Shown piece after piece: positions 1-64,000 of a stretch of 64,000 nt of DNA; the stretch's first letter is position 1; every line of letters starts with the position of its first letter. The notes under the pieces were generated by a model, which ran no database searches, was not told the DNA's origin, and worked only from the letters and a program-made list of their open reading frames with translations. The stretch is taken from NCBI RefSeq assembly GCF_026683955.1, contig NZ_CP113343.1, forward strand, positions 3,968,001-4,032,000, in the 5' to 3' direction. Made by a program: the position numbers and the translations under genes. The DNA is from Arthrobacter sp. MMS18-M83 (GTDB taxonomy: Bacteria > Actinomycetota > Actinomycetes > Actinomycetales > Micrococcaceae).

Positions 1-444
1 TCCCACGACGCCGGGAGCGAGGTAACGCAGCGCGACATCCGCGCAGCCACCCGCGCCAGCCAAGCAGCCAAGGAAGCCGGGGCCGTGGCCGAGCCGGGAC
101 TCCACCGCACGGTTGAGGTTGGAATAGACACCCCTGATCCCGGAGGAATTTCGGAAGTCTGGCGAGTGGCGCTTGGATACCGCAAGGGCCGGTCCGGAGG
201 CCTTGAGGATCCCTATGGCCGCGGGCCCAACGTGTGGTTCCAGGAAACCCAAACTCCCAACCCGAACCGGCTCCACCTGGACGTGCACCGAAGCCAGGCT
301 GAATCGGAACCCGCCGTGGAGAAGACCGCCGCTACCGGGGCGTTAATGGACCATGACCACGCACCCAAATGGGTGGTGGTCACGGATTCACAAGGAAATA
401 GGTTGTGCCTCTGCACCGAAGCAGGCGACGAGCCGGATCTGTAA
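1..444 (+). CDS. PCD-VOC fusion protein, 3' part only
   Basis: The reading frame is open to the left edge, so this is the C-terminal 147 residues of a longer protein. The first ~30 residues (SHDAG..VTQRDIRAA) resemble the end of a pterin-4a-carbinolamine dehydratase (PCD) domain, whose C terminus commonly reads H-[DS]-AGGLT-x-RD. They are followed by a glyoxalase/VOC-like domain (VEVGIDTPDP, WRVALGYRKG, NRLHLDVHRS, VVVTDSQGN). PCD-VOC fusions are known in actinobacteria. A GTG at 85 could start a free VOC domain, but the continuous upstream frame argues against that. The enzymatic role is not known; the PCD part would be in pterin recycling. Confidence 0.7.
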   Translation, partial: SHDAGSEVTQRDIRAATRASQAAKEAGAVAEPGLHRTVEVGIDTPDPGGISEVWRVALGYRKGRSGGLEDPYGRGPNVWFQETQTPNPNRLHLDVHRSQAESEPAVEKTAATGALMDHDHAPKWVVVTDSQGNRLCLCTEAGDEPDL

Positions 445-480
445 TCACAGCTTTAGCGCCAGCAGGAGCTTCAGCACCAG

Positions 481-783
481 CTAGAGCCGCAGGGCTGCCG
501 TCAGCTGCGCAGTGTCGTGCCGGAACCGATGGCGGCCCAGGAAGAACGCGACAACCGCGGCCGCCGCAGTGCCCAGAATGATGGGCAAGACCCACGGGAT
601 CCAGGTCACGCCGGGCTGGTAGCCAAAGCCGAGCTGGATGAAGACCATCCAACTCAGCATGGCGACGGCTACCGAAACGCAGGCGGGGACGGCGATTCCG
701 TAGGTGCCACGATGCTTGTCATTTCCCCAGACAATGAAGCCTGAAGCGATGGTGGCTAGCGCCACGATGACAAGTGAGAGCAT
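481..783 (-). CDS. small integral membrane protein, function unknown
   Basis: A 100-residue hydrophobic protein with three likely membrane segments: about residues 2-19, 30-52 and 62-82. It ends in a basic, Arg/His-containing tail (GRHRFRHDTAQL). I recognise no catalytic motif. It converges with the preceding VOC gene (36 bp apart) and reads away from the DUF3107 gene. Function unknown. Confidence 0.6.
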   Translation of the reverse strand: MLSLVIVALATIASGFIVWGNDKHRGTYGIAVPACVSVAVAMLSWMVFIQLGFGYQPGVTWIPWVLPIILGTAAAAVVAFFLGRHRFRHDTAQLTAALRL

Positions 784-819
784 GCGGACTCCTGGCTCGC
801 TGGTGATCTGAGGTGAAGC

Positions 820-1044
820 TTAGAGGGCGCCGAAACCGACCCTGCGGACTTCCTCGGCCCCGATCTCAACGTAGCCGAGGACGTTGCCGGGGACGATGAC
901 CTGGCGGCCCTTCTCGTCGGTGAGACGCAAGTCTGTTCCATTGGCAATGGCGTCGCCCACGATCTTGGCAACAGCCTCGGCATCCAGAGCGGACTCCAGC
1001 ACGATCTCACGGCCAACGTTCTGAATGCCGATCTTTACTTCCAC
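820..1044 (-). CDS. DUF3107 family protein
   Basis: A compact 74-residue protein beginning MEVKIGIQNVGREIVLES and containing LRLTDEKGRQVIVPGNVLGYVEIG, typical of the short actinobacterial DUF3107 family (M. tuberculosis Rv3208A/TB9.4 type). It lies directly downstream of the TetR gene on the same strand, the order seen in mycobacteria. Some members are annotated as ATP-binding, but no nucleotide motif is visible. A purine-rich GGGAGGC ribosome site precedes the ATG. Confidence 0.85.
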   Translation of the reverse strand: MEVKIGIQNVGREIVLESALDAEAVAKIVGDAIANGTDLRLTDEKGRQVIVPGNVLGYVEIGAEEVRRVGFGAL

Positions 1045-1094
1045 AGCAGGGCCTCCCAGCCAATCAAGAATTTACACAGTCCTCTATTTGTAGC

Positions 1095-1751
1095 CTAGGA
1101 CTCTTTGGGGAAGCGACTGATTCCGCGCCAAGCTAAACGGTAGATCAGGTCGCTGGCCACATCGAGGTCCAAATCGCCGTCGGTTTCGAGCCAATAGCGC
1201 GCGCTGACCTGCGCCATTCCAGCCAGGCCCCGGCCCAGCAACTGTGCCTCCAGCGGGGGCAGCTTGGTGTCTTCGGCAATGACCTTGGCGACGGCGTCGG
1301 CGAACGTGCGGTTGAAAGTCTCCAGGCGGGAACTGACGTCCGGGTCATTGATGAGGTCGGATTCGAAAACGAGCCGATGCGCCTGGTCATCGGCCGCGAT
1401 GAAGCGATAGTAGGCGCGCATGACGGCCTGGACGCGTTCCTTGTTGTCCGAGGTCGAATTCAGTGCCGTGAGCATCTGGTCCGTGAGCATGGCCAGATGG
1501 CTGTCCAGGAGTGCCATGTACAGCTCCCGCTTCGACGGGAAGTGTTGGTACAGCACCGGCTTGCTGACATGGGCAGTCTCGGCGATTTCGTCCATGGCTG
1601 CGCCGTGGAAGCCGTTGGCAACAAACACTTCCAGGGCGGCGTTCAGGAGCTGGGCCCGGCGTTCATCGCGTGGCAGCCTCGCCGAGCGGGGCGAAACGGT
1701 CCGGTCTTGCTTGACCTGGGCCTCCTGTTTGATACGTGCGCTCTCAGCCAC
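1095..1751 (-). CDS. TetR/AcrR family transcriptional regulator
   Basis: A 218-residue regulator. After a basic N-terminal tail of ~20 residues comes the TetR helix-turn-helix (RRAQLLNAALEVFVANGFHGAAMDEIAETAHVSKPVLYQHFPSKRELY, about residues 29-77, cited here as two pieces of the domain: ALEVFVANGFHGAAMDEIA and VSKPVLYQHFPSKRELY). The rest is an all-helical ligand/dimer domain. It is divergent from moeZ with a 12-bp palindrome between them and is followed by the DUF3107 gene. This synteny matches mycobacterial Rv3208. The inducer cannot be told from sequence. Confidence 0.9.
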   Translation of the reverse strand: MAESARIKQEAQVKQDRTVSPRSARLPRDERRAQLLNAALEVFVANGFHGAAMDEIAETAHVSKPVLYQHFPSKRELYMALLDSHLAMLTDQMLTALNSTSDNKERVQAVMRAYYRFIAADDQAHRLVFESDLINDPDVSSRLETFNRTFADAVAKVIAEDTKLPPLEAQLLGRGLAGMAQVSARYWLETDGDLDLDVASDLIYRLAWRGISRFPKES

Positions 1752-1787
1752 TTGTCTGCCGCCTTTCCTTTGCAGTTATGACCACAA

Positions 1788-1799
1788 TACTGCGCAGTA
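1788..1799. promoter_or_regulatory. palindromic candidate operator between tetR and moeZ
   Basis: TACTGCGCAGTA is a perfect 12-bp palindrome inside A/T-rich flanks (ACAA..ATAT). It lies 37 bp upstream of the TetR start and 37 bp upstream of the moeZ start. That is the expected position for a TetR autoregulatory operator that could also affect moeZ. Confidence 0.5.
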
Positions 1800-1823
1800 A
1801 TATGACCGGGCGGCACCGGCAGG

Positions 1824-1829
1824 CATACT
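1824..1829 (+). promoter_or_regulatory. candidate -10 box of moeZ, near-leaderless
   Basis: CATACT ends 7 nt before the moeZ ATG at 1837, so transcription would begin at or next to the start codon. No clear -35 hexamer is seen. The TetR palindrome would lie just upstream of the -35 position. Confidence 0.35.
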
Positions 1830-1836
1830 TTGGAGT

Positions 1837-3036
1837 ATGGCCACTACTTTTGCTGCCCAAACGTTGCCGTCCTCACTGCCTCCCCTCGTGGAACCGGCCG
1901 GAGAGCTGACCACCGAAGAGGTGGAACGCTACTCGCGCCACCTCATTATTCCCGAAATCGGAGCGGCCGGTCAGCGACGGCTCAAGAACGCGAAAGTGCT
2001 GGTGATAGGTGCCGGTGGATTGGGCTCACCCGCCCTGCTTTACCTGGCCGCAGCCGGGGTGGGGACGCTTGGCATTGTGGACGACGACGTCGTCGACCTC
2101 AGCAACTTGCAGCGTCAGGTCATCCACGGGGTGGCCGACGTGGGCCGGCCGAAGATTGAATCTGCGCGGGACGCCATCAAGGAACTCAACCCGCTCGTGA
2201 ACGTCCAACTGCACAACGTGCGCCTGGACTCTTCCAACGCTCTGGAGCTCTTCGCCGGCTACGACCTCATCCTGGACGGCGCGGACAACTTTGCCACGCG
2301 GTACCTGGTGAACGACGCTGCCGCCATTCTCGGCAAACCTTATGTGTGGGGATCCATCTTCCGCTTCGACGGCCAGGTCAGCGTGTTCTGGGAGAAGCAC
2401 GGCCCCAGCTACCGCGATCTCTATCCGGAGGCACCTCCGGCCGGCTCTGTCCCGTCCTGCGGCGAAGGCGGCGTGTTCGGCATGCTGTGCGCCGCCGTCG
2501 GCTCACTCATGGTGACAGAGGCAATCAAGCTCATCACCGGCGTCGGGCGTTCGATGCTTGGGCGCGTGGCGCTCTTTGACGCGCTCGGCGGCAGTTGGCG
2601 GGAAATCAAGGTTTCCAAGGATCCGGAGGCCGAACCGATTACCGAGTTGACCGACTACGAGGCTTTCTGCGGCATTACCCCTGCGCCCCCAGGCGACTCG
2701 GTTCCGACCGTCACGGCCACCGAACTTTCCGCGATGCTCGCGGCTCGCGCGGCGGGGGAACGCGACTTCGAACTGGTGGACGTCCGGGAGGTTGGTGAAC
2801 ACGAGATTGTGAACATCGACGGCTCGGTGCTCATCCCGCAGGGACGGATCCTGGCGGGGGAGGCTTGGACGGAGCTTCCGCAGGACAAAGAGATCGTGTT
2901 CCATTGCAAGGGCGGCACCCGTTCCGCTGCGGTGCTCGCGGCAGCACAGCGTGCCGGTTACACGCGCGTCAGCCATCTCGACGGCGGGATCCTGGCTTGG
3001 GTGCGCGACGTCGAGCCCGGCAAGCCGGTCTACTGA
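1837..3036 (+). CDS. moeZ: MoeZ-type adenylyltransferase/sulfurtransferase
   Basis: A 399-residue fusion. The E1-like ThiF/MoeB domain (about residues 25-265) has the ATP-binding motif VIGAGGLGSPALLYLAAAG and the acidic VDDDVVDLSNLQRQ. The C-terminal rhodanese domain (about 285-399) has its active-site loop in FHCKGGTRSAAV. The E1 domain adenylates the C-terminal glycine of ThiS/MoaD-type carriers and the rhodanese supplies sulfur, so roles in molybdopterin, thiamine-type or thiocarboxylate sulfur transfer are likely. The gene is divergent from tetR, as in mycobacteria (MoeB1/MoeZ). Confidence 0.93.
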   Translation: MATTFAAQTLPSSLPPLVEPAGELTTEEVERYSRHLIIPEIGAAGQRRLKNAKVLVIGAGGLGSPALLYLAAAGVGTLGIVDDDVVDLSNLQRQVIHGVADVGRPKIESARDAIKELNPLVNVQLHNVRLDSSNALELFAGYDLILDGADNFATRYLVNDAAAILGKPYVWGSIFRFDGQVSVFWEKHGPSYRDLYPEAPPAGSVPSCGEGGVFGMLCAAVGSLMVTEAIKLITGVGRSMLGRVALFDALGGSWREIKVSKDPEAEPITELTDYEAFCGITPAPPGDSVPTVTATELSAMLAARAAGERDFELVDVREVGEHEIVNIDGSVLIPQGRILAGEAWTELPQDKEIVFHCKGGTRSAAVLAAAQRAGYTRVSHLDGGILAWVRDVEPGKPVY

Positions 3037-3069
3037 CCCGACAGCGTACTGAACACGAAAGGCCCTGAC

Positions 3070-4062
3070 ATGAGCGAGGATTCCTTGACAACACCGCAGC
3101 ATCCCATCGGATCGGGATTCGGCCACGGTTCCACGGCGTCGGACGTGCTCACCGGGGTGGACCTCCACGGTAAAACGGCCATTGTCACCGGGGGCTACTC
3201 CGGGCTCGGCCTGGAAACGGTACGGGCATTGTCCGCTGCCGGGGCGCGGGTCACGGTTCCAGCCAGGCGGCCCGAGCACGCGAAAGAAGTCCTCACCTCG
3301 GCCGGTCTGGGGCCGGAACAAGTGACCGTGGAGGCCCTGGATCTGGCCGACCAGGAGGGGGTGAAGGATTTCGCGGCACGCTTCCTGGAATCGAACCCAA
3401 CACTGGACATCCTGATCAACAACGCGGCCATCATGGCTAGCCCGGAGCAGCGCGTGGGTCCGGGTTGGGAATCCCAGTTCGCCACCAACCACCTGGGCCA
3501 CTTCACGCTTCTCAACACGTTGTGGCCCGCGTTGGCGGCTGCCGGCTCGGCCCGCGTCGTGTCCTTGTCCTCCACAGGACACAAACTCTCGCCGATCCGT
3601 TTCGAGGACATCAATTTCGAGACCGGCTACGACAAATGGAAGGCCTACGGCCAGGCAAAGACGGCCAATGCGCTGTTCGCCGTGGAACTGGACCGCCTGG
3701 GCCGGTCTTTCGGCGTGCGGGCCTTTGCGGTCCATCCCGGAGGCATCATGACCGAGTTGCAGCGCCACCTGCCACGGGAAGAAATGGTTGCCGCAGGGTG
3801 GATGGATGCCGAAGGCAACGTCAGGGAGGGTTTCAAGACTCCGGAGCAGGGAGCCGCCACGTCCACGTGGGCAGCCACGTCACCGGCCCTGGATGGCATG
3901 GGCGGGGTGTATTGCGAAGACTGCGACATCGCCAACCCCACGGACCCGGCCTCGCCGCTGGCTCGGTACCAGGGCGTCGACGCGCACGCCGTGGATCCTG
4001 AAGCGGCGCAACGGTTGTGGGCCGTCTCCGCGGAAATAACGGCCGTCAACGCGTTCGGGTAG
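3070..4062 (+). CDS. short-chain dehydrogenase/reductase
   Basis: A 330-residue SDR, of the longer WW-oxidoreductase/retinol-dehydrogenase-like kind. It shows the NAD(P) loop TGGYSGLG (about residues 41-48), NNAA (about 117-120), a catalytic Ser region VVSLSST and the catalytic Tyr-Lys in YGQAK. An N-terminal extension of ~30 residues precedes the Rossmann fold. It starts 33 bp after moeZ behind a GAAAGG ribosome site, so co-transcription is possible. Substrate unknown. Confidence 0.88.
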   Translation: MSEDSLTTPQHPIGSGFGHGSTASDVLTGVDLHGKTAIVTGGYSGLGLETVRALSAAGARVTVPARRPEHAKEVLTSAGLGPEQVTVEALDLADQEGVKDFAARFLESNPTLDILINNAAIMASPEQRVGPGWESQFATNHLGHFTLLNTLWPALAAAGSARVVSLSSTGHKLSPIRFEDINFETGYDKWKAYGQAKTANALFAVELDRLGRSFGVRAFAVHPGGIMTELQRHLPREEMVAAGWMDAEGNVREGFKTPEQGAATSTWAATSPALDGMGGVYCEDCDIANPTDPASPLARYQGVDAHAVDPEAAQRLWAVSAEITAVNAFG

Positions 4063-4120
4063 GACCCCGCGGTTCCCGAACCACCACAGCAAGGGACATG
4101 CTCATTCTTGGTCAATGCCG

Positions 4121-4145
4121 CTGGACATAACCCTGTTATGTCCAG
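4121..4145. terminator. hairpin between convergent SDR and hemA genes
   Basis: A perfect 11-bp inverted repeat, CTGGACATAAC / GTTATGTCCAG, with a 3-nt loop. It lies between two converging genes. There is no T-run, as is common for actinobacterial terminators; a bidirectional terminator is the simplest reading. Confidence 0.55.
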
Positions 4146-4224
4146 TCCTGGCGATCAGGGGAGCGCATGCTCTTGCGGCATGGGGCTTGCGAACCGCTTG
4201 GGGCGGGCGGCGTCGCGTGTGCGA

Positions 4225-5553
4225 CTATGCGCTTTCAGCCTGCTGAGGTGCCTGTTGGTGGTCCACAGGGCATTCAGTTGCCGGGGCAGCGGCAACAGGC
4301 TGTTCCACCTGGATTCCGTACAGGGCCTCGAGTGCGGCCACGTACTCGTCTTGCTGGCCGTTGGCGGCAAGCTCCCTCGCACGGACCGTGGGGATGTGGA
4401 GCAATTGCTTGACCATACGGCGGAGGGCGAACTCGACTTCTTCGGCTGCGGCGGTGCAGCCGTGGCGCGCCCGGACTTTCTCCATTTCGGCGTCGAGGAC
4501 GCTCATGGTGTGGCGGCGCAGCGCCACAATGGCCGAGTCAACAGAGCGGGCCTCCCGCTCCTGTTCGAAGGCTGCTGCTGCGCCGGACACAATAGCGCTC
4601 GCTTGTGCCAGCGACTCCGCCTGTTCCTGGGGCGCTGCCAAGCGGATGGATTCGAGCGTCAGGAGCTCGACGCCGTCGAGCTCGCCCACTGCAGGATCGA
4701 AATCGTGGGTGAGCGCGAGGTCGATCGCGATGAGCGTTTGAGGGGACAACGCGCGGACCTTGGCAAGTTCCGCGGCCTCCACGCGCGTGTCCGATCCGCT
4801 GCAGCCGATCATGACGTCCGCCGCGGCGACGGCGGCAGGAAGGGTTTCGGCGTCGAGCGCGGTTCCGCCGCGGGTCGCCACAAAAGCCTCGGCCCGGCCG
4901 GACGACGAATAGACCGACACATCGGTGCAGCCCCGCTCGCGAAGAAGTGACATGGTGGCTCCGGCGTAGGCGCCGGTTCCGAAGACGACGACCTTCTTGG
5001 TGCTCCAGTCGGCGTTCTCCGAGAGATCCGTGGCGAGGTCCAGGGCAACGGAAACGATCGACAGGCCACGCGAACCGAGGGCAGTCTGGGCCCCGACGTC
5101 CTTGGCGGTCTTGGAAGCGGCCTGGAATAGCCGGACAAGTCCTGAACTTGCGGTTCCTTCATGCTGGGCAGTGATGAGGGCGCGGCGCACCTGTCCAGCG
5201 ATTTCGCGTTCGCCCACGACGGCGGAGTCCAGTCCGGCGCTCACGGCAAAGAGGTGCCTGCTGACTTCCGGCCCGGTGCGGGTGCTGAAGGCGCGTGACA
5301 CGAGTTGCTCGTTGAGCCCGCTCAAGCCACTGATCTGAGTGACGAGCGCCGAGCGCGCGGCTTCGAGGTTCTCGACATGCGGCGTTTCGCCATAGATTTC
5401 GTAGCGATTGCAGGTGGCCAGGACCACGGCGCCGGAGACAAGTTGGGAGTCGGCCAAAGCGGACGAGGCAACCTCGGATGAACCGTTGCTCAACTGAGCG
5501 ACGGTTTCAAGGTCGATGTCGGCGTGTGTAGCCACCAATGAGAAAAGAACCAC
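4225..5553 (-). CDS. hemA: glutamyl-tRNA reductase
   Basis: HemA makes glutamate-1-semialdehyde from Glu-tRNA with NADPH, the first step of C5 heme synthesis. The 442-residue protein has the catalytic TCNR motif (Cys48 from this start), the [12 protein letters not shown] motif, and the NADPH loop [10 protein letters not shown]. The start chosen is a GTG at 5553 ([13 protein letters not shown]), which fits the family N terminus; an ATG at 5616 would add 21 atypical residues. Hydrophobic residues directly after the start are normal for GluTR. It is divergent from hemE and the other heme genes. Confidence 0.93.
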
Positions 5554-5562
5554 AGCAAAGCA

Positions 5563-5593
5563 ATCATAGCTTTTTCGGCGCCATGTAGAACAA
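5563..5593 (-). promoter_or_regulatory. candidate hemA promoter
   Basis: On the minus strand, TTGTTC (5593-5588), a 19-bp spacer and TATGAT (5568-5563) precede the GTG at 5553 by 9 nt. This would give a leaderless or nearly leaderless mRNA and supports the GTG start. Confidence 0.4.
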
Positions 5594-5701
5594 CGCACGG
5601 CAGTGGTTCTCCGCACTGCTTGGAGTGACGCCCGCCACGTCCCATGGTGTGGGACAGGCTGTCGTTATCTTTTGGGCCCGATCTTCGGCACAATCGAAGG
5701 C

Positions 5702-6844
5702 ATGACTTCCAGTTCTGCATTGCCTCACTCCGTGTCGGCCAACCCTGTGTCCGCCGCCGGCGCTTCCGGCATCGCCGCCTCAAGCCTTGACGCAAACCAC
5801 CCCCTCATGGATGGCCGCACCGCAGACTCGCCCCTGATCCAGGCCTACCGTGGCGGCAAGCCGTCCCGTCGTCCCGTGTGGTTCATGCGCCAGGCCGGCC
5901 GATCGTTGCCGGAATACCTCAAGGTCCGTGAAGGCGTTGCGATGCTGGACTCGTGCCTGCGTCCCGAGCTCGCCTCGGAGATCACGTTGCAGCCTGTCCG
6001 CCGCCACGACGTGGACGCAGCGATCTTCTTCTCCGACATCGTCATTCCCCTCAAGCTGGCGGGAGTTGGCGTCGACATCGTGCCCGGCGTCGGGCCCGTC
6101 CTGGACAAGCCCGTCCGCACCGCGGCCGACGTCGCCGCGCTGCCGCAGCTGACGTGGGAAGCCCTTGAACCGATCCGCGAGGCCGTGCGCCTGACCGTGG
6201 CGGAGCTTGGCGCCACCCCACTGATCGGCTTCGCAGGTGCGCCGTTCACTCTCGCTGCGTACATGGTGGAAGGCAAGCCGTCCCGGGACCACCTCGGTCC
6301 GCGCACCATGATGCACGCCGATCCGGAAACCTGGACCGCCCTGGCCAATTGGGCCGCGGATGCTTCCGGAATGTTCCTGCGCGCCCAACTGGAAGCCGGC
6401 GCGTCTGCCGGGCAGCTGTTCGACTCCTGGGCGGGCTCTCTTGGCCTGGCCGATTACACCAAGTACGTCGCTCCTGCCTCGACCCGTGCCCTTGACCACG
6501 TTCGCCACCTCGGCGCGCCGTTGGTCCACTTCGGCACGGGAACCTCCGAGTTGCTTGTCGCCATGCGGGCCGTCGGAGTGGACGTCGTGGGCGTGGACTA
6601 CCGGCTGCCGTTGGACGAAGCGAACCGACGACTGGGCGGCACCGTCCCTCTGCAGGGCAACATTGACCCGGCGCTCCTTTCCGCGCCGTGGGACGTCCTG
6701 GAAGCGCACGTCCGTGAGGTGATCGCCGCCGGCTCTACGGCCCCGGGCCACGTCCTTAACCTCGGACACGGCGTGCCCCCGGAGACAGACCCAGCAGTCC
6801 TGACCCGGGTAGTGGAACTCATCCACTCGATCCCGGCAGGGTAG
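5702..6844 (+). CDS. hemE: uroporphyrinogen decarboxylase
   Basis: HemE decarboxylates uroporphyrinogen III to coproporphyrinogen III. The 380-residue protein carries signature 1 (PVWFMRQAGRSLPEY) and signature 2 (GFAGAPFTLAAYMVEG), plus the C-terminal LNLGHGVPPETDP. The ATG at 5702 gives a ~35-residue Ala/Ser-rich leader before the conserved domain; an in-frame upstream start at 5603 adds unrelated residues. It is the first gene of the large heme operon, 5 bp ahead of hemY. Confidence 0.95.
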   Translation: MTSSSALPHSVSANPVSAAGASGIAASSLDANHPLMDGRTADSPLIQAYRGGKPSRRPVWFMRQAGRSLPEYLKVREGVAMLDSCLRPELASEITLQPVRRHDVDAAIFFSDIVIPLKLAGVGVDIVPGVGPVLDKPVRTAADVAALPQLTWEALEPIREAVRLTVAELGATPLIGFAGAPFTLAAYMVEGKPSRDHLGPRTMMHADPETWTALANWAADASGMFLRAQLEAGASAGQLFDSWAGSLGLADYTKYVAPASTRALDHVRHLGAPLVHFGTGTSELLVAMRAVGVDVVGVDYRLPLDEANRRLGGTVPLQGNIDPALLSAPWDVLEAHVREVIAAGSTAPGHVLNLGHGVPPETDPAVLTRVVELIHSIPAG

Positions 6845-6849
6845 CCGGA

Positions 6850-8333
6850 ATGCGCGGGGCACACCCAAAGCCCGAACACCCCCTTCCCGAGACATCACAA
6901 ACCGGGCTGACGGCCGTCGTCGTGGGCGGCGGTATTGCCGGCCTCCTCGCGGCACGCGGATTGGCCAAAGCAGGAATCACAGTCACGGTGCTCGAAGCGA
7001 GCGACGCGTGGGGGGGTGCGTGGGAAGCCATACCGTGGCCGGCCTTGAGCTGGACAGCGGAGCTGAGTCCTTCGCTACCCGGTCCACCGCAGTGGCCGAT
7101 CTTGCCCGCGAACTTGGGCTCGGTTCCAATATCGTCGCGCCACATCCGGGGGGCGCCTGGGTGCAGTTGCCTGACGGCCCGCAGGAGCTCCCCAAGACCG
7201 GGGTGCTCGGAATTCCCGCGAATCCCTGGGACCCGGAAGTCCGCCGCTCCTTGGGCCTAGCCGGTTCCTTAAGGGCCTCCCTCGACCGCTATTTGCCCGC
7301 ATCAGTGGGTACCTCAGCCGCGGTCACGAGCGTCTCTGCATTGGTCCGGGCGCGGATGGGGAAGCGGGTGCTTGAACGGCTTGTGGCACCTGTGGTGGGC
7401 GGAGTCCACTCTGCCGATCCCGGACTGCTCGACGTCGACATGGTAGCCCCAGGCCTCCGTGCGGCGTTGCGTGAGCACGGTTCGCTTGCCGCTGCAGTGG
7501 CCAACCAGCGAAAGGCTACTTCGGGGCAAAACGGAACGGGCGAGGCGAAGGCCGGATCCGCCGTCGGCGGCTTGAAAGGCGGGATGAACACCCTGATCAC
7601 CGCCCTCGTCGCGGAGCTGCGCTCCCAAGGTGTCACCCTGACTTCCGGTGCCCGGGTGGACTCGATCGCCCGCACCGAAAGCGGCTGGCAGGTTTCCACC
7701 GCACACAAAACGTACGACGCCGGGCGGCTGGTGGTGGCGCTTGACGGTCCGTCCGCCGTCGGGCTACTGGAGGACGCCCTTCCGGAGCTGTCCGGGTTGC
7801 GTCCCGTGGCGGGCCCGCTGGTGAGCCTGGTGACCTTGGTGGTGGACGTGCCCGAACTGGACCGACGCCCCCGCGGAACCGGAATCCTGGTGGCGCCGCA
7901 AACCGCCGGAATCGAGGCGAAGGCCCTGACGCATGCCACGGCCAAATGGGACTGGCTGGCCGAAGAAGCCGGACCCGGCACCCATGTGCTGCGCCTTTCC
8001 TATGGGCGGGGCGAAGGGGCGGACGTCGTTGAATTGGCGGCCGCGCGTTCTGTCGCCTCACGCGATGACGATTCTCTGTTTGAGGCTGCGCTCCGTGATG
8101 CCTCGACGTTGCTGACCGTGCCGATTGTCCGCGAAGACGTGCTCGATTGGGACGTGGTCCGATGGGCGGGTGCATTGCCGTTCGCCGCGGTTGGTCACAA
8201 ACAGCGGGTTGCCGAGGTGCGCCGCACCTGCTCCGAAGCCGGGGGCCTGGCGGTTGTGGGCGGCTGGCTCGCTGGAAACGGCCTGGCTGCTGTAGTTGCC
8301 GACACGTTTGCGCAAATCGATGCAATTTTGTGA
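6850..8333 (+). CDS. hemY: coproporphyrinogen/protoporphyrinogen oxidase, split by an apparent frameshift
   Basis: HemY (CgoX) is the FAD enzyme that oxidises coproporphyrinogen III to coproporphyrin III in the HemQ-type pathway. The frame starting at 6850 encodes the FAD-binding N terminus (AVVVGGGIAGLLAARGLA..TVLEASDAWGG) but then reads nonsense to a stop at 7260. The rest (GSHTVAGLELDSGAESFATR, down to VVGGWLAGNGLAAVV) is in the -1 frame, ending at 8333. The switch falls in a run of seven G at 7010-7016; eight G would restore one continuous protein. The bases 7011-7017 (G-GGG-GGT in the zero frame) also form a slippery heptamer, so a -1 shift there would give the same product. Sequencing error, mutation and recoding are all possible. 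Confidence 0.85.
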
Positions 8334-8372
8334 AATGCACCACTTCTACGTCTTGTAGAAGTGGTGCATTTC
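8332..8372. repeat. perfect 18-bp hairpin between hemY and hemQ
   Basis: GAAATGCACCACTTCTAC at 8332-8349 is exactly repeated in inverse at 8355-8372, with the 5-nt loop GTCTT. The left arm begins inside the hemY stop codon; hemQ starts 33 bp after the right arm. No T-run follows. It may attenuate or process the heme operon mRNA between upstream and downstream genes. Confidence 0.85.
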
Positions 8373-8405
8373 GACTTAGCGGCATCCACGGGGCAGACTT
8401 GTACC

Positions 8406-9107
8406 ATGAGCCACACTTCTGCCGAATCTGTCACTAAAACTGCCGAATCCGAAGAGCAGTTCTTTACGCTGTGGACCGTCTTCAAGCGGTCGGGCGATGT
8501 CCTGCGCAGCGCCGATGCTGTCCAGGATTTCGAGCAGCTGGCTGCCAAGCTCGCCGAGGACGGCGTGGTCCTCCGCGGAAGCTACGACGTCTCCGCCATG
8601 CGTTCCGACGCCGACGTCATGGTGTGGCTCCACGGGGCCAAGCCCGAGGCCCTGCAGCAGGCCGTTCGTGACATCCGCCGCAGCGCGCTGTTCGCTGGCA
8701 CCGAGATTGTCTGGTCCGCCATGGGCGTCCACCGCGAAGCCGAATTCGCCAAGAACCACGTTCCGGCTTACGCCCGTGGCGTCGAACCCAGCACTTGGCT
8801 GTGCGTCTACCCGTTCGTCCGCTCCTACGAGTGGTACATCCTGCCGGCCGAAGAGCGTGGCAAGATGCTGCGCGACCACGGCATGCTGGGCCGCGACTTC
8901 CCGCAGGTCATCTCCAACACCGTGTCCTCCTTCGCCTTGGGCGACTGGGAATGGATCCTCGGCCTGGAAGCGCCTGAGCTGGTTGACCTGGTTGACCTCA
9001 TGCGCCACCTGCGGGCCACCGACGCCCGCAACCACGTGCGCGAGGAAATCCCGTTCTACACCGGCCGCCGGATCACCGCCGCGGAGATCGCCGAGGTCCT
9101 CGCGTGA
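8406..9107 (+). CDS. hemQ: coproheme decarboxylase (HemQ/ChdC)
   Basis: HemQ converts coproheme to heme b with peroxide, the last step of the coproporphyrin-dependent pathway. The 233-residue protein belongs to the chlorite-dismutase superfamily. It contains YEWYILPAEERGKMLRDHG, GDWEWILGLEAPELVDLVDLMR and HVREEIPFYTGRR, including the aromatic residues expected around the propionate-decarboxylating Tyr. The start is the ATG at 8406; upstream in-frame codons would lie in the hairpin. It overlaps hemH by 4 bp. Confidence 0.95.
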   Translation: MSHTSAESVTKTAESEEQFFTLWTVFKRSGDVLRSADAVQDFEQLAAKLAEDGVVLRGSYDVSAMRSDADVMVWLHGAKPEALQQAVRDIRRSALFAGTEIVWSAMGVHREAEFAKNHVPAYARGVEPSTWLCVYPFVRSYEWYILPAEERGKMLRDHGMLGRDFPQVISNTVSSFALGDWEWILGLEAPELVDLVDLMRHLRATDARNHVREEIPFYTGRRITAAEIAEVLA

Positions 9108-10348
9108 GCGGCCGACACTCCACCGGGCCAGCCAGCCTTACTGAGGTCAATGACGTCACCGAGGCCGGGCGCATGGCTCCCAAAGAGTACGACGCCGTTC
9201 TCCTCGCCTCCTTCGGCGGGCCCGAAGGCCAGGACGACGTCATTCCCTTCCTGCGCAATGTGACCCGCGGCCGCGGAATCCCGGATGAGCGCCTCGAAGA
9301 GGTGTCCCACCACTACCGAGCGTTTGGTGGCATCAGCCCCATCAACCAGCAAAACAGGGACCTGAAGGCCGCCCTGGAGGCAGAGCTTGCCGCCCGAGGC
9401 ATCGGCCTTCCCGTGCTGTGGGGCAACCGCAACTGGGACCCCTACCTTCCGCAAACGCTCCAGGAAGCCTACGACGCCGGCCACCGCAAGCTGCTGATGG
9501 TCACCACCAGTGCTTACTCCTGTTACTCCAGCTGCCGCCAGTACCGCGAGGACATCGGCATCGCGCTGACCGAGACCGGCCTTGACGGCAAGCTCGAGGT
9601 GGACAAGGTCCGCCAGTACTTCGACCACCCCGGCTTCGTCGAGCCTTTCGTGGAAGGAACCGCGGCGGGGCTCGCAGAAGTGCAGTCGAAACTCGCCGCA
9701 GCCGGTCTCGAGGACGCTCCGATCCACATCCTGTTCGCGACCCACTCCATTCCAACCCGTGACGCCGAAGCCGCCGGGCGTTCGGACGCCGAGCCGCGCG
9801 AGTTCGAGCAGGACTCGGCCTACGTGGCCCAGCACCTGGCCGCAGGCGCCGAGGTGGTTCGGCGGGTTGAAGCCGAATCCGGGCTCACCGCGCCCTGGTC
9901 CCTCGTTTACCAGTCCCGCTCAGGGGCTCCGCAAGTTCCCTGGCTTGAGCCGGACATCAACGATGCCCTTGAGGAATTGGCCGGGCAGGGGATCAAGGGT
10001 GTTGTCATCGTTCCGCTCGGCTTCGTCTCCGACCACATGGAAGTGGTGTGGGACCTGGACACCGAGGCACTGGAAACCTGCAAGAACTTCGGGCTAGCCG
10101 CCACGAGGGTTCCCACCCCGGGAACCCACCGCAAGTTCGTCTCCGGCCTGGTGGACCTCATCTGTGAGCGGACGGTTGCCAACAACATCGCCGATCGCCC
10201 GGCCATGACCGGATTGGGTCCGTGGTACGACGTCTGCCGGCCCGGTTGCTGCGCCAACTTCCGCGGCGAGAAGCCCACGATTGCGGGTGCAGACACCACC
10301 GTCGGGACCGGCCATGATGCCTACCCCGTAGGAGAAGGCGCGAAATGA
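9104..10348 (+). CDS. hemH: coproporphyrin ferrochelatase
   Basis: HemH/CpfC inserts Fe2+ into coproporphyrin III. The 414-residue protein has the ferrochelatase core (YDAVLLASFGGPEG, SYSCYSSCRQYRED-type loop, FATHSIP, PLGFVSDHMEVVWDLDTEA). Near the C terminus DVCRPGCCANF supplies clustered cysteines, which in actinobacterial ferrochelatases ligate a [2Fe-2S] cluster together with an upstream Cys. The start is a GTG at 9104 overlapping the hemQ stop (GTGA), which suggests coupling; an ATG at 9173 (MAPKEYDAVLL) is the alternative. Confidence 0.94.
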   Translation: MSGRHSTGPASLTEVNDVTEAGRMAPKEYDAVLLASFGGPEGQDDVIPFLRNVTRGRGIPDERLEEVSHHYRAFGGISPINQQNRDLKAALEAELAARGIGLPVLWGNRNWDPYLPQTLQEAYDAGHRKLLMVTTSAYSCYSSCRQYREDIGIALTETGLDGKLEVDKVRQYFDHPGFVEPFVEGTAAGLAEVQSKLAAAGLEDAPIHILFATHSIPTRDAEAAGRSDAEPREFEQDSAYVAQHLAAGAEVVRRVEAESGLTAPWSLVYQSRSGAPQVPWLEPDINDALEELAGQGIKGVVIVPLGFVSDHMEVVWDLDTEALETCKNFGLAATRVPTPGTHRKFVSGLVDLICERTVANNIADRPAMTGLGPWYDVCRPGCCANFRGEKPTIAGADTTVGTGHDAYPVGEGAK

Positions 10349-11340
10349 CCGTCCGGATCGGTACCCGCGCGAGCAAACTCGCGCTCACCCAGAGCCAGCA
10401 GGCAGCTGACCAGCTGGCCGCCGTCGGGGGCTTTCCCGTGGAACTGGTGCGCATCAAGACCGAAGGCGATGTCCGGACGGGCTCCCTGTCCCAGATGGGC
10501 GGCAGTGGCGTGTTCGTCGCCGCCCTTCGTGACGCGCTGTTGGCGAATGCGTGCGACGTCGCTGTGCACTCCTTGAAGGATCTCCCCACGGGTGCGGCTC
10601 CAGGACTCACCATTGCCGCAACGCCCAAGCGGGTGGACGTCCGGGACGCCTTGTGCGCCCGCGATGGCTTGAAGCTGTCGGATCTTCCGGAAGGCGCAAG
10701 GGTCGGCACCGGATCGCCGCGCCGCGCCGCGCAGCTTCGCGCCGCCCGTCCGGACCTTAACGTCGTGGACATCCGCGGCAACGTGGACACCCGGCTGGGC
10801 CGTGTTCCGGGGCTCGCCGGCAACCCGGAGGACGCCCCCGGCGATCTCGACGCCGTCGTTCTCGCCGCGGCGGGACTGGACCGGATCAGCAGGCTCGACG
10901 TCGTGACTGAATTCTTCGAAACCGACGTCATGCTTCCCGCGCCGGGGCAGGGCTCGCTCGCGATCGAGTGCCGCACGGCGGATGCTCCCGGACAGGCCGT
11001 CTCGCTGGAAGGTTCCCAGGGCGCCCAAAATGCCCTCGCCCAGGCCCTCGCCGCTCTGAATGACGAGGACACCCGCCTGGCCGTCACTGCGGAGCGCGCC
11101 GTGTTGGCCCGCCTCGAAGCCGGTTGCGCTGCCCCCGTTGGCGCCTATGCCTACCGCAAGGGCAGCATGCTGTACTTGGAAGCCGTTGTCTGCGCCGTGG
11201 ATGGGAGCAAGACCGTAAGGGAGAAGAAAGCCACGGACGGCCTCACTGAGGTGGGTGCCACATTGCTGGGAATCGAAGTCGCTGAGCTCCTGCTTGCTGC
11301 GGGTGCTGCGGACATCACAGATCTTGCCGCTTCCCGATAA
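10345..11340 (+). CDS. hemC: hydroxymethylbilane synthase
   Basis: HemC polymerises four porphobilinogens. In the 331-residue protein the N terminus MTVRIGTRASKLALTQSQ, the catalytic Asp in HSLKDLP (about D79), the basic GTGSPRRAAQLR and the dipyrromethane cofactor Cys in LEAGCAAPVG (Cys261) are all present. It starts with an ATG overlapping the hemH stop (ATGA). Confidence 0.96.
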   Translation: MTVRIGTRASKLALTQSQQAADQLAAVGGFPVELVRIKTEGDVRTGSLSQMGGSGVFVAALRDALLANACDVAVHSLKDLPTGAAPGLTIAATPKRVDVRDALCARDGLKLSDLPEGARVGTGSPRRAAQLRAARPDLNVVDIRGNVDTRLGRVPGLAGNPEDAPGDLDAVVLAAAGLDRISRLDVVTEFFETDVMLPAPGQGSLAIECRTADAPGQAVSLEGSQGAQNALAQALAALNDEDTRLAVTAERAVLARLEAGCAAPVGAYAYRKGSMLYLEAVVCAVDGSKTVREKKATDGLTEVGATLLGIEVAELLLAAGAADITDLAASR

Positions 11341-11359
11341 CCGGAGCCAACAGGAGACC

Positions 11360-12253
11360 ATGGGACGGCACAGCGCGGTGAAGTCAGGGGAGACCCGGGC
11401 CCTTGAAGGCGCCCGGGTCCTTGTGACGCGCAGTCCGGACCGTGCAGCCCCGCTCGTCGCTGCCCTGCGGGACGCTGGCGCCGAACCGCTCCTGCTTCCG
11501 TTGATCGACTTCGAGCGTGCCCGGGACCAGCACTCGCTCGAGGTCGCGCTGGACGCCCTCCGCGCGGGTGCATATGGCTGGCTCGTGGTCAGCAGCATCA
11601 CCACTGTGCGCGCCCTGAAGGAAAAGGCGGCCGAACGCCGCTTGGAGTTGAAGGAACTGATTCCGGACTCGGTCAGGGTCGCAACGATTGGCCCGTCGAG
11701 CAGGAGGGTCCTCGAAGCGGAGGGCATCCCCGTGGACCTCGCGCCGGAGGATGTCCAGTCTGCCGCAGGACTCGTCTCGGTTTGGCCCACAGGCCTTGTC
11801 AGTGTGCTGTTGCCGCAAGCGGACATCGCCGATGCAGTGTTGGCGGCGGGGATCGAAGCCAAGGGAGCCGTTGTCCAGGCCGTCACGGCCTACCACACCG
11901 TGGATTACCCGGCCGACCCCGAACGCCGACTCACGGCTGCCTTGGTCGCGGCGAACGGTTGGCAAGCCGGGGCCGCATCGGGGGCTCCGGAGCTCACCCC
12001 GGCAGCCGCTAAAGCCGAGCTATCCAGCGGCCGGCTCCACGCCGTCGTCGCCGCCTCGCCCAGTGCAGCGCGCCGCATCCACGCCGCACTTGCTCCGCTG
12101 GAAGACTGCCGCTTCATCGCGATCGGGCGCTCGACGGCGGCAGAGGCTGCCGCTCTCGGCCTCCCGGTTGCGGCAACCGCCAAGGAACCCACACCCGCCG
12201 GCATCGTGGCCGCCCTACGCACCGTATTCGCAACCGAAGGGAACGAAAGTTGA
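11360..12253 (+). CDS. hemD: uroporphyrinogen-III synthase
   Basis: HemD closes and inverts ring D of hydroxymethylbilane. The 297-residue protein has the weakly conserved family pattern: [35 protein letters not shown] cited in two parts ([28 protein letters not shown]), [13 protein letters not shown], and near the C terminus [17 protein letters not shown]. The ATG at 11360 has a CAGGAG ribosome site; it lies 19 bp after hemC. The identification rests on the fold pattern plus the heme-operon position. Confidence 0.9.
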
Positions 12254-13230
12254 GTTTTCCAAACCACCGGCCCCGCCGGCTCCGCACCACCCCCGCCATG
12301 CGCCGGATGACGGCTGAACACCGATTGGCGCCCGCGGACCTCATCTTGCCGGCCTTTATTCGCGAAGGACTCAGCGCGCCGGCTCCGATCACTTCCATGC
12401 CCGGCGTCGTGCAGCACACCACGGACTCGCTGAAGCGCGCCGCTGCGGAGGCCGTGGAACTCGGTGTCAGCGGAATCATGCTTTTCGGTGTTCCCGCAGT
12501 CCGTGATGCCCGCGGCACCGCTTCACTGGATCCGGACGGCGTGCTGAACAAGGCCATCCGCGATGTCCGCTCCGAAGTCGGCAATGACCTGGTGGTCATG
12601 GGCGACGTGTGCTTGGACGAGTTCACGGACCACGGTCACTGCGGGGTCCTCGACGCCAACGGTTACGTGGACAACGACGCCACCCTGGAGATTTACGCCC
12701 AGATGGCAGTGGCGCAGGCCGACGCCGGCGCCCATGTCCTGGGACCGTCCGGAATGATGGATGGCCAGATCGCCGTGATTCGCCAGGCCCTGGAAGCTGC
12801 CGGACACCAGAACACCGCCGTCCTCGCGTACGCGGCGAAGTATGCCTCGGCCTTCTACGGCCCATTCCGTGAGGCCGTGGATTCGCAGCTCAAGGGCGAT
12901 CGCCGCACCTACCAGATGGATGCTGCCAACCGCCGGGAAGCCATCGTCGAGGTGGAACTCGACCTCGAGGAGGGCGCGGACATGGTGATGGTCAAGCCGG
13001 CCATGAGCTACCTCGACATCCTGGCCGACGTCGCCGCCATGAGCCCTGTCCCCGTGGCGGCCTACCAAATTTCCGGTGAATACGCCATGATCGAAGCGGC
13101 TGCCGCGAACGGCTGGATCGACCGCCGCGGCGCCATCACAGAATCCGTGCTCGGCATCAAACGGGCCGGCGCCGACATGGTGCTGACGTACTGGGCGTCC
13201 GAGCTTGCCGGCTGGCTCAAGGAGTCCTGA
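12250..13230 (+). CDS. hemB: delta-aminolevulinic acid dehydratase (porphobilinogen synthase)
   Basis: HemB condenses two 5-aminolevulinates to porphobilinogen. In the 326-residue protein the Schiff-base lysines are in [11 protein letters not shown] (Lys197) and [12 protein letters not shown] (Lys249). The metal region reads [14 protein letters not shown], with the middle Cys of the classical three-Cys zinc site replaced by Asp. It begins with a TTG overlapping the hemD stop codon (TTGA), so it is probably translationally coupled. Confidence 0.96.
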
Positions 13231-14306
13231 TGACCGAAACCGCTTCCACTCCCACGGCCCCGGTGGTTCCTACGGAGATCCTCCTCGGACTGAACACCTT
13301 CGGTGACGCCGGATTGGACGCGGACGGCAACCCGAAACCGCACGCCCAGGTTTTGCGGGAGCTGCTGGCGGAAGCGGAACTGGCGGACGCCGTCGGGCTT
13401 CACGCCTTTGGCGTGGGGGAGCACCACCGCCGCGACTTCGCTGTCTCAGCGCCCGAGGTGTTCCTCGCGGCCGCAGCCGCCCGCACATCACGGATCAGGC
13501 TCGGTTCCGCTGTCACCGTGCTGAGTTCTGATGACCCCATCAGGGTCTTCCAACGCTTCTCCACCGTTGACGCTCTCTCCAACGGCCGGGCAGAAGTGAT
13601 GCTGGGCCGCGGCTCCTTCGTGGAATCCTTCCCGTTGTTTGGCTTGGATTTGGCTGATTACGAAGTCTTGTTCGAGGAGAAGCTTGAACTGTTCGACAGG
13701 GTCCGGGCGCAAAAGCCCGTGCATTGGGAGGGCCGCACCCGGCCAAACGTGAACGGAATGAGCGTTTATCCGCCGTTGGAACATCACTTGCTGCCAACGT
13801 GGATTGGTGTGGGCGGAACTCCTGAGTCGGTGCTGCGCTGCGCCCAATACGGCTATCCGATCATCTTCGCCATCATCGGTGGAGAGCCGCGCCGTTTTGC
13901 CCCGCTGGTGGAGCTGTACCGCGAGGCAATGGGGAAATACGGACACCCGATGCAGCAGATCGCTACGCACTCGCCCGGCCACGTCGCTGCGACCGACGAG
14001 CAAGCCCGCGAGGAGTTGTTCCCGCACTGGTTGGCGCAGCGCAACCGGATCGGCGCTGAACGGGGTTGGGGCCCGGCCAGCAGGGGCGAATTCGACGCCA
14101 TGTGCGGTCCCGAGGGTGCCTTGTATGTTGGTTCCCCGGAAACCGTCGCCCGGAAAATCGTGCTGCTGAAGCAGAACCTCGGCGTGGACCGTTTTGACCT
14201 CAAATACAGCAACGGAACCCTGCCCCATGAATCGATGATGCGCTGCATCGAACTCTTCGGGACTGAAGTGGCCCCTCTGGTTAGCGAACTGCTCGCCGTC
14301 CCTTGA
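13230..14306 (+). CDS. LLM class flavin-dependent oxidoreductase
   Basis: A 358-residue bacterial-luciferase-like monooxygenase (TIM barrel, FMN). Visible features are LLGLNTFGDA, FGVGEHHRRDFAVSAPEVFLAA, RIRLGSAVTVLSSDDPIRVFQ and YVGSPETVARKI. Its ATG overlaps the hemB stop by one base, so it is embedded in the heme operon ahead of hemL. No heme-pathway role is established for this family; substrate unknown. Confidence 0.85.
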   Translation: MTETASTPTAPVVPTEILLGLNTFGDAGLDADGNPKPHAQVLRELLAEAELADAVGLHAFGVGEHHRRDFAVSAPEVFLAAAAARTSRIRLGSAVTVLSSDDPIRVFQRFSTVDALSNGRAEVMLGRGSFVESFPLFGLDLADYEVLFEEKLELFDRVRAQKPVHWEGRTRPNVNGMSVYPPLEHHLLPTWIGVGGTPESVLRCAQYGYPIIFAIIGGEPRRFAPLVELYREAMGKYGHPMQQIATHSPGHVAATDEQAREELFPHWLAQRNRIGAERGWGPASRGEFDAMCGPEGALYVGSPETVARKIVLLKQNLGVDRFDLKYSNGTLPHESMMRCIELFGTEVAPLVSELLAVP

Positions 14307-14311
14307 ACGCA

Positions 14312-14355
14312 CCTGAACGCGCGCCTGAACGCGCGCCTGAACGTGCCTGAACCGC
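14312..14355. repeat. short imperfect tandem repeat CCTGAACGCGCG
   Basis: Copies of CCTGAACGCGCG begin at 14312, 14324, 14336 and 14346 (periods 12, 12, 10; the last copies are degenerate). They fill the LLM oxidoreductase-hemL gap just before the hemL ribosome site. Confidence 0.7.
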
Positions 14356-14381
14356 CCCGAATCCCTGAAAGAATGGAAACC

Positions 14382-15701
14382 ATGACTTCAAACACCCCTG
14401 TTTCCGACCAGCTGTTCGACCGCGCCCGTTCGCTGATGCCCGGCGGCGTCAACTCCCCGGTGCGCGCCTTCGGCTCAGTGGGCGGCACCCCGAAGTTCAT
14501 GGTCTCCGCACAGGGTCCTTACCTGACCGATGCGGATGGTCGCGAGTACGTGGACCTCGTATGCTCTTGGGGTCCGGCACTGCTGGGCCACGCGCACCCG
14601 GCTGTGCTCGAAGCTGTCCACGCCGCCGTGGACCGTGGCCTGTCCTTCGGTGCTTCGACGCCGGACGAGGCAAACCTCGCCGCGATCGTCAAGGAGCGGG
14701 TCTCCGCCGTCGAGCGAATCCGCATGGTTTCCACGGGTACGGAAGCCACGATGACCGCGGTGCGCTTGGCCCGCGGATTCACTGGACGCAATCTGATTGT
14801 GAAGTTCGCCGGTTGCTACCATGGCCACCTCGATGGACTCCTCGCCGCCGCCGGCTCGGGCCTCGCGACCATGGCGCTGCCCGGTTCGGCCGGCGTTACG
14901 GAAGCGGCCGCGGCTGAAACGCTCGTCCTTCCATACAATGACCTCGCCGCTGTGGAAGCCGCCTTCGCTGCCCACGGAAACAACATCGCGGCCGTCATCA
15001 CTGAGGCTGCTCCTGCCAACATGGGCGTAGTCACGCCGAACGAAGGCTTCAACGCCGGGCTCTCCCGCATTACCCGCGAACACGGCGCTCTCTTGATCCT
15101 GGACGAGGTCCTCACCGGCTTCCGCACCGGCTACGCGGGCTACTGGGGCCTCACGGGCCGGCAGGAAGGCTGGGCGCCGGACTTGCTGACCTTCGGCAAG
15201 GTGATCGGCGGCGGCATGCCGACGGCGGCCCTTGGCGGACGGGGCGACGTGATGGACTACCTTGCGCCCCTTGGCCCGGTGTACCAGGCGGGTACCTTGT
15301 CCGGGAACCCCGTGGCGATGGCCGCAGGCGTCGCAACCCTGACGCACGCGACGCCCGAGGTCTACAGTTTCGTGGATGCCCGTTCGCTGGAACTCTCCGC
15401 GGCACTTTCATCGGCACTGGACACCGCCGGCGTGGACCACTCGATCCAGCGCGCAGGGAACCTTTTCTCCGTGGCCTTTGGTACGTCGGCCAACGGCGTC
15501 CACAACTACGCCGACGCGCAAGCCCAGGAAGTCTACCGCTACGCGCCGTTCTTCCACTCCATGCTGGACTCCGGCGTCTACCTGCCGCCGTCGGTCTTCG
15601 AAGCGTGGTTCTTGTCCGCCGCGCACGACGACGCCGCGATGAACCGGATCTTCGACGCACTGCCAGCCGCAGCCAAGGCAGCCGCGGAGGCGACTGCCTG
15701 A
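14382..15701 (+). CDS. hemL: glutamate-1-semialdehyde 2,1-aminomutase
   Basis: HemL turns glutamate-1-semialdehyde into 5-aminolevulinate. The 439-residue class III aminotransferase has [14 protein letters not shown], a PLP-binding region with [25 protein letters not shown] and the Schiff-base Lys in [17 protein letters not shown]. The ATG at 14382 is preferred; ATG 14373 is 9 bp upstream in frame. It is the last heme gene, followed by a strong hairpin. Confidence 0.95.
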
Positions 15702-15725
15702 CACGCGGCGTTTTCCCGATGTTTT

Positions 15726-15769
15726 GCAGCCTGCTCCGTGCGCGTACCGATGGGCCCGGAGCAGGCTGC
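15726..15769 (+). terminator. terminator of the heme operon
   Basis: A perfect 13-bp stem, GCAGCCTGCTCCG / CGGAGCAGGCTGC, with an 18-nt loop, 24 bp after hemL. It also argues that the next gene starts at 15795 and not at the GTG 15738 inside this stem. Confidence 0.7.
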
Positions 15770-15794
15770 GGGCAACGATCGAATCGACAAGGCG

Positions 15795-17075
15795 ATGATT
15801 CATCTGCTCAAGCCGTCCAGAATTTCAGTGCTTGTCCTCATAGCCCTGATGGCAGGGGTATTTGCCTGGATCGCGCGTTCCGATGGCCCAGACCGCGGTT
15901 TGGTGGCGGGCGACTCGCCCACGACGCGGGGTACCCTGCAGGCCGCTCCGATGCCCGTGTTATCCAGCCCTCCGGCCGAAGGATCGCCGTCTCCTTCTGT
16001 TTCCCCTGCTACGCCTGCTGATTTGCCCCCTCCTCCCCACCCGACGCCGGAGCAACGGCTCGCGGACTTGACTCTGGAACAAAGGGTAGGGCAGTTGTTC
16101 ATGGTGGCAGCCAAAGCCGACGGAGGGGATGCCGGCACGGTTGCTGAGCTCCTGAACAACCATGTGGGCAACATTTATCTGGCCGGTCGCAGCCAGGGAG
16201 GCGTTGGTGCGACGGCATCAGTGGTGGAAAAACTGAAGGCGGGCGTTTCGCCGGCTTCGACGCGTGGGTTGCCGCTGTTCGTCGCGACGGACCAGGAAGG
16301 CGGTTCCGTCCAAGTCCTCAGGGGACCCGGTTTCCTGCCTATTCCCGCAGCCCTGGACCAAGGCAAATCGAGTCCGGAACAATTACGCGCGGACGCACGG
16401 AACTGGGGGTCCGAGCTGCTGCAGGCCGGAGTGAATGTTGACCTGGCACCGGTGCTGGATACGGTTCCCAGCCCTGAGTTCGCTTCGTCGAATAAGCCCA
16501 TTGGGGCGTTCCAGCGCGAGTACGGCTTCACCCCGGCCGAGGTGTCCGAGCACGGGAACGCGATGGCGGCCGGGCTGCGGGACGCAGGGGTGGCGCCGGT
16601 GGTCAAGCATTTCCCGGGCATGGGACGCGTCAGCCTGAATACCGACGTCAGCGCCAACGTCCGCGACGCCGAAACCACCCGGACGGATCCCTACCTCGCT
16701 CCATTCAAGGCCGCGATTGACGGAGGGCTCCGGTGGGTCATGATTTCGAACGCCTACTACGACAAGATCGATCCCGACCACATGGCGCCGTTCTCACCCG
16801 TCATCATGCGTTCCATGTTGCGTGCAGACGCAGGGTTTACCGGAATCATCGTGTCCGATGACCTGTGCAACGCCGTGCAGCTGTCGCCCTGGAGCGCGGG
16901 GGACAGGGCAACGAATTTCATCGCCGCGGGCGGCACCATGGCTTTGTGCGCAGATACGGCTTCCGTTCGGGTGATGTACGCCCGGGTCCTGGAGCGGGCG
17001 AAGAACGATCCTGATTTCCGCAAAGCAGTCGATGCCGCGGCCTTGACCGTTCTCCAAGTCAAGGCCGGACAGTAG
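15795..17075 (+). CDS. glycoside hydrolase family 3, beta-N-acetylglucosaminidase-like
   Basis: A 426-residue exported NagZ-like enzyme, likely acting on muropeptide or chitin-type GlcNAc. The N terminus is a signal/anchor (SVLVLIALMAGVFAWIA) followed by a Pro/Ser-rich linker. The GH3 domain has VGQLFMVA, ATDQEGGSVQVLRGPGF, the KHFPGMG motif, and the nucleophile Asp in FTGIIVSDDL. It lacks a C-terminal GH3 domain, as in NagZ. The ATG at 15795 is used because upstream starts overlap the heme terminator. Confidence 0.88.
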   Translation: MIHLLKPSRISVLVLIALMAGVFAWIARSDGPDRGLVAGDSPTTRGTLQAAPMPVLSSPPAEGSPSPSVSPATPADLPPPPHPTPEQRLADLTLEQRVGQLFMVAAKADGGDAGTVAELLNNHVGNIYLAGRSQGGVGATASVVEKLKAGVSPASTRGLPLFVATDQEGGSVQVLRGPGFLPIPAALDQGKSSPEQLRADARNWGSELLQAGVNVDLAPVLDTVPSPEFASSNKPIGAFQREYGFTPAEVSEHGNAMAAGLRDAGVAPVVKHFPGMGRVSLNTDVSANVRDAETTRTDPYLAPFKAAIDGGLRWVMISNAYYDKIDPDHMAPFSPVIMRSMLRADAGFTGIIVSDDLCNAVQLSPWSAGDRATNFIAAGGTMALCADTASVRVMYARVLERAKNDPDFRKAVDAAALTVLQVKAGQ

Positions 17076-17106
17076 GCCGGACGACATTAGGCCGGACGCG
17101 AAAAAT

Positions 17107-17162
17107 CCCCGGCTTCCGGACGATTCCACCGCGTGCGCGGGTGGTTCGCCTGGAAGCCGGGG
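17107..17162. terminator. bidirectional terminator
   Basis: CCCCGGCTTCC (17107-17117) pairs with GGAAGCCGGGG (17152-17162) around an inner hairpin (CCACCGC..GCGGGTGG). It is flanked by an A-run on the left and TTTCTTT on the right, between the converging GH3 and ABC transporter genes. Confidence 0.75.
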
Positions 17163-17176
17163 TTTCTTTGTAAGGC

Positions 17177-17914
17177 CTAGAGCACGTCCGAAAGGAAGCC
17201 CTTCAAACGTTCGGTTCGAGGCTCCGTGAAGAGCTGTTCGGGCGATCCTGACTCCACGACGACGCCTGCATCCATGAACGTCACGGTGTCCGACACGTTC
17301 CTTGAGAAGCCCATTTCGTGGGTTACCACCACCATGGTCATGCCACCCTTGGCCAGATCGGCCATGAGCGCGAGCACGCCCTTGACGAGTTCAGGGTCCA
17401 GGGCAGAAGTTGCCTCGTCGAAGAACATGACCTCGGGCTTCATGGCCAGCGCGCGGGCAATGGCCACACGCTGCTGCTGCCCACCGGAAAGATTGGCGGG
17501 CCGGGCATCGGCCTTGTGCTTGAGTCCGACGAGGTCCAGCTGTGCCAAGGCCTCCTCACGGGCCTGCTCCTTGGACATACCGCGCAGCTTCCGCAAAGCC
17601 AGAGTGATATTTTCCGCCACGGTCTTGTGGGGGAACAGGTTGAACTGCTGGAAGACCATGCCGATCCGCCGCCGCAGTTCATCCGGGTTGTCCTTGAGTA
17701 CCGAACGGCCATCGAGCAAGATGTCACCCTGCTCGGGTTCGATTAGCCGGTTCATGACCCGCAGAAGCGTGGATTTTCCCGAGCCGGAAGGGCCGATCAC
17801 GGAAGCCGTGGTGCCCTTCTCGACGTGTAAGTCGATCCCACGCAGGACATGGTTGGATCCGAACGACAGGTGGATGTTCTTCGCGGTCAGCGTTCCGGAA
17901 ACGAACTCGCTCAT
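17177..17914 (-). CDS. polar amino acid ABC transporter, ATP-binding protein
   Basis: A 245-residue ATPase of the HisP/GlnQ type. It has Walker [11 protein letters not shown]-loop [13 protein letters not shown], signature [15 protein letters not shown], Walker [15 protein letters not shown] and H-loop VVVTHEM. It overlaps the permease gene by 4 bp and forms a three-gene operon with the permease and binding protein. Confidence 0.95.
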
Positions 17915-18684
17915 ACGTGGGCTCCCTTTCCGACGACGGCAGCTACCTCGTCCGGTTCCTTCTTCTCCGGCCGGCCCGAACGCAGGCGGCGGTCAATCCA
18001 GTTCACGAAGTGAGTCAACGGAATGGTCATGGCCAAGTAGAAGATTGCCGCCGCGACGTAAGGCGACAGATTTCCGCTATTGGACGCTGCGTCCTTGCCG
18101 ATCTGGAAGATCTCACGCTCCGCGGCCACGAGTCCCAGGGTAAAGAGGAGGGACGACTCCTTGATCAGGGCAATGAACTGGTTCACCAGCGCAGGCAGGA
18201 CGCGCCGAACACCCTGGGGAACCACCACGAGCCGCATGGCAGGGCCGTAGCCGAACCCCAGGGCGCGCGTCGCCTCGAGCTGCCCTTTGTCGACGCTCTG
18301 AATTCCCGAGCGGAAGATCTCGCCGATGTAGGCCGCCGACATCAGCGACAGCGCCGCGATGGCCAACGGGTACGGGCTCGTGGAACCTGTCAGCTGCTTG
18401 ATGATGGGTCCGAAGCCCAGGCCAATCACGAGGATCGTGAGGACCGGCGGAAGCCCGCGGAGGACATCCGTGTACACGCGGGCGATCCATCGCGCCCCTG
18501 CGTTCCGGGAGATCCCCATGAGCGCGAGCAGCATGCCAAGCACCGTTCCGATGACGCCGGACGTCACGGCCAAGACGAGGGTGTTCGGCAGCCCGACGGC
18601 GAACATCTTGGGAAGGACTTCGCCTATCGCCTTCCAATCAAGGAAGGTCTCAGAGAGCAGTTTGAGGATTTCCTGGAGATCCAT
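17911..18684 (-). CDS. polar amino acid ABC transporter, permease
   Basis: A 257-residue HisM/GlnP-type membrane subunit with about five membrane segments. The cytoplasmic coupling loop ([25 protein letters not shown], recognisable as [15 protein letters not shown]) is typical of the family. It lies 12 bp downstream of the binding protein and overlaps the ATPase gene. Confidence 0.94.
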
Positions 18685-18696
18685 GGAACGCCTGGG

Positions 18697-19650
18697 TTAC
18701 TTAGCGGGGATCTGGACGGCCTTGCTGCCCGGCTTCCAGCCCTGGGGAGTCTGATCCGCGGTCGTCGGGCGGTCCTTGTACCACTCTGCAGTGAGCTTGG
18801 TCCACGTGCCGTCCGCGATTACAGCGTCGAGGCCGGAGTTGAGGGCGTCCGTCAGGGCCTTGTTGTCCTTGTTCACGGCGTAGGCGGTGAAGTTCTGGGT
18901 GTTGACCACCTTCTCGGCGATCTTGGTCTTGTCGCCGTCCTTGACCTGGCCGGTGGCCTGCTGCGACGGGGCCACCCAAGCGTCAACCTGACCGCTCTTC
19001 ACGTTGGCGTAAACCGTGTTGTAGTCCGGGAAGCGGACGGGCTCAAGCTTGAGCGTGTTGGTGACGTAGTCATCCTGGACGGTGCCTTGAACAACGCCGA
19101 TACGGAGGTCGGACTTGAGGTCCGCGAAGCCCTTGACCTTGGAGTCGCTCTTGGTCACTACAGCCATGTAGCCGAAGTCGTAGCCGTTGGTGAAGCCGAC
19201 CGTCTCGCGGCGCTTGTCCGTTGTGGAGATCGAGGAGGATCCGACGTCGAACTGCTTGTTCTTGACCTGGGAGAGCAGCGCTGAGAAGTCAGTGGAGGCG
19301 AACTCCACCTTGAGGCCCAGCTTGGCGCCAATGGCGCGCAGAAGCTCGTTGTCGTAACCGGTGAACTTTCCCGAAGGATCGATGAAGATGTTCGGCGGAG
19401 CGTCCGAGAGCGTACCGACGCGCAGGGTCCCGTCAGTGATCAAGCCCAGCTTGGACTTGTCGATCTTGTCCACCGGAGTGACGTCCTTGGTGGTGTACTT
19501 ATCCAGCGTCTTTTGGTCGCTGCCTTGGAGGGCGTCGGTGGGCGAGGCGCTGCCGGTGCTGCCCGCTCCGCCACCGCAGGCGGCCAGGGACACGGCGAGA
19601 ACTGCAGCCACAGGGACAGCAGAGAACCACTTCAGGGCTTTGATTTTCAT
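18697..19650 (-). CDS. amino acid ABC transporter, substrate-binding lipoprotein
   Basis: A 317-residue family 3 solute-binding protein. From the ATG at 19650 it has a lipoprotein signal (MKIKALKWFSAVPVAAVL, lipobox LAAC) and then the SBP core (LRVGTLSDAPPNIFIDPSGK, FTGYDNELLRAIGAKLG, SSISTTDKRRETVGF, GVVQGTVQDDYV). ATG 19668 is an alternative but starts a less typical signal. It is the first gene of the transporter operon. The amino acid transported cannot be read from sequence. Confidence 0.92.
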   Translation of the reverse strand: MKIKALKWFSAVPVAAVLAVSLAACGGGAGSTGSASPTDALQGSDQKTLDKYTTKDVTPVDKIDKSKLGLITDGTLRVGTLSDAPPNIFIDPSGKFTGYDNELLRAIGAKLGLKVEFASTDFSALLSQVKNKQFDVGSSSISTTDKRRETVGFTNGYDFGYMAVVTKSDSKVKGFADLKSDLRIGVVQGTVQDDYVTNTLKLEPVRFPDYNTVYANVKSGQVDAWVAPSQQATGQVKDGDKTKIAEKVVNTQNFTAYAVNKDNKALTDALNSGLDAVIADGTWTKLTAEWYKDRPTTADQTPQGWKPGSKAVQIPAK

Positions 19651-19991
19651 CAAGCAAATCACTTTCATCGGGGAACACGCGTTCGTATCGAGGCGGGCGG
19701 GGAACGCAGCCAAAGCAGGTTTGGGCCGCAATATCAGAACTCGACCCGCCAAACTTAATTATGTCATTCGTCTATTCACCGATAAATTGACGGCGATACG
19801 ACGTGTGATTCCCGGAAAGTCCGAATTAAATTCAACACTGAATGGGATTTGTCCCTGAAGTGCCGCATCCCCCGGCATCAGGGGGAATCCGTGACTGACG
19901 TCCAGCTGGCATTCAGGCAACGAACGGCAATGTGACATGCATCCCATCATGCGGACGCTTGGAGAAGCGTCCAGTCCGTGGACCCAAGCCT
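19651..19991. other. 341-bp intergenic region upstream of the ABC transporter
   Basis: A conspicuously A/T-rich stretch (about 19745-19850) between the binding-protein and exonuclease genes, both on the minus strand. It probably holds the transporter promoter: on the minus strand a CATAAT (19762-19757) has TTTATC 17 bp upstream, which would give a leader of roughly 100 nt. No gene or inverted repeat was seen. Confidence 0.4.
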
Positions 19992-20702
19992 TTAGAATTC
20001 TCCGCGGCTGGCATCTTCCGGGGGAAGCACCGGCCAATTGCCTTCAATGACAGCCGTTGGTTTGGTCTTGCGCAGGTAGGTCTGGAAATCGGCGGCCTGT
20101 GCAGCCGCCCAATCAACCTGAAGGTGGTGCAGCTTGGAAGCGGGCATCTGCAGCTTCGGGAATTTGCCGGCCATGGCATCCAGCACGCGCAGGGTGGCGA
20201 GGGCGTCCGCGGCGGAGGTGTGGGCGTTATCGAGGTTCACGCCGTATTCCTCGCACAGAGCTGTCAGGGTCCGCTTGCCCTTGCGGTACCGGTCAACCTG
20301 CTTGTTCATGACATAGGGGTCAAGCACGGGGAACCGGGTCAGTTGCGGCACCCCGTAGCGGGCGGATTCGGCGGCCAGGACCGTGAAGTCATAGCTGGCA
20401 TTGAACGCAATGACCGGCACACCGTCGTCGAACAATTCCTGCAGTGCCGCCGCAACCTCACGCGTGACCTCTGCGGCGGGGCGGCCCTCTGCCCTCGCCT
20501 TCTCCGTGGTGATGCCGTGGATTTCACTGGCTTCCAACGGGATCTCCACGCCAGCGTCCGCCAACCATTCGAGTTCCTTGATGACTCCGCCATCGTCGTC
20601 CACGACCGTGACGGAAGCGGTGACGATCCTCGCGGAACGGGAGTTCCGTCCGGTGGTCTCAAGATCGAAGGCGGCGCGGGGGAGGGTGTTCCAGGAGCTC
20701 AT
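19992..20702 (-). CDS. DEDDh 3'-5' exonuclease (DnaQ-like)
   Basis: A 236-residue exonuclease-fold protein. Exo I is AAFDLETTGRNS, Exo II VIAFNASYDFTVL and Exo III NAHTSAADALATLRVL (His and Asp of DEDDh), followed by an ~80-residue C-terminal extension. It is probably a stand-alone epsilon-like or RNase T-like nuclease. It is divergent from the alkyltransferase-like gene at the head of the DNA-repair block. Confidence 0.9.
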   Translation of the reverse strand: MSSWNTLPRAAFDLETTGRNSRSARIVTASVTVVDDDGGVIKELEWLADAGVEIPLEASEIHGITTEKARAEGRPAAEVTREVAAALQELFDDGVPVIAFNASYDFTVLAAESARYGVPQLTRFPVLDPYVMNKQVDRYRKGKRTLTALCEEYGVNLDNAHTSAADALATLRVLDAMAGKFPKLQMPASKLHHLQVDWAAAQAADFQTYLRKTKPTAVIEGNWPVLPPEDASRGEF

Positions 20703-20780
20703 GCTTCAACGCTACCGGCGCCCTCCGACAAGAACCGGACCGACACACTCCCTGCGGAACGATGCGGCGGACGATGACGA

Positions 20781-20786
20781 TACGCT
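20781..20786 (+). promoter_or_regulatory. candidate -10 box, leaderless alkyltransferase-like gene
   Basis: TACGCT ends 6 nt before the ATG at 20793, so transcription would begin at the start codon. Confidence 0.35.
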
Positions 20787-20792
20787 GGTGGC

Positions 20793-21209
20793 ATGCGGAT
20801 GGAGTTTGTGACGGCGGTGCTGGCCGTCGTGGACCTCATGCCGCCCGGGGTTGCGGTGTCCTATGGGGATGTTGCCGAGCTTCTGGGCTCTGGCGGTCCG
20901 CGGCAGATCGGATCCGTCATGAGCCACCACGGGAGCGCCGTGGCCTGGTGGCGCGTCCTTCGCGCCAGCGGCGAGGCCCCGCCGGGCCTTGAGGCGGAGG
21001 CGCTGCGCCACTACTTGGACGAGGGAACGCCGCTCCACGGCGCCTACGCAGAGTATCTGCGGACTGGCGAGGGCCGGTGGCGGGTTGACCTCGGCTTGGC
21101 CCGGTGGGCTCCGACGGATCAGGATTTCGACAGTATCGATATGATCTCCGGGCAACTCGAGGGTCAGCTCCATAAATTGTCAGTGCCCGATGATGAAATG
21201 ACTGTGTGA
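20793..21209 (+). CDS. alkyltransferase-like protein (ATL), MGMT family
   Basis: A 138-residue protein with the DNA-binding wHTH of O6-alkylguanine alkyltransferase (GVAVSYGDVAELLGSGGPRQIGSVM as AVSYGDVAELLG..RQIGSVM). The active-site PCHRV motif is replaced by AWWRVLRASG: Trp in place of the acceptor Cys. ATL proteins bind alkylated bases and recruit nucleotide excision repair. It overlaps adnA by 4 bp (GTGA), matching the mycobacterial neighbourhood. A slightly later ATG (20799) is possible. Confidence 0.9.
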   Translation: MRMEFVTAVLAVVDLMPPGVAVSYGDVAELLGSGGPRQIGSVMSHHGSAVAWWRVLRASGEAPPGLEAEALRHYLDEGTPLHGAYAEYLRTGEGRWRVDLGLARWAPTDQDFDSIDMISGQLEGQLHKLSVPDDEMTV

Positions 21210-24200
21210 GTCCAACACCAACCCCGCAGGCGACAACACAGCAAGCAACAACACGGCAAACACCGCGGCAGGCCTCCGCCCGGTTGCGCCTGCTTCCGCC
21301 CCGTGAAGTCCATTACGCAGCACCGACGTTGTCCGCTGACCAGGCCGCCGTCGTCGAACTTCCGCTCGGATCCGGGCCGGTGTTGGTGCCGGGGGCACCG
21401 GGCACCGGGAAGTCCACTGTACTGGTGGAGGCTGCTGTCCGGCGCGTACAGCGCGATGGCGTGGATACCGAACGTATCCTGATCCTGGCGCCCGGCCGGC
21501 ATGCGGCGTCGGCGTTGCGGGACACCTTTACGGGGCGGCTGGACCGCAGTTTGAGTACGACGCCGGCACGCACCTGGGCGTCATACGCCTTCGATCTGAT
21601 CCGGCGAGCCAAAGCCGAGGGCGTGCTGCCGCTGCAGCGACCGCCCAAGTTGCTTTCGGGGCCGGAACAGGACCTCATCATCAAGGAATTGCTGGAGGGG
21701 CACGCCAAGCCGGGCTTTGAACTTCCGTGGCCCCGGGATTTGTCTGCGGCGTTGCCGACGCGGGGCTTCCGGCAGGAGGTCCGCCAGCTTTTTGACCGCA
21801 TCATTGAATCCGGCCGCACTGCGGAAGACCTGACGGCGCTTGCCTACGAATGCGGCCGGCCGGACTGGATTGCCGCCGCGGACCTGTATGCGGAATACCG
21901 CGACGTCCTGGATCTGCGGATGCCAGAGGCCTTTGACCCGGCGGGAATCATTACCGCAGCGCGCCAGATCTTCCAGGATTCCCCCGGATTCCTGGCGGCC
22001 GAGCGTGAACGGTTGCAATTGATCCTGGTGGACGACATCCAAGAGGCAAATCCTGCAGTGTTCGAACTGCTAGCGGACATCGCAGAAGGCAAGGATGTTC
22101 TGGTGACGTCCTCCCCGGACACCGTGGTCCAAGGGTTTCGCGGTGCCCGTCCCGATCTTGTCGCCGAACTGCCGCATCTGCTCGGGGGCACGGCCCTCGG
22201 AGGCCTTGCGGGTAACGTGCGGGAGCTTCCTCTGTGGCACACCCACCGGCACCTCCCCGACGTCGCGAAAGCGTGGACGGGGGTGGCTGCACGTATCTCG
22301 CAGCGTGCAGGAGGCCAGTTGGCCCGGCGTCTGGATCCGCTACCTGCTCAAGCGGGCCCGCAGCCTGTGGGCCGCGTGGAAGCGCATGTGCTTCCCTCGG
22401 CAGTCCACGAATTGCGCTACGTGGCTCAACGCATCCTTGAAGCACAGCTACGTGAGAACTACGGGTTCGGTGACATCGCGGTGATTGTGCGCAACGGTGG
22501 GCAATTGGCGCAATTGCAACGCTATCTAGGCGGTCAAGGAATCCCGGTCCGCGTGCCCGTCGCGGATTCAGCTGTCCGCGATGAAGTGGCTGTTCGTCCC
22601 CTGCTTGAGGTGTACGGCGTGGTGCTGGACGCCGCCAAGCTGACGCCTGAGTCTGCTGTCTCGCTGCTCACGTCGAGGATCGGCGGGGCTACCGCCATCG
22701 AGCTGCGCCGCCTGCGGCAATCCCTGCGCAGGGAGGAACTGCTGGGCGGCGGTGGCCGGTCCAGTGACGCATTGCTCGTTGAAGCCTTGCTGCAGCCTGG
22801 GGCGCTGGGTTCTTTGGGTATCGAGGGCAGCTCGGCACGGCGCTTGGCCCGCATGATCGCGGCAGGACGTCTCGCTTCCGCCGAACCCGGAGCCAACGCT
22901 GAAACGGTGTTGTGGGCGTTGTGGCAAGCCACCGGGCTGGCCTCGCGCTGGACGGAAATGGCGCTCGACGGCGGCGCCGCCGGCGCCCGCGCGGACCGGG
23001 ACCTTGACGCCATGATGGCTTTGTTCCACACCGCCGAGCGTTATGTTGACCAGCTCCCCGGCTCCGGTCCCGAACAGTTCCTGGAGTATCTGCTCAGCCA
23101 GGAACTTCCCATGGACACCCTTGCCGCCAGGGCGCAGTTGGAGGATGCGGTGGAGCTCATGACGCCGGCCAGCGCGGCCGGGCGGGAATGGTCCGTGGTC
23201 ATTGTCGCGGGCCTGCAGGAAGGCGTCTGGCCCAACACCCGGCTCCGGGGTGAACTCCTCGGAAGTACGTTATTTGCCGATGCCATCGAGCACGGGGTTG
23301 AACACGCCTTGCAAAGGGGTCCCCTCAGCAGACTGCGGGATATCCGCTATGACGAGCTTCGCAGCTTCTCCACAGCCGTTTCACGTGCACGGGAAGTCCT
23401 CATCTGCACCGCTGTTTCGTCCGAAGATGAGCAGCAATCGGCCTTTCTTGACTACGTGGCGCCCCTTGAGCCGGGACAGTACCAACGTGAGTACACACCC
23501 GTAGGCCGTCCCATGACCCTTCGTGCCTTGGTGGCCGAGCTGAGGCAGCGCGTTCAGCCGGACGACGCCGCGCTTGCCCGCCCCGGCGTGGCCGGGGACG
23601 CCGCGGAAGCGGCCCGAGTCCTGGCCCACCTTGCCACAGCGGAGCCTGCGGTGCCGGGCGCGCATCCGGATTCCTGGTGGGGATTGGCGCCGCTCAGCAG
23701 CGAAGACCCGGTGGTCCCTCAAGGAGGCACTGTGTTCGTTTCTCCCTCCAAGGTGGAGACCGTACACAAATCGCCGTTGGATTGGTTTGTCCAGGCAGCG
23801 GGTGGCGAACCCGCCACGGACTTTGCCCGCAGCCTTGGCACCTTGGTCCATGCGATTGCCCAGGAGCTGCCCGATGCCTCCGGCGCTGAGTACGTCGCGG
23901 AGCTTGTGCGCCGCTGGCCGACTCTTGGCATGAAGGACAACTGGGAGGGCAGGCTGGACTTCCAGCGTGCAGAACAGATGGTCCGGAAGCTCGCCCAATA
24001 CGTCCTTGTCATGCGGAGCGAAGGCCGAAGCCTGGCCGGGGTCGAAGTAGACTTCGACGTTCCCCTGCCGGAGGTGCGGCTCGATCCCTTTTCCGAGGAT
24101 TCCGATGCTGTCCGGAACGCTGTGCTGAGGGGGCAAGTGGATCGCTTGGAAATAGATGCCGAAGGCAGGCTGGTGATTGTCGACCTCAAGACGGGCAAGC

Positions 24201-24547
24201 GCCAGCCGGGTAAAACCGAACTTGCGAGGCACCCGCAGCTGGGCGCGTATCAGGCGGCGGTGCTGCACGGCGGATTCGAGGGCCTACCCGTTCCCGGGCT
24301 TGTTCCAGGCGGCGCCGTTCTGGCACAGCTTGGGACCAAGACGAAGACGCCGGCAATCCAAGTGCAGGAGCCTCTGGATCCGGGAGATAACTGGGCGCAG
24401 GACCTTGTCAACGAGGCCGCCGCGCTCATGGCCGGAGCTAGCTTCGAGGCACGTCACGATCCCTCAAAAGGCAGCCACGGGGGCCACGGTTGCCGTCTGC
24501 CCGATATTTGCCCATTGTGCTCCAGGGGAAAGCAGGTCACCGAATGA
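21206..24547 (+). CDS. adnA: AdnA-like helicase-nuclease subunit
   Basis: A 1113-residue SF1 helicase with a C-terminal PD-(D/E)XK nuclease, partner of AdnB in resecting DNA double-strand breaks. Walker A is GAPGTGKS (residues 63-70). The Walker B box is degenerate (LVDDIQEAN rather than DEFQD). Later motor motifs include VVIVAGLQEGVWPN. The nuclease has GQVDRLEID and VIVDLKTGK. The C terminus ends CRLPDICPLC (Cys 1096, 1102, 1105), reminiscent of iron-sulfur nuclease modules. It starts at a GTG overlapping the ATL stop, and overlaps adnB by ATGA. Confidence 0.92.
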   Translation: MSPTPTPQATTQQATTRQTPRQASARLRLLPPREVHYAAPTLSADQAAVVELPLGSGPVLVPGAPGTGKSTVLVEAAVRRVQRDGVDTERILILAPGRHAASALRDTFTGRLDRSLSTTPARTWASYAFDLIRRAKAEGVLPLQRPPKLLSGPEQDLIIKELLEGHAKPGFELPWPRDLSAALPTRGFRQEVRQLFDRIIESGRTAEDLTALAYECGRPDWIAAADLYAEYRDVLDLRMPEAFDPAGIITAARQIFQDSPGFLAAERERLQLILVDDIQEANPAVFELLADIAEGKDVLVTSSPDTVVQGFRGARPDLVAELPHLLGGTALGGLAGNVRELPLWHTHRHLPDVAKAWTGVAARISQRAGGQLARRLDPLPAQAGPQPVGRVEAHVLPSAVHELRYVAQRILEAQLRENYGFGDIAVIVRNGGQLAQLQRYLGGQGIPVRVPVADSAVRDEVAVRPLLEVYGVVLDAAKLTPESAVSLLTSRIGGATAIELRRLRQSLRREELLGGGGRSSDALLVEALLQPGALGSLGIEGSSARRLARMIAAGRLASAEPGANAETVLWALWQATGLASRWTEMALDGGAAGARADRDLDAMMALFHTAERYVDQLPGSGPEQFLEYLLSQELPMDTLAARAQLEDAVELMTPASAAGREWSVVIVAGLQEGVWPNTRLRGELLGSTLFADAIEHGVEHALQRGPLSRLRDIRYDELRSFSTAVSRAREVLICTAVSSEDEQQSAFLDYVAPLEPGQYQREYTPVGRPMTLRALVAELRQRVQPDDAALARPGVAGDAAEAARVLAHLATAEPAVPGAHPDSWWGLAPLSSEDPVVPQGGTVFVSPSKVETVHKSPLDWFVQAAGGEPATDFARSLGTLVHAIAQELPDASGAEYVAELVRRWPTLGMKDNWEGRLDFQRAEQMVRKLAQYVLVMRSEGRSLAGVEVDFDVPLPEVRLDPFSEDSDAVRNAVLRGQVDRLEIDAEGRLVIVDLKTGKRQPGKTELARHPQLGAYQAAVLHGGFEGLPVPGLVPGGAVLAQLGTKTKTPAIQVQEPLDPGDNWAQDLVNEAAALMAGASFEARHDPSKGSHGGHGCRLPDICPLCSRGKQVTE

Positions 24548-27500
24548 CCGTCCAAACACTCGCCGGTATCGAGGCTGAAGAGACTGCCGAAGATGCCCCG
24601 GTGCTGCCCGAGCCTCGATTCTCGCCTGGCGAGTTGTCGGCCATCCTGGGCGAGCGGAATCGTCCCACGGAAGAGCAATCTGCCATTATTGCTTCGCCGT
24701 TGACCCCACGGCTGGTCATCGCCGGCGCGGGATCCGGGAAGACTGCAACCATGGCGGATCGCGTTGTATGGCTCGTGGCCAACGGATGGGTCCGCCCCGA
24801 AGAGGTCCTGGGCGTCACCTTCACCCGCAAGGCCGCAGGGGAGCTGGCAAGCCGTATCCGCGCCAAATTGGCAACACTGCAACGCATAGCGTCGTCGGAT
24901 AGCGGGCATTACGGTTTCCCGGAGGGTGTTGCCGGCTCCGACGAACTTGAACCCAAGGTGTCCACCTACCACTCCTACGCCAGCGGGATTGTGGCCGACT
25001 ATGGCCTTCGCCTGGGAATCGAACGCGATGTGGTTCTGCTGGGAGGCGCCCAGGCCTGGCAGCTTGCCAGTGAGGTGGTTGAAGCGTACGACGGCGATTA
25101 CGAGCACTTCACAGCTGCCAAGTCCACGTTGGTGAATGCCGTGATGCAGTTGGCCGGCGAGTGCGCCGAGCATTTGCGGGAACCCGTCGAAGTTCAACGC
25201 TGGTTGATGGAGCGGGTGTCCGAGTTCACTCACTTGCCTTACATGGACGGGGCAAAAAAGAACCCTACCCAAGCCGCCGGCGATCTCGGTGCCATATTGC
25301 GTACCAGGGCCAGCGTTGCGGACATGGTGGGGCGATACCAAATGGCCAAGAGGAACCGGGGGGTCCTGGACTTCGGCGATCTCGTTGCGCTCGCCGCCAA
25401 GATCGCCCAGGACATACCCTTGGCTGCCTCTACGGAGCGGGCCCGCTACAAGGTGGTGCTGCTTGATGAATTCCAGGACACCTCGCACGCCCAGCTGGTC
25501 CTGTTCTCCCGCCTGTTCGGGGGAGGACATGCCGTCACGGCGGTGGGGGATCCCAACCAGTCAATCTATGGGTTCAGGGGTGCCTCGGCAGGCCAGCTGT
25601 TCCATTTCGTGCAGGAATTCCCGGTCCTCGTGGAGGACAGCTTCGGAACCGCTTCCTTTGCACCTGCCCCCACTTCATACCTGACAACCGCGTGGCGGAA
25701 CGGGCGCAACATCCTGGCCGCGGCCAACGTCATTTCCGCCCCGCTCAACAAGGCCGCCGCGAGTGAGGGAGCCCCGGGCTCGAGGGCCGAAGACAGCTCC
25801 GTGGCAGTACCTCCGTTGCAGCCGAGCCCAGCGGCTGTGGACGGCAGCGTCGTGCTCGGGCGCTTTGCCACGGACGAGGACGAGGCCGCTGCAATTGCCC
25901 GGGACGTCCACCGCTACCGGCGCACGGTCTTCGAAACCGCGGCTGACGGTGCACCTGTCTCGCCCACCATGGCAGTGCTCTGCCGCCGCCGGGCGCAGAT
26001 GGAGTGCCTGCGGCGTGAATTCGAAGTCCAGGGGATCCCCTATGAAATCGTGGGTCTCGGCGGCCTGCTCGATACCCCTGAGGTTGTGGACCTCGTCGCG
26101 GCGCTCCGGGTCCTGGCCGATCCCGGCCGCTCGGATGCCCTGATGCGTCTGCTGGCAGGCGCCCGTTGGCGCATCGGTACTTCCGACCTCATGGCATTCC
26201 GCGACTGGTCGCAGTTCCTGGCCCGACGGCGCTCCCAAGGCGGTACTGGGGCCGGCAGTGTGGACGACGATGCCTCAGGGGCGGACGAAGGCCCTGCGGA
26301 GACCGTGGTGGAGAGCGACATCACGGACGCCGCGAGCCTTGTGGAGGCGCTGGACTTCTTGCCACGATCGGAATGGACCTCACGCCACGGCCGCTCCCTC
26401 AGCGCCCCGGCCTTGGAACGCCTCGGCCGCCTGTCTGCGGAACTTCGGAACCTCCGTGGGTTCATCGGGGATGACCTCAGCACCCTCCTTGGCGAGGTGG
26501 AGCGTGCCATGTTGCTGGACATTGAGGTCGCAGCGAAGCCCGGCACGAGCATCCATCAGGCTCGCCGGAACCTGGACGCATTCCACGACGCGGCTGCGAG
26601 TTTCCTACACACTTCTCAGCGCGTGGATCTGTTGGCCTTCCTGGGCTGGCTAGAAGCGGCCGCCGCGGAAGAGGGCGGCCTGGACATGGCCGATGCCGAG
26701 GTGAACCACGAGGCCGTGCAACTGCTGACGGTCCACGCCTCCAAAGGCTTGGAATGGGACGTTGCCTTTGTGCCCGGGCTCAACGCCGGGGCCTTCCCGA
26801 GCAGTCGCGACTCGCGATGGAGCAGCGGCACCGCAGCCCTGCCCTGGCCCCTCCGCGGAGACCGGGCCGACCTCCCGCAATGGGATCTGGACCAACCGGA
26901 CCAGAAAGGGTGGCTGGATGCTGAGAAGGACTTCAAATCAGAGGTTCAGCACCATGGCGAGGCTGAAGAACGCCGACTCGCCTACGTTGCCTACACGCGT
27001 GCAAAGTTCGTCCTGTGGGCATCGAGCGCCGCATGGAACGGTTCCCGGGCAGGGATTGCAGAGACGTCTCCGTTCCTTGCTGAGTTGGCATGTCTGGCTG
27101 ACCAGGCAAGCAACGACACCGTTGGAACATCCGCGGCGCTCATTCACCCGCAGTCGCTCAGTGAAGACGCATTGCCTACTGAGAGCCCCCTGACGGTCGG
27201 CACGGAAGTGGCGCTCTTCCCCTATGATCCGCTCGAAGGTCCCAGCGACCCCCGCACGGGAGAACGGCTCCGGTTGGTGCCGGGCAGGCGGGCTGCCATG
27301 GAGGCCGCGGCAACCCGGGTCAGGGAAGCCATTGAGGGGCTCCGGGCGGATTCGGCGATCGTCATCGAGGCCCCGTTGGTTAGTGCTCCGTCCCGCCCGT
27401 CCGTTCAACAGCTCCGGGGCGCGGCCGCTGGCTGGGCGGCCGAGGCAAGGCTGTTGTTGGAACGGCAGTTGCGACGGAAGCCGGTCCAGGACGTCCATTT

Positions 27501-28092
27501 GCCGGGTCATATCTCGGCATCCATGTTCGTCGATCTTGGAGATGATCCTGCTGCCGTCCTGGCCCAGCTCCGGCGGCCCGTGCCGCGGCAGCCTGGGATC
27601 TCGGCCCGCAAGGGCACCGCATTCCATTCATGGGTGGAGGAGTACTTCGGAACTACCGGCATGCTGGACCTCGACGAGGCACCCGGCTCCGACTCGCACA
27701 TCGACGAGGCCTATGGTCTTGACGACATGGTGGCAACGTTTGTTACCTCCGAATGGGCACACCGTGCCCCTGCCTTCGTCGAGGTCCCGGTTGAGACACG
27801 GATTGGAGACGTGGTTGTGCGCGGCCGGATCGACGCCGTTTTTCAGGGGGCGGACGGTACCTGGGAACTGGTGGACTGGAAGACGGGCAAGCGGCCGGCC
27901 GGCCGGCAGCTTAAGACCCGCGCCGTGCAGCTTGCCGTGTACCGGCTGGCGTGGGCGCGCCTCAAGGGCGTGCCGTTGGAGCGGGTCAGCGCAGCGTTTT
28001 ACTACGTAGCCGATGACGCCGTCGTGAGGCCCCACGATTTGGGCACGGCGGCTGAACTGGAGAACATCATCGCTTCCGCGCTTGGCAGCTAA
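24544..28092 (+). CDS. adnB: AdnB-like helicase-nuclease subunit
   Basis: A 1182-residue UvrD/RecB-type protein, the active motor of the AdnAB pair. Motifs: Q-motif region PTEEQSAII, Walker A GAGSGKT (61-67), FTRKAAGEL, DEFQDTS, GDPNQSIYGFRGA, LLTVHASKGLEWD and YVAYTRAK. The C-terminal nuclease shows GRIDAVFQG and ELVDWKTGKR. The ATG at 24544 overlaps the adnA stop. Its last codons lie in a 17-bp tandem repeat. It converges with the phosphotransferase gene. Confidence 0.94.
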   Translation: MTVQTLAGIEAEETAEDAPVLPEPRFSPGELSAILGERNRPTEEQSAIIASPLTPRLVIAGAGSGKTATMADRVVWLVANGWVRPEEVLGVTFTRKAAGELASRIRAKLATLQRIASSDSGHYGFPEGVAGSDELEPKVSTYHSYASGIVADYGLRLGIERDVVLLGGAQAWQLASEVVEAYDGDYEHFTAAKSTLVNAVMQLAGECAEHLREPVEVQRWLMERVSEFTHLPYMDGAKKNPTQAAGDLGAILRTRASVADMVGRYQMAKRNRGVLDFGDLVALAAKIAQDIPLAASTERARYKVVLLDEFQDTSHAQLVLFSRLFGGGHAVTAVGDPNQSIYGFRGASAGQLFHFVQEFPVLVEDSFGTASFAPAPTSYLTTAWRNGRNILAAANVISAPLNKAAASEGAPGSRAEDSSVAVPPLQPSPAAVDGSVVLGRFATDEDEAAAIARDVHRYRRTVFETAADGAPVSPTMAVLCRRRAQMECLRREFEVQGIPYEIVGLGGLLDTPEVVDLVAALRVLADPGRSDALMRLLAGARWRIGTSDLMAFRDWSQFLARRRSQGGTGAGSVDDDASGADEGPAETVVESDITDAASLVEALDFLPRSEWTSRHGRSLSAPALERLGRLSAELRNLRGFIGDDLSTLLGEVERAMLLDIEVAAKPGTSIHQARRNLDAFHDAAASFLHTSQRVDLLAFLGWLEAAAAEEGGLDMADAEVNHEAVQLLTVHASKGLEWDVAFVPGLNAGAFPSSRDSRWSSGTAALPWPLRGDRADLPQWDLDQPDQKGWLDAEKDFKSEVQHHGEAEERRLAYVAYTRAKFVLWASSAAWNGSRAGIAETSPFLAELACLADQASNDTVGTSAALIHPQSLSEDALPTESPLTVGTEVALFPYDPLEGPSDPRTGERLRLVPGRRAAMEAAATRVREAIEGLRADSAIVIEAPLVSAPSRPSVQQLRGAAAGWAAEARLLLERQLRRKPVQDVHLPGHISASMFVDLGDDPAAVLAQLRRPVPRQPGISARKGTAFHSWVEEYFGTTGMLDLDEAPGSDSHIDEAYGLDDMVATFVTSEWAHRAPAFVEVPVETRIGDVVVRGRIDAVFQGADGTWELVDWKTGKRPAGRQLKTRAVQLAVYRLAWARLKGVPLERVSAAFYYVADDAVVRPHDLGTAAELENIIASALGS

Positions 28093-28126
28093 CACCGCTT
28101 GGCAGCTAAGACCGCTTGGCAGCTAA
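28079..28126 (+). repeat. 17-bp tandem repeat spanning the adnB stop
   Basis: CGCTTGGCAGCTAA begins at 28079, 28096 and 28113, a 17-bp period. The first copy contains the final codons and TAA of adnB, so the end of the gene has been duplicated twice downstream. Confidence 0.85.
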
Positions 28127-28149
28127 GACCGCCCTGCCGTGAAAACCGA

Positions 28150-29418
28150 CTAGCGGTCCTTGGCATCCTGCAAGGGAGCGGGCTCCACTGTCTGGAGGGC
28201 CTTCGTCGAGGTGTCGTCTGACTCGGACGGCGCCCCCGGCGTCGAGCCGGTCCTTTTGCCTGAAACCACCACAAGTTCTGAAGCGGCCTCGTCTCCGGCA
28301 GCCTTATCCAATGTGGCATTGTCCACAGCGGCTTCGTCCAAGGGCTGAACAGTGACCGGCGGCGTCGTGGCGGCTGTTTCCGGATTGTCCGTTTGAACCG
28401 CTTCCGAGATGGCCGTCACGCTCACCGCGGGCTTCGCCGGGCCGTCGTCGGAAGCGGCAAGGTCCGCAGCCGCGGCCTCCTCGGCCGCCAGCGCGTTTTG
28501 TTCATCAATGTCGTCGGCGAGGGATCTGAGCATGCCCTCGGCCTCGCCCGTCATTTCACTGTGCCCCGCCGCCACGGCCTTGACGAGATACTGGGCCAGG
28601 GCGAATTCGGCGAGCAGTGCCGAGCGACGCAGCAGGTGCCCGTCCGGAGTGTCCCGCCGGGCTTCCGTGTAGTGCCTGAGGACGGACTCTACAAACCTCT
28701 GTTCGTTTGACGCCACGAGCCAAGCGAAGTCATCGGCCGGATCGCCGATGCGCAGATCGGTCCACCCAGTCACGGCAGTGACGCTGTCGCCGTCGATCAG
28801 CAGATTGTCTTCATGGAGATCGCCGTGGACCACGCACGGATTGAAGCGCCACAGCGCCACGTCCTCGAGTGCGTGCTCCCAACGACGAAGCAGGGAGGGC
28901 GGAATCTTGCCCGTGGTGGCGGCCTGGTCCAACTCATTCAGCTTGCGCTGGCGGAATTCGTTCGCCGTGTAGCTGGGAAGATCGGCGTTGTTGACGAGCG
29001 ATTGGGGGAGGTCGTGGACCGCTGCCAGCGCCGTACCGATCTCCTTGGCCAATGCATCACTGCAGCTGGACAGCTCTTCGATGCTGCGCGTGGCCCCGGC
29101 CAAGTGGGCGTAGACAAAAGTGCTCAGCGCCCCTTGGCGGACCGTTCCGGCCACTGTTGGCATCAGAAAGGGCAGCTCGGCCCGGATCGCCGGGGCAAAG
29201 GCCCGCAGGATCATGAATTCGGTCTCCAGCCGGGCGCTGGCTTCCGGATGGCGCGGTGAACGGACGCGCCAACGCTTGCCTTCCGAGTCCAGCAGAAGCG
29301 CCGAATCGAAATCGGCAGCGTCATCCGGGGCGGAGGCGGCAGCCGTCGGCGTCAGGCCGGGCACCGCCGCGGTTGCTACAGCGGCCAGTTCGAACGGTGT
29401 TCTTCTCACGTATTCCAA
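28150..29418 (-). CDS. aminoglycoside phosphotransferase-like protein with acidic tail
   Basis: A 422-residue protein. The APH/choline-kinase fold (about residues 40-300) includes FVYAHLAGATRS and the catalytic-loop motif CVVHGDLHEDNLL. The usual Mg-binding IDW/DFG-like Asp is not in place: the segment reads VTGWTDLRIGDPADDFAWL. The last ~120 residues are Ala/Asp/Glu/Pro-rich low complexity. It is divergent from nudC and converges with adnB. Substrate unknown; macrolide phosphotransferase-like annotations are common for this family but should not be taken as resistance. Confidence 0.8.
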   Translation of the reverse strand: MEYVRRTPFELAAVATAAVPGLTPTAAASAPDDAADFDSALLLDSEGKRWRVRSPRHPEASARLETEFMILRAFAPAIRAELPFLMPTVAGTVRQGALSTFVYAHLAGATRSIEELSSCSDALAKEIGTALAAVHDLPQSLVNNADLPSYTANEFRQRKLNELDQAATTGKIPPSLLRRWEHALEDVALWRFNPCVVHGDLHEDNLLIDGDSVTAVTGWTDLRIGDPADDFAWLVASNEQRFVESVLRHYTEARRDTPDGHLLRRSALLAEFALAQYLVKAVAAGHSEMTGEAEGMLRSLADDIDEQNALAAEEAAAADLAASDDGPAKPAVSVTAISEAVQTDNPETAATTPPVTVQPLDEAAVDNATLDKAAGDEAASELVVVSGKRTGSTPGAPSESDDTSTKALQTVEPAPLQDAKDR

Positions 29419-29514
29419 GGTAGATTGACTGGCGCCTATGGGAGCGATGCAGTGCGGCGAGTCTTGAGATCCGCGTGAAAACTGCGTTCAGGGAGCGTGC
29501 CTCCAAGATGGATG

Positions 29515-29527
29515 CAAATGTCATTTG
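29515..29527. promoter_or_regulatory. small inverted repeat upstream of nudC
   Basis: CAAATG-T-CATTTG sits 27 bp before the nudC ATG, in the divergent gap with the phosphotransferase. A possible operator; no matching regulator is identified. Confidence 0.3.
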
Positions 29528-29541
29528 TCGGTGCGAGTCAG

Positions 29542-29547
29542 TACGGT
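29542..29547 (+). promoter_or_regulatory. candidate -10 box of nudC, leaderless
   Basis: TACGGT ends 6 nt before ATG 29554. Alternatively GGTAGGT acts as a ribosome site. Either reading supports the 29554 start. Confidence 0.35.
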
Positions 29548-29553
29548 AGGTAC

Positions 29554-30540
29554 ATGAGTTTCACCGAGTTCCCGGCACCGGCAAACCACCTTATCGATAC
29601 CGTTCTTCCGGTGCGCCCTGCCTTGGTGGACCGGGGATCGGCCGAGCGCATGACGCCAGGCATGCTTGACGAAGTAATCTCTTCGGGCCGTGCCAAGGCC
29701 ATGGTGCTGTCGCAACGCCAAGCTCTCGCTGTGGGTGACAAGCTGTGGCTGGGCGATGCCGCGCCGCTCTTTGAAAGCCTCCAGGCGGCCAGCGGACCGC
29801 TCACTGCCATTTATCTTGGCCGGACACTTGCCCCTTCCTCTGTCCCGGAGCGAACACCGATCGTCCTCTTCGTGCCCGGCGAGCCGGCTGCCCCCGGAAC
29901 TGCGGGACTTCCGGCCGATGGCACCTGGACGGGGTTTCGGGAGATCGCTGCCCGCCTCGATGCCACGGAAACCGCTTTGTTCGTTGAGGCCAGCGCCATT
30001 TCCAATTGGCATGCCACCCATACACATTGCCCGCAATGCGGTACCCCAACCGCCATCGAGGCCGGGGGCTGGGTGCGTCGATGCCCGCGGGACAATTCGG
30101 AACACTATCCCCGGACGGATCCGGCCATCATCGTCACGGTCGTCGGCTCCGACGGCAGGCTGCTTCTGGGAGGAGGCGGGCCGGTAGACGCGAAGAACTA
30201 CTCCACCTTGGCTGGCTTCGTTGAGCCGGGAGAGTCGCTTGAACAGGCCGTGGTGCGGGAAATCGGGGAAGAGGTAGGTGTGCGAGTCACCGCTTGCCAG
30301 TACCTTGGTTCCCAGTCGTGGCCGTTTCCGGCCTCGCTCATGCTTGGGTTTACGGCAACAACGGACGACGTCGAAGCCCGGCCCGACGGCGTCGAGGTCA
30401 CCCGGGCGCGCTGGTTCAGCCGTGCGGAACTCCAGGCAGCCGTGCTCAGCGGCGAGATTACGATCTCCACGCGGCTCTCGATTGCGCGTTCCCTGATCGA
30501 GCACTGGTACGGCGGCGTCATCGAGGACCTCCAGCCGTGA
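29554..30540 (+). CDS. nudC: NAD(+) diphosphatase / RNA deNADding Nudix enzyme
   Basis: A 328-residue NudC, which splits NAD(H) to NMN and AMP and can remove NAD caps from RNA. It has the zinc-ribbon Cys pair CPQCG and a third Cys in RRCPRDNSEHYPRTDPA, the Nudix box GFVEPGESLEQAVVREIGEE, and the family tag SQSWPFPASLM. The start is ATG 29554 (MSFTEFPAP). Its stop overlaps the GTG start of uvrD2. Confidence 0.93.
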   Translation: MSFTEFPAPANHLIDTVLPVRPALVDRGSAERMTPGMLDEVISSGRAKAMVLSQRQALAVGDKLWLGDAAPLFESLQAASGPLTAIYLGRTLAPSSVPERTPIVLFVPGEPAAPGTAGLPADGTWTGFREIAARLDATETALFVEASAISNWHATHTHCPQCGTPTAIEAGGWVRRCPRDNSEHYPRTDPAIIVTVVGSDGRLLLGGGGPVDAKNYSTLAGFVEPGESLEQAVVREIGEEVGVRVTACQYLGSQSWPFPASLMLGFTATTDDVEARPDGVEVTRARWFSRAELQAAVLSGEITISTRLSIARSLIEHWYGGVIEDLQP

Positions 30541-32669
30541 CGGACGGTATTTTCAGCGACACCGTTTCACTTGAGGACCAGATACTCGGTGGTCTTGATG
30601 CCGAGCAGCGGGAAGTCGCCAGCAACCTCAACGGGCCCATGTGCGTCCTTGCTGGAGCCGGAACAGGGAAAACCCGGGCCATCACGCACCGCATCGCTTA
30701 CGGCGTCCATTCCGGTGTCTACAGTCCCCAGCGACTCCTTGCCGTCACGTTCACTTCGCGTGCCGCCGCCGAAATGCGCAGCCGGCTGCGGGATCTCGGC
30801 GTCGGAAACGTCCAAGCGCGCACTTTTCACGCCGCCGCGCTCAGGCAATTGCAGTTCTTCTGGCCCCAAGCGATCGGCGGTGTCCTGCCAAACTTGCTTG
30901 ACCACAAGGCCAACATCATCGCCGAAGCCGCCCGTCGTCTCAGGCTCAGTACTGATCGAGCCTCCATCCGTGACCTTGCGGCCGAGATCGAGTGGGCCAA
31001 GGTTTCCATGCTTACGCCGGCCAACTACCTTGAAAACGCCCACGGACGCGGCACTCCGGGCGGCTTCGACCTCACCGCCGTCGCGCGGGTCTTCCAGTCC
31101 TACGAGGACGTGAAGACGGACCGGAACGTCATCGACTTCGAGGACGTCCTGTTGATCACGGTCGGCATCCTGCAGGAGGATCCGAAAGTAGCGGCGACGG
31201 TCCGCGAGCAGTACCGGCACTTCGTGGTGGACGAGTACCAGGACGTTTCCCCGCTGCAACAGCGGCTCTTGGAGCTGTGGCTTGGCGGTCGCGACGAGCT
31301 CTGCGTGGTGGGCGACGCCAGCCAGACCATTTACTCCTTCACGGGTGCCTCTCCGAAGCATCTCCTTGGCTTCAAGGGACAGTACCCCTCGGCCACAGTC
31401 GTGAAGCTGGTCCGTGACTATCGCTCCACGCCGCAGGTGGTGAAGCTGGCCAATGACCTCCTCGGATCCCGGCAGAGCGGTGGAACGGTGGCCGATGCTG
31501 CTTGGGCAAAGCCCCTGCAGTTGGTGGCGCAGCGTCCAACGGGACCGGAGCCACGGTTCATGGAATGCCCCGATGACGAGGCAGAGGCCGCGGTGGTCGC
31601 CGGCCGGATTCGGGAGCTGATCGACGCCGGGACCAAGGCGAGCGAGATCGCTGTGCTTTTCCGCACCAACGGACAGTCGGAAGCCTACGAACAAGCCCTC
31701 GCGTCGGCGGGCATTGGTTACCAGCTGCGGGGCGGTGAGCGCTTCTTCGCGCGCAAGGAAGTCCGGGATGCCATCCTCCAGTTGCGCGCCGCCACGCGGG
31801 CAGTGGCCGAGGAGTCCACCAAGGAACCCCTCGGCCAACTGGTCCGGGACATCGTGGCCTCGCTCGGCTACACGGATGCCGCCCCTCACAGCGGCGGGGC
31901 CCTGCGCGAACGCTGGGAGTCGCTGGCAGCTCTGGTGGCGCTCGCGGACGAACTTGCCATCAGTCGCGGGCCTGAATTCACGCTGATGGAATTCGTCAAC
32001 GAACTCCAGGAACGTTCAGTGGCCCAGCACGCCCCGACGGTCCAAGGCGTGACCCTGGCCTCCCTCCACGCGGCAAAGGGCTTGGAGTGGGATGCCGTGT
32101 TCCTGGTGGGCTTGAGTGAGGGCCTCATGCCCATTTCCTTCGCGGACACTCCCGAGAGCGTAGACGAGGAACGCCGCCTGCTCTACGTCGGGATCACCCG
32201 GGCACGCGAGCACTTGACGCTTTCCTGGTCCACAGCCCGCACACCTGGAGGTCGGGCCAACCGCAAGCCTTCGCGCTTCCTCGACGGGCTGCGCCCTGAT
32301 TCGGTGCTCGGAGCAAGCGCCCGCAGCCGCGCCATCCCGCGGCGCAAAGCGGCAGCACCGGCGTCGTGCAGGGTCTGCGGAACTATGCTCGCCACCGGCG
32401 CTGAACGCAAGGTGGGTCGCTGCAGCCAGTGCCCGCCCACGTATGAGGAACAGACCTTTGAGGCTTTGCGGCAATGGCGCAAGGACGAGGCATTGAGCAA
32501 CGAAGTTCCCGCCTATGTGGTCTTCACTGACGCGACGTTGACTGCCATCGCCGAGGCTCGGCCTGCTTCGCTTGAGGAACTGGCGAAGCTCGCTGGTGTG
32601 GGTCCTTCCAAGCTGGAAAAGTACGGCGAAGCCGTGTTGGCGGTTCTGGTTGAGAACGGGTCTGCCTAG
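30537..32669 (+). CDS. uvrD2: UvrD2-type ATP-dependent DNA helicase
   Basis: A 710-residue SF1A helicase. Motifs: LDAEQREVA, AGAGTGKT (39-46), FTSRAAAEM, VDEYQDVSPLQ, GDASQTIYSFTGA, LASLHAAKGLEWD and YVGITRAREHL. After the motor comes a four-cysteine zinc motif, CRVC-x14-CSQC, then an HRDC domain (LAEARPASLEELAKLAGVG-type; here ASLEELAKLAGVGPSKLEKY). This arrangement is diagnostic for actinobacterial UvrD2. The GTG start at 30537 overlaps the nudC stop. Confidence 0.95.
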   Translation: MTDGIFSDTVSLEDQILGGLDAEQREVASNLNGPMCVLAGAGTGKTRAITHRIAYGVHSGVYSPQRLLAVTFTSRAAAEMRSRLRDLGVGNVQARTFHAAALRQLQFFWPQAIGGVLPNLLDHKANIIAEAARRLRLSTDRASIRDLAAEIEWAKVSMLTPANYLENAHGRGTPGGFDLTAVARVFQSYEDVKTDRNVIDFEDVLLITVGILQEDPKVAATVREQYRHFVVDEYQDVSPLQQRLLELWLGGRDELCVVGDASQTIYSFTGASPKHLLGFKGQYPSATVVKLVRDYRSTPQVVKLANDLLGSRQSGGTVADAAWAKPLQLVAQRPTGPEPRFMECPDDEAEAAVVAGRIRELIDAGTKASEIAVLFRTNGQSEAYEQALASAGIGYQLRGGERFFARKEVRDAILQLRAATRAVAEESTKEPLGQLVRDIVASLGYTDAAPHSGGALRERWESLAALVALADELAISRGPEFTLMEFVNELQERSVAQHAPTVQGVTLASLHAAKGLEWDAVFLVGLSEGLMPISFADTPESVDEERRLLYVGITRAREHLTLSWSTARTPGGRANRKPSRFLDGLRPDSVLGASARSRAIPRRKAAAPASCRVCGTMLATGAERKVGRCSQCPPTYEEQTFEALRQWRKDEALSNEVPAYVVFTDATLTAIAEARPASLEELAKLAGVGPSKLEKYGEAVLAVLVENGSA

Positions 32670-33298
32670 TGCCCCGGGTCGCGGGCCAGCCCGCTTTGCC
32701 GCTGACCACCGACGACGGTGCGCCCGTCGTCGTTCGACGTTCGGCGCGCCGCCGCCGAACTGTGGCAGCTTTCTGGGAGGACGGGAACGCGGTTGTTGCG
32801 ATCCCTGCCCACTTCACGAAGGCACAAGAAAGCGAATGGGTCCGGCGGATGCTGGACAAGCTCAAACTCCAGGGGGAGAGGCGGACCCAAAGTGCCGGGA
32901 GGAGGCGTCCTGCCAGCGATGCCGCCCTCGCCGTTCATGCATCGGTGCTGTCATCAAAGTATCTGGGCGGTCGTGCCATCCCGACGTCGGTCCGCTGGGT
33001 CAGCAACCAGAAGTCACGGTGGGGGTCAGCTACTCCGGCGGACGGGACCATCCGATTGTCGGACAAGCTCCGGGCCATGCCGCAGTGGGTGATCGACTAC
33101 GTGTTGCTCCACGAACTCGCGCATCTGCTGGTGGGCGGACATAACGCCGCGTTTTGGCGATTGTTGGAGGCATACCCCGAGACGCAGCGGGCCAAAGCCT
33201 TCCTGGAGGGCGTCGTCTTTGCATCGTCGCGGGGTCTCGGCCCGGATGACAATGGCGCCGACGCACCAGCCCGGGACTGGGACGCCGACGCCGACTAA
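32669..33298 (+). CDS. YgjP/M48-like metallopeptidase
   Basis: A 209-residue protein of the DUF45/YgjP type. The zinc motif is LLHELAHLLVGGHNAAFW (HExxH plus a following H-x-x-x-F), preceded by WGSATPADGTIRLS. The N-terminal ~30 residues and the tail are variable. The GTG start overlaps the uvrD2 stop by one base, so it is co-transcribed. Proteolytic substrate unknown. Confidence 0.85.
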   Translation: MPRVAGQPALPLTTDDGAPVVVRRSARRRRTVAAFWEDGNAVVAIPAHFTKAQESEWVRRMLDKLKLQGERRTQSAGRRRPASDAALAVHASVLSSKYLGGRAIPTSVRWVSNQKSRWGSATPADGTIRLSDKLRAMPQWVIDYVLLHELAHLLVGGHNAAFWRLLEAYPETQRAKAFLEGVVFASSRGLGPDDNGADAPARDWDADAD

Positions 33299-33313
33299 AT
33301 GCCTTCCGGGAGC

Positions 33314-33340
33314 GGCGCGGCTCCTTTATGGAGTCGCGCC
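33314..33340. terminator. bidirectional terminator hairpin
   Basis: GGCGCGGCTCC / GGAGTCGCGCC (one G-T pair) with a TTTAT loop, between the converging metallopeptidase and DUF2342 genes. Confidence 0.65.
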
Positions 33341-33355
33341 TTAAGGTGGGACCGC

Positions 33356-34789
33356 TTAGGCCTTGGGTCCACCGGGTTCCGGGTTGTCGCCCGAGGTGTC
33401 TTCCTCTTCCGGCTTCTGAGCCTCCGGCCCGCTCTCGTCCGGGGTGTCGTAGCCACCTTCAAGGAGCTTCTGCAGGGCGTCGTCCACCTCGGTATCGCTG
33501 GCTTCGGCCAGGCGGCGCCGCTCGGTGAAGCCCGCGGGATCGTCCAGGTCGTGGGCTGTGGGGAGCAAATCGGGGTGCTGCCAGATGGCATCGCGGCCGG
33601 CGATTCCACGCTCGTCCTTCAGCGCAGCCCACAACGTGGCGGCCTCGCGCAGGCGCCGCGGGCGCAGTTCCAGTCCCACCAGTGAGGAGAACGCGTGTTC
33701 CGCGGGTCCTCCTGTGGCGCGGCGCCGACGCACCGTTTCACGGAGAGCGACGGCGGAGGGCAGCACTTTCTCGGTTGCAGCGGCAGTGAGTTCGTCCACC
33801 CAGCCCTCAACAAGTGCCAGGGCCGTCTCGAGTTTCTCCAGGGCCGCCGCTTGTTCGGGCGTGCGCTCGGGCGTGAACACGCCTTGGGACAGGGCTTCTT
33901 GGATACCCTCTGGATTGCCCGGGTCGAGATCGCGGGCGAGGTCTTCGACGCGCGACATGTCAATGTGGATGCCGCGGGCATAGGCCTCGATGGCGCCGAG
34001 GAGGTGCCCCCTCAGCCAAGGAACCTGCACGAACAGGCGTGCATGCGCGGCTTCGCGGACGGCGAGGAACAGCCGGACGTCATTCTCCGGGATACTCAGG
34101 CCTTCGCCGAATTTGGCCACATTGGCCGGTAGCAAGGCCATTTCGAGATCGGCGAGCGGAACACCGATATCGGTGGAACTGACCACCTCGGCGGACAGGG
34201 CGCCGATGGCCTGGCCAAGCTGCATGCCGAAGATGGCGCCGCCCATGTTCTGCAACATGGAGGAGGTGCCACCCATCATTGCCTTCATTTCTTCCGGCAT
34301 CTGCTGGGTCAGTGCCTCCGAGAGCGCGTTGGCGATGCTGTTGGCGACCGGCTCGGTGAGCCGTTTCCAGGTGGCCAGGGTGGCTTCCACCCATTCGGCG
34401 CGGGACCAGGCGCGGCCAATCAGGCCCGTTGCTTGAAGGTCGGTGACTGGATCCAGCCAGAGTTCCGCTAGCCGCAGGGCCTCGTCGACTTCGCGGGTCT
34501 GCACGGCATTCACCGACGGATCCGTGCCGGCGGCGGCAACGCGGCGGGCGTTCTCGTGGGCCAGCTGCCAATTGACAGGTCCCTCGGAAGTGGAGCTCAT
34601 CATGGCCTGCACCTGGGCAAACATTTGCTGCAGCATATTGGGGTCGTTCGGCAGCCCGGCGGCCTTCGCCAATTCGGCGGGGTCGATGTTGCCCATGCCT
34701 TGCCCGCCCATCAGGTTCTTCAGCATTTCTGCCAGAGGGTCCTGGGGTGAATCGTCTCCATTGGAGGGAGTGTTGGGGTTGGAGGTCAT
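33356..34789 (-). CDS. DUF2342 family putative zinc metalloprotease
   Basis: A 477-residue protein of the actinobacterial DUF2342 family, also annotated as F420-biosynthesis-associated. It has a Met/Gln/Gly-rich N terminus, then GAIFGMQLGQAIGALSAEVV. The putative metal site is FLAVREAAHARLFVQVPWL: E-x-x-H with Arg at the position of the first His of HExxH, which I believe is usual for the family. The acidic Pro-rich tail is disordered. It is divergent from the PDZ-Lon protease, as in mycobacteria (Rv3195/Rv3194c). Confidence 0.85.
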   Translation of the reverse strand: MTSNPNTPSNGDDSPQDPLAEMLKNLMGGQGMGNIDPAELAKAAGLPNDPNMLQQMFAQVQAMMSSTSEGPVNWQLAHENARRVAAAGTDPSVNAVQTREVDEALRLAELWLDPVTDLQATGLIGRAWSRAEWVEATLATWKRLTEPVANSIANALSEALTQQMPEEMKAMMGGTSSMLQNMGGAIFGMQLGQAIGALSAEVVSSTDIGVPLADLEMALLPANVAKFGEGLSIPENDVRLFLAVREAAHARLFVQVPWLRGHLLGAIEAYARGIHIDMSRVEDLARDLDPGNPEGIQEALSQGVFTPERTPEQAAALEKLETALALVEGWVDELTAAATEKVLPSAVALRETVRRRRATGGPAEHAFSSLVGLELRPRRLREAATLWAALKDERGIAGRDAIWQHPDLLPTAHDLDDPAGFTERRRLAEASDTEVDDALQKLLEGGYDTPDESGPEAQKPEEEDTSGDNPEPGGPKA

Positions 34790-35003
34790 GGTGCCGCCGA
34801 TCGTCGATGTGACTGGTGATCACTTTCACGGTACCGCGATGCCAGAGGGCTGTCTGCCTCAGGAACGCGTCGTTCGCTCTAGGCAAAGCACGTCCGGTGG
34901 GCACAGCGTCGTAGGGTGGATCGTTGGTATGTTTACTGGCCTCCAACCTGAGGGGCCGAATCGGTAGCGTTGGGCACGGGTTCCTGCGCGGAGAGGTCCC
35001 CCA

Positions 35004-36212
35004 TTGACTAGTTTGCCGAGCCCCGGAGCGTCCGGGGAACCCGGACAGCCTCTCGGCCCCTCCTTCCCGCAAGACGCCCCGACGTCGCATGCCCCTTCCC
35101 CAGCGCAGGAAGCTGAATCGCGGGAGCAGGAACAGCCCCACGCGCCTGAACCGGCGCGGCGGCGGGACGGACGGTATTTCGCGATGTTGGTCTCCGGCGC
35201 CCTGACCGTCGTGTTGGGAGTCGCCGCAGCTGCCCTCCCCGTTCCTTATGTGGTGGAATCGCCGGGGCCAACGTTCAACACCCTGGGCACGGACCACAAC
35301 AAACCAGTTATTAGCATCACCGGCCATCAGACCTTCCCCGCCAAAGGAAATCTCGACCTGACCACGGTGTTCATCAACGGTGGCCCCAACGGGCCAGTGA
35401 GCATTTTCGAAGCGTTCCAGGCCTGGTTGGACGGTTCCAAAGCCGTGTACCCCGAAGAATTGCTCTATCCCAAGGGCGTCACCAAGCAGCAATCCGAACA
35501 GGAAAGCGCGCTCGCCATGACCACCTCCCAAGAGAATGCGGTTGCCTCTGCGCTCCAGGAAGAGAACATTCCGTACCAGCAGAAACTTGAAGTCGCGGGG
35601 TTGTCCGACGGCTCGGCCTCCGCGGGCAAACTCCAAACCGGAGACGTTTTCACCTCGATCAACGGCAAGGCCGTTACGTCCCTCACCATCATCCAAACCG
35701 CACTGGCCGATGGTGCGGGCGCGCCTGCCGCCGTCGTCGTCGATCGCAAGGGCAATCCGGTGACTGTGAACATTACGCCGGGCAAGAGCTCAAACGGCCG
35801 CTACATCCTCGGAGTGATGCTCCAGTACAAGTTCACCTTCCCGTTCGATGTCAAGATCTCCTTGGATCAGGTGGGCGGACCAAGTGCCGGCATGATGTTT
35901 GCCCTTGGCATCATCGACAGCATCACTCCCGGCGACCTGACGGGAGGCAAGCATGTGGCCGGCACCGGCACTATTTCGCCCGATGGCGCCGTGGGACCCA
36001 TCGGCGGAATCGCCCAGAAAATGCGGGGAGCGCGTAACGGAGGTGCCACCCTTTTCCTTGCACCGGCAGCCAATTGCGACGAAGTCGTAGGGCATATTCC
36101 GGATGGCCTGCAAGTAGTCAAAGTGGAGACCCTGGCGGATGCGAAGTCGGCGGTGGAACGACTCGCCTCTGGACAGGACATGTCCCGTCTTCCGACGTGC
36201 TCCAACAACTAG
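35004..36212 (+). CDS. membrane-anchored PDZ and Lon-like (S16) protease
   Basis: A 402-residue YlbL-type protein with a Pro/Glu-rich cytoplasmic N terminus, one membrane anchor (MLVSGALTVVLGVAAAALPV, about residues 66-85), a degenerate PDZ domain (GLSDGSASAGKLQTGDVFTSI as SAGKLQTGDVFTSING) and a Lon catalytic domain. The Ser is in GGPSAGMMFALGI and the Lys of the dyad in GIAQKMRGARNGG. The TTG at 35004 has a GAGAGG site. The substrate is unknown; it probably acts outside the membrane. Confidence 0.88.
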   Translation: MTSLPSPGASGEPGQPLGPSFPQDAPTSHAPSPAQEAESREQEQPHAPEPARRRDGRYFAMLVSGALTVVLGVAAAALPVPYVVESPGPTFNTLGTDHNKPVISITGHQTFPAKGNLDLTTVFINGGPNGPVSIFEAFQAWLDGSKAVYPEELLYPKGVTKQQSEQESALAMTTSQENAVASALQEENIPYQQKLEVAGLSDGSASAGKLQTGDVFTSINGKAVTSLTIIQTALADGAGAPAAVVVDRKGNPVTVNITPGKSSNGRYILGVMLQYKFTFPFDVKISLDQVGGPSAGMMFALGIIDSITPGDLTGGKHVAGTGTISPDGAVGPIGGIAQKMRGARNGGATLFLAPAANCDEVVGHIPDGLQVVKVETLADAKSAVERLASGQDMSRLPTCSNN

Positions 36213-36345
36213 ACTGACGATGGAACTTAGCTCCAACGCCACTCGTGGCACATATGACGGCCTCCGCCATCAGCACCAGGCACCGGGCCCGACGAACACA
36301 CGCACTGATGACAATTAACTGACGACCAGCTATGAGGTACCGAGT

Positions 36346-39336
36346 TTGTCCCGTCCAGCCAGCACCAACCCGCCCCGAAGACCGCCGCTGAGACGGGGTG
36401 CCCTCACTCCTACCCTGATCGTCGTGGCGGTCGTAGTGGTGGGATTCATCTTCTTTGCCAATGTGTGGACCGATGTCCTCTGGTATCAGCAGTTGGGCTT
36501 CTTCGAAGTGTATTTCCGGGAGAATCTTGCCCGGATCCTCGTCTTCCTGGCCGGCTTCGCCCTGATGTTCGTCGCAGTCTTCTACGCGATCCGCGTCGCT
36601 TACCACGCGCGGCCCGTCTATGCCCCGGACTCCGAGGCCAGGGACAACATGAACCGGTACCAGGCGCAGCTTGAACCAGTGCGTCGCGTGGTCATGATCG
36701 GCGTCCCCGTGCTCTTCGGACTGTTCGCCGGAAGCGCTGCTGCGAGCCAATGGCAGAAAGTCCTCTTGTTCTTCAACCAGGTGCCGTTCGGCCAGGCTGA
36801 CCCGCAGTTCGGCCTGGACATCAGCTTCTACCTCATGACTTTGCCGTTCCTTGGATTCGTCACGGGTTTCCTTATGAGCGTTGTGGTTGTTGCCGGAATC
36901 GCCGGGATCCTGACGCATTACCTCTATGGCAGCATCAGGCTGATGGAACGCGGCATCTTCACGAGCCGCGCGGCACAGATCCACCTGGCCTTGACCGGCG
37001 CCATTTTCCTGCTGCTTCTTGGAGCCAACTTCTGGCTGGACGTCTACAGCACCGTCCAAAACAACGGTGGACACTGGGCTGGCGCCCTTTACACCGATGT
37101 CAACGCTGTGATCCCCACCAAGACCATCCTGGCCGTTGCCGCTGGCCTCGTGGCCATCCTCTTCATCGTGGCCGCTGTGATCGGCCGCTGGCGCCTTCCT
37201 GTCATCGGCACCGCGATGCTCATTATCACGTCAATCCTCGCCGGTGGCGTCTACCCATGGGTCATTCAGCAGTTCCAAGTCCGCCCCTCGGAGCAGACAC
37301 TGGAAAACAAGTACATCGACCGCAACATTGCGATGACCCGGGCCGCCTACGGTTTGGACCAGATCAAGGTTTCCCCTTACAACGCCACGACGGCCGCCAA
37401 GAGCGGGGCCCTTGCCAAGGACGCGCAGACGGCTGCCAACATCCGGTTGCTGGACCCAAACCTGGTCTCTTCCGCGTTCTCCCAGTTGGAGCAATACCGT
37501 CCGTATTACCAGTTCCCCAAGGCCCTGAACGTTGACAGGTACACGGTGAACGGCAAGACCCAGGACACCGTGATTGCCGTCCGTGAATTGAACCAGGACG
37601 GGTTGAACGCCAGCCAACAAACCTGGGTCAACCGGCATATCGTCTACACACACGGTTATGGGGTCGTGGCCGCCAAAGGCAACACCTTCACGGTTGACGG
37701 CAAGCCCGACTTCCTGCTGTCCGGTATTCCATCCATGGGCACACTCGGCAGCGACACGAGTTACCAGCCTCGTATCTATTTCGGCGAAGATTCGCCGGAC
37801 TACTCGGTGGTCGGTGCCCCGGACGGCGCTGCGCACCGTGAACAGGACCGTCCTGCCGGCAAGGACACTTGGACTGAAACGCAGTACACGTTCTCAGGCA
37901 ACGGTGGGCCGAATGTAGGTAACTGGTTCAACCGTCTCTTGTATTCCATTAAGTTCCAGTCTTCGGACCTGCTGCTGTCTGATGGCGTCAACGAGAAGTC
38001 CCAGATCCTCTATGACCGCACTCCGCGTGAGCGAGTGCAAAAGGTTGCTCCGTACCTGACCGTGGACGGCAGCGCCTATCCCGCAGTGGTCGATGGCCGT
38101 GTGAAATGGATCGTGGACGGTTACACCACCAGTCAGTACTTCCCATACTCGCAACAGCAGCAGCTCTCGAACGCCACGGCTGACTCGCAGACGACCTCCG
38201 GACGTACAGCAGCTTTGCCGAACAGCACCGTCAACTACATCAGGAACTCGGTCAAGGCCACTGTTGACGCCTACGACGGATCGGTGACCCTATACGCCTG
38301 GGATGACCAGGACCCCATCCTGAAAGCCTGGGAAAAGATCTTCCCGACCACCATCAAGCCGTACTCGGAAATGTCGGGACAGCTGATGAGCCACGTTCGC
38401 TACCCTGAGGATCTCTTCAAGGTCCAGCGTGAACTGCTTGGGCGTTACCACGTGACCAATGCGGACAACTTCTACCAGAACAACGATGCGTGGAGCGTTC
38501 CGAACGATCCGACGGTCACCGATGCCGTCAAACAGCCTCCGTTCTACATGTCCCTGCAGATGCCGGACCAGACCAAGCCTGCGTTCCAACTGACGTCGTC
38601 CTTCATTCCGCAGGTTGTCAACGGGGCCGCTCGGAATATCCTGTACGGCTTCCTGGCAGCAGATTCCGACGCGGGTAGCCAGAAGGGGGTGAAGGCTGAC
38701 ACGTACGGGCAGTTGCGCTTGCTGCAGTTGCCCACGGACACCCAAGTCCCGGGACCTGGCCAGGCGCAGAATAAGTTCAACTCCGATCCTGAAGTGTCGC
38801 GGGAACTTAACCTGCTCAGACAAGGCGCCTCGGATGTGCTCAACGGCAACCTTTTGACTTTGCCGGTGGGCGGAGGCCTGCTCTATGTTCAGCCGGTGTA
38901 TCTGAAATCGACGGGTGAGACCTCATATCCGACGCTTCAGAGGGTGCTGGTGGCCTTCGGTGACAAGGTCGGCTTTGCGCCGACGCTCGACGCCGCGTTG
39001 AAGATCCTGTTCGGGGGCGACTCCGGGGCTTCGGCTGGGGACTCGGCTAACAACGGCCAGACTCCTACCCCACCGGGGGCAAGCACTCCGCCTGCCTCAG
39101 CGGATGCCCAGGCTCAGCTGAAGGCTGCGCTGGATGAAGCAAACAAGGCAATCCAGGACGGCCAGGCCGCTCTGGCCAAGGGCGACTTCGCCGGCTATGG
39201 CGCCCAGCAGAACATTCTGGCGGCCGCACTGAAGAAGGCGCTCGACGCCGAATCGCGGCTCGGTGTCACGCCCGCGCCTTCGGCCAGCGCGACGCCGTCG
39301 CCGACCTCCACGTCGTCGCCCTCGCCGAGCAAGTAG
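36346..39336 (+). CDS. UPF0182 family large membrane protein
   Basis: A 996-residue protein with about seven N-terminal membrane segments (to ~residue 310: [52 protein letters not shown] and others). A large extracytoplasmic domain follows, containing [18 protein letters not shown] and [14 protein letters not shown]. The C-terminal ~100 residues form an Ala-rich helical segment and a Ser/Thr/Pro tail. Function unknown; a conserved actinobacterial family next to the PDZ-Lon protease (Rv3193c-like). The start is a TTG at 36346 after GAGGTACCGAG. Confidence 0.92.
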
Positions 39337-39383
39337 GTAGTTCTCCAACTGGCTGATATCGGCCTAGCTGGGGAGCGTTACAG

Positions 39384-39417
39384 GACCGGGCCAGCCCAGA
39401 CCAGGGCTGGCCCGGTC
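39384..39417 (+). terminator. terminator after the UPF0182 gene
   Basis: GACCGGGCCAGCCC / GGGCTGGCCCGGTC, a perfect 14-bp stem with a 6-nt loop, followed by TTCCTTTT. Confidence 0.85.
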
Positions 39418-39538
39418 TTCCTTTTGTTCCGGTGACCTGAGCGGTTCTTCCGGTGGCCTGACCGCGGTGCCCGGGCCATTTGGGGGCCGTAGGCGGGCCG
39501 GCGGCGAACCAGGGAGACGGAGGTCACGTCGTCTGGAT

Positions 39539-39567
39539 TTGGCCTGACATTCACCGGCAGGTAAAGT
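39539..39567 (+). promoter_or_regulatory. promoter of the first initiator tRNA gene
   Basis: TTGGCC, a 17-bp spacer and TAAAGT; the -10 ends 11 nt before the tRNA 5' end. Confidence 0.55.
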
Positions 39568-39578
39568 AGTTCTTGCGA

Positions 39579-39652
39579 CGCGGGGTGGAGCAGTTCGGTA
39601 GCTCGCTGGGCTCATAACCCAGAGGTCACAGGTTCAAATCCTGTCCCCGCAA
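39579..39652 (+). tRNA. initiator tRNA-Met (CAU), copy 1
   Basis: A 74-nt cloverleaf with anticodon CAT in the loop CTCATAA. The three G:C pairs in the anticodon stem (CTGGG/CCCAG) and the unpaired C1-A72 ends (CGCGGGG..CCCCGCA) mark it as initiator. T-loop GGTTCAAAT is present. The 3' CCA is not encoded (next bases CTGG). It is identical to copy 2. Confidence 0.96.
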
Positions 39653-39660
39653 CTGGAGAA

Positions 39661-39700
39661 AAGGATCCGGCACAGTAGAAATACTGTGTCGGATCTTTTT
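39661..39700 (+). terminator. intrinsic terminator of tRNA copy 1
   Basis: GATCCGGCACAGTA / TACTGTGTCGGATC with a GAAA tetraloop and a T5 tract. A textbook terminator, so the two tRNA genes are separate units. Confidence 0.9.
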
Positions 39701-39760
39701 GTTTTCCACCGATCTCTGGATAGGGAATTGGCAAGTGTGCCCGGTGCGGCAGTGCCACGT

Positions 39761-39852
39761 CCGTCCTGACCTTCTTTGAGCCGCTTCGGCGCCCAAATGA
39801 CGCGACCCGCCGTGTCGCAAGCGCTTTCCCAAAGCAAAGAAGGTCAGGACGG
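39761..39852. repeat. 92-bp element bounded by 18-bp perfect inverted repeats
   Basis: CCGTCCTGACCTTCTTTG (39761-39778) is exactly repeated in inverse at 39835-39852. The 56-bp centre holds small hairpins (GCCGCTTCGGC; GCGAC..GTCGC). It lies between the two initiator tRNA genes. There is no open reading frame of note, and no obvious target duplication. It could be a MITE-like remnant or a structured RNA. Confidence 0.8.
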
Positions 39853-39982
39853 CGCGGAGTGCCGGCGAGATTAGCCCCTCTCAGAGGCTGTTACTTCGGC
39901 TCAAATAGGTCCCTTTGGTTCCTCAGTTCCCGACGTGCCGCAGCCCACACCCTGGTGGTCAGGGGCACCCGTGAATCTGCGG

Positions 39983-39988
39983 TAGAGT
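39983..39988 (+). promoter_or_regulatory. -10 box of the second initiator tRNA gene
   Basis: TAGAGT ends 11 nt before the tRNA 5' end, the same spacing as at copy 1. No convincing -35 was found at 16-18 bp. Confidence 0.4.
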
Positions 39989-39999
39989 TGATTCTGCGA

Positions 40000-40076
40000 C
40001 GCGGGGTGGAGCAGTTCGGTAGCTCGCTGGGCTCATAACCCAGAGGTCACAGGTTCAAATCCTGTCCCCGCAACCA
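40000..40076 (+). tRNA. initiator tRNA-Met (CAU), copy 2
   Basis: Identical to copy 1 over the 74-nt body, including anticodon CAT, the three G:C anticodon-stem pairs and the C1-A72 mismatch. Here the CCA end is encoded (40074-40076). Confidence 0.96.
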
Positions 40077-40081
40077 AGTAA

Positions 40082-40120
40082 ACAAAAGAGTCCGCCCGAC
40101 AGGGCGGGCTCTTTTGTTTT
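40082..40120 (+). terminator. intrinsic terminator of tRNA copy 2
   Basis: ACAAAAGAGTCCGCCC / GGGCGGGCTCTTTTGT with loop GACA, running into TTTT. Confidence 0.9.
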
Positions 40121-40283
40121 GTCCGGTTCGCTACGGCTGAAGGGCGCGCCTCGATTCTTCCCGGCCACATGTCCGCACATGGCTCCGAACGCTTCAAGCG
40201 TTGACAGTCCAGCTCCTGGAGGACGAAACTTGGGCCGAATGGCCCGTTCATCTGACGGCGCCGGCCGGCCAGGGAGGTTCCTG

Positions 40284-40655
40284 ATGATCAATGCAACGAT
40301 GGTCGTGGCGACAGTTCCGGTGACGGATCTGGAACGAGCGAAGGAATTCTACGGCGGCATCCTAGGGTTGACCTTCCTCTGGGAAACTCCGGTGGGCGTC
40401 CGGTACCGTTGCGGGTCGGTCAGTGAGATCTCTGTCTTCAAGCGTCCGCCCACGTCTACCGAGCACACTCTGGCCCACTTCGAAGTGGATGACATCGAGG
40501 CCGTGGTCCAGGACTTGGCGGCCAAGGGCGTCGAGTTCCTCGACTACGCAGATGGCCCCCTTGCCACGACAGGGCACGTCGCCCAGCTAGGACCTGCACG
40601 CGGCGCTTGGTTCCGTGATCCCGACGGGAACACTCTCGGCCTTCGCCAGGGTTAG
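40284..40655 (+). CDS. VOC family (glyoxalase-like) protein
   Basis: A 123-residue single VOC domain: VVATVPVTDLERAKEFYGGIL, HFEVDDIEAVVQDLAAKGV and GAWFRDPDGNTLGLRQG as recognisable segments. The ATG at 40284 has an AGGGAGG ribosome site; earlier in-frame starts would run through unrelated sequence near the tRNA terminator. Substrate unknown; such proteins include dioxygenases, lyases and resistance factors. Confidence 0.82.
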   Translation: MINATMVVATVPVTDLERAKEFYGGILGLTFLWETPVGVRYRCGSVSEISVFKRPPTSTEHTLAHFEVDDIEAVVQDLAAKGVEFLDYADGPLATTGHVAQLGPARGAWFRDPDGNTLGLRQG

Positions 40656-40774
40656 GGCGGTCCCTGCCGGATCCTGATACCCACCGCCGGACCGCACGGC
40701 CATCCCGGCGTGGGAACCCCAGCTCCCGCAAGAATCAATAGGAGATCCAAGTATTCCTTCATCGCTGCATGGTA

Positions 40775-40796
40775 AATACTAGGAGTTCCTAGTATT
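40775..40796. promoter_or_regulatory. palindromic operator upstream of etfB (first pair)
   Basis: AATACTAGG-AGTT-CCTAGTATT, a perfect 9+9 inverted repeat, 43 bp before the etfB ATG. A further half-site AGTATTC occurs at 40750, 41 bp from the one at 40791. It may bind a TetR-like repressor of fatty- or branched-acid catabolism; no regulator gene is adjacent. Confidence 0.65.
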
Positions 40797-40839
40797 CTCG
40801 ATTCCAAGCGTCAGCCATTTGCATCGAGGGAGCTGTTGA

Positions 40840-41607
40840 ATGAAGATCGTCGTGCTCGTCAAACAAGTGCCGGACACAGCGGAAGAACGGAAGCTCGACC
40901 TCGCTACGGGTCAGCTCGACCGTGAGTCCGCCGACAGGGTGGTTGATGAAATCAACGAACGCGCCCTTGAGTCAGCGTTGCGCATGAAGGACGCCAACAA
41001 GGGCACCGAAGTCGTGGCAATGACCATGGGACCCGCCGAGGCCTCCCATGCCCTTCGCAAAGCTCTTTCCATGGGCGCGGATTCAGCGGTACACGTCCTG
41101 GATGATTCCCTGGAAGGCGCCGACACGGGCCGCACCGCCGCGACACTGGCGGCCGCCCTGCGGTCCACAGGATTTGACATGGTGCTGGCCGGCAACGAAT
41201 CCACTGATGGCCGCGCCGGCGTCGTGCCCGCCATGGTTGCCGAGCACCTCCAGTTGCCTCTGCTGGGATCGTTGATCTCCGCAGAGATCGCCGACGGCGC
41301 GGTAAGCGGCGTTCGCCAGGGCGAGGGCGGAACACTTAACGTCCAAGCGGGGCTGCCTGCCATCCTCACTGTGACTGAACGCTTCCCGGAAGCCCGGTTT
41401 CCCAACTTCAAAGGCATCCTGACAGCGAAGCGCAAACCAGTTGCCACGCTGTCCGTCTCCGACCTCGACGTCCCAGCAAGCGCGAGCCGCACCGTGGTGG
41501 TCTCGACTGTCGAACGGCCACCGCGCGCAGCCGGAAGAAAACTCATTGATGATGGGACGGCAGCCAATGAGCTGGCTGAGTTCCTTGTTGCGAATCGCCT
41601 GGTCTGA
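40840..41607 (+). CDS. etfB: electron transfer flavoprotein beta subunit (first pair)
   Basis: A 255-residue EtfB. It has MKIVVLVKQVPDTAEERKLD, the ETF-beta signature region RFPEARFPNFKGILTAKRKP, and AMP/FAD-binding-like segments (TMGPAEASHALRKALSMGAD as AMTMGPAEASHALRKA). Its partner EtfA follows after 13 bp. It shares an operon with a cytochrome b-like membrane protein and an acyl-CoA dehydrogenase. A second, clearly different EtfB is encoded at 50067. Confidence 0.93.
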   Translation: MKIVVLVKQVPDTAEERKLDLATGQLDRESADRVVDEINERALESALRMKDANKGTEVVAMTMGPAEASHALRKALSMGADSAVHVLDDSLEGADTGRTAATLAAALRSTGFDMVLAGNESTDGRAGVVPAMVAEHLQLPLLGSLISAEIADGAVSGVRQGEGGTLNVQAGLPAILTVTERFPEARFPNFKGILTAKRKPVATLSVSDLDVPASASRTVVVSTVERPPRAAGRKLIDDGTAANELAEFLVANRLV

Positions 41608-41620
41608 GGGAGGAACAGAA

Positions 41621-42592
41621 ATGTCCAACGTTTTGGCACTCATCGAAATTTCCCACCGTGGCGAGATTGCAGCCTCAGCCCGCGGGCTGCTGGTAGCCGC
41701 TGCCACGCTGGGCTCGCCGGTCGCCGTCGTCGTCTCATCGGAGCCTCTAGCGGACGACGACGTCGCGCGGCTGGGTGAGCTGGGCGCGACGAGGATCTAC
41801 TCGGCTGTGACTACAGCCGCTGGGACCGTTCTGGTGGCCCCTGCAGTCGATGCGCTGAGCCGGGCGGTCGAGGCTTATGAGCCGGCGGCCGTGCTTACCA
41901 CCAACACCGCGGACGGCCGCGAAGCCGCCGCCCGGCTTGCCGTGCGGACGGGCGGCAGTGTGCTCGCCGACGTCGTGCAGGTGCGCACTGACAACGGAAC
42001 CGTTGTCGCGCAGCATTCAGTCTTTGGCGGGGCTTACATCGTTGAGTCCACCGTGGACGGCGGGCTGCCCATCCTCACCATTCGACAGGGTGCGATCGAA
42101 GGCCAGGCTCCAGCAACCACGGCGGACGTCAGCACCGCGGTCGTGGAAGCCACCACCGCGGGTGCCGCTGTCATTGACCGGTTCAACGACGATCCGGTTG
42201 TCTCCGCCCGCCCGGAGCTTCGCAGTGCCGCAACGGTGGTCTCCGGCGGACGGGGCCTTGGCTCGTCTGAGAACTTTGTGCTGGTGGAACAGTTGGCCGA
42301 CGCCCTGGGTGCGGCGATCGGCGCGTCACGTGCCGCCGTCGACGCTGGGTACATCGCCCAGACGGCCCAAGTTGGCCAGACCGGTGTCAGTGTGTCTCCG
42401 CAGCTGTATGTTGCTTTGGGAATTTCCGGAGCCATCCAGCACCGCGCAGGGATGCAGACCGCCAAGACCATTGTGGCCATCAACAAAGACGAGGACGCGC
42501 CCATTTTTGACGTGGCCGACTTCGGAATCGTGGGCGATATTTTCACCGTTGTTCCGAAACTCGTCGAGGCCATCAAAGCCCGATCCAATTGA
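41621..42592 (+). CDS. etfA: electron transfer flavoprotein alpha subunit (first pair)
   Basis: A 323-residue EtfA carrying the FAD-binding C-terminal domain: VSPQLYVALGISGAIQHRAG, TIVAINKDEDAPIFDVADFG and IVGDIFTVVPKL. The ATG at 41621 has the site GAGGGAGG. It takes electrons from acyl-CoA dehydrogenases via the EtfAB dimer; the next genes suggest its own membrane acceptor. Confidence 0.93.
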   Translation: MSNVLALIEISHRGEIAASARGLLVAAATLGSPVAVVVSSEPLADDDVARLGELGATRIYSAVTTAAGTVLVAPAVDALSRAVEAYEPAAVLTTNTADGREAAARLAVRTGGSVLADVVQVRTDNGTVVAQHSVFGGAYIVESTVDGGLPILTIRQGAIEGQAPATTADVSTAVVEATTAGAAVIDRFNDDPVVSARPELRSAATVVSGGRGLGSSENFVLVEQLADALGAAIGASRAAVDAGYIAQTAQVGQTGVSVSPQLYVALGISGAIQHRAGMQTAKTIVAINKDEDAPIFDVADFGIVGDIFTVVPKLVEAIKARSN

Positions 42593-42682
42593 TGGCGTAA
42601 CAGGCTTTGGCCGCTTCAGCCCAAAGCCTGTTAGCTTGATGCGTCCGTGATTGCAAAGTTCATCCGAGAGGTGTCTGAGAAG

Positions 42683-43615
42683 ATGTCCACCCCCGCGAAA
42701 AAGTCGACAGCAGCCAAAAGCAAGTGGTCCCAACCCGTCTGGGTGGTTCCCGGTGTGCTGATCGTGCTTTTGCTCATTGTCTTGGTGGCCAAATGGTTGA
42801 CGGGCACGTCGAGTGTGCAATCGTTCTTGCACGACTACCCGGGCGCTTCCAGCCTCCCGGAGGGCGCTCCTGTAGGGTTCCCGGCCTGGCTCGGGTGGCA
42901 GCATTTCCTGAACGTCTTCTTCATGGTGCTCATCGTCCGCTCCGGTTGGCAGGTTCGCACAGCCAAGCGGCCGCCGGCCCAGTGGACCCGCAACAACACA
43001 GGCCTGATCCGGACCAAGAACGCGCCTACCAAGATCAGCCTGGACCTTTGGTTCCACCTGACGCTGGATGCACTGTGGGTGCTCAACGGGATTGTCTTCA
43101 TTATCGTGATTTTCGCTACCGGGCAATGGATGCGGATCATTCCCACGAGCTGGGATGTGTTCCCGAACGCAATTTCCGCCGCGCTTCAGTACGCATCCTT
43201 GAACTGGCCTACGGAGGACGGCTGGGTCAACTACAACGCGCTGCAGTTGCTGACCTACTTCGTCACGGTCTTCATCGCAGCCCCCCTCGCCATCATCACC
43301 GGCCTGCGCACATCCTCGGCATGGCCGAAGAAGGCCGGCACGGTGAACAAGGTGTATCCCATCGAGCTGGCCCGCGCCGTGCATTTCCCGGTGATGGTGT
43401 ACTTCGTGCTCTTCACCATCGTGCATGTCACCTTGGTCCTCGCCACCGGGGCTCTACGCAACCTGAACCACATGTACGGCGGCAGTGACGACATCAACTG
43501 GGTTGGCTTCGGCATTTTCGCCGCGTCCCTCCTGGTGATTGTGGGCGCGTGGTTCCTCGCCAGGCCGCTGTTCCTTCGTCCAATCGCTTCGCTGATGGGG
43601 AAAGTCAGCAAGTAA
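42683..43615 (+). CDS. cytochrome b-like membrane protein
   Basis: A 310-residue protein with a Lys/Ser-rich N terminus and about five to six membrane segments. Histidines in membrane contexts (WQHFLNVFF, LWFHLTLDALW, and VHFPVMVYFVLFTIVH with H-x13-H) fit b-type heme ligands. The ATG at 42683 is preferred (GAGAGG 11 nt upstream); GTG 42647 is possible. It lies between etfA and an acyl-CoA dehydrogenase gene, so a role in passing electrons from ETF to quinone or cytochromes is inferred, not shown. Confidence 0.75.
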   Translation: MSTPAKKSTAAKSKWSQPVWVVPGVLIVLLLIVLVAKWLTGTSSVQSFLHDYPGASSLPEGAPVGFPAWLGWQHFLNVFFMVLIVRSGWQVRTAKRPPAQWTRNNTGLIRTKNAPTKISLDLWFHLTLDALWVLNGIVFIIVIFATGQWMRIIPTSWDVFPNAISAALQYASLNWPTEDGWVNYNALQLLTYFVTVFIAAPLAIITGLRTSSAWPKKAGTVNKVYPIELARAVHFPVMVYFVLFTIVHVTLVLATGALRNLNHMYGGSDDINWVGFGIFAASLLVIVGAWFLARPLFLRPIASLMGKVSK

Positions 43616-43664
43616 ACCGCTGCCAATAGCCGGAAAACTGGGAAGAACTGCAGAAGGAGTGCCA

Positions 43665-44801
43665 ATGTTTGAGCTCACGGAAGACCAGCAAGCGGTGGTG
43701 GAGATGGTGCGCGACTTCGCCAAGACTGCCATCGCCCCGTTCGCCGCCGAATGGGACGAGACCAAACATTTCCCGGTGGACGTCCTTCGGGAAGCGGGCA
43801 CCCTTGGCATGGGAGGCATTTATGTCCGGGAAGAGTTCGGCGGTTCAGGGCTTACGCGCACGGATGCTGCGCTGATCTTTGAGGAACTGTCCAAAGCAGA
43901 CCCCACCATCGCCGCGTACATCTCCATCCACAACATGGTGGTCTGGATGATCGACGCTTTCGGCAACGATGAGCAGCGGGCCCAATGGGTTCCGCAGCTT
44001 GCGTCCATGGAAGCCCTGGGCAGCTATTGCCTCACGGAGCCGGGAGCAGGCTCCGACGCCGCGGCGCTGAGCACCAAAGCAGTGCTCGACGGCGACAGTT
44101 ACGTTCTTAACGGCACCAAACAGTTCATTTCGGGTGCCGGTGCTTCCAGCATCTATGTGGTCATGGCCCGGACTGCGGACACGGGAAGCCAAGGAATCAC
44201 AGCAATCGTGGTGCCGGCGGACGCGCCGGGCCTGTCTTTCGGCCCGAACGAAAAGAAAATGGGATGGAATGCGCAGCCAACCCGCCAGGTCATCTTCGAG
44301 GACGTACGGGTACCCGTGGCCAACCGCCTTGGCGAGGAAGGCAGCGGATTCGGCATCGCCATGAAGGGCCTCAACGGGGGCCGCGTCAATATGGGTGCCT
44401 GTTCCGTGGGCGGCGGCCAGGCGGCGCTGGACAAGTCCATCGCCTACCTCAAGTCACGCTCGGCATTCGGTGGGCCACTCATCAACCAGCAATCGCTGTT
44501 GTTTGATATCGCCGACATGGATACTGAACTCGAAACTGCCAGGACGCTGATCCTCCGAGCCGCTGACGCCTTGGACCGTGGCGCCCCGGACACCGTGAGG
44601 TTGTGCGCGATGGCCAAGCGCGTCGCCACGGATGCCGGTTTCAACGTGGCAAACAAGGCCATCCAGCTGCATGGCGGCTACGGATACCTGTCCGAATACG
44701 GGCTGGAGAAGATTGCCAGGGACCTGCGCGTCCACCAGATCCTGGAAGGCAGCAACGAAATCATGCGGCTGATCGTCGGGCGGCTTGCCGTCGGGGCCTA
44801 A
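43665..44801 (+). CDS. acyl-CoA dehydrogenase, isobutyryl-CoA-like
   Basis: A 378-residue FAD enzyme. It has CLTEPGAGSDAAAL, FISGAGASSIYVVMAR, SRSAFGGPLINQQ, and the catalytic Glu in RVHQILEGSNEIMRLIVGR. The C-terminal YGLEKIARDLRVHQILEG form is like the branched-chain ACAD8 group (valine catabolism). The ATG at 43665 follows AAGGAG; the GTG at 43659 is inside that site. It is the last gene of the etfBA-cytochrome b group, before a terminator. Confidence 0.9.
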   Translation: MFELTEDQQAVVEMVRDFAKTAIAPFAAEWDETKHFPVDVLREAGTLGMGGIYVREEFGGSGLTRTDAALIFEELSKADPTIAAYISIHNMVVWMIDAFGNDEQRAQWVPQLASMEALGSYCLTEPGAGSDAAALSTKAVLDGDSYVLNGTKQFISGAGASSIYVVMARTADTGSQGITAIVVPADAPGLSFGPNEKKMGWNAQPTRQVIFEDVRVPVANRLGEEGSGFGIAMKGLNGGRVNMGACSVGGGQAALDKSIAYLKSRSAFGGPLINQQSLLFDIADMDTELETARTLILRAADALDRGAPDTVRLCAMAKRVATDAGFNVANKAIQLHGGYGYLSEYGLEKIARDLRVHQILEGSNEIMRLIVGRLAVGA

Positions 44802-44818
44802 AGCACGCAGCAAGTACG

Positions 44819-44850
44819 AATGGCCGGACCTCGATGGAGGTCCGGCCATT
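44819..44850. terminator. bidirectional terminator
   Basis: AATGGCCGGACCTC / GAGGTCCGGCCATT, a perfect 14-bp stem with a GATG loop, between the convergent acyl-CoA dehydrogenase and pspA genes. Confidence 0.8.
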
Positions 44851-44862
44851 CTGTTGGTTGGA

Positions 44863-45651
44863 TCAGAGCTTGTCGAAGTCGGCTTCGTCCACCGTGTCAT
44901 CTGCCGGAGCGGTAGCGCCTGCGCCGATCGCAGCCTTCGAACCGCCGGACTTCAAGGCCGCCAGGCGAGCCTCGATTTCAGTCTGCTCGCCCAGGTCCTC
45001 AAGCTGGTTGAACTGTGCGTCCAGGCTGGAAGCAGCAAGCTCCTGCTGGCCGAGCACCTTGGCTTCTTCGCGGCGGATCTTCTCTTCGAAGCGGCCAACC
45101 TCGCTGGTGGGGTCCATGATGTCGATGCTCTTGAGGGCGTCGTGCACCTGGGTCTGGGCAGCAACCGTCTTGGAACGGGCAATCAGCTCGTTGCGCTTGC
45201 TGGTGAGCTCGTTGAGCTTGCCCTTCATCTGGTCCAGGCCGCTCTTGAGCTTGTCCACGACTTCCGACTGGGAGGCGATGTTGGGCTCGGCGGCCTTGGC
45301 TTGGTTCTCGGCCGACATCTGGCGCTGGATGGCCACCTTGGCAAGGTTGTCGAACTTGACGGCGTCGGCCGCGTTACCGGTAGCACGGTACTCGTCCGCC
45401 TTGCGGGATGCTGCGAGGGCTTTGTTGCCCCAGTCCTGGGCGTTCTTAATGTCCTCGTTGTAGTCGGCCTGGAGCATGCGGAGGTTGCCGATGGTCTGCG
45501 CCACGGCGGACTCGGCCTCGGCGATGTTGTTCGAGTAGTCGCGGACCATCTGGTCCAGCATCTTCTGCGGGTCCTCAGCTTGGTCGAGCAAGGCATTGAT
45601 GTTCGCCTTGGCGAGCTGCGCTATCCGCCCGAAAATGGACTGCTTAACCAT
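44863..45651 (-). CDS. pspA: phage shock protein A / IM30 family
   Basis: A 262-residue, almost wholly helical coiled-coil protein: MVKQSIFGRIAQLAKANINALLDQ, EDPQKMLDQMVRDYSNNIAEAE. It ends in an Ala/Gly tail and acidic DDTVDEADFDKL. PspA-type proteins polymerise on and protect the inner membrane. The TPM-domain gene lies upstream on the same strand. A GAAAGG ribosome site precedes the ATG. Confidence 0.92.
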   Translation of the reverse strand: MVKQSIFGRIAQLAKANINALLDQAEDPQKMLDQMVRDYSNNIAEAESAVAQTIGNLRMLQADYNEDIKNAQDWGNKALAASRKADEYRATGNAADAVKFDNLAKVAIQRQMSAENQAKAAEPNIASQSEVVDKLKSGLDQMKGKLNELTSKRNELIARSKTVAAQTQVHDALKSIDIMDPTSEVGRFEEKIRREEAKVLGQQELAASSLDAQFNQLEDLGEQTEIEARLAALKSGGSKAAIGAGATAPADDTVDEADFDKL

Positions 45652-45671
45652 GGTGTTGCCTTTCGTCCTGC

Positions 45672-45688
45672 TCAGTGGTGCCCACTGA
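45672..45688. repeat. inverted repeat in the pspA leader
   Basis: TCAGTGG-TGC-CCACTGA, perfect 7+7, 20 bp upstream of the pspA start. An operator or leader hairpin. Confidence 0.45.
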
Positions 45689-45718
45689 ATCCAGTGATCA
45701 GTTCTTGTACCGCTCTAC

Positions 45719-45737
45719 GTGGGGGACTGGCCCCCAC
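45719..45737 (-). terminator. possible terminator of the TPM-domain gene
   Basis: GTGGGGG / CCCCCAC, a 7-bp stem with a 5-nt loop, 14 bp after the TPM gene stop and before pspA. Confidence 0.45.
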
Positions 45738-45751
45738 CTAGCCTTCGTGAG

Positions 45752-47809
45752 CTAGAAGCTCCCGTCTCCGCCGCCGTCGCCGCCCCAGCCGCCACCGCCA
45801 CCGCCGCCGTCGCCGCCGAAGAAGCCTCCGCCTCCACCACCGTCGCCGCCGCCGAAGAAACCTCCGCCGCCTCCGTCGTCGTTATTCCCACCGCCCCAGC
45901 CGCCTCCGCCGCCGTGGAGGATGGAGTTGATGAGGATGCCGCCGAGAATCGCTCCGCCGAGGCCACCACCACTGCCCCCGCCGCCGAACATGCCGCCACG
46001 TCCGTAGCCTTGGTTGGCGAAACCGCCGAATTGATCGACGTCGGACTGTGCAAGTTGCGCGGCTTGTGCCGCAAGCGCCTGGGCCTGCTGAGCATACGTC
46101 AGCGCGGTGACCGGGTCATTGCGGGAAATGGACAGGGCGTAGTCGAGATTCCGTTGGGCTTCGGCCAATCGGGTACGGGCCTCGGGGCCAACGCCGCCGC
46201 GCCGCGCCGCGATGTAGTCCGAGGTTGCGCTGATCTGGGACTGAGCAGCCATGATCGTCTGCTGAAGCGAGGCCTGTGCGCGCCGCGCCTGCTCCTGCTG
46301 ATCGCGGATTCCCGAGAGGGACTGGTCCAAGGCCTGGTGTGCCCTCTCCACCCGGTCCAAGGTGGCGATGGGATCAATCTTGCCGCCTTGGATTTCTGCC
46401 TTGACCTGAGCCAGCGCGGCTTCGACTCCGGCCACCGGACCGGCCAGTTCCGGGTGCTCGCCGGACTGGATCATCGCTTTGGCTTGTGCGAGGTCCTGGC
46501 TGGTCTCCGCCACCGCACCCTCTAACGAGTTCCGGGCTTCGTCGAGGCTGTCCGCTACCTTGGAAATGGCACCGATCAGCACGTTGGTCTGGTGCAGGCC
46601 TTCTTCCGCGGCGCGGACCGCCACTGCGGCAAGGCTGCTTTCCCCTGCCGCCAGCTTTTCCTTGGCTGTACTTGTTGCGTTCTGAACGAAGGCAAGGCGG
46701 TCCTTGGCCTGCGTGATGTTGTCGCTCACGTGGCCAAGCGCACTGTCTGCGTACTTTTCGCGCAGGCCGCTGAGGGATTCCTCGGCACTGCTGATCTTCG
46801 CCTCCGCCTCGTTGGCGCCGGCAGCAACGGCTGCCAAAGCCTGGGGTGCGTTCTTCTCAAGCTCACGCAGGGAGTCGAAATCGGCCTTCTGCTCGCGCAA
46901 CGACTCAAGGGCCGCCTCCGAACGTCGGATGATTTCGCCGAGCCAACTGCGCTGCTGCTCTTCGGTGTCCGGGATCTGGTCATCGAGCTGTTGCTGCAGC
47001 TTGAAGGACTCGGTCATGTGGTTTTTCGCATCGAGCAAGGCCTTGGTGAAGTTCCCGACGGCGGCATCGCCGTATTGCGCTTGGGCGAAGCCGAGTTCCT
47101 GCTCACTGGACTTGATGGTGTCATCCGCTTCGATGAGCAGGGATCCAGCTTTGCGCCGCAATTCCGGGATACTCAAGGAGGCAAGGGGATCCAGTTGCTC
47201 TGCCTGCGGGCCGTAGCTCGCGCTGGATGCCGGGCTCTTCTTGCGGCGGTTGCGGAAGTACAGGTATGTGCCAACGCCCCCAGCCGCAACAACGCCTGCA
47301 CCGATGAGTACCGCAGTGCCCCCGCCGGAATTCTGGGTATCGCCGATGGCCTTGGCGGCATCAATCGCTGCTTGGTCGTAGTTCTTTTTGCCCTGCACAA
47401 GGTTTGCGAGGACGGCGTTTTTGAGGATGTCGTCACGCTGGGAATCAGTGATCTTGCTTCCAGGGCCACGGGTGATATTCACTTTGCCCTCGTCCGTGGC
47501 GATGGCCAGCAGGACGTCCGTCGATCCGAAGGACTTCTTCTTTGCCACCGCATTGCCCCAGTCGGTGGGCGTGGCCGGGTTGGTGAAGGTCTTTTCAGTG
47601 ACGACATACAGGTTGAACTGGTGTTCGCTGTAAAGGGACTTGATTGCGTTTTGAACCGCAGTCTTGTCGCGAAGGACGCCGGCGTCGTCAGTGATGTTCT
47701 GGCCGGACGGGATAGTCACCGGGTCAGCGGCCCAGGCTGCTGCGGCCGGGAGGGCCAGCATTCCAGCCAGGCCGATGATGGCGAGTACACGTTTCAACAT
47801 TGACCGCAT
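45752..47809 (-). CDS. TPM-domain membrane protein with Gly-rich C terminus
   Basis: A 685-residue YgcG/TLP18.3-like protein. It has a signal peptide (MLKRVLAIIGLAGMLALPAAAAWA), a TPM domain (about residues 35-160: ITDDAGVLRD, FNLYVVTEKTF), a membrane segment (AVLIGAGVVAAGGVGTYLYF, about 175-195) and a long cytoplasmic coiled coil (about 210-580). The last ~80 residues are Gly/Trp/Asp-rich low complexity (GGGGGGWGG units). The ATG at 47809 follows GAAGGG. The pairing with pspA suggests envelope-stress or membrane-maintenance work. Confidence 0.82.
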   Translation of the reverse strand: MRSMLKRVLAIIGLAGMLALPAAAAWAADPVTIPSGQNITDDAGVLRDKTAVQNAIKSLYSEHQFNLYVVTEKTFTNPATPTDWGNAVAKKKSFGSTDVLLAIATDEGKVNITRGPGSKITDSQRDDILKNAVLANLVQGKKNYDQAAIDAAKAIGDTQNSGGGTAVLIGAGVVAAGGVGTYLYFRNRRKKSPASSASYGPQAEQLDPLASLSIPELRRKAGSLLIEADDTIKSSEQELGFAQAQYGDAAVGNFTKALLDAKNHMTESFKLQQQLDDQIPDTEEQQRSWLGEIIRRSEAALESLREQKADFDSLRELEKNAPQALAAVAAGANEAEAKISSAEESLSGLREKYADSALGHVSDNITQAKDRLAFVQNATSTAKEKLAAGESSLAAVAVRAAEEGLHQTNVLIGAISKVADSLDEARNSLEGAVAETSQDLAQAKAMIQSGEHPELAGPVAGVEAALAQVKAEIQGGKIDPIATLDRVERAHQALDQSLSGIRDQQEQARRAQASLQQTIMAAQSQISATSDYIAARRGGVGPEARTRLAEAQRNLDYALSISRNDPVTALTYAQQAQALAAQAAQLAQSDVDQFGGFANQGYGRGGMFGGGGSGGGLGGAILGGILINSILHGGGGGWGGGNNDDGGGGGFFGGGDGGGGGGFFGGDGGGGGGGWGGDGGGDGSF

Positions 47810-47831
47810 GTGCAACCCTTCAGCACGTCTG

Positions 47832-47856
47832 CGATTGGTCCGGGCCGGACCAATCG
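47832..47856. promoter_or_regulatory. perfect inverted repeat upstream of the TPM-domain gene
   Basis: CGATTGGTCCG-GGC-CGGACCAATCG, perfect 11+11, 22 bp upstream of the ATG on the minus strand. An operator or 5'-leader hairpin. Confidence 0.6.
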
Positions 47857-48140
47857 AAACAGAATGCATCAGCGCCCCCACGCATGGTTGTCAAGCCGCA
47901 GGTCGCTGTGGCAATTCCACTTGATTCTATGGTGCACCTTTTGGAGCGTCCACAGCGGTAAATATGCCGCCAGCGAAACGGGGAGAGATCTGGCCTGCCC
48001 CAGCGTTGAAGGGGCTAGCCGGGGCCACTCGGGGCACATGTCCGTTCCTAGGACGGCGTTCAGCAAGCTCCCAGCGAACGTCGACTCTTGATTCAGCAAG
48101 AGCGACGATAGTTAAGGGGACGAGGAAGAAAGGAAGTCCC
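47857..48140. other. divergent spacer between the TPM-domain and htrA genes
   Basis: Together with the inverted repeat this makes a 331-bp gap. It must hold promoters for both genes but I found no convincing -35/-10 pair, coding frame or further repeat. An in-frame extension of htrA to 47964 exists but its composition (Arg/Pro-rich) is unlike the gene. Confidence 0.4.
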
Positions 48141-49811
48141 ATGACGGAGAACCCAGCACAGGGCGCCGTGCCTGAGAACAATGGCCCCAAGAACCATGGT
48201 CCTGAGAGCAACGGCAAGGCGGAGGGGGACAAGCAAGCAAGCTCCCAGCCTACGGCGCCGCTGCCGGCATACCAGCCGGGTCAGGATTTCACAGCGCAGA
48301 CTGCGGCACCTTGGGCTCAGGGCCCGGCCGAAAGCGCCACCGAACAGATCCAGGCGCAGCACAGTGCGCCTCAAAACAGTGCGCCTCAAAACAGCGCTCC
48401 CCAGAACAACCCGCCACAGCAAGGCGCCCCCCAGCACAGCGCGCCGCCGCAGCACGCGGAACCCCAGCGCCCGGCCTACGCCGCAGGCCAGGGGCACCCA
48501 TATCCGCAGCACCAGCCTTTCTACGGTGGACCGAATCCCGCGCAGCACTATCCCACCCAGCAGTTCCCGGCAGCGGCCCACCCGGGCGGTCCAGCGGCCG
48601 GCCCCAAGCGCAAGCCAGTCTTCGGCGTCGGGACCCTGGTGGCCAGCATCCTGGCGGCAGGGCTCGTGGGCGGCGGCGTGGTGGCCGCCAGTGATCAGTT
48701 GTTCGGCAGCCGGACCCAGATCGCGGCCGGCAGCAGCCAGACGGGAACGGTGATCGTCAACAACAAGGACGACGTCAACGCCATCACGGCAGCAGCAGCC
48801 AAGGCTTCGCCCAGCGTCGTTACCATCATGGCTTCCAGTGGAAGCCAGGGCGGCACGGGTTCCGGCATCATCCTTGATGATCAGGGACACATCCTGACCA
48901 ACACCCACGTGGTGACCCTCGACGGCGCCAGCGCCAACGCCGCGATTGAAGTGCGGTTGAGTGATGGACGCGTCATGAAGGCGACGGTCATAGGTACGGA
49001 CCCGCTGTCGGACCTCGCCGTCATCAAGGTGGATAACGCTTCGGGCCTGGTGCCGGCTACGCTCGGTGACTCGAGCAAGATCAACGTTGGGGACAACGCC
49101 GTTGCCATTGGCGCCCCTCTCGGGCTGCCGGGCACCGTCACCGACGGCATCGTGTCTACGCTCAACCGCACCATCAGTGTGGCGTCCTCGGCTGTTCCCA
49201 ACGGCGGCTCTGACAGCTCGCAGGGTGGCGGCCAGGGCGGATTCCAGTTCGCTCCTCCAGGCGGTGGCCAAAGCCAGCGCAGTGCGAGCCAGGGCACCGT
49301 TTCGCTCAACGTGATCCAGACCGATGCAGCCATCAACCCGGGCAACTCCGGTGGGGCCCTGGTCAACGCCAAGGGTGAGATCATCGGCGTCAACGTGGCG
49401 ATCGCCTCGGCCGGCAGCAACAGTTCCTCGTCTTCGTCGAGCGGCAACATCGGTGTGGGCTTCAGCATCCCCATCAACAACGCGAAGCGTGTTGCTGACG
49501 AAATCATCAAGTCGGGCAAGGCCAGCCATGGGCAGTTCGGCGTCAGCGTTCAGCCCAAGTCGGCCACAGGAAGCACCTCCGGGTTCTCGATAGGCGCGCA
49601 GGTGGCAAGCGTGACCGGGGGCTCCGCCGCCGAGAAGGCAGGTATCAAGGTGGGTGACGTCGTAACCAAGTTCGCAGGCATGGACGTCAACGATCCCGAT
49701 CAGCTCACCGCGGCTGTCCGCGAGCGGCCGGCAGGTTCAACGGTCAAGGTGACCATCCAGCGCGGCGGCCAGTCGCAGGAGCTCGATGTGACCCTGGACG
49801 CCGCACAGTAG
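48141..49811 (+). CDS. HtrA/DegP-type serine protease with PDZ domain
   Basis: A 556-residue membrane-anchored S1C protease. The cytoplasmic N terminus (~150 residues) is Gln/Pro/Ala-rich with NSAPQ repeats; then a membrane anchor (GTLVASILAAGLVGGGVVAA), the protease (His in ILTNTHVV, Asp in DPLSDLAVIKVD, Ser in NPGNSGGALV) with a Gly/Gln/Ser-rich insert, and one PDZ domain (VSVQPK..GSAAEKAGIKVGDVV). The ATG at 48141 follows AGGAAG. It probably degrades or senses misfolded exported proteins. Confidence 0.93.
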   Translation: MTENPAQGAVPENNGPKNHGPESNGKAEGDKQASSQPTAPLPAYQPGQDFTAQTAAPWAQGPAESATEQIQAQHSAPQNSAPQNSAPQNNPPQQGAPQHSAPPQHAEPQRPAYAAGQGHPYPQHQPFYGGPNPAQHYPTQQFPAAAHPGGPAAGPKRKPVFGVGTLVASILAAGLVGGGVVAASDQLFGSRTQIAAGSSQTGTVIVNNKDDVNAITAAAAKASPSVVTIMASSGSQGGTGSGIILDDQGHILTNTHVVTLDGASANAAIEVRLSDGRVMKATVIGTDPLSDLAVIKVDNASGLVPATLGDSSKINVGDNAVAIGAPLGLPGTVTDGIVSTLNRTISVASSAVPNGGSDSSQGGGQGGFQFAPPGGGQSQRSASQGTVSLNVIQTDAAINPGNSGGALVNAKGEIIGVNVAIASAGSNSSSSSSSGNIGVGFSIPINNAKRVADEIIKSGKASHGQFGVSVQPKSATGSTSGFSIGAQVASVTGGSAAEKAGIKVGDVVTKFAGMDVNDPDQLTAAVRERPAGSTVKVTIQRGGQSQELDVTLDAAQ

Positions 49812-49838
49812 CGTTCCATCGGCAATAAGTTAGTAATC

Positions 49839-49879
49839 GACGGCGGCGGGTGGCACCAGAACAGTGCCGCCCGCCGTCG
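49839..49879 (+). terminator. terminator after htrA-like gene
   Basis: GGCGGGTGGCAC pairs with GTGCCGCCCGCC (one mismatch) around a 7-nt loop, 27 bp past the stop. No T-run. Confidence 0.55.
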
Positions 49880-50066
49880 TGTGCTTAGCCCGGCGAACGG
49901 GAGTGATCCACGAAACAGGAGTTAACGCGGGTACACGGCGTTGCCCGACTTGTCCCGCAATATGCTTAGCTAGGACGAGCCCTTACGCTGGGCACTCTTG
50001 GCCATGCCGCCAGCTGCTGGCCATCCCCGAGTATGGAAGGCTGCCTCGAACACAGTGGGAGACACA

Positions 50067-50867
50067 TTGAAGATTGTTGTTCTGGTCAAGCACGTCCCGG
50101 ACGCGCAGTTCGACCGACACCTCACCGGCCCAGGCAACACGACGGACCGCGACGAGAGCATCCTCTCCGAACTGGACGAGTATGCGCTTGAAGCCGCCCT
50201 GCAGCTCAGCGAGGCCCGCGGGGGTGCGAAGGCAGGCAATGAGGTCATCGCCCTCAGCATGGGCCCCGCCGGCGCCGTGAACGCCATCAAGAAGTCTTTG
50301 CAGATCGGAGCCTCCTCGGGTGCGCATTTGAGCGATGATGCGTTGGCCGGTTCCGATGCAGCCGCCACCTCGCTGGCCCTCGCCGCAGCAATCCGGTATC
50401 TCGCCGCAGACGCACCTGTGGACCTTGTCCTGACGGGCATGGCCTCGACCGACGGCGAAACGTCCTTGGTTCCCGCCCAGCTCGCCGAGCGGCTCGGGCT
50501 CCCGCAGGTCACATTTGCTTCTTCCCTTGAAGTCAACGGCGAACGCGTAGTCGCCCGCCGCGACGGCGACGCCCACGCGGACACCGTCGAGGCAACCTTG
50601 CCGGCTTTGGTATCCGTGACGGACCAGATCAACGAGCCGCGATACCCCAACTTCAAGGGCATCCTTGCCGCCAAGAAGAAAAAAATCACGGCACTCACCC
50701 TGGCCGACATCGGCGTCGATGCCGCACAGGTAGGCGCCGCGGGTTCGCTCACCGCCGTCGAAACCGCAGAGGCGCGTCCGCCGCGCACAGCGGGCACCAT
50801 CATCACTGACGAAGGCGACGCCGGCATCAAGCTGGTTGAGTTCCTGGCCGCCCAGAAGCTGCTCTAA
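50067..50867 (+). CDS. etfB: electron transfer flavoprotein beta subunit (second pair)
   Basis: A 266-residue EtfB (fixA-type). It starts at a TTG (LKIVVLVKHVPDAQFD, aligning with the first EtfB) after GTGGGAG, and contains LSMGPAGAVNAIKKSLQIGA, LTGMASTDGETSLVP and EPRYPNFKGILAAKKKK. It is followed after 15 bp by etfA and then a PIG-L gene. The combination etfBA near a cysteine desulfurase and mnmA matches the mycobacterial Rv3029c-Rv3024c order, so this is likely the housekeeping ETF. Confidence 0.93.
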   Translation: MKIVVLVKHVPDAQFDRHLTGPGNTTDRDESILSELDEYALEAALQLSEARGGAKAGNEVIALSMGPAGAVNAIKKSLQIGASSGAHLSDDALAGSDAAATSLALAAAIRYLAADAPVDLVLTGMASTDGETSLVPAQLAERLGLPQVTFASSLEVNGERVVARRDGDAHADTVEATLPALVSVTDQINEPRYPNFKGILAAKKKKITALTLADIGVDAAQVGAAGSLTAVETAEARPPRTAGTIITDEGDAGIKLVEFLAAQKLL

Positions 50868-50882
50868 GAGGATTCCAGACAC

Positions 50883-51836
50883 ATGGCAAAAGCACTTGTA
50901 TTCATTGACAACCCGGGATCGGCGCTCAAGAAGAGCAGCCTCGAACTCCTGACGATCGCCCGTTCCCTCGGGGAGGCGGCAGTCGCCTTCAACGGCGAAC
51001 TGCACGACGACGTCGCCGCCGCCTTGGGGTCGCACGGAGCCTCAGTTCTCTACCGGCCATCCGCTACGGACCTGGACGACTATCTCGTCGCGCCGAAAGC
51101 CGCATACCTTGCCGCGGCTGTTGCCGCCTCCGGGGCCGAAACTGTCCTGCTGGAGAACACGGCGGATGGCAAGGAAATCGCAGCCCGCCTCGGCGTGAAG
51201 CTCAACGCCGGTGTCATCACCGATGTTGTGGGCGTCGACGCCGATGGCACGGCCCACAAGTCGGTCCTGGCCGGCTCGTACACCACCACGGCCAAGGCTC
51301 GCACTGCCGTCGCCGTGCTCACAGTCAAGCCGAACAGTGTCGACGTCGAGGCCCCGGCCGCGGCAAGCACGCCTGAAGCCGTCACTATCGACGTCCCGGC
51401 CGATGCCACGGCGAACGCCGCACGGATCACCGGCCGCGCCGAGAAGCCTGCCAGTGGCCGTCCTGAGCTCACCGAAGCCCGGATTGTGGTTGCAGGCGGC
51501 CGCGGCGTCGATGGCGACTTCGGTCCCTTGGAAGAACTGGCCGACGCGCTGGGCGGTGCACTGGGGGCTTCCCGAGCAGCCACGGATGCAGGCTGGATCG
51601 GACATGACTACCAAGTAGGCCAAACGGGCAAGACCGTTTCCCCGCAGCTTTACATCTCGGCGGGCATCTCGGGTGCCATCCAGCAGAAGGCCGGCATGCA
51701 GACCTCCAAGGTGATCGTCGCGATCAACAAGGATGCGGAATCGCCGATTTTCGAAATCGCGGACTTTGGCATCATCGGCGACCTCTTCAAGGTTGTTCCG
51801 CAGGCCACCGAAGAGATCAAGAAGCGGAAAGGCTGA
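50883..51836 (+). CDS. etfA: electron transfer flavoprotein alpha subunit (second pair)
   Basis: A 317-residue EtfA (fixB-type). The C-terminal FAD domain has [58 protein letters not shown] and [17 protein letters not shown]. It pairs with the preceding EtfB to carry electrons from dehydrogenases to the respiratory chain. Confidence 0.94.
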
Positions 51837-51841
51837 TCCCT

Positions 51842-52621
51842 TTGTCATCTGACGCTACGTCAACAAAGAGCCCGTTCAACGCCTCCACGGAGCGCGTTGA
51901 GCGGGTGCTTTGTTTTACCGCCCACCCGGACGACATCGACTTCGGCGCGGCCGGTACCATCGCTGCCTGGACTGCTGCCGGCGTCGAAGTCAGTTACTGC
52001 ATCATGACCGACGGCGATGCCGGGGGCTTCGATCCGGCCCACCGTGACGAGATCATTGCCATGCGCGCGGAGGAGCAGAGTCAAGCTGCGGCCCTCGTCG
52101 GCGTGACGGACCTGCACTACCTCCACGAACGTGATGGCTACCTGGAACCGACGCATGAAGTGATCAGGCAAGTAGTGAAGTTGATCCGCGAAATCCGTCC
52201 CGACGTCGTCCTGGCGATGCACCCGGAACGCAACTGGGACCGGATCCAGAAAAGCCACCCGGACCACCTTGCTGTGGGGGAAATCGTGACCCGGGCCGTG
52301 TATCCCGCGGTTGAAAACCCGTTCGCTTACCCGGAACTCGCGGAGGCCGGACTCGGGGCCTACAAGGTGCCGTGGCTATGGCTGTTTGCCGGTCCGGAAA
52401 CCCGTGAGAACTATTTCGTGGAAGTCACAGGACACGTTGACGCCAAGCTCGCCGCGATCCGGATCCATGCGAGCCAGCATCCCGACCTGGAAGGCATGGA
52501 ACGCGCTGTCCGGGGCATGCTGGAGCGGAATGCCTCGCGCGCCGGGATGGTGGCCGGACGGGGCGCCGAGGCGTTCCATGTAGTGGAAGTCAACGGCTCC
52601 GGAACCATCGCCGGTTTCTGA
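51842..52621 (+). CDS. PIG-L family deacetylase
   Basis: A 259-residue LmbE-like zinc hydrolase. Zinc motif AHPDDID (from residue 27) and the later HPDH in [10 protein letters not shown]. The family includes MshB (mycothiol synthesis) and Mca; the substrate here cannot be told. It begins at a TTG 5 bp after etfA, with a GGCTGATCC purine-poor leader, so it is translated from the etf transcript. Confidence 0.85.
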
Positions 52622-52661
52622 AATTGCTGATGTGTAACCTGTGTCATATGCTTAGTCTCGT

Positions 52662-52676
52662 TTAAATCATATTTAA
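52662..52676. promoter_or_regulatory. A/T-rich inverted repeat upstream of gluconokinase
   Basis: TTAAAT-CAT-ATTTAA, perfect 6+6, 19 bp ahead of the start. It is an A/T island in GC-rich DNA and a candidate operator for gluconate control. Confidence 0.45.
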
Positions 52677-52695
52677 TTGAGGAAGGCAGACTTTG

Positions 52696-53241
52696 ATGGC
52701 GAAGACTGCACAACAACCGGTATTGGTGATCATGGGCGTCTCCGGTTCCGGTAAATCGACAGTGGCCGGCGTATTGGCCGGCCGCCTGGGTTGGGACCTC
52801 GCCGAAGGCGACGACCTGCACCCCGAAGCGAATGTGGCAAAGATGCAGGCAGGGCACGCACTCAGCGATGAGGACCGTTGGCCGTGGCTGGACATCATTG
52901 CCGATTGGATCAAGGAGCGCACAGCAGTTGGAAAGCCGGGCATCATCACGTGCTCGGCGTTGAAGAAGCGTTACCGCGATGTCCTTCGCGGCGAGGGAGT
53001 CGTGTTCGTCTTCCTCCAAGGAAGCAAGGACAAGATTTCCGATCGGCTGGCTTCGCGCCACGGCCACTTCATGCCTCCCTCGTTGCTGGAATCCCAGTTC
53101 GACGCACTGGAGAAGCCCACGGAGGACGAGAACCACATCTCGCTGTGCGTTTCAGCTTCTCCGGCTGAAGAAGCTGACGAAATCATCGAACGGCTCGGCC
53201 TTGAGGCACAGCCAGCACACACAACTGGAGATGCAGCGTGA
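52696..53241 (+). CDS. gntK: gluconokinase
   Basis: A 181-residue kinase that phosphorylates gluconate to 6-phosphogluconate. P-loop GVSGSGKS (residues 14-21), LAEGDDLHPEANVAKM, and CSALKKRYRDVLR. The ATG at 52696 follows GAGGAAGG (a TTG directly in front is not needed). It overlaps gntP by 4 bp. Confidence 0.95.
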   Translation: MAKTAQQPVLVIMGVSGSGKSTVAGVLAGRLGWDLAEGDDLHPEANVAKMQAGHALSDEDRWPWLDIIADWIKERTAVGKPGIITCSALKKRYRDVLRGEGVVFVFLQGSKDKISDRLASRHGHFMPPSLLESQFDALEKPTEDENHISLCVSASPAEEADEIIERLGLEAQPAHTTGDAA

Positions 53242-54611
53242 ACTGGACCGGGCACGATACCCAACTCCTTGTGGTTGCGGCTATCGGCATTGCGCTGATC
53301 GTCCTGCTGATCGCCAAATTCAAGGTCCACCCCTTCCTCTCCCTGGTGCTCGGCTCGGCCTTTGTCGGCCTTGCATCCGGAGTGGAACTGGCCAAGGTCA
53401 TCAGCAACTTCGAAGACGGCGTGGGTGGCGTCCTCAAAGAGGTCGGCATCCTGATTGCACTCGGCGCCATGTTGGGCAAGCTCCTTGCTGATTCCGGCGG
53501 AGCAAACCGTGTGGTGGACACCCTCCTGGAGAAAGCCAGCGGCAACAAGGTGGTCTGGATGATCACCTTGGTCGCAGTCATCATCGGCCTTCCGATGTTC
53601 TTCGAGATTGGTCTGGTCCTGCTCCTGCCGGTGATCGTCCTGGTCACCCAACGCTCGCAGATGAAGCTCATGCGCATCGCGATCCCGGCTTTGGCGGGCC
53701 TGTCCGTGTTGCACGGCCTGGTGCCGCCGCACCCAGGACCACTGATCGCCATCAGCGCGGTGAAGGCCGAACTGGGCACCACGCTGGCACTGGGTCTCTT
53801 GGTCGCCATTCCCACAGTCATCATTTGTGGTCCGCTGTTTTCCCGGTTGGCTGCGCGCTGGGTTCCCGTGGATGCTCCCGCGGTGGCCGGCGGCGTCGAC
53901 ACCAAGCACGCCGTCGATCTCAGCGATGTCAAGCGTCAGCCAAGCTTCATCGTCACGTTGCTGACCATCATCTTCCCGGTGGTGCTCATGCTCCTGAAGG
54001 CCGTGGCGGACATCGTCTGGCCCGATGCCGCCCATGCTCCGATGATCCGTACGGTCCTGGACTTCGTGGGCCAGCCTCTCGTGGCCATGACCCTTGCCGT
54101 ACTCGCCGCCATGGTGACTTTCGGATACGCCGTCGGATTCACCGGCACCAAGATCACGGCCAAGCTGGGCGACAGCCTCGGACCGATCGCCGCCATCCTC
54201 CTGATCGTGGGCGCCGGCGGTGGCTTCAAGCAGACCCTGATCGGTGCCGGCGTCGGTGACGCCGTCAAGAAATGGGCCGAGGGCGCCAACATGTCCGTGC
54301 TGGTCCTGGGCTTCATTGTGGCTGTGGCCCTCCGCCTGGCGACGGGCTCGGCGACAGTCGCCACTGTGACGGCCGCCGGTATCGTGGCTCCATTGGCGAG
54401 CAGCCTGAGCCCAACGCACGCGGCACTCCTTGCCCTGGCCATCGGTGCGGGTTCGCTCTTCCTGTCCCACGTCAACGACGCCGGTTTCTGGCTCGTGAAG
54501 GAGCTCTTCGGCCTGACCGTCGGGCAGACCTTCAAGACCTGGTCGGTGATGGAGACGCTTATCTCGGTGGTCGGCTTCGCCTTCATCATGGTGCTCTCGC
54601 TGATCATTTAG
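53238..54611 (+). CDS. gntP: gluconate permease, GntP family
   Basis: A 457-residue transporter with about 12-14 membrane segments: LLVVAAIGIALIVLLI, FKVHPFLSLVLGS, HGLVPPHPGPLIAI (the conserved HGxxPPHPGP), ATGSATVATVTAAGIVAP and SHVNDAGFWLVKE. The GTG overlaps the gntK stop, so kinase and permease are one unit. Confidence 0.95.
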   Translation: MNWTGHDTQLLVVAAIGIALIVLLIAKFKVHPFLSLVLGSAFVGLASGVELAKVISNFEDGVGGVLKEVGILIALGAMLGKLLADSGGANRVVDTLLEKASGNKVVWMITLVAVIIGLPMFFEIGLVLLLPVIVLVTQRSQMKLMRIAIPALAGLSVLHGLVPPHPGPLIAISAVKAELGTTLALGLLVAIPTVIICGPLFSRLAARWVPVDAPAVAGGVDTKHAVDLSDVKRQPSFIVTLLTIIFPVVLMLLKAVADIVWPDAAHAPMIRTVLDFVGQPLVAMTLAVLAAMVTFGYAVGFTGTKITAKLGDSLGPIAAILLIVGAGGGFKQTLIGAGVGDAVKKWAEGANMSVLVLGFIVAVALRLATGSATVATVTAAGIVAPLASSLSPTHAALLALAIGAGSLFLSHVNDAGFWLVKELFGLTVGQTFKTWSVMETLISVVGFAFIMVLSLII

Positions 54612-54637
54612 CGGGGGCTGCATACAGCGGCAAGTAC

Positions 54638-54680
54638 GACGGCGGCCCGGCTCCCCACATGGGGGAGGCGGGCCGCCGTC
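54638..54680. terminator. bidirectional terminator
   Basis: GACGGCGGCCCG / CGGGCCGCCGTC enclosing an inner stem CTCCCC / GGGGAG, between the convergent gntP and merR genes. Confidence 0.75.
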
Positions 54681-54698
54681 GGCTTTCAGCGGGATGCC

Positions 54699-55460
54699 CT
54701 AGCTGAGTCTTTCTGCCGCGTAGATCTTGATGCCTTCCAGCAGGTAGGGCGCCAGGCCGACCCGGACCTTGTCGTAATTAGCGGTGAACCGGGGGTCCTC
54801 CACATACGTCCGGCCCAGGCCCACGTAGGATTCGGCGTTCGGTGTCCAACTGGCGCAGATCCACTTGTAGTGGCGGTCAACGGCGGCCTGGACCTCTGGG
54901 TGGTCCGCCGGAAGGGCGGTGTCGAAGCAGCGGGCGAGTTCCTGGTTCAGGGCCGCGTACTCCTCCATGAACGCCTGCTTCCGGGCTGGTGTCATCGCCG
55001 AGTGGCGTGCTTTGCTCTCGTCGACGGCCCGGTCGCCCCAGCGCTCGCGCGCCTCGGCTTCGTAGGGGTTGTTGTCGAAGTCCTTGAAGATATTCTCCGC
55101 GGTCATTGTTTCTCCTTGACGTAGTGCTGCGATAGTTGCGTCGACCGTCCGGGACATCCGGTCCAGGCGGTCCCGCTCAGCCAGCAGCCAGTTTCTGTGT
55201 ACGGCAAGCGCCTCCGCAGGATCGGCCTGGCCATCCAGAACTTCGCCGATGGTCTCGAGCCCAAGGCCAAGTTCACGAAGCAGGAGAATGCGCTGCAGGC
55301 GCAGCAGTTCGGGCTGCCCGTAGTACCTGTAGCCGTTGTGTCCGGTATAGGCAGGCTCCAATAGTCCGAGCTGGTCGTAGTGCCGCAAGGTCCGCGAGGA
55401 AACTTTGCTGGCTTTGGCCACTTCGGAAATGGTCCACGTATCGGCTTTGTCCTGCTTCAT
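54699..55460 (-). CDS. MerR family regulator with TipAS domain
   Basis: A 253-residue TipA-like activator. The N-terminal MerR HTH (TISEVAKASKVSSRTLRHYD, GYRYYGQPEL) is followed by a linking helix and a TipAS antibiotic-recognition-like domain (about residues 120-250: PYEAEARERWGD, AVDRHYKWI). The TipAS Cys that binds thiopeptides is not evident at an obvious position. Its own promoter has the MerR architecture. Confidence 0.9.
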   Translation of the reverse strand: MKQDKADTWTISEVAKASKVSSRTLRHYDQLGLLEPAYTGHNGYRYYGQPELLRLQRILLLRELGLGLETIGEVLDGQADPAEALAVHRNWLLAERDRLDRMSRTVDATIAALRQGETMTAENIFKDFDNNPYEAEARERWGDRAVDESKARHSAMTPARKQAFMEEYAALNQELARCFDTALPADHPEVQAAVDRHYKWICASWTPNAESYVGLGRTYVEDPRFTANYDKVRVGLAPYLLEGIKIYAAERLS

Positions 55461-55466
55461 ATATCC

Positions 55467-55497
55467 AGCGTAGAAGTTGACGCTACGTCAAGGTCAA
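55467..55497 (-). promoter_or_regulatory. MerR-type promoter with 19-bp spacer and operator
   Basis: On the minus strand, TTGACC (55497-55492), 19 bp, TACGCT (55472-55467). The spacer starts with the palindrome TTGACG-TAG-CGTCAA (55477-55491). The -10 ends 6 nt before the merR ATG, so the transcript is leaderless. Confidence 0.7.
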
Positions 55498-55514
55498 GCG
55501 TTGTTGCGATGAAC

Positions 55515-56381
55515 TTACGTGAGAGGTGCTGCCGCAACGGTGGGGAGCGTCGGTTTCTTCGAGCCGCCCACGGGTTCCACGGTGATGCCGATGGCAGCAG
55601 CGCTGGAAATGCCCGCGACCACAGCCGGATGGCTCAGGGCTTCGGCGTCCATGAGTCCCTGGGATACGGGGTCGGAGCCGTCCTTGGGAATGAGCCACAT
55701 CTGATAGACCTTGCCGGCGGGGGGAGCAGGAACTCCGTTCATGCGGACCACCACAGCGTTCTTCGTGCTGGAAATGGACACGGTGGCAGTGCCGCCGCCG
55801 TTGACGTTGACGGTAGCTTGCCGGACATCGCCGGCCTGCAGGACCTGGTTCACGGGATCGTTCTGCCCGGCTACGTAGACACCCACGCCCACCCCGCCAA
55901 GCGCAATCACTGCAGCAGCCGCGGCGGCTGCCACCCAACCGCGGACGCCGCCGAAGCGTCGCCGATCCCGTCGGCCCCGGGCCGCCGCGAGGTCCACGAC
56001 GTCGGGAGAAACCTGCGTTGTGGGGCGAGCCGAGGCTTCGGCAGCCGGCGACGGTGCGGATGCGAGGCGTGGTTGTTGGGGGAGTTGCAGCAGAATGTCC
56101 TGCAACAGGCCGGGGCGGGGCTCGGCCTCGTCCGTGAAAGAGGTGGCGAGCGTTTCCCGCGTTTGCCTGACCCGGTCAAGGAATGCCGAGCGTTCGGGCG
56201 CAGTGGCAATGTAGTTGTCGATTTCCGTGCGCTCGGCATCGCTCAGCGCGTCAAGGGCATAGATCTCGGCGAGTTCCAAGGCCCGTCCCTTGGCAAGATC
56301 TGTGGCTATGTCGGTGGCGAACATCTTGCGAAGGTAACTGTCTTTCCCGAAGTTCTGATTGTTATCGTCGTGGTCGGTCAT
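55515..56381 (-). CDS. rskA: anti-sigma factor, RskA-like
   Basis: A 288-residue membrane-anchored anti-sigma factor. The N-terminal zinc-free anti-sigma domain (residues ~25-110: AEIYALDALSDAERTEIDNY), a membrane segment (WVAAAAAAAVIALGGVGVGV, about 150-170) and the extracytoplasmic RskA domain (VYQMWLIPKDGSDPVSQG, EPVGGSKKPTLP). It starts 1 bp after the sigma factor stop. It holds SigK inactive until proteolysis at the membrane. Confidence 0.93.
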   Translation of the reverse strand: MTDHDDNNQNFGKDSYLRKMFATDIATDLAKGRALELAEIYALDALSDAERTEIDNYIATAPERSAFLDRVRQTRETLATSFTDEAEPRPGLLQDILLQLPQQPRLASAPSPAAEASARPTTQVSPDVVDLAAARGRRDRRRFGGVRGWVAAAAAAAVIALGGVGVGVYVAGQNDPVNQVLQAGDVRQATVNVNGGGTATVSISSTKNAVVVRMNGVPAPPAGKVYQMWLIPKDGSDPVSQGLMDAEALSHPAVVAGISSAAAIGITVEPVGGSKKPTLPTVAAAPLT

Positions 56382-56382
56382 G

Positions 56383-56979
56383 TCAGCTCACCCCCAGGCA
56401 AGTCTTGAGTCGGAGAAGTCCATCGCGGATGCGGGACTTGATCGTAGGAATCGCGGCACCGAGTTGTTCCGCGACTTCCCGGTATGTGAGCCCGCCATAG
56501 TAAGCAAGCTTCACGGATTCCAATTGCGTTTCCGTAAGGGTGCCAAGGCAACGGGCGACAGCCTCGGCCTCGAGCCGGCTGCTGGCTTCCTCTTCCACGG
56601 AATCGTGGTCAAGGATTTGGCTCGCGGCACCATACTTCGCTTCGCGGTCCGTGGAGGACTGGGCCGAGCGGACGCGGTCGATCGCGCGCCGGTGGGTGAT
56701 GGTCATGAGCCATGCGAGGGGACTGCCCGCCTCGGGATTGAATTTGGCCGCGTTCTGCCAGACCTGAATGAAAACTTCCTGGGTGGTATCTTCGCTCAAG
56801 CCGGCATCCACCAAGACGCGCTTGGCCATGCCGAAGACCCGCCGCGCGGTGAGCCGGTAGAACTCGCTGAAGGCTGCCTGGTCGCCGTCGGCCATCAAAC
56901 CCAGCAATTCCGCAAGCTGCGCATTGGAGCCGGCTATCAGGCCGGGGGCCTCGGGGCCTCGCACATTCGGTGTATCCAT
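56383..56979 (-). CDS. sigK: ECF sigma factor SigK
   Basis: A 198-residue ECF sigma factor. Region 2 reads FSEFYRLTARRVFGMAKRVL, EDTTQEVFIQVWQNAAKFN and WLMTITHRRAIDRVRSAQ; region 4 reads LTETQLESVKLAYYGGLTYREVAEQLG as LESVKLAYYGGLTYREVA and PTIKSRIRDGLLRL. The start is ATG 56979 (MDTPNVRGPE), supported by a TATGCT -10 ending 8 nt upstream; an ATG at 57084 would add an Arg/Ala-rich leader. It is coupled to rskA. Confidence 0.93.
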   Translation of the reverse strand: MDTPNVRGPEAPGLIAGSNAQLAELLGLMADGDQAAFSEFYRLTARRVFGMAKRVLVDAGLSEDTTQEVFIQVWQNAAKFNPEAGSPLAWLMTITHRRAIDRVRSAQSSTDREAKYGAASQILDHDSVEEEASSRLEAEAVARCLGTLTETQLESVKLAYYGGLTYREVAEQLGAAIPTIKSRIRDGLLRLKTCLGVS

Positions 56980-56987
56980 CACCGTCC

Positions 56988-56993
56988 AGCATA
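56988..56993 (-). promoter_or_regulatory. candidate -10 box of sigK
   Basis: TATGCT on the minus strand ends 8 nt before the sigK ATG, suggesting a leaderless transcript. Confidence 0.35.
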
Positions 56994-57198
56994 GGTTGCC
57001 GGCGGCACGGGCAGCGCCAGGAGCAGTCCGAGTCCTGAGAGTAGTCACGTGCGCCCCTTCCATGGCCCGCCGTTTTCCCGGCACTTGGTGCCTCCGCAGG
57101 ATGTTTGTGCCTGCATAGGGTATTCGATGCCGTGGGAGCTTTGGATGGGTGATCCGCGTCGGTGCCCTTGCGGATATCCTGACGGCTAGGCCAGCCCG

Positions 57199-57666
57199 CT
57201 AGAGCTTCGCCCCGGCGAAGCCGTGTTGACGCCAGGCCTCGTACACGGCGATCGAGGCGGCATTGGCCAGGTTCAGGGAGCGGAGCGATGGCAGCATCGG
57301 GAGCCGAACGCGGGCCGTGACGTGCGGGTCCTGTTTCAGCCACTCCGGAAGCCCGACGGATTCCGGGCCGAATAGCAGCACGTCGCCCTCCTGGTACGAA
57401 ATGTCCGCATAGGAGGCTTCGCCGTCTGACGTGAAGGCGAAAACGCGATCGGGTTGCAAGGCCGCCCACGCCGCCTCAATGTCCTTATGCACGGTGACCA
57501 CCGCGAGGTCGTGATAGTCGAGCCCCGCCCGGCGCAACTTCGCGTCGGAGAAGTCGAAGCCCAGCGGCTCCACCAAGTGGAGCTCCGCGCCGGTGATGGC
57601 GGCGAGCCGGATAGCGTTGCCCGTGTTGCCCGGGATTTCAGGAGTATGGAAGAGGATGCGGAACAC
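57199..57666 (-). CDS. trmL: tRNA (cytidine(34)-2'-O)-methyltransferase
   Basis: A 155-residue SPOUT methyltransferase. The trefoil-knot motifs are HTPEIPGNTGNAIRLAA, LLFGPESVGLPEWL and LPMLPSLRSLNLANAASIAVYE. It modifies the wobble C/U of tRNA-Leu in the TrmL family. The start is a GTG at 57666. It probably stands alone. Confidence 0.93.
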   Translation of the reverse strand: MFRILFHTPEIPGNTGNAIRLAAITGAELHLVEPLGFDFSDAKLRRAGLDYHDLAVVTVHKDIEAAWAALQPDRVFAFTSDGEASYADISYQEGDVLLFGPESVGLPEWLKQDPHVTARVRLPMLPSLRSLNLANAASIAVYEAWRQHGFAGAKL

Positions 57667-57705
57667 GTACCAATCCTAGCCAGCGGAAGTGCCCGCTTGG
57701 GCAGC

Positions 57706-58662
57706 TCAGTGCATGCCGCGCAGCAGCCGGGCGAGCACCGGGACAACCACGGTGTTGGGCACGGGGCCGGAACCCAGGAATTGTTTGAGGCCGCGGGCCA
57801 GCCCGGAAGCGTTGACGATCTGGACCGAACCGAAATCTCCGTCTGTTCGCCGGTAGTGGTCGATGACCGGCTCGTGCGGGTTGCCGTCCGGGCTGTGGAC
57901 TACCACCCAGCCCGTCACGTTCAGTTCCGGGAAGATCTCCTGCATGTGGCGCACGATCAGCTCGAGTCGCGGCGGCGGCACCGAACGGCCGCCGTGCTTG
58001 AGCGCCACCCCGTCCCAGGCATAGGCGCCCTTGGGCAGGAGCATGGAGCCGATCAACGCCAGGCGGTATCCGGCAAGCAAGGCGTGATCGATGTGGCTGT
58101 CGTCCGAGGGGGAGCGGAGACCGTTGATGAGGCGGGCCGAGGGGATGGCAGGCAGGATCTGGCGGCTGATGAGCTGGACCGTCCGCATTTCGCGCTGAAT
58201 GCGGGCTTCGGCGCCGAAGATTCCACGCTTCCGGGGAATCCCGTGGATCTGCAGGGCGGCCTCGCCCTTGGAGATGAGGGGAACCTCGTGTGGATCATCG
58301 AAGGGCGGGACATAGACGGGGGCGTCGCCGGCGGTGTTGCGTGGGGCATTCGGCCTGTGGACTCCGGTGGTGCGGGTTTCCCTTCCGGGAGCGCCGGCCC
58401 CGCCGTAGTTCGGTCTTTGCGCCGGGTAGGGGGTTGCCCTGCCGGAAGCGCCACTCGCGTAGCGGCGGTCGTATTCCGCGCGTCGTTTGGGATCAATCAG
58501 GGTCTCGTACGCGAGCGTGACCTGCCGAAAGACTTCAGGATCCCCGCCATGGTCCGGGTGGGCGTTCCTCGCAGCCTTTCGGTAGGCCACTTTGATCTCC
58601 TTGTCCGTCGCAGTGACGGGGACCCGGAGGACCTGATAGTGGGAACTGCTGCCCTCAGCCAA
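57706..58662 (-). CDS. J-domain protein
   Basis: A 318-residue protein with an N-terminal J domain (HYQVLRVPVTATDKEIKVAY, the HPD motif in NAHPDHGGDPEVF) but no Gly/Phe or zinc-finger DnaJ regions. After a Pro/Arg-rich linker (about residues 75-130) comes a C-terminal domain with INGLRSPSDDSHIDHALLAG, cited in part, and WVVVHSPDGNPHEPVID. That domain suggests a nuclease-like or nucleic-acid-related role, without a motif I can name. The TTG start follows AGAAAGG. Confidence 0.8.
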   Translation of the reverse strand: MAEGSSSHYQVLRVPVTATDKEIKVAYRKAARNAHPDHGGDPEVFRQVTLAYETLIDPKRRAEYDRRYASGASGRATPYPAQRPNYGGAGAPGRETRTTGVHRPNAPRNTAGDAPVYVPPFDDPHEVPLISKGEAALQIHGIPRKRGIFGAEARIQREMRTVQLISRQILPAIPSARLINGLRSPSDDSHIDHALLAGYRLALIGSMLLPKGAYAWDGVALKHGGRSVPPPRLELIVRHMQEIFPELNVTGWVVVHSPDGNPHEPVIDHYRRTDGDFGSVQIVNASGLARGLKQFLGSGPVPNTVVVPVLARLLRGMH

Positions 58663-58801
58663 CCACGGGCCTTTCTCTGGAAATTCTGAAGTTTCCCGCC
58701 GTCCCGGTGCGGAGTGGCGATCTTGGCAAGTCTAGCCAGCCATCCATGAGAACGACGGCGGCCCGGGCTTTAGTTCCCGGGATCCCGCCTGTGGCGGTGG
58801 C

Positions 58802-59779
58802 ATGATTCATGCTGTGAACTCCCCGGCCGGCGCCAATAGTCCCCTTGACCCACCAGGCACAGGCCCTGAGCGGAAGCGTGACGCTGCCCGCCGAAGGATC
58901 GTCCTGGCGGTCAATCCCGCTGCAGCATTTGGCCGGCACTCCCTTGCCGGGGACGAAGCCGAGCGCTGCCTCCGCGCCGCCGGCCTCGACGTCGTCGTAC
59001 TTCGGCGCAACAGCATGGAGGCTCTGCAGGGAGCAGTGGGCGACGCCCTTCACGCGGGCACTGATGCCTTGGTGGTGGTGGGCGGCGACGGCATGGTCCA
59101 TTTGGGGGTCAACTCACTCGCTGGGACCGGGCTGCCGCTCGGGATCGTTCCCGTGGGCACCGGAAACGACGTTGCCCGGATGCTTGGGCTGCCTTTGCAG
59201 GATGTTGCGGGATCGTGCGCCCGCGTGATCTCGGCGCTCGCCGGGGGTGGCCGGGTACTCGATGCAGGCCGCATCACCGCCGGCGGACGGACCACGTGGT
59301 TTGCCGGGGCTGTGTCCGCTGGCTTCGACGCCGCCGTCAACGAACGGGCCAACTCCTGGCGGTGGCCGCGTGGCGCTTTTCGCTACACTCTGGCGATGCT
59401 CCGGGAGTTGGGTTCGTTCCGGGCCATCAATTACACCGTGACGGCCGACGGCGTGACATCGCGGGAGGGTGCCATGCTGATTTCGGTGGCCAACGGCCAG
59501 TCGATCGGCGGTGGGATGCGCATCGTCCCGGATGCCGCGCCCGACGACGGGTTGCTGGACCTGTTTATCGTCAAGCCTCTGTCCCGGCCGGCCTTCCTTG
59601 CGGTCTTCCCGAAGGTCTTCTCCGGCCGCCATACCTCGCATCCGGCCGTGGAAATCCGCCGAGTCCGCTCAGTGCGCCTTGCGGCCGAAAACGTGGTGGC
59701 CTACGCCGACGGTGAGCGGATCGGCCTCCTTCCCTTGGACATCGACGTGGTTCCGGGCGCACTGCGGGTGTTGGCCTGA
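58802..59779 (+). CDS. diacylglycerol/lipid kinase family protein
   Basis: A 325-residue DagK/YegS-type kinase. It has IVLAVNPAAAFGRHS, the catalytic GGDGM in LVVVGGDGMVHLGVN, GIVPVGTGNDVARMLGL, and a C-terminal beta-sandwich with PDAAPDDGLLDLFIV. It phosphorylates diacylglycerol or another lipid alcohol at the membrane. The start is ATG 58802 or GTG 58814. Confidence 0.9.
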   Translation: MIHAVNSPAGANSPLDPPGTGPERKRDAARRRIVLAVNPAAAFGRHSLAGDEAERCLRAAGLDVVVLRRNSMEALQGAVGDALHAGTDALVVVGGDGMVHLGVNSLAGTGLPLGIVPVGTGNDVARMLGLPLQDVAGSCARVISALAGGGRVLDAGRITAGGRTTWFAGAVSAGFDAAVNERANSWRWPRGAFRYTLAMLRELGSFRAINYTVTADGVTSREGAMLISVANGQSIGGGMRIVPDAAPDDGLLDLFIVKPLSRPAFLAVFPKVFSGRHTSHPAVEIRRVRSVRLAAENVVAYADGERIGLLPLDIDVVPGALRVLA

Positions 59780-59788
59780 GCAGGCCGT

Positions 59789-60208
59789 TCAGCGACGCGA
59801 GGCTACGGCCAGGCGGTTGAGCGCGAGTGCGGCCACCAGCAGCCCGAAGTCGCGGAGTGCGACGTCGAAGAAGTTTCCGAGCACCAGCAGGTTCACGATG
59901 ATTCCCAGAAGCCATACGGCTACCAGGAGCGAGCCAAAGCGCGGGCGGACCGCCACCGCAATACCGGCCACGATCTCTACGACGCCCACGATGTACATGA
60001 ACGTTTGGGCAGGGATCGGCACCACGGTGGTGGCCACTGGGGCCAGGTAGGTCGTCCAGTGGGTGAGCAGGTTGGTGAACTTGTCCAGGCCGAAAATGAT
60101 CGGCGCCACGGTGAACACGGTCCTAAGGAGCAGGAATGCCTGCCGCTGGGGATCCATGGACATGAGTGATCCGGTCTTCACTTGAGCCGAGGATGGTGCA
60201 GTTTTCAT
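59789..60208 (-). CDS. DoxX-like membrane protein
   Basis: A 139-residue protein with four membrane segments (LLLRTVFTVAPIIFGLDKF, FMYIVGVVEIVAGIAVAV, LLVAVWLLGIIVNLLVL, FGLLVAALALNRL), of the DoxX/DUF417-like kind. DoxX proteins can form membrane redox complexes with a superoxide dismutase and a sulfurtransferase in mycobacteria (family knowledge). It is divergent from the Cys-rich regulator. The ATG at 60208 follows AGAAAGAAGG. Its promoter is covered by the shared operator. Confidence 0.82.
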   Translation of the reverse strand: MKTAPSSAQVKTGSLMSMDPQRQAFLLLRTVFTVAPIIFGLDKFTNLLTHWTTYLAPVATTVVPIPAQTFMYIVGVVEIVAGIAVAVRPRFGSLLVAVWLLGIIVNLLVLGNFFDVALRDFGLLVAALALNRLAVASRR

Positions 60209-60219
60209 GATGCCTTCTT

Positions 60220-60266
60220 TCTAAAAGTGGATAGCTTGATTTTAGAAATTTAGAGGGATTAAGCAA
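60220..60266 (-). promoter_or_regulatory. doxX promoter overlapped by the TCTAAAA-N14-TTTAGAA operator
   Basis: On the minus strand, TTGCTT (60266-60261), 16 bp, TAAAAT (60244-60239). The inverted repeat TCTAAAA (60220-60226) / TTTAGAA (60241-60247) covers the -10 and the transcription start, as expected for a repressor. The same repeat lies at 63580. Confidence 0.7.
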
Positions 60267-60291
60267 TGAGTGTTGTTTTTAGAGTTAAGCT
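60249..60291 (+). promoter_or_regulatory. regulator promoter region with TTTAGAG half-sites
   Basis: TAAGCT (60286-60291) ends 6 nt before the regulator ATG at 60298 (leaderless). TTTAGAG occurs at 60249-60255 and 60278-60284, resembling one arm of the shared operator, and suggests autoregulation. Confidence 0.45.
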
Positions 60292-60297
60292 GGATCC

Positions 60298-60963
60298 ATG
60301 ACCGGACTTCCCTGGCTGCGTCGGCTCTCGGCTCTCGCATCGCTCGACGACGGCAACCGCCGCCGCTTGTTTGAACACGTCTGCGGTGCTACCCGCGCGG
60401 TGAGCCGCGACGACGCTGCGATGGCTCTCGGACTTCCCCGGAGCACCGCCTCCTTCCACCTGGACCGGCTGGTCCGGGACGGGCTCCTGAGCGTTGAATT
60501 CCGCAAACTGGGTGGCAAGGTTGGGCCTGGTTCCGGGCGCCCTGCGAAGCTCTACGCCCCGGTCATCGACGAGATCGGCGCCTCGGTTCCGGAGCGCCAC
60601 TATGACCTCGCCGGGGAAGTGATGGCCTCGGCCATCCAGGACCTGATGGCCGAGGGAGGGTCCCCCCGCGAAGTACTCCTCGAAACTGCTTATTCGCGGG
60701 GCCGCGAGGCAGGAAGCGCCGAGCCGCAATTCCTGGACGTTCTCATGAGCCACGGCTATCGCCCGGAAGCTGACGACGACGGCGGTTACTCCTTGGCCAA
60801 TTGCCCGTTCCATCGCCTGGCCCAAGGTCACACAAACGTCGTCTGTGCCATGAACGGCGCCTTCCTCACCGGGGCGGCCGCCGCCTGCGGAATCGCGGAA
60901 GACCGGATCGCCGAAGACAGCCGCGAAGGCCATTGCTGCGCCAGGATCCGCCCGGCGGTTTGA
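60298..60963 (+). CDS. SufR-like HTH regulator with C-terminal cysteine cluster
   Basis: A 221-residue regulator. The N-terminal winged helix (RRRLFEHVCGATRAVSRDDA, LGLPRSTASFHLDRLVRDGL) is ArsR/SufR-like. The C-terminal effector domain has cysteines spaced C-x13-C-x13-C-x15-CC (NCPFHRLA, VVCAMNG, AACGIAED, GHCCARI), similar to the Fe-S-binding arrangement of SufR. It probably senses an Fe-S cluster, NO or redox state. It is divergent from doxX; the next gene is a cysteine desulfurase. Confidence 0.85.
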   Translation: MTGLPWLRRLSALASLDDGNRRRLFEHVCGATRAVSRDDAAMALGLPRSTASFHLDRLVRDGLLSVEFRKLGGKVGPGSGRPAKLYAPVIDEIGASVPERHYDLAGEVMASAIQDLMAEGGSPREVLLETAYSRGREAGSAEPQFLDVLMSHGYRPEADDDGGYSLANCPFHRLAQGHTNVVCAMNGAFLTGAAAACGIAEDRIAEDSREGHCCARIRPAV

Positions 60964-61019
60964 GGGGGCATATTGAACAGCCGCCTTCCCGTGGCAAAGC
61001 CTGAATCCCGCTCCGTCGA

Positions 61020-61025
61020 TAGACT
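61020..61025 (+). promoter_or_regulatory. candidate -10 box of the cysteine desulfurase gene, leaderless
   Basis: TAGACT ends 6 nt before GTG 61032. It lies in the 68-bp gap after the regulator gene, so the desulfurase may have its own promoter. Confidence 0.4.
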
Positions 61026-61031
61026 TGGGTA

Positions 61032-62300
61032 GTGCCTGTTTATCTGGACCATGCCGCCACCACGCCCATCGCAGCCGTCGCCCTCAGTGCGATGACGCGC
61101 GAGCTAGCGCGGACTGGAAACCCCTCGTCGCTGCACTCTTCGGGGCGCCGTGCCCGGCGCGCGGTGGAAGAAGCGCGCGAGGCCATTGCCGCCGCTGCCG
61201 GGGCGCATCCTTCCGAACTCATCTTCACCTCCGGAGGCACCGAGGCCGACAACCTCGCAGTCAAGGGCCTGTACTGGGCCCGCCACGACGAAGACGGCCG
61301 CCGCAAGCGGATCCTTTGCTCCGCCGTCGAGCACCATGCCGTGCAGGACACCGTCGAGTGGCTTGAACGGCACGAAGGAGCCGAAGCAGTCTGGCTCCCT
61401 GTCGATTCCCAAGGCATGGTGCGGCTCGACGCCGTCCGGACAGAGATCGAACGCGATCCGGGATCGGTGGCCTTGGTAACCGTCATGTGGGCAAACAATG
61501 AGGTCGGGAGTATCCAGCCCGTCAAGGAGATCGTGGAACTCGCTGCAAGTCACAGCATTCCCGTGCACTCGGACGCGGTCCAGGCTTTCGGCTCGATTCC
61601 CCTTAATTTCCGCGAATCGGGGCTCGCCGCGATGTCGGTGTCAAGCCACAAAATCGGCGGCCCAGTGGGCGTGGGTGCCCTCTTCCTGGGGCGGTCCACC
61701 AAGGTCACGCCCGTCCAGCACGGGGGAGGGCAGGAACGTGACGTCCGCTCGGGAACACTGGATACGGCGTCGATCGCGGCGTTCGCGGCGGCGGCGGAGT
61801 CGGCTGCCCGGAACCTGCCTGCGGAGCGCGAGCGAATCAGTGCCTTGCGGGATCGGATCATTGGCGGAGTCCAGGCGGCCATTCCCGAGGCAGTGTTGCG
61901 CGGAGCGCCTGGAGACGCCCGGCTTCCGGGCAACGCGCACTTCACCTTCCCGGGCTGTGAGGGCGATTCCTTGCTGTTCCTGCTGGACCTCGCGGGTATT
62001 GAGTCATCCACGGGATCCGCCTGTACCGCAGGCGTCCCCAGGCCCTCGCACGTCTTGCTAGCCATGGGGCTGGATGAGGACACCGCGCGGGGCGCACAGC
62101 GATTCAGCCTAGGGCATTCCTCGAACGATGCCGACGTCGACTCGTTGCTCAACGCGCTGCCCGGCGCGTACGCCCGGGCGAAGCTCGCCGGAATGGCCGG
62201 ACATGAGTCCAGTATCCAGACCGCGGCGACGGTGGCCCGCAGCTACGGCGGCGACTCTGCCAGGCGCCCCGCAGGAGGTCAGGCCTCCGGCAACAACTGA
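61032..62300 (+). CDS. cysteine desulfurase (IscS/NifS family)
   Basis: A 422-residue PLP enzyme that supplies persulfide sulfur. It has YLDHAATTPIAAVALSAM, FTSGGTEADNLAVKGL, the PLP Lys in SVSSHKIGGPVGVGAL, and the catalytic Cys in SSTGSACTAGVPRPSHVL. The GTG at 61032 gives the normal family N terminus. It is followed across a convergent gene by mnmA, which uses its sulfur for tRNA 2-thiouridine; in mycobacteria the two are adjacent. Its 3' end overlaps the reductase gene by 22 bp tail-to-tail. Confidence 0.94.
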   Translation: MPVYLDHAATTPIAAVALSAMTRELARTGNPSSLHSSGRRARRAVEEAREAIAAAAGAHPSELIFTSGGTEADNLAVKGLYWARHDEDGRRKRILCSAVEHHAVQDTVEWLERHEGAEAVWLPVDSQGMVRLDAVRTEIERDPGSVALVTVMWANNEVGSIQPVKEIVELAASHSIPVHSDAVQAFGSIPLNFRESGLAAMSVSSHKIGGPVGVGALFLGRSTKVTPVQHGGGQERDVRSGTLDTASIAAFAAAAESAARNLPAERERISALRDRIIGGVQAAIPEAVLRGAPGDARLPGNAHFTFPGCEGDSLLFLLDLAGIESSTGSACTAGVPRPSHVLLAMGLDEDTARGAQRFSLGHSSNDADVDSLLNALPGAYARAKLAGMAGHESSIQTAATVARSYGGDSARRPAGGQASGNN

Positions 62301-63517
62301 TCCAACGGCACCGCAGGGTCAACCAGGCGATTCACGTCCACGCGGATCCGCCGGGTGATCAATGCCTTGATGGGCTTCTGAACCCGTTGCTGGTTGACGC
62401 TCATGCCTGCCACCACGGCACCGTCCCGCAGCCAGAAGGCAATGAAGCTGTTCTCCTCCAACGAGCCGCGGATAACGGGCGCCGAACCCGCCGCCACCGT
62501 TGAATATCCCCAGTACTCCATCGAGACGTCGAACTGGTCCGTGTAGAAATACGGGACGACGTCCAGCATCGCGTCCTGTCCCAGCATCGCTTTGGCCGCG
62601 ACCTTGCCGCCGTTGAGGGCGTTGGACCAGTGCTCGCTGCGGTGGTGCTCGCCCGTGAAGGGGTGGAGGGCGTTGGCAACATCTCCCGCCGCAAAGACAT
62701 CGGGACTGCTTGTCCGGAGCGAAGAATCGACCACGATTCCATTCCGAATTTCCAGTCCCATGGCTTCGGCCAGGGCGGTGTCCGGAACGACGCCGACGGC
62801 CACCACCACCAGCTCGGCAGGAAGGACCTCGCCGGAGTTGGTGACAACGGCCTGTGCCTTGCCGTCACGTCCCGTGATCTCCGCCGCGCTCGCGGGGAGC
62901 CGGAACTCCACGCCGTGCTTTTCGTGCAGGCTTCGGAAGAAGCCACCCAGCTCGGGTCCGATGGCCAGGCTCAGCGGCACGTCCTCCAGTCCCAGCAGGG
63001 TCACCGCGTTGCCGTAGCTGCTGGCGGCCGCGGCAAGCTCCATGCCGATCCAGCCGGAGCCGACCATCACCACGTTCCTTCCGCCGGCTGACAGCCCTTC
63101 CTTGAGTTTGCGTGAATCGTTGAAAGTCCGGAACGTCGTGACGCCGGCCAGTTCCGAACCGGGGAGGGGGATGTGCCGCGGTTGCGCTCCCGTGGCAATG
63201 AGGAGCCGGCTGAACTCGAGTTGCGTCCCTGAATCCAGCTGCACGGTGTGGGTGGCAGGATCGGCGGCAATGGCCTCCTCGCCGAGGAGGAGTTCGACGC
63301 CGTTCTCCTGGTACCAGCCGGCCGCCAGCACCGGGACGGCGTCCTCTTCTACCTTGCCCAAGAGAAACTCCTTGGAAAGCGGAGGACGCAGATAGGGCTG
63401 CTCATCCTCGGCGCAAACCACCGTGATCCTGCCTTGGAATCCTTCCGAGCGCAGGGTTTTGGCGGCGGTGGCTCCGGCCAGCCCGCCGCCGGCGATGACG
63501 ATGTGTTCAGTGTCCAT
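62279..63517 (-). CDS. FAD-dependent NAD(P)H oxidoreductase (ferredoxin/rubredoxin reductase-like)
   Basis: A 412-residue flavoprotein of the pyridine nucleotide-disulfide type without the redox CxxC. FAD loop IVIAGGGLAGATAAKTLR, YLRPPLSKEFLLG, ATGAQPRHIPLPG, NAD(P) loop VVMVGSGWIGMELAAAASSYG, and SPDVFAAGDVANALHP. It resembles reductases of ferredoxin-dependent oxygenase systems, but no ferredoxin gene is adjacent. The ATG at 63517 is chosen; upstream codons are atypical. Its promoter is under the operator shared with doxX. Confidence 0.9.
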   Translation of the reverse strand: MDTEHIVIAGGGLAGATAAKTLRSEGFQGRITVVCAEDEQPYLRPPLSKEFLLGKVEEDAVPVLAAGWYQENGVELLLGEEAIAADPATHTVQLDSGTQLEFSRLLIATGAQPRHIPLPGSELAGVTTFRTFNDSRKLKEGLSAGGRNVVMVGSGWIGMELAAAASSYGNAVTLLGLEDVPLSLAIGPELGGFFRSLHEKHGVEFRLPASAAEITGRDGKAQAVVTNSGEVLPAELVVVAVGVVPDTALAEAMGLEIRNGIVVDSSLRTSSPDVFAAGDVANALHPFTGEHHRSEHWSNALNGGKVAAKAMLGQDAMLDVVPYFYTDQFDVSMEYWGYSTVAAGSAPVIRGSLEENSFIAFWLRDGAVVAGMSVNQQRVQKPIKALITRRIRVDVNRLVDPAVPLDQLLPEA

Positions 63518-63579
63518 GGTGACTCGATTCGCGGGGGGGTGGAGGTTCGGTGGATGCGGACGGTCCACGCAGTCGAACA

Positions 63580-63627
63580 TCTAAAACTGATAGTTTTGAC
63601 TTTAGAAGTGTCCGTGATCGCGGTCAA
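63580..63627 (-). promoter_or_regulatory. reductase promoter overlapped by the TCTAAAA-N14-TTTAGAA operator
   Basis: On the minus strand TTGACC (63627-63622), 17 bp, TAAAGT (63604-63599), close to consensus. TCTAAAA (63580-63586) / TTTAGAA (63601-63607) covers the -10 with the same arm spacing (21 bp start to start) and the same placement as at doxX. Confidence 0.75.
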
Positions 63628-63633
63628 GGCATT

Positions 63634-63663
63634 TTGGGGGGCATTCCGGCGGGGCGCTAGAAT
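63634..63663 (+). promoter_or_regulatory. candidate mnmA promoter
   Basis: TTGGGG, 18 bp, TAGAAT, 62 bp upstream of the mnmA ATG. Confidence 0.45.
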
Positions 63664-63725
63664 AGTCGGGCGCGCTTACTCTTTTCAGCCGCAATTCTTC
63701 TCCCCAACACCAACAGAAAGCCAGC

Positions 63726-64000
63726 ATGCGAGTTCTTGCAGCCATGAGCGGCGGAGTCGACTCCGCCGTTGCCGCCGCCCGCGCCGTCGAGGCGGGGCAC
63801 GACGTCGTCGGCGTCCACTTGGCGCTGTCACGCATGCCCGGAACGCTGCGTACCGGCAGCCGCGGCTGCTGCACGATCGAAGACTCCCGTGACGCTTGGC
63901 GCGCTTGCGATGTGCTGGGGATCCCTTATTACGTTTGGGACTTCTCGGAGCGCTTCAAGGAAGACGTCGTTCAGGACTTCATCGACGAATATGCCGCGGG
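63726..64000 (+). CDS. mnmA: tRNA-specific 2-thiouridylase, 5' part only
   Basis: The frame runs off the right edge, so only the first ~91 residues are seen. It begins [20 protein letters not shown] with the PP-loop SGGVDS that binds ATP, then GVHLALSR and [16 protein letters not shown], typical of actinobacterial MnmA. MnmA adds the 2-thio group to U34 of tRNA-Lys/Glu/Gln, with sulfur from a cysteine desulfurase such as the one at 61032. An intergenic leader of ~60 nt precedes it. Confidence 0.93.

Follow-up and report, generated by a model that had tools for sequence, protein, structure and literature searches.

Among the described systems with which the present locus can be compared, the quinone-responsive repressors MhqR, YodB and QsrR of Firmicutes control regulons comprising DoxX-type proteins, ring-cleaving dioxygenases and flavin reductases; these repressors belong to other regulator families than the one discussed here, and we know of no pterin genes in their regulons. 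Another system is RclABC of Escherichia coli, a reactive-chlorine system under an AraC-family activator. The closest counterpart is SufR. SufR of Synechocystis is described as a repressor that also controls its own gene, binding one site at its target and another at its own promoter, and the cysteine ligands of Rv1460 follow the pattern C-X12-C-X27-C (PMC6034842). The SufR operator is given as CAAC-N6-GTTG, and that of Streptomyces avermitilis is placed over the -10 box (PMC11995493).

The window considered here, i.e., the whole stretch of 64,000 nucleotides of the soil bacterium Arthrobacter sp. MMS18-M83, contains near its end the gene of a winged-helix regulator (60298..60963, plus strand; 221 amino acids; Pfam HTH_20, 31.2 bits). 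Divergent to it lies doxX (59789..60208, minus strand), encoding a small membrane protein of 139 amino acids that is of the DoxX type through weak similarity only (Pfam PF07681, 20.5 bits, below the gathering score of 23.6); the NCBIfam scan gave no match for this product, and in named plasmid records the DoxX-type protein is labelled hypothetical. On its other side, the regulator is followed by a cysteine desulfurase-like gene (csd; 61032..62300, plus strand; Aminotran_5; 392.7 bits with the NifS model, below its cut-off of 530.75), by a ferredoxin-reductase-like FAD/NAD(P)H reductase (62279..63580, minus strand; Pyr_redox_2, 225.1 bits, and Reductase_C, 61.8 bits, both above cut-off) and by an open frame that is cut by the window end (63726..64000, plus strand) and that we take to be the start of an mnmA-like gene. 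The true start of the reductase is likely at 63517; among the best 25 of its 69 NCBIfam matches, none reached the cut-off.

A sequence-only reading of the window had proposed that doxX and the reductase share an operator, and this observation is confirmed far above chance level. The inverted repeat TCTAAAA-N14-TTTAGAA occurs exactly and with equal arm spacing upstream of doxX (60220-60247) and of the reductase (63580-63607). Its symmetric core, TCTAAA-N15-TTTAGA, spans 27 bp with 21 bp between the half-site centres and is exact in both operators, O1 (60220..60246, no strand assigned), which covers the doxX -10, and the reductase operator (63580..63606, no strand assigned), which covers that of the reductase. 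Shuffled versions of the window yielded a mean of 0.02 matches at up to two mismatches. In the genome of 5,112,324 bases, a scan at up to one mismatch found the site in two places only, upstream of doxX and of the reductase; exact arms with a gap of 13-18 nucleotides returned the same two, and a reversed-pattern control gave one place in each of these scans. With two places in 5.1 Mb, the motif is not common at random positions, and the regulon of a genome can be predicted by simply scanning for the operator.

In both operators, the TTTAGAA arm lies over the -10 box, as had been noted from the letters alone. The reductase promoter, TTGACC-17-TAAAGT (63599..63627, minus strand), is the single promoter-like match of the pattern scan in 60150-63750, for which shuffles average 0.4; a -35 box with five of six letters is present in all 51 related promoters having a site with at most one mismatch (1.5% in shuffles). 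For doxX, the probable promoter consists of TTGCTT (60266-60261), a spacer of 16 nucleotides and TAAAAT (60244-60239), all on the minus strand (60239..60266), and a good ribosome-binding site, AAGAAGG, directly follows the operator. The doxX -35 box is weak, with two to four of six letters in 69 related promoters. Such weakness across the genus is known from some activated promoters, so the doxX promoter does not by itself settle repression versus activation, and the regulator might activate its genes, or activate and repress them by cluster state. We regard this as improbable, given that the sites lie over the -10 and start region, not upstream of the -35, and that the reductase promoter possesses a good -35 box.

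A third copy of the operator, which covers the regulator's own -10, likewise speaks against activation. The TTTAGAG half-sites reported near that -10 are present, and the one at 60278-60284 forms the right arm of a degenerate operator, O2 (GATTAA-N15-TTTAGA, three mismatches; 60257..60283, no strand assigned), located over the probable -10 TAGAGT (60280-60285) of a transcript that is probably nearly leaderless. When the search was restricted to the 58 nucleotides before the regulator, thereby keeping O1 out, a site with at most three mismatches was found in 47 of 80 Arthrobacter-group loci, vs 4% of shuffles, and TTTAGA in 75 of the 80, vs 10% of shuffles. At least some of the extra half-sites belong to this third, degenerate copy on the promoter of the regulator itself.

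Conservation of the sites was assessed in these 80 loci, which stem from close relatives and in which genes were placed by tblastn. doxX is present in 69 loci and preceded by the site in every one (67 exact, two with one mismatch); the reductase is present in 61, with 45 exact sites and six, nine and one with one, two and three mismatches, respectively, i.e., 60 of 61 within two mismatches. Where either gene is missing from a locus, its site is missing too. Outside the genus, the divergent gap between doxX and the regulator contains a site with at most one mismatch in 20 of 31 cases, compared with 0.23% of shuffles. A chance origin of the sites was ruled out by the shuffles, the whole-genome rarity, the co-occurrence with the regulator and these divergent gaps.

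The co-occurrence holds at the level of the genus (counts 51/0/1/9, Fisher p=5.8e-10) and of the family (64/24/4/153, Fisher p=1.5e-33). The exact N15 site is absent from 24 of the 88 family genomes with the regulator, some of which have N16 or mismatched sites in the loci read, and it is found in four of the 157 counted as without it. These counts treat weak-match genomes (G128, G165, G223, G309, and G022 with E 5.8e-4) as lacking the regulator and those having only a paralogue of about 42% identity (e.g., G048) as possessing it. If another transcription factor bound the site, the SufR-like gene would be linked to it by position alone, and the four exceptional genomes could be read in this way; they are, however, near background, since a control with the reversed pattern was matched in 19 of the 245 genomes. 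Together with the co-occurrence across these 245 genomes and the copy on the regulator's own promoter, this leaves another factor very improbable. The same conclusion is drawn from targets that are no longer linked to the regulator and retain the site in regulator-holding genomes: where doxX (L259-L261, L264) or the reductase operon (L262, L268) lies apart from the regulator, it has an exact site of its own. The proposal that one regulator and one operator unite DoxX and the reductase in a small regulon is supported, as the site tracks both the genes in the 80 loci and the regulator.

Of the sites located away from the regulator, 11 loci (L063-L073) among the matches listed for the genus were read, eight of them by module genes and three (L065, L072, L073) without module genes nearby. 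Seven of 14 further family and genus loci (L259-L272) adjoin module genes; three (L263, L265, L267) have sites by other possible targets and four (L266, L270, L271, L272) by no recognised target, the last three of these belonging to genomes counted as without the regulator. The exception genome G293 was left out of the loci read.

The regulator itself is a distant homologue of SufR, which supports the SufR-like C-terminal cysteine pattern that the sequence-only reading had pointed out. An hhalign comparison with the genome's own SufR gave 97.2% probability and E 3.2e-11 over 198 columns; that SufR was identified via TIGR02702 below cut-off (77.6/178.8 bits) and via the genes that follow it. 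Cys169, Cys183 and Cys213 are present in 145 of 145 aligned relatives and Cys214 in 142, resulting in a spacing of C-X13-C-X29-C; since NCPF was among the peptide patterns of the relatives' scan, the conservation of Cys169 is partly by construction in that scan. The third SufR cysteine aligns with Cys214, which is absent from three of the 145, and the invariant residue is Cys213. None of 14 family members matches the curated SufR model TIGR02702 at E<=0.01, a model that is strict, as the genome's own SufR also falls below its cut-off. The ArsR/SmtB model NF033788 is matched weakly by all 14 (best E 1.8e-07), with 22.1 bits for the window regulator against a cut-off of 55, and the three matches of a PDB sequence search (5duk, 6j0e, 6j05) all lie within the HTH part. 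The regulator is not the SufR of the suf operon, which is a separate protein encoded elsewhere in the genome upstream of genes read as sufB, sufD and sufC. No suf genes stand beside the window regulator, whose neighbours are doxX, the csd-like gene, the reductase and the mnmA-like gene. CAAC-N6-GTTG does not occur between the regulator and doxX or upstream of the reductase; likewise, a relaxed form of it gave no match upstream of the sufR gene that the genome has elsewhere.

The csd and mnmA genes adjoin the regulator as had been described, but as a functional clue they fail: outside the genus, csd is near the regulator in seven of 55 loci and mnmA in six, and within the window no operator lies upstream of csd, which is probably outside the regulon. 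Both were rejected as functional partners. The recurrent partners are instead folE, folP and a RibD-like gene, none of which can be seen from a single window. Across Actinomycetota, the regulator is often divergent to doxX, folE, the reductase, folP or the RibD-like gene. In the 55 outside-genus loci, which were picked non-randomly by similarity of the regulator and not by neighbours, folE occurs within 6 kb in 17, the reductase in 16, RibD_C in eight and folP in seven; in 11 loci, neither doxX, folE, the reductase nor folP stands near the regulator. In L210, a relative's locus, folE, the reductase, folP and the RibD-like gene lie together under the site. In unannotated loci, open reading frames were compared with a small set of query proteins, so that genes of other kinds are missed.

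On the basis of these recurrent neighbours, doxX and the reductase of the window seem to belong to a pterin module. No operator is present at the genome's additional folE/folP locus; a link to pterins is hence not a direct one in this organism. More tentatively, with a little less than even confidence, we propose a phylum-wide actinobacterial SufR-type Fe-S repressor that acts through two widely spaced TCTAAA half-sites on an accessory reduced-pterin module, coupling Fe-S damage directly to pterin or folate supply, with doxX and the reductase as the part kept under the operator in the window. The proposed module comprises DoxX, GTP cyclohydrolase I, the flavoprotein reductase, dihydropteroate synthase and a RibD/DHFR-like reductase, joined in certain species by a membrane protein of the DUF6789-like kind and a GH15 enzyme. 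In the open-licence literature searched, no paper containing both 'DoxX' and 'GTP cyclohydrolase' was found, and among the matches listed in our literature searches none dealt with a DoxX-reductase-pterin circuit.

Sites, gene and regulator links, promoter overlap, homology, conserved cysteines and neighbourhood were all computed, and the earlier interpretation of the regulon is partly supported by them. We infer DNA binding, repression, the cluster, its signal and the physiological role, and consider the following model, including the pterin role in relatives, probable. The gene at 60298 would encode a SufR-like repressor binding TCTAAA-N15-TTTAGA as a dimer or a dimer pair, the operator arms being placed on the same DNA face two helical turns apart. 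Bound over the -10 of doxX and over that of the reductase, it would block RNA polymerase, and at the weaker site on its own promoter it would repress itself. The conserved cysteines most likely hold an Fe-S cluster sensitive to oxidants or NO, whose loss or oxidation would release the repressor, so that DoxX and the reductase are induced along with the regulator. In relatives, folE, folP and the RibD-like reductase would fall under the same circuit, and, given this control, reduced pterins are probably what the response provides or restores during redox stress.

The cysteines could also be plain thiols or bind metal. With the same operator and regulon, a cluster-free thiol sensor might be released, in the manner of MhqR, YodB or QsrR, when quinones or other electrophiles alkylate its cysteines or drive disulfide formation, a reading that would suit the pairing of DoxX with a flavin reductase, the presence in L236 of a LigB-type dioxygenase close to a homologue of the regulator, and the presence of several conserved cysteines. 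We judge it unlikely, albeit worth keeping in mind, as the cysteine spacing and the full-length homology point to SufR, and folE and folP are far commoner neighbours than the LigB dioxygenase (an incidental observation in one outside-genus locus). The Fe-S repressor model, in turn, offers a testable function for three orphans, i.e., a so far unnamed SufR-like family that occurs throughout Actinomycetota, a DoxX-type protein and a partnerless ferredoxin-reductase-like enzyme, and would tie the synthesis of pterins to redox or Fe-S sensing.

Compared with known systems, the locus would resemble RclABC, in which a redox-sensitive regulator controls a small protein of the inner membrane and a flavin disulfide reductase, but the window reductase matches the RclA model weakly (59.6 bits vs a cut-off of 740). 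With MhqR, YodB and QsrR, compared by description, it shares the pairing of a DoxX-type protein with a flavin reductase in one, here predicted, regulon. Unlike SufR, the window regulator is without adjoining suf genes, its family does not match TIGR02702 (0/14), and its operator is TCTAAA-N15-TTTAGA instead of CAAC-N6-GTTG. Nevertheless, it is homologous to SufR over most of its length and agrees with the SufR proteins of Synechocystis, Mycobacterium tuberculosis (Rv1460), S. avermitilis and Corynebacterium glutamicum in an ArsR-type winged helix and a C-terminal cysteine domain, with a common spacing of C-X12/13-C-X27/29-C. As for S. avermitilis SufR, the operator overlaps the -10 box, and, as for Synechocystis SufR, there are sites for the targets and one for predicted autoregulation.

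Two exact copies of the symmetric repeat TCTAAA-N15-TTTAGA are present in the window, one (60220-60246) between doxX (59789-60208, minus strand) and the divergent gene of the SufR-like winged-helix regulator (60298-60963, plus strand), the other (63580-63606) upstream of the FAD/NAD(P)H reductase gene (62279-63580, minus strand; likely start 63517). Both lie over the -10 of the gene concerned, so that both the matched repeats and their promoter overlap, as claimed in the sequence-only reading, are confirmed. Nowhere else in the 5,112,324-base genome is there a place with at most one mismatch, or one with exact arms at a gap of 13-18 (reversed control pattern: one place in either scan). A degenerate third copy with three mismatches (60257-60283) overlaps the regulator's probable -10, TAGAGT, and accounts for at least part of the extra TTTAGAG half-sites formerly noted there, as one of its arms. 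The 58 nt upstream of the regulator include such a copy at three or fewer mismatches in 47 of 80 related loci versus 4% of shuffles, and the arm TTTAGA in 75 of 80 versus 10%. The reductase promoter, TTGACC-17-TAAAGT, is the sole promoter-like match in its region (shuffles 0.4); among relatives whose reductase site has at most one mismatch, a -35 with five of six letters at a spacing of 16-18 is present in 51/51 (shuffles 1.5%). The doxX -35 is weak, matching two letters in 2, three in 39 and four in 28 of 69 promoters.

The related loci are the best 80 of 456 regulator relatives from a scan of genome contigs and belong to Arthrobacter, Pseudarthrobacter and Paenarthrobacter, apart from one MAG assigned only to Micrococcaceae; being kin, they do not count as independent events. 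The site is conserved upstream of the orthologues: doxX, detected by tblastn in 69 loci, is preceded by an exact site in 67 and a one-mismatch site in 2, and the reductase, present in 61, by an exact site in 45 and by sites with one, two and three mismatches in 6, 9 and 1, respectively. No exact site occurs at the doxX position of the 11 doxX-less loci; in 9 of them, the only site, with one or two mismatches, is that of the regulator itself, and in 2 there is none. Likewise, the 19 reductase-less loci have no site at two or fewer mismatches downstream of the regulator. In L089 and L117, doxX is apparently decaying (fragments or a partial match, with no ORF passing the search) and the operator stays, with one mismatch and exact, respectively. 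Reductase operators have drifted to two or three mismatches in L102, L106, L107, L110, L111, L118, L120, L133, L150 and L160, with the changes invariably in the arm that overlaps the -10 (resembling TCTATYGTCAGG in the gene's orientation) and the doxX site exact.

Site and regulator also co-occur at the genome level. The exact site is present in 86 of 101 genomes of the genus, the reversed pattern in none; for the 61 of these that were also searched for the regulator, 51 have both, none the regulator only, one (68% complete) the site only, and nine neither (Fisher p=5.8e-10). In the family (245 genomes), the respective numbers are 64, 24, 4 and 153 (p=1.5e-33), with a few stray sites to be expected, since the reversed pattern occurs in 19.

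The operator is also found at targets away from the regulator. In genus g24, the regulator adjoins folE-reductase-folP-RibD with an exact site (L210-L212), and doxX, located elsewhere, is likewise preceded by an exact site (L259-L261, the first of them in the same genome as L210). Genus g8 has the regulator-doxX pair with an N16 site (L202, L203) apart from a reductase-folP-RibD operon with an exact N15 site (L262, L268), these four loci coming from four different genomes; two genomes (G161, G184) contain the pair plus a distant site identical in sequence to the one before that operon. In nine loci (L063, L064, L066-L070, L077 with folE first, L269), the site precedes targets of a third type, in which the gene of a DUF6789/DUF1440-like membrane protein comes before that of a GH15 enzyme. 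A search of the window's own genome for this membrane protein, made without positive control, found none, consistent with just two sites there. In two g7 genomes, an exact site precedes a small CPQW-containing gene, seemingly the same one (L265, 2458-2523; L267, 2538-2620), thioredoxin-like by eye and without Pfam match, which is a possible further target. In L263 (2106-2535), an exact site lies ~90 bp before a DUF3040 gene, and its sequence recurs, identical or nearly so, in four g8 genomes.

The regulator profile matches 42 of 347 genomes sampled from the order (E<=1e-15) and 48 of 396 from the phylum (E<=1e-25), both samples including the window's own genus. Of 55 loci outside the genus (20 family, 15 order, 20 beyond), 44 have at least one of doxX, folE, reductase and folP near the regulator (20/20, 11/15 and 13/20); within 6 kb, doxX occurs in 31, folE in 17, the reductase in 16, RibD_C in 8 and folP in 7. 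By chance, folE would neighbour far fewer than 1% of genes taken at random, as estimated from the two folE copies of the window genome rather than from matched random loci. The neighbouring cysteine desulfurase and mnmA genes, pointed out in the sequence-only reading, rarely accompany the regulator outside the genus (7/55 and 6/55). Of 31 divergent doxX-regulator gaps, 13 contain an exact TCTAAA-N13-17-TTTAGA and 20 one with at most one mismatch (3,100 shuffles: 0 and 0.23%). Four of the 18 plasmid records matched by the regulator were examined. Nocardioides sp. JS614 pNOCA01 has, in order, the regulator, a "hypothetical protein" (DoxX, 64% identical), folE and an FAD-dependent oxidoreductase; Rhodococcus opacus pRop44186_a has the same order of regulator, DoxX (59%) and folE; its FAD-dependent oxidoreductase gene is 3 kb distant. 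Both plasmids carry an N16 site with one mismatch. On a Streptomyces plasmid, the best site of the regulator-doxX pair has three mismatches, and none of the partner genes was found beside the regulator of a Kitasatospora plasmid. A second regulator clade, ~42% identical, in some Arthrobacter-group genomes (L074-L077, L064) adjoins folE, reductase, folP, RibD_C or DUF6789-GH15.

Because doxX and reductase orthologues are accompanied by folE, folP and a RibD-like gene, we think that the regulon's output serves reduced pterins or folates. In L210, FolE scores above the NCBIfam cut-offs of GTP cyclohydrolase I subfamily models, missing the equivalog TIGR00063 by 12 bits, and FolP above that for dihydropteroate synthase; the RibD-like protein may replace dihydrofolate reductase, by analogy with Rv2671. 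For the window's own genome, the pterin link is drawn by analogy, since its second folE/folP locus is without the operator. In that locus (L257, C1:398500-408500; 3756-6687), with no operator-like site of fewer than three mismatches, a DoxX protein (72 bits) is encoded divergently from folE, and between folE and folP is a gene with weak LigB similarity. Elsewhere in the window, two adjoining genes (55515-57084, minus strand) appear by eye to encode an anti-sigma factor and its ECF sigma factor.

SufR-like repressors are already known. A description of this operator, regulon or pterin link was not found in the open-licence literature, nor was a paper combining "DoxX" with "GTP cyclohydrolase"; most subscription papers lie outside this scope, so absence is not proven.

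The regulator carries an HTH_20 domain, and its profile aligns over 198 columns with the genome's own SufR (hhalign 97%), the third cysteine of which aligns to Cys214. The SufR-like C-terminal cysteines of the sequence-only reading are upheld as C-X13-C-X29-C: Cys169, Cys183 and Cys213 occur in 145/145 distinct aligned regulators, the first partly by construction for the 80 from a scan with NCPF-containing patterns; Cys214 occurs in 142, and Cys197 is not conserved. The genome's own SufR (L169, C1:4562500-4570000; 1464 onward) precedes genes taken by eye to be sufB, sufD and sufC, and a look upstream of it revealed neither the window operator nor anything like CAAC-N6-GTTG. The window's regulator probably acts as a repressor that occupies the -10 boxes, having a good site at each target and a poorer one at its own promoter; losing or oxidising a putative cluster would relieve the repression of DoxX and the reductase. 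The main rival to cluster sensing is a thiol-only quinone sensor. With half-sites spaced 21 or 22 bp, the two arms face the same side of the DNA, at a distance of two turns.

Strictly speaking, the regulator is no SufR, being without suf genes, having another operator and giving no TIGR02702 match. Its cysteine spacing resembles that of Rv1460, whose C203, C216 and C244 are, according to passages of PMC6034842, required for function. A repressor over the -10 boxes that combines a good target site with a poorer own site matches the arrangement of Synechocystis SufR as outlined in the same source. The CAAC-N6-GTTG of S. avermitilis SufR, as given in an excerpt of PMC11995493, is narrower than the window operator.
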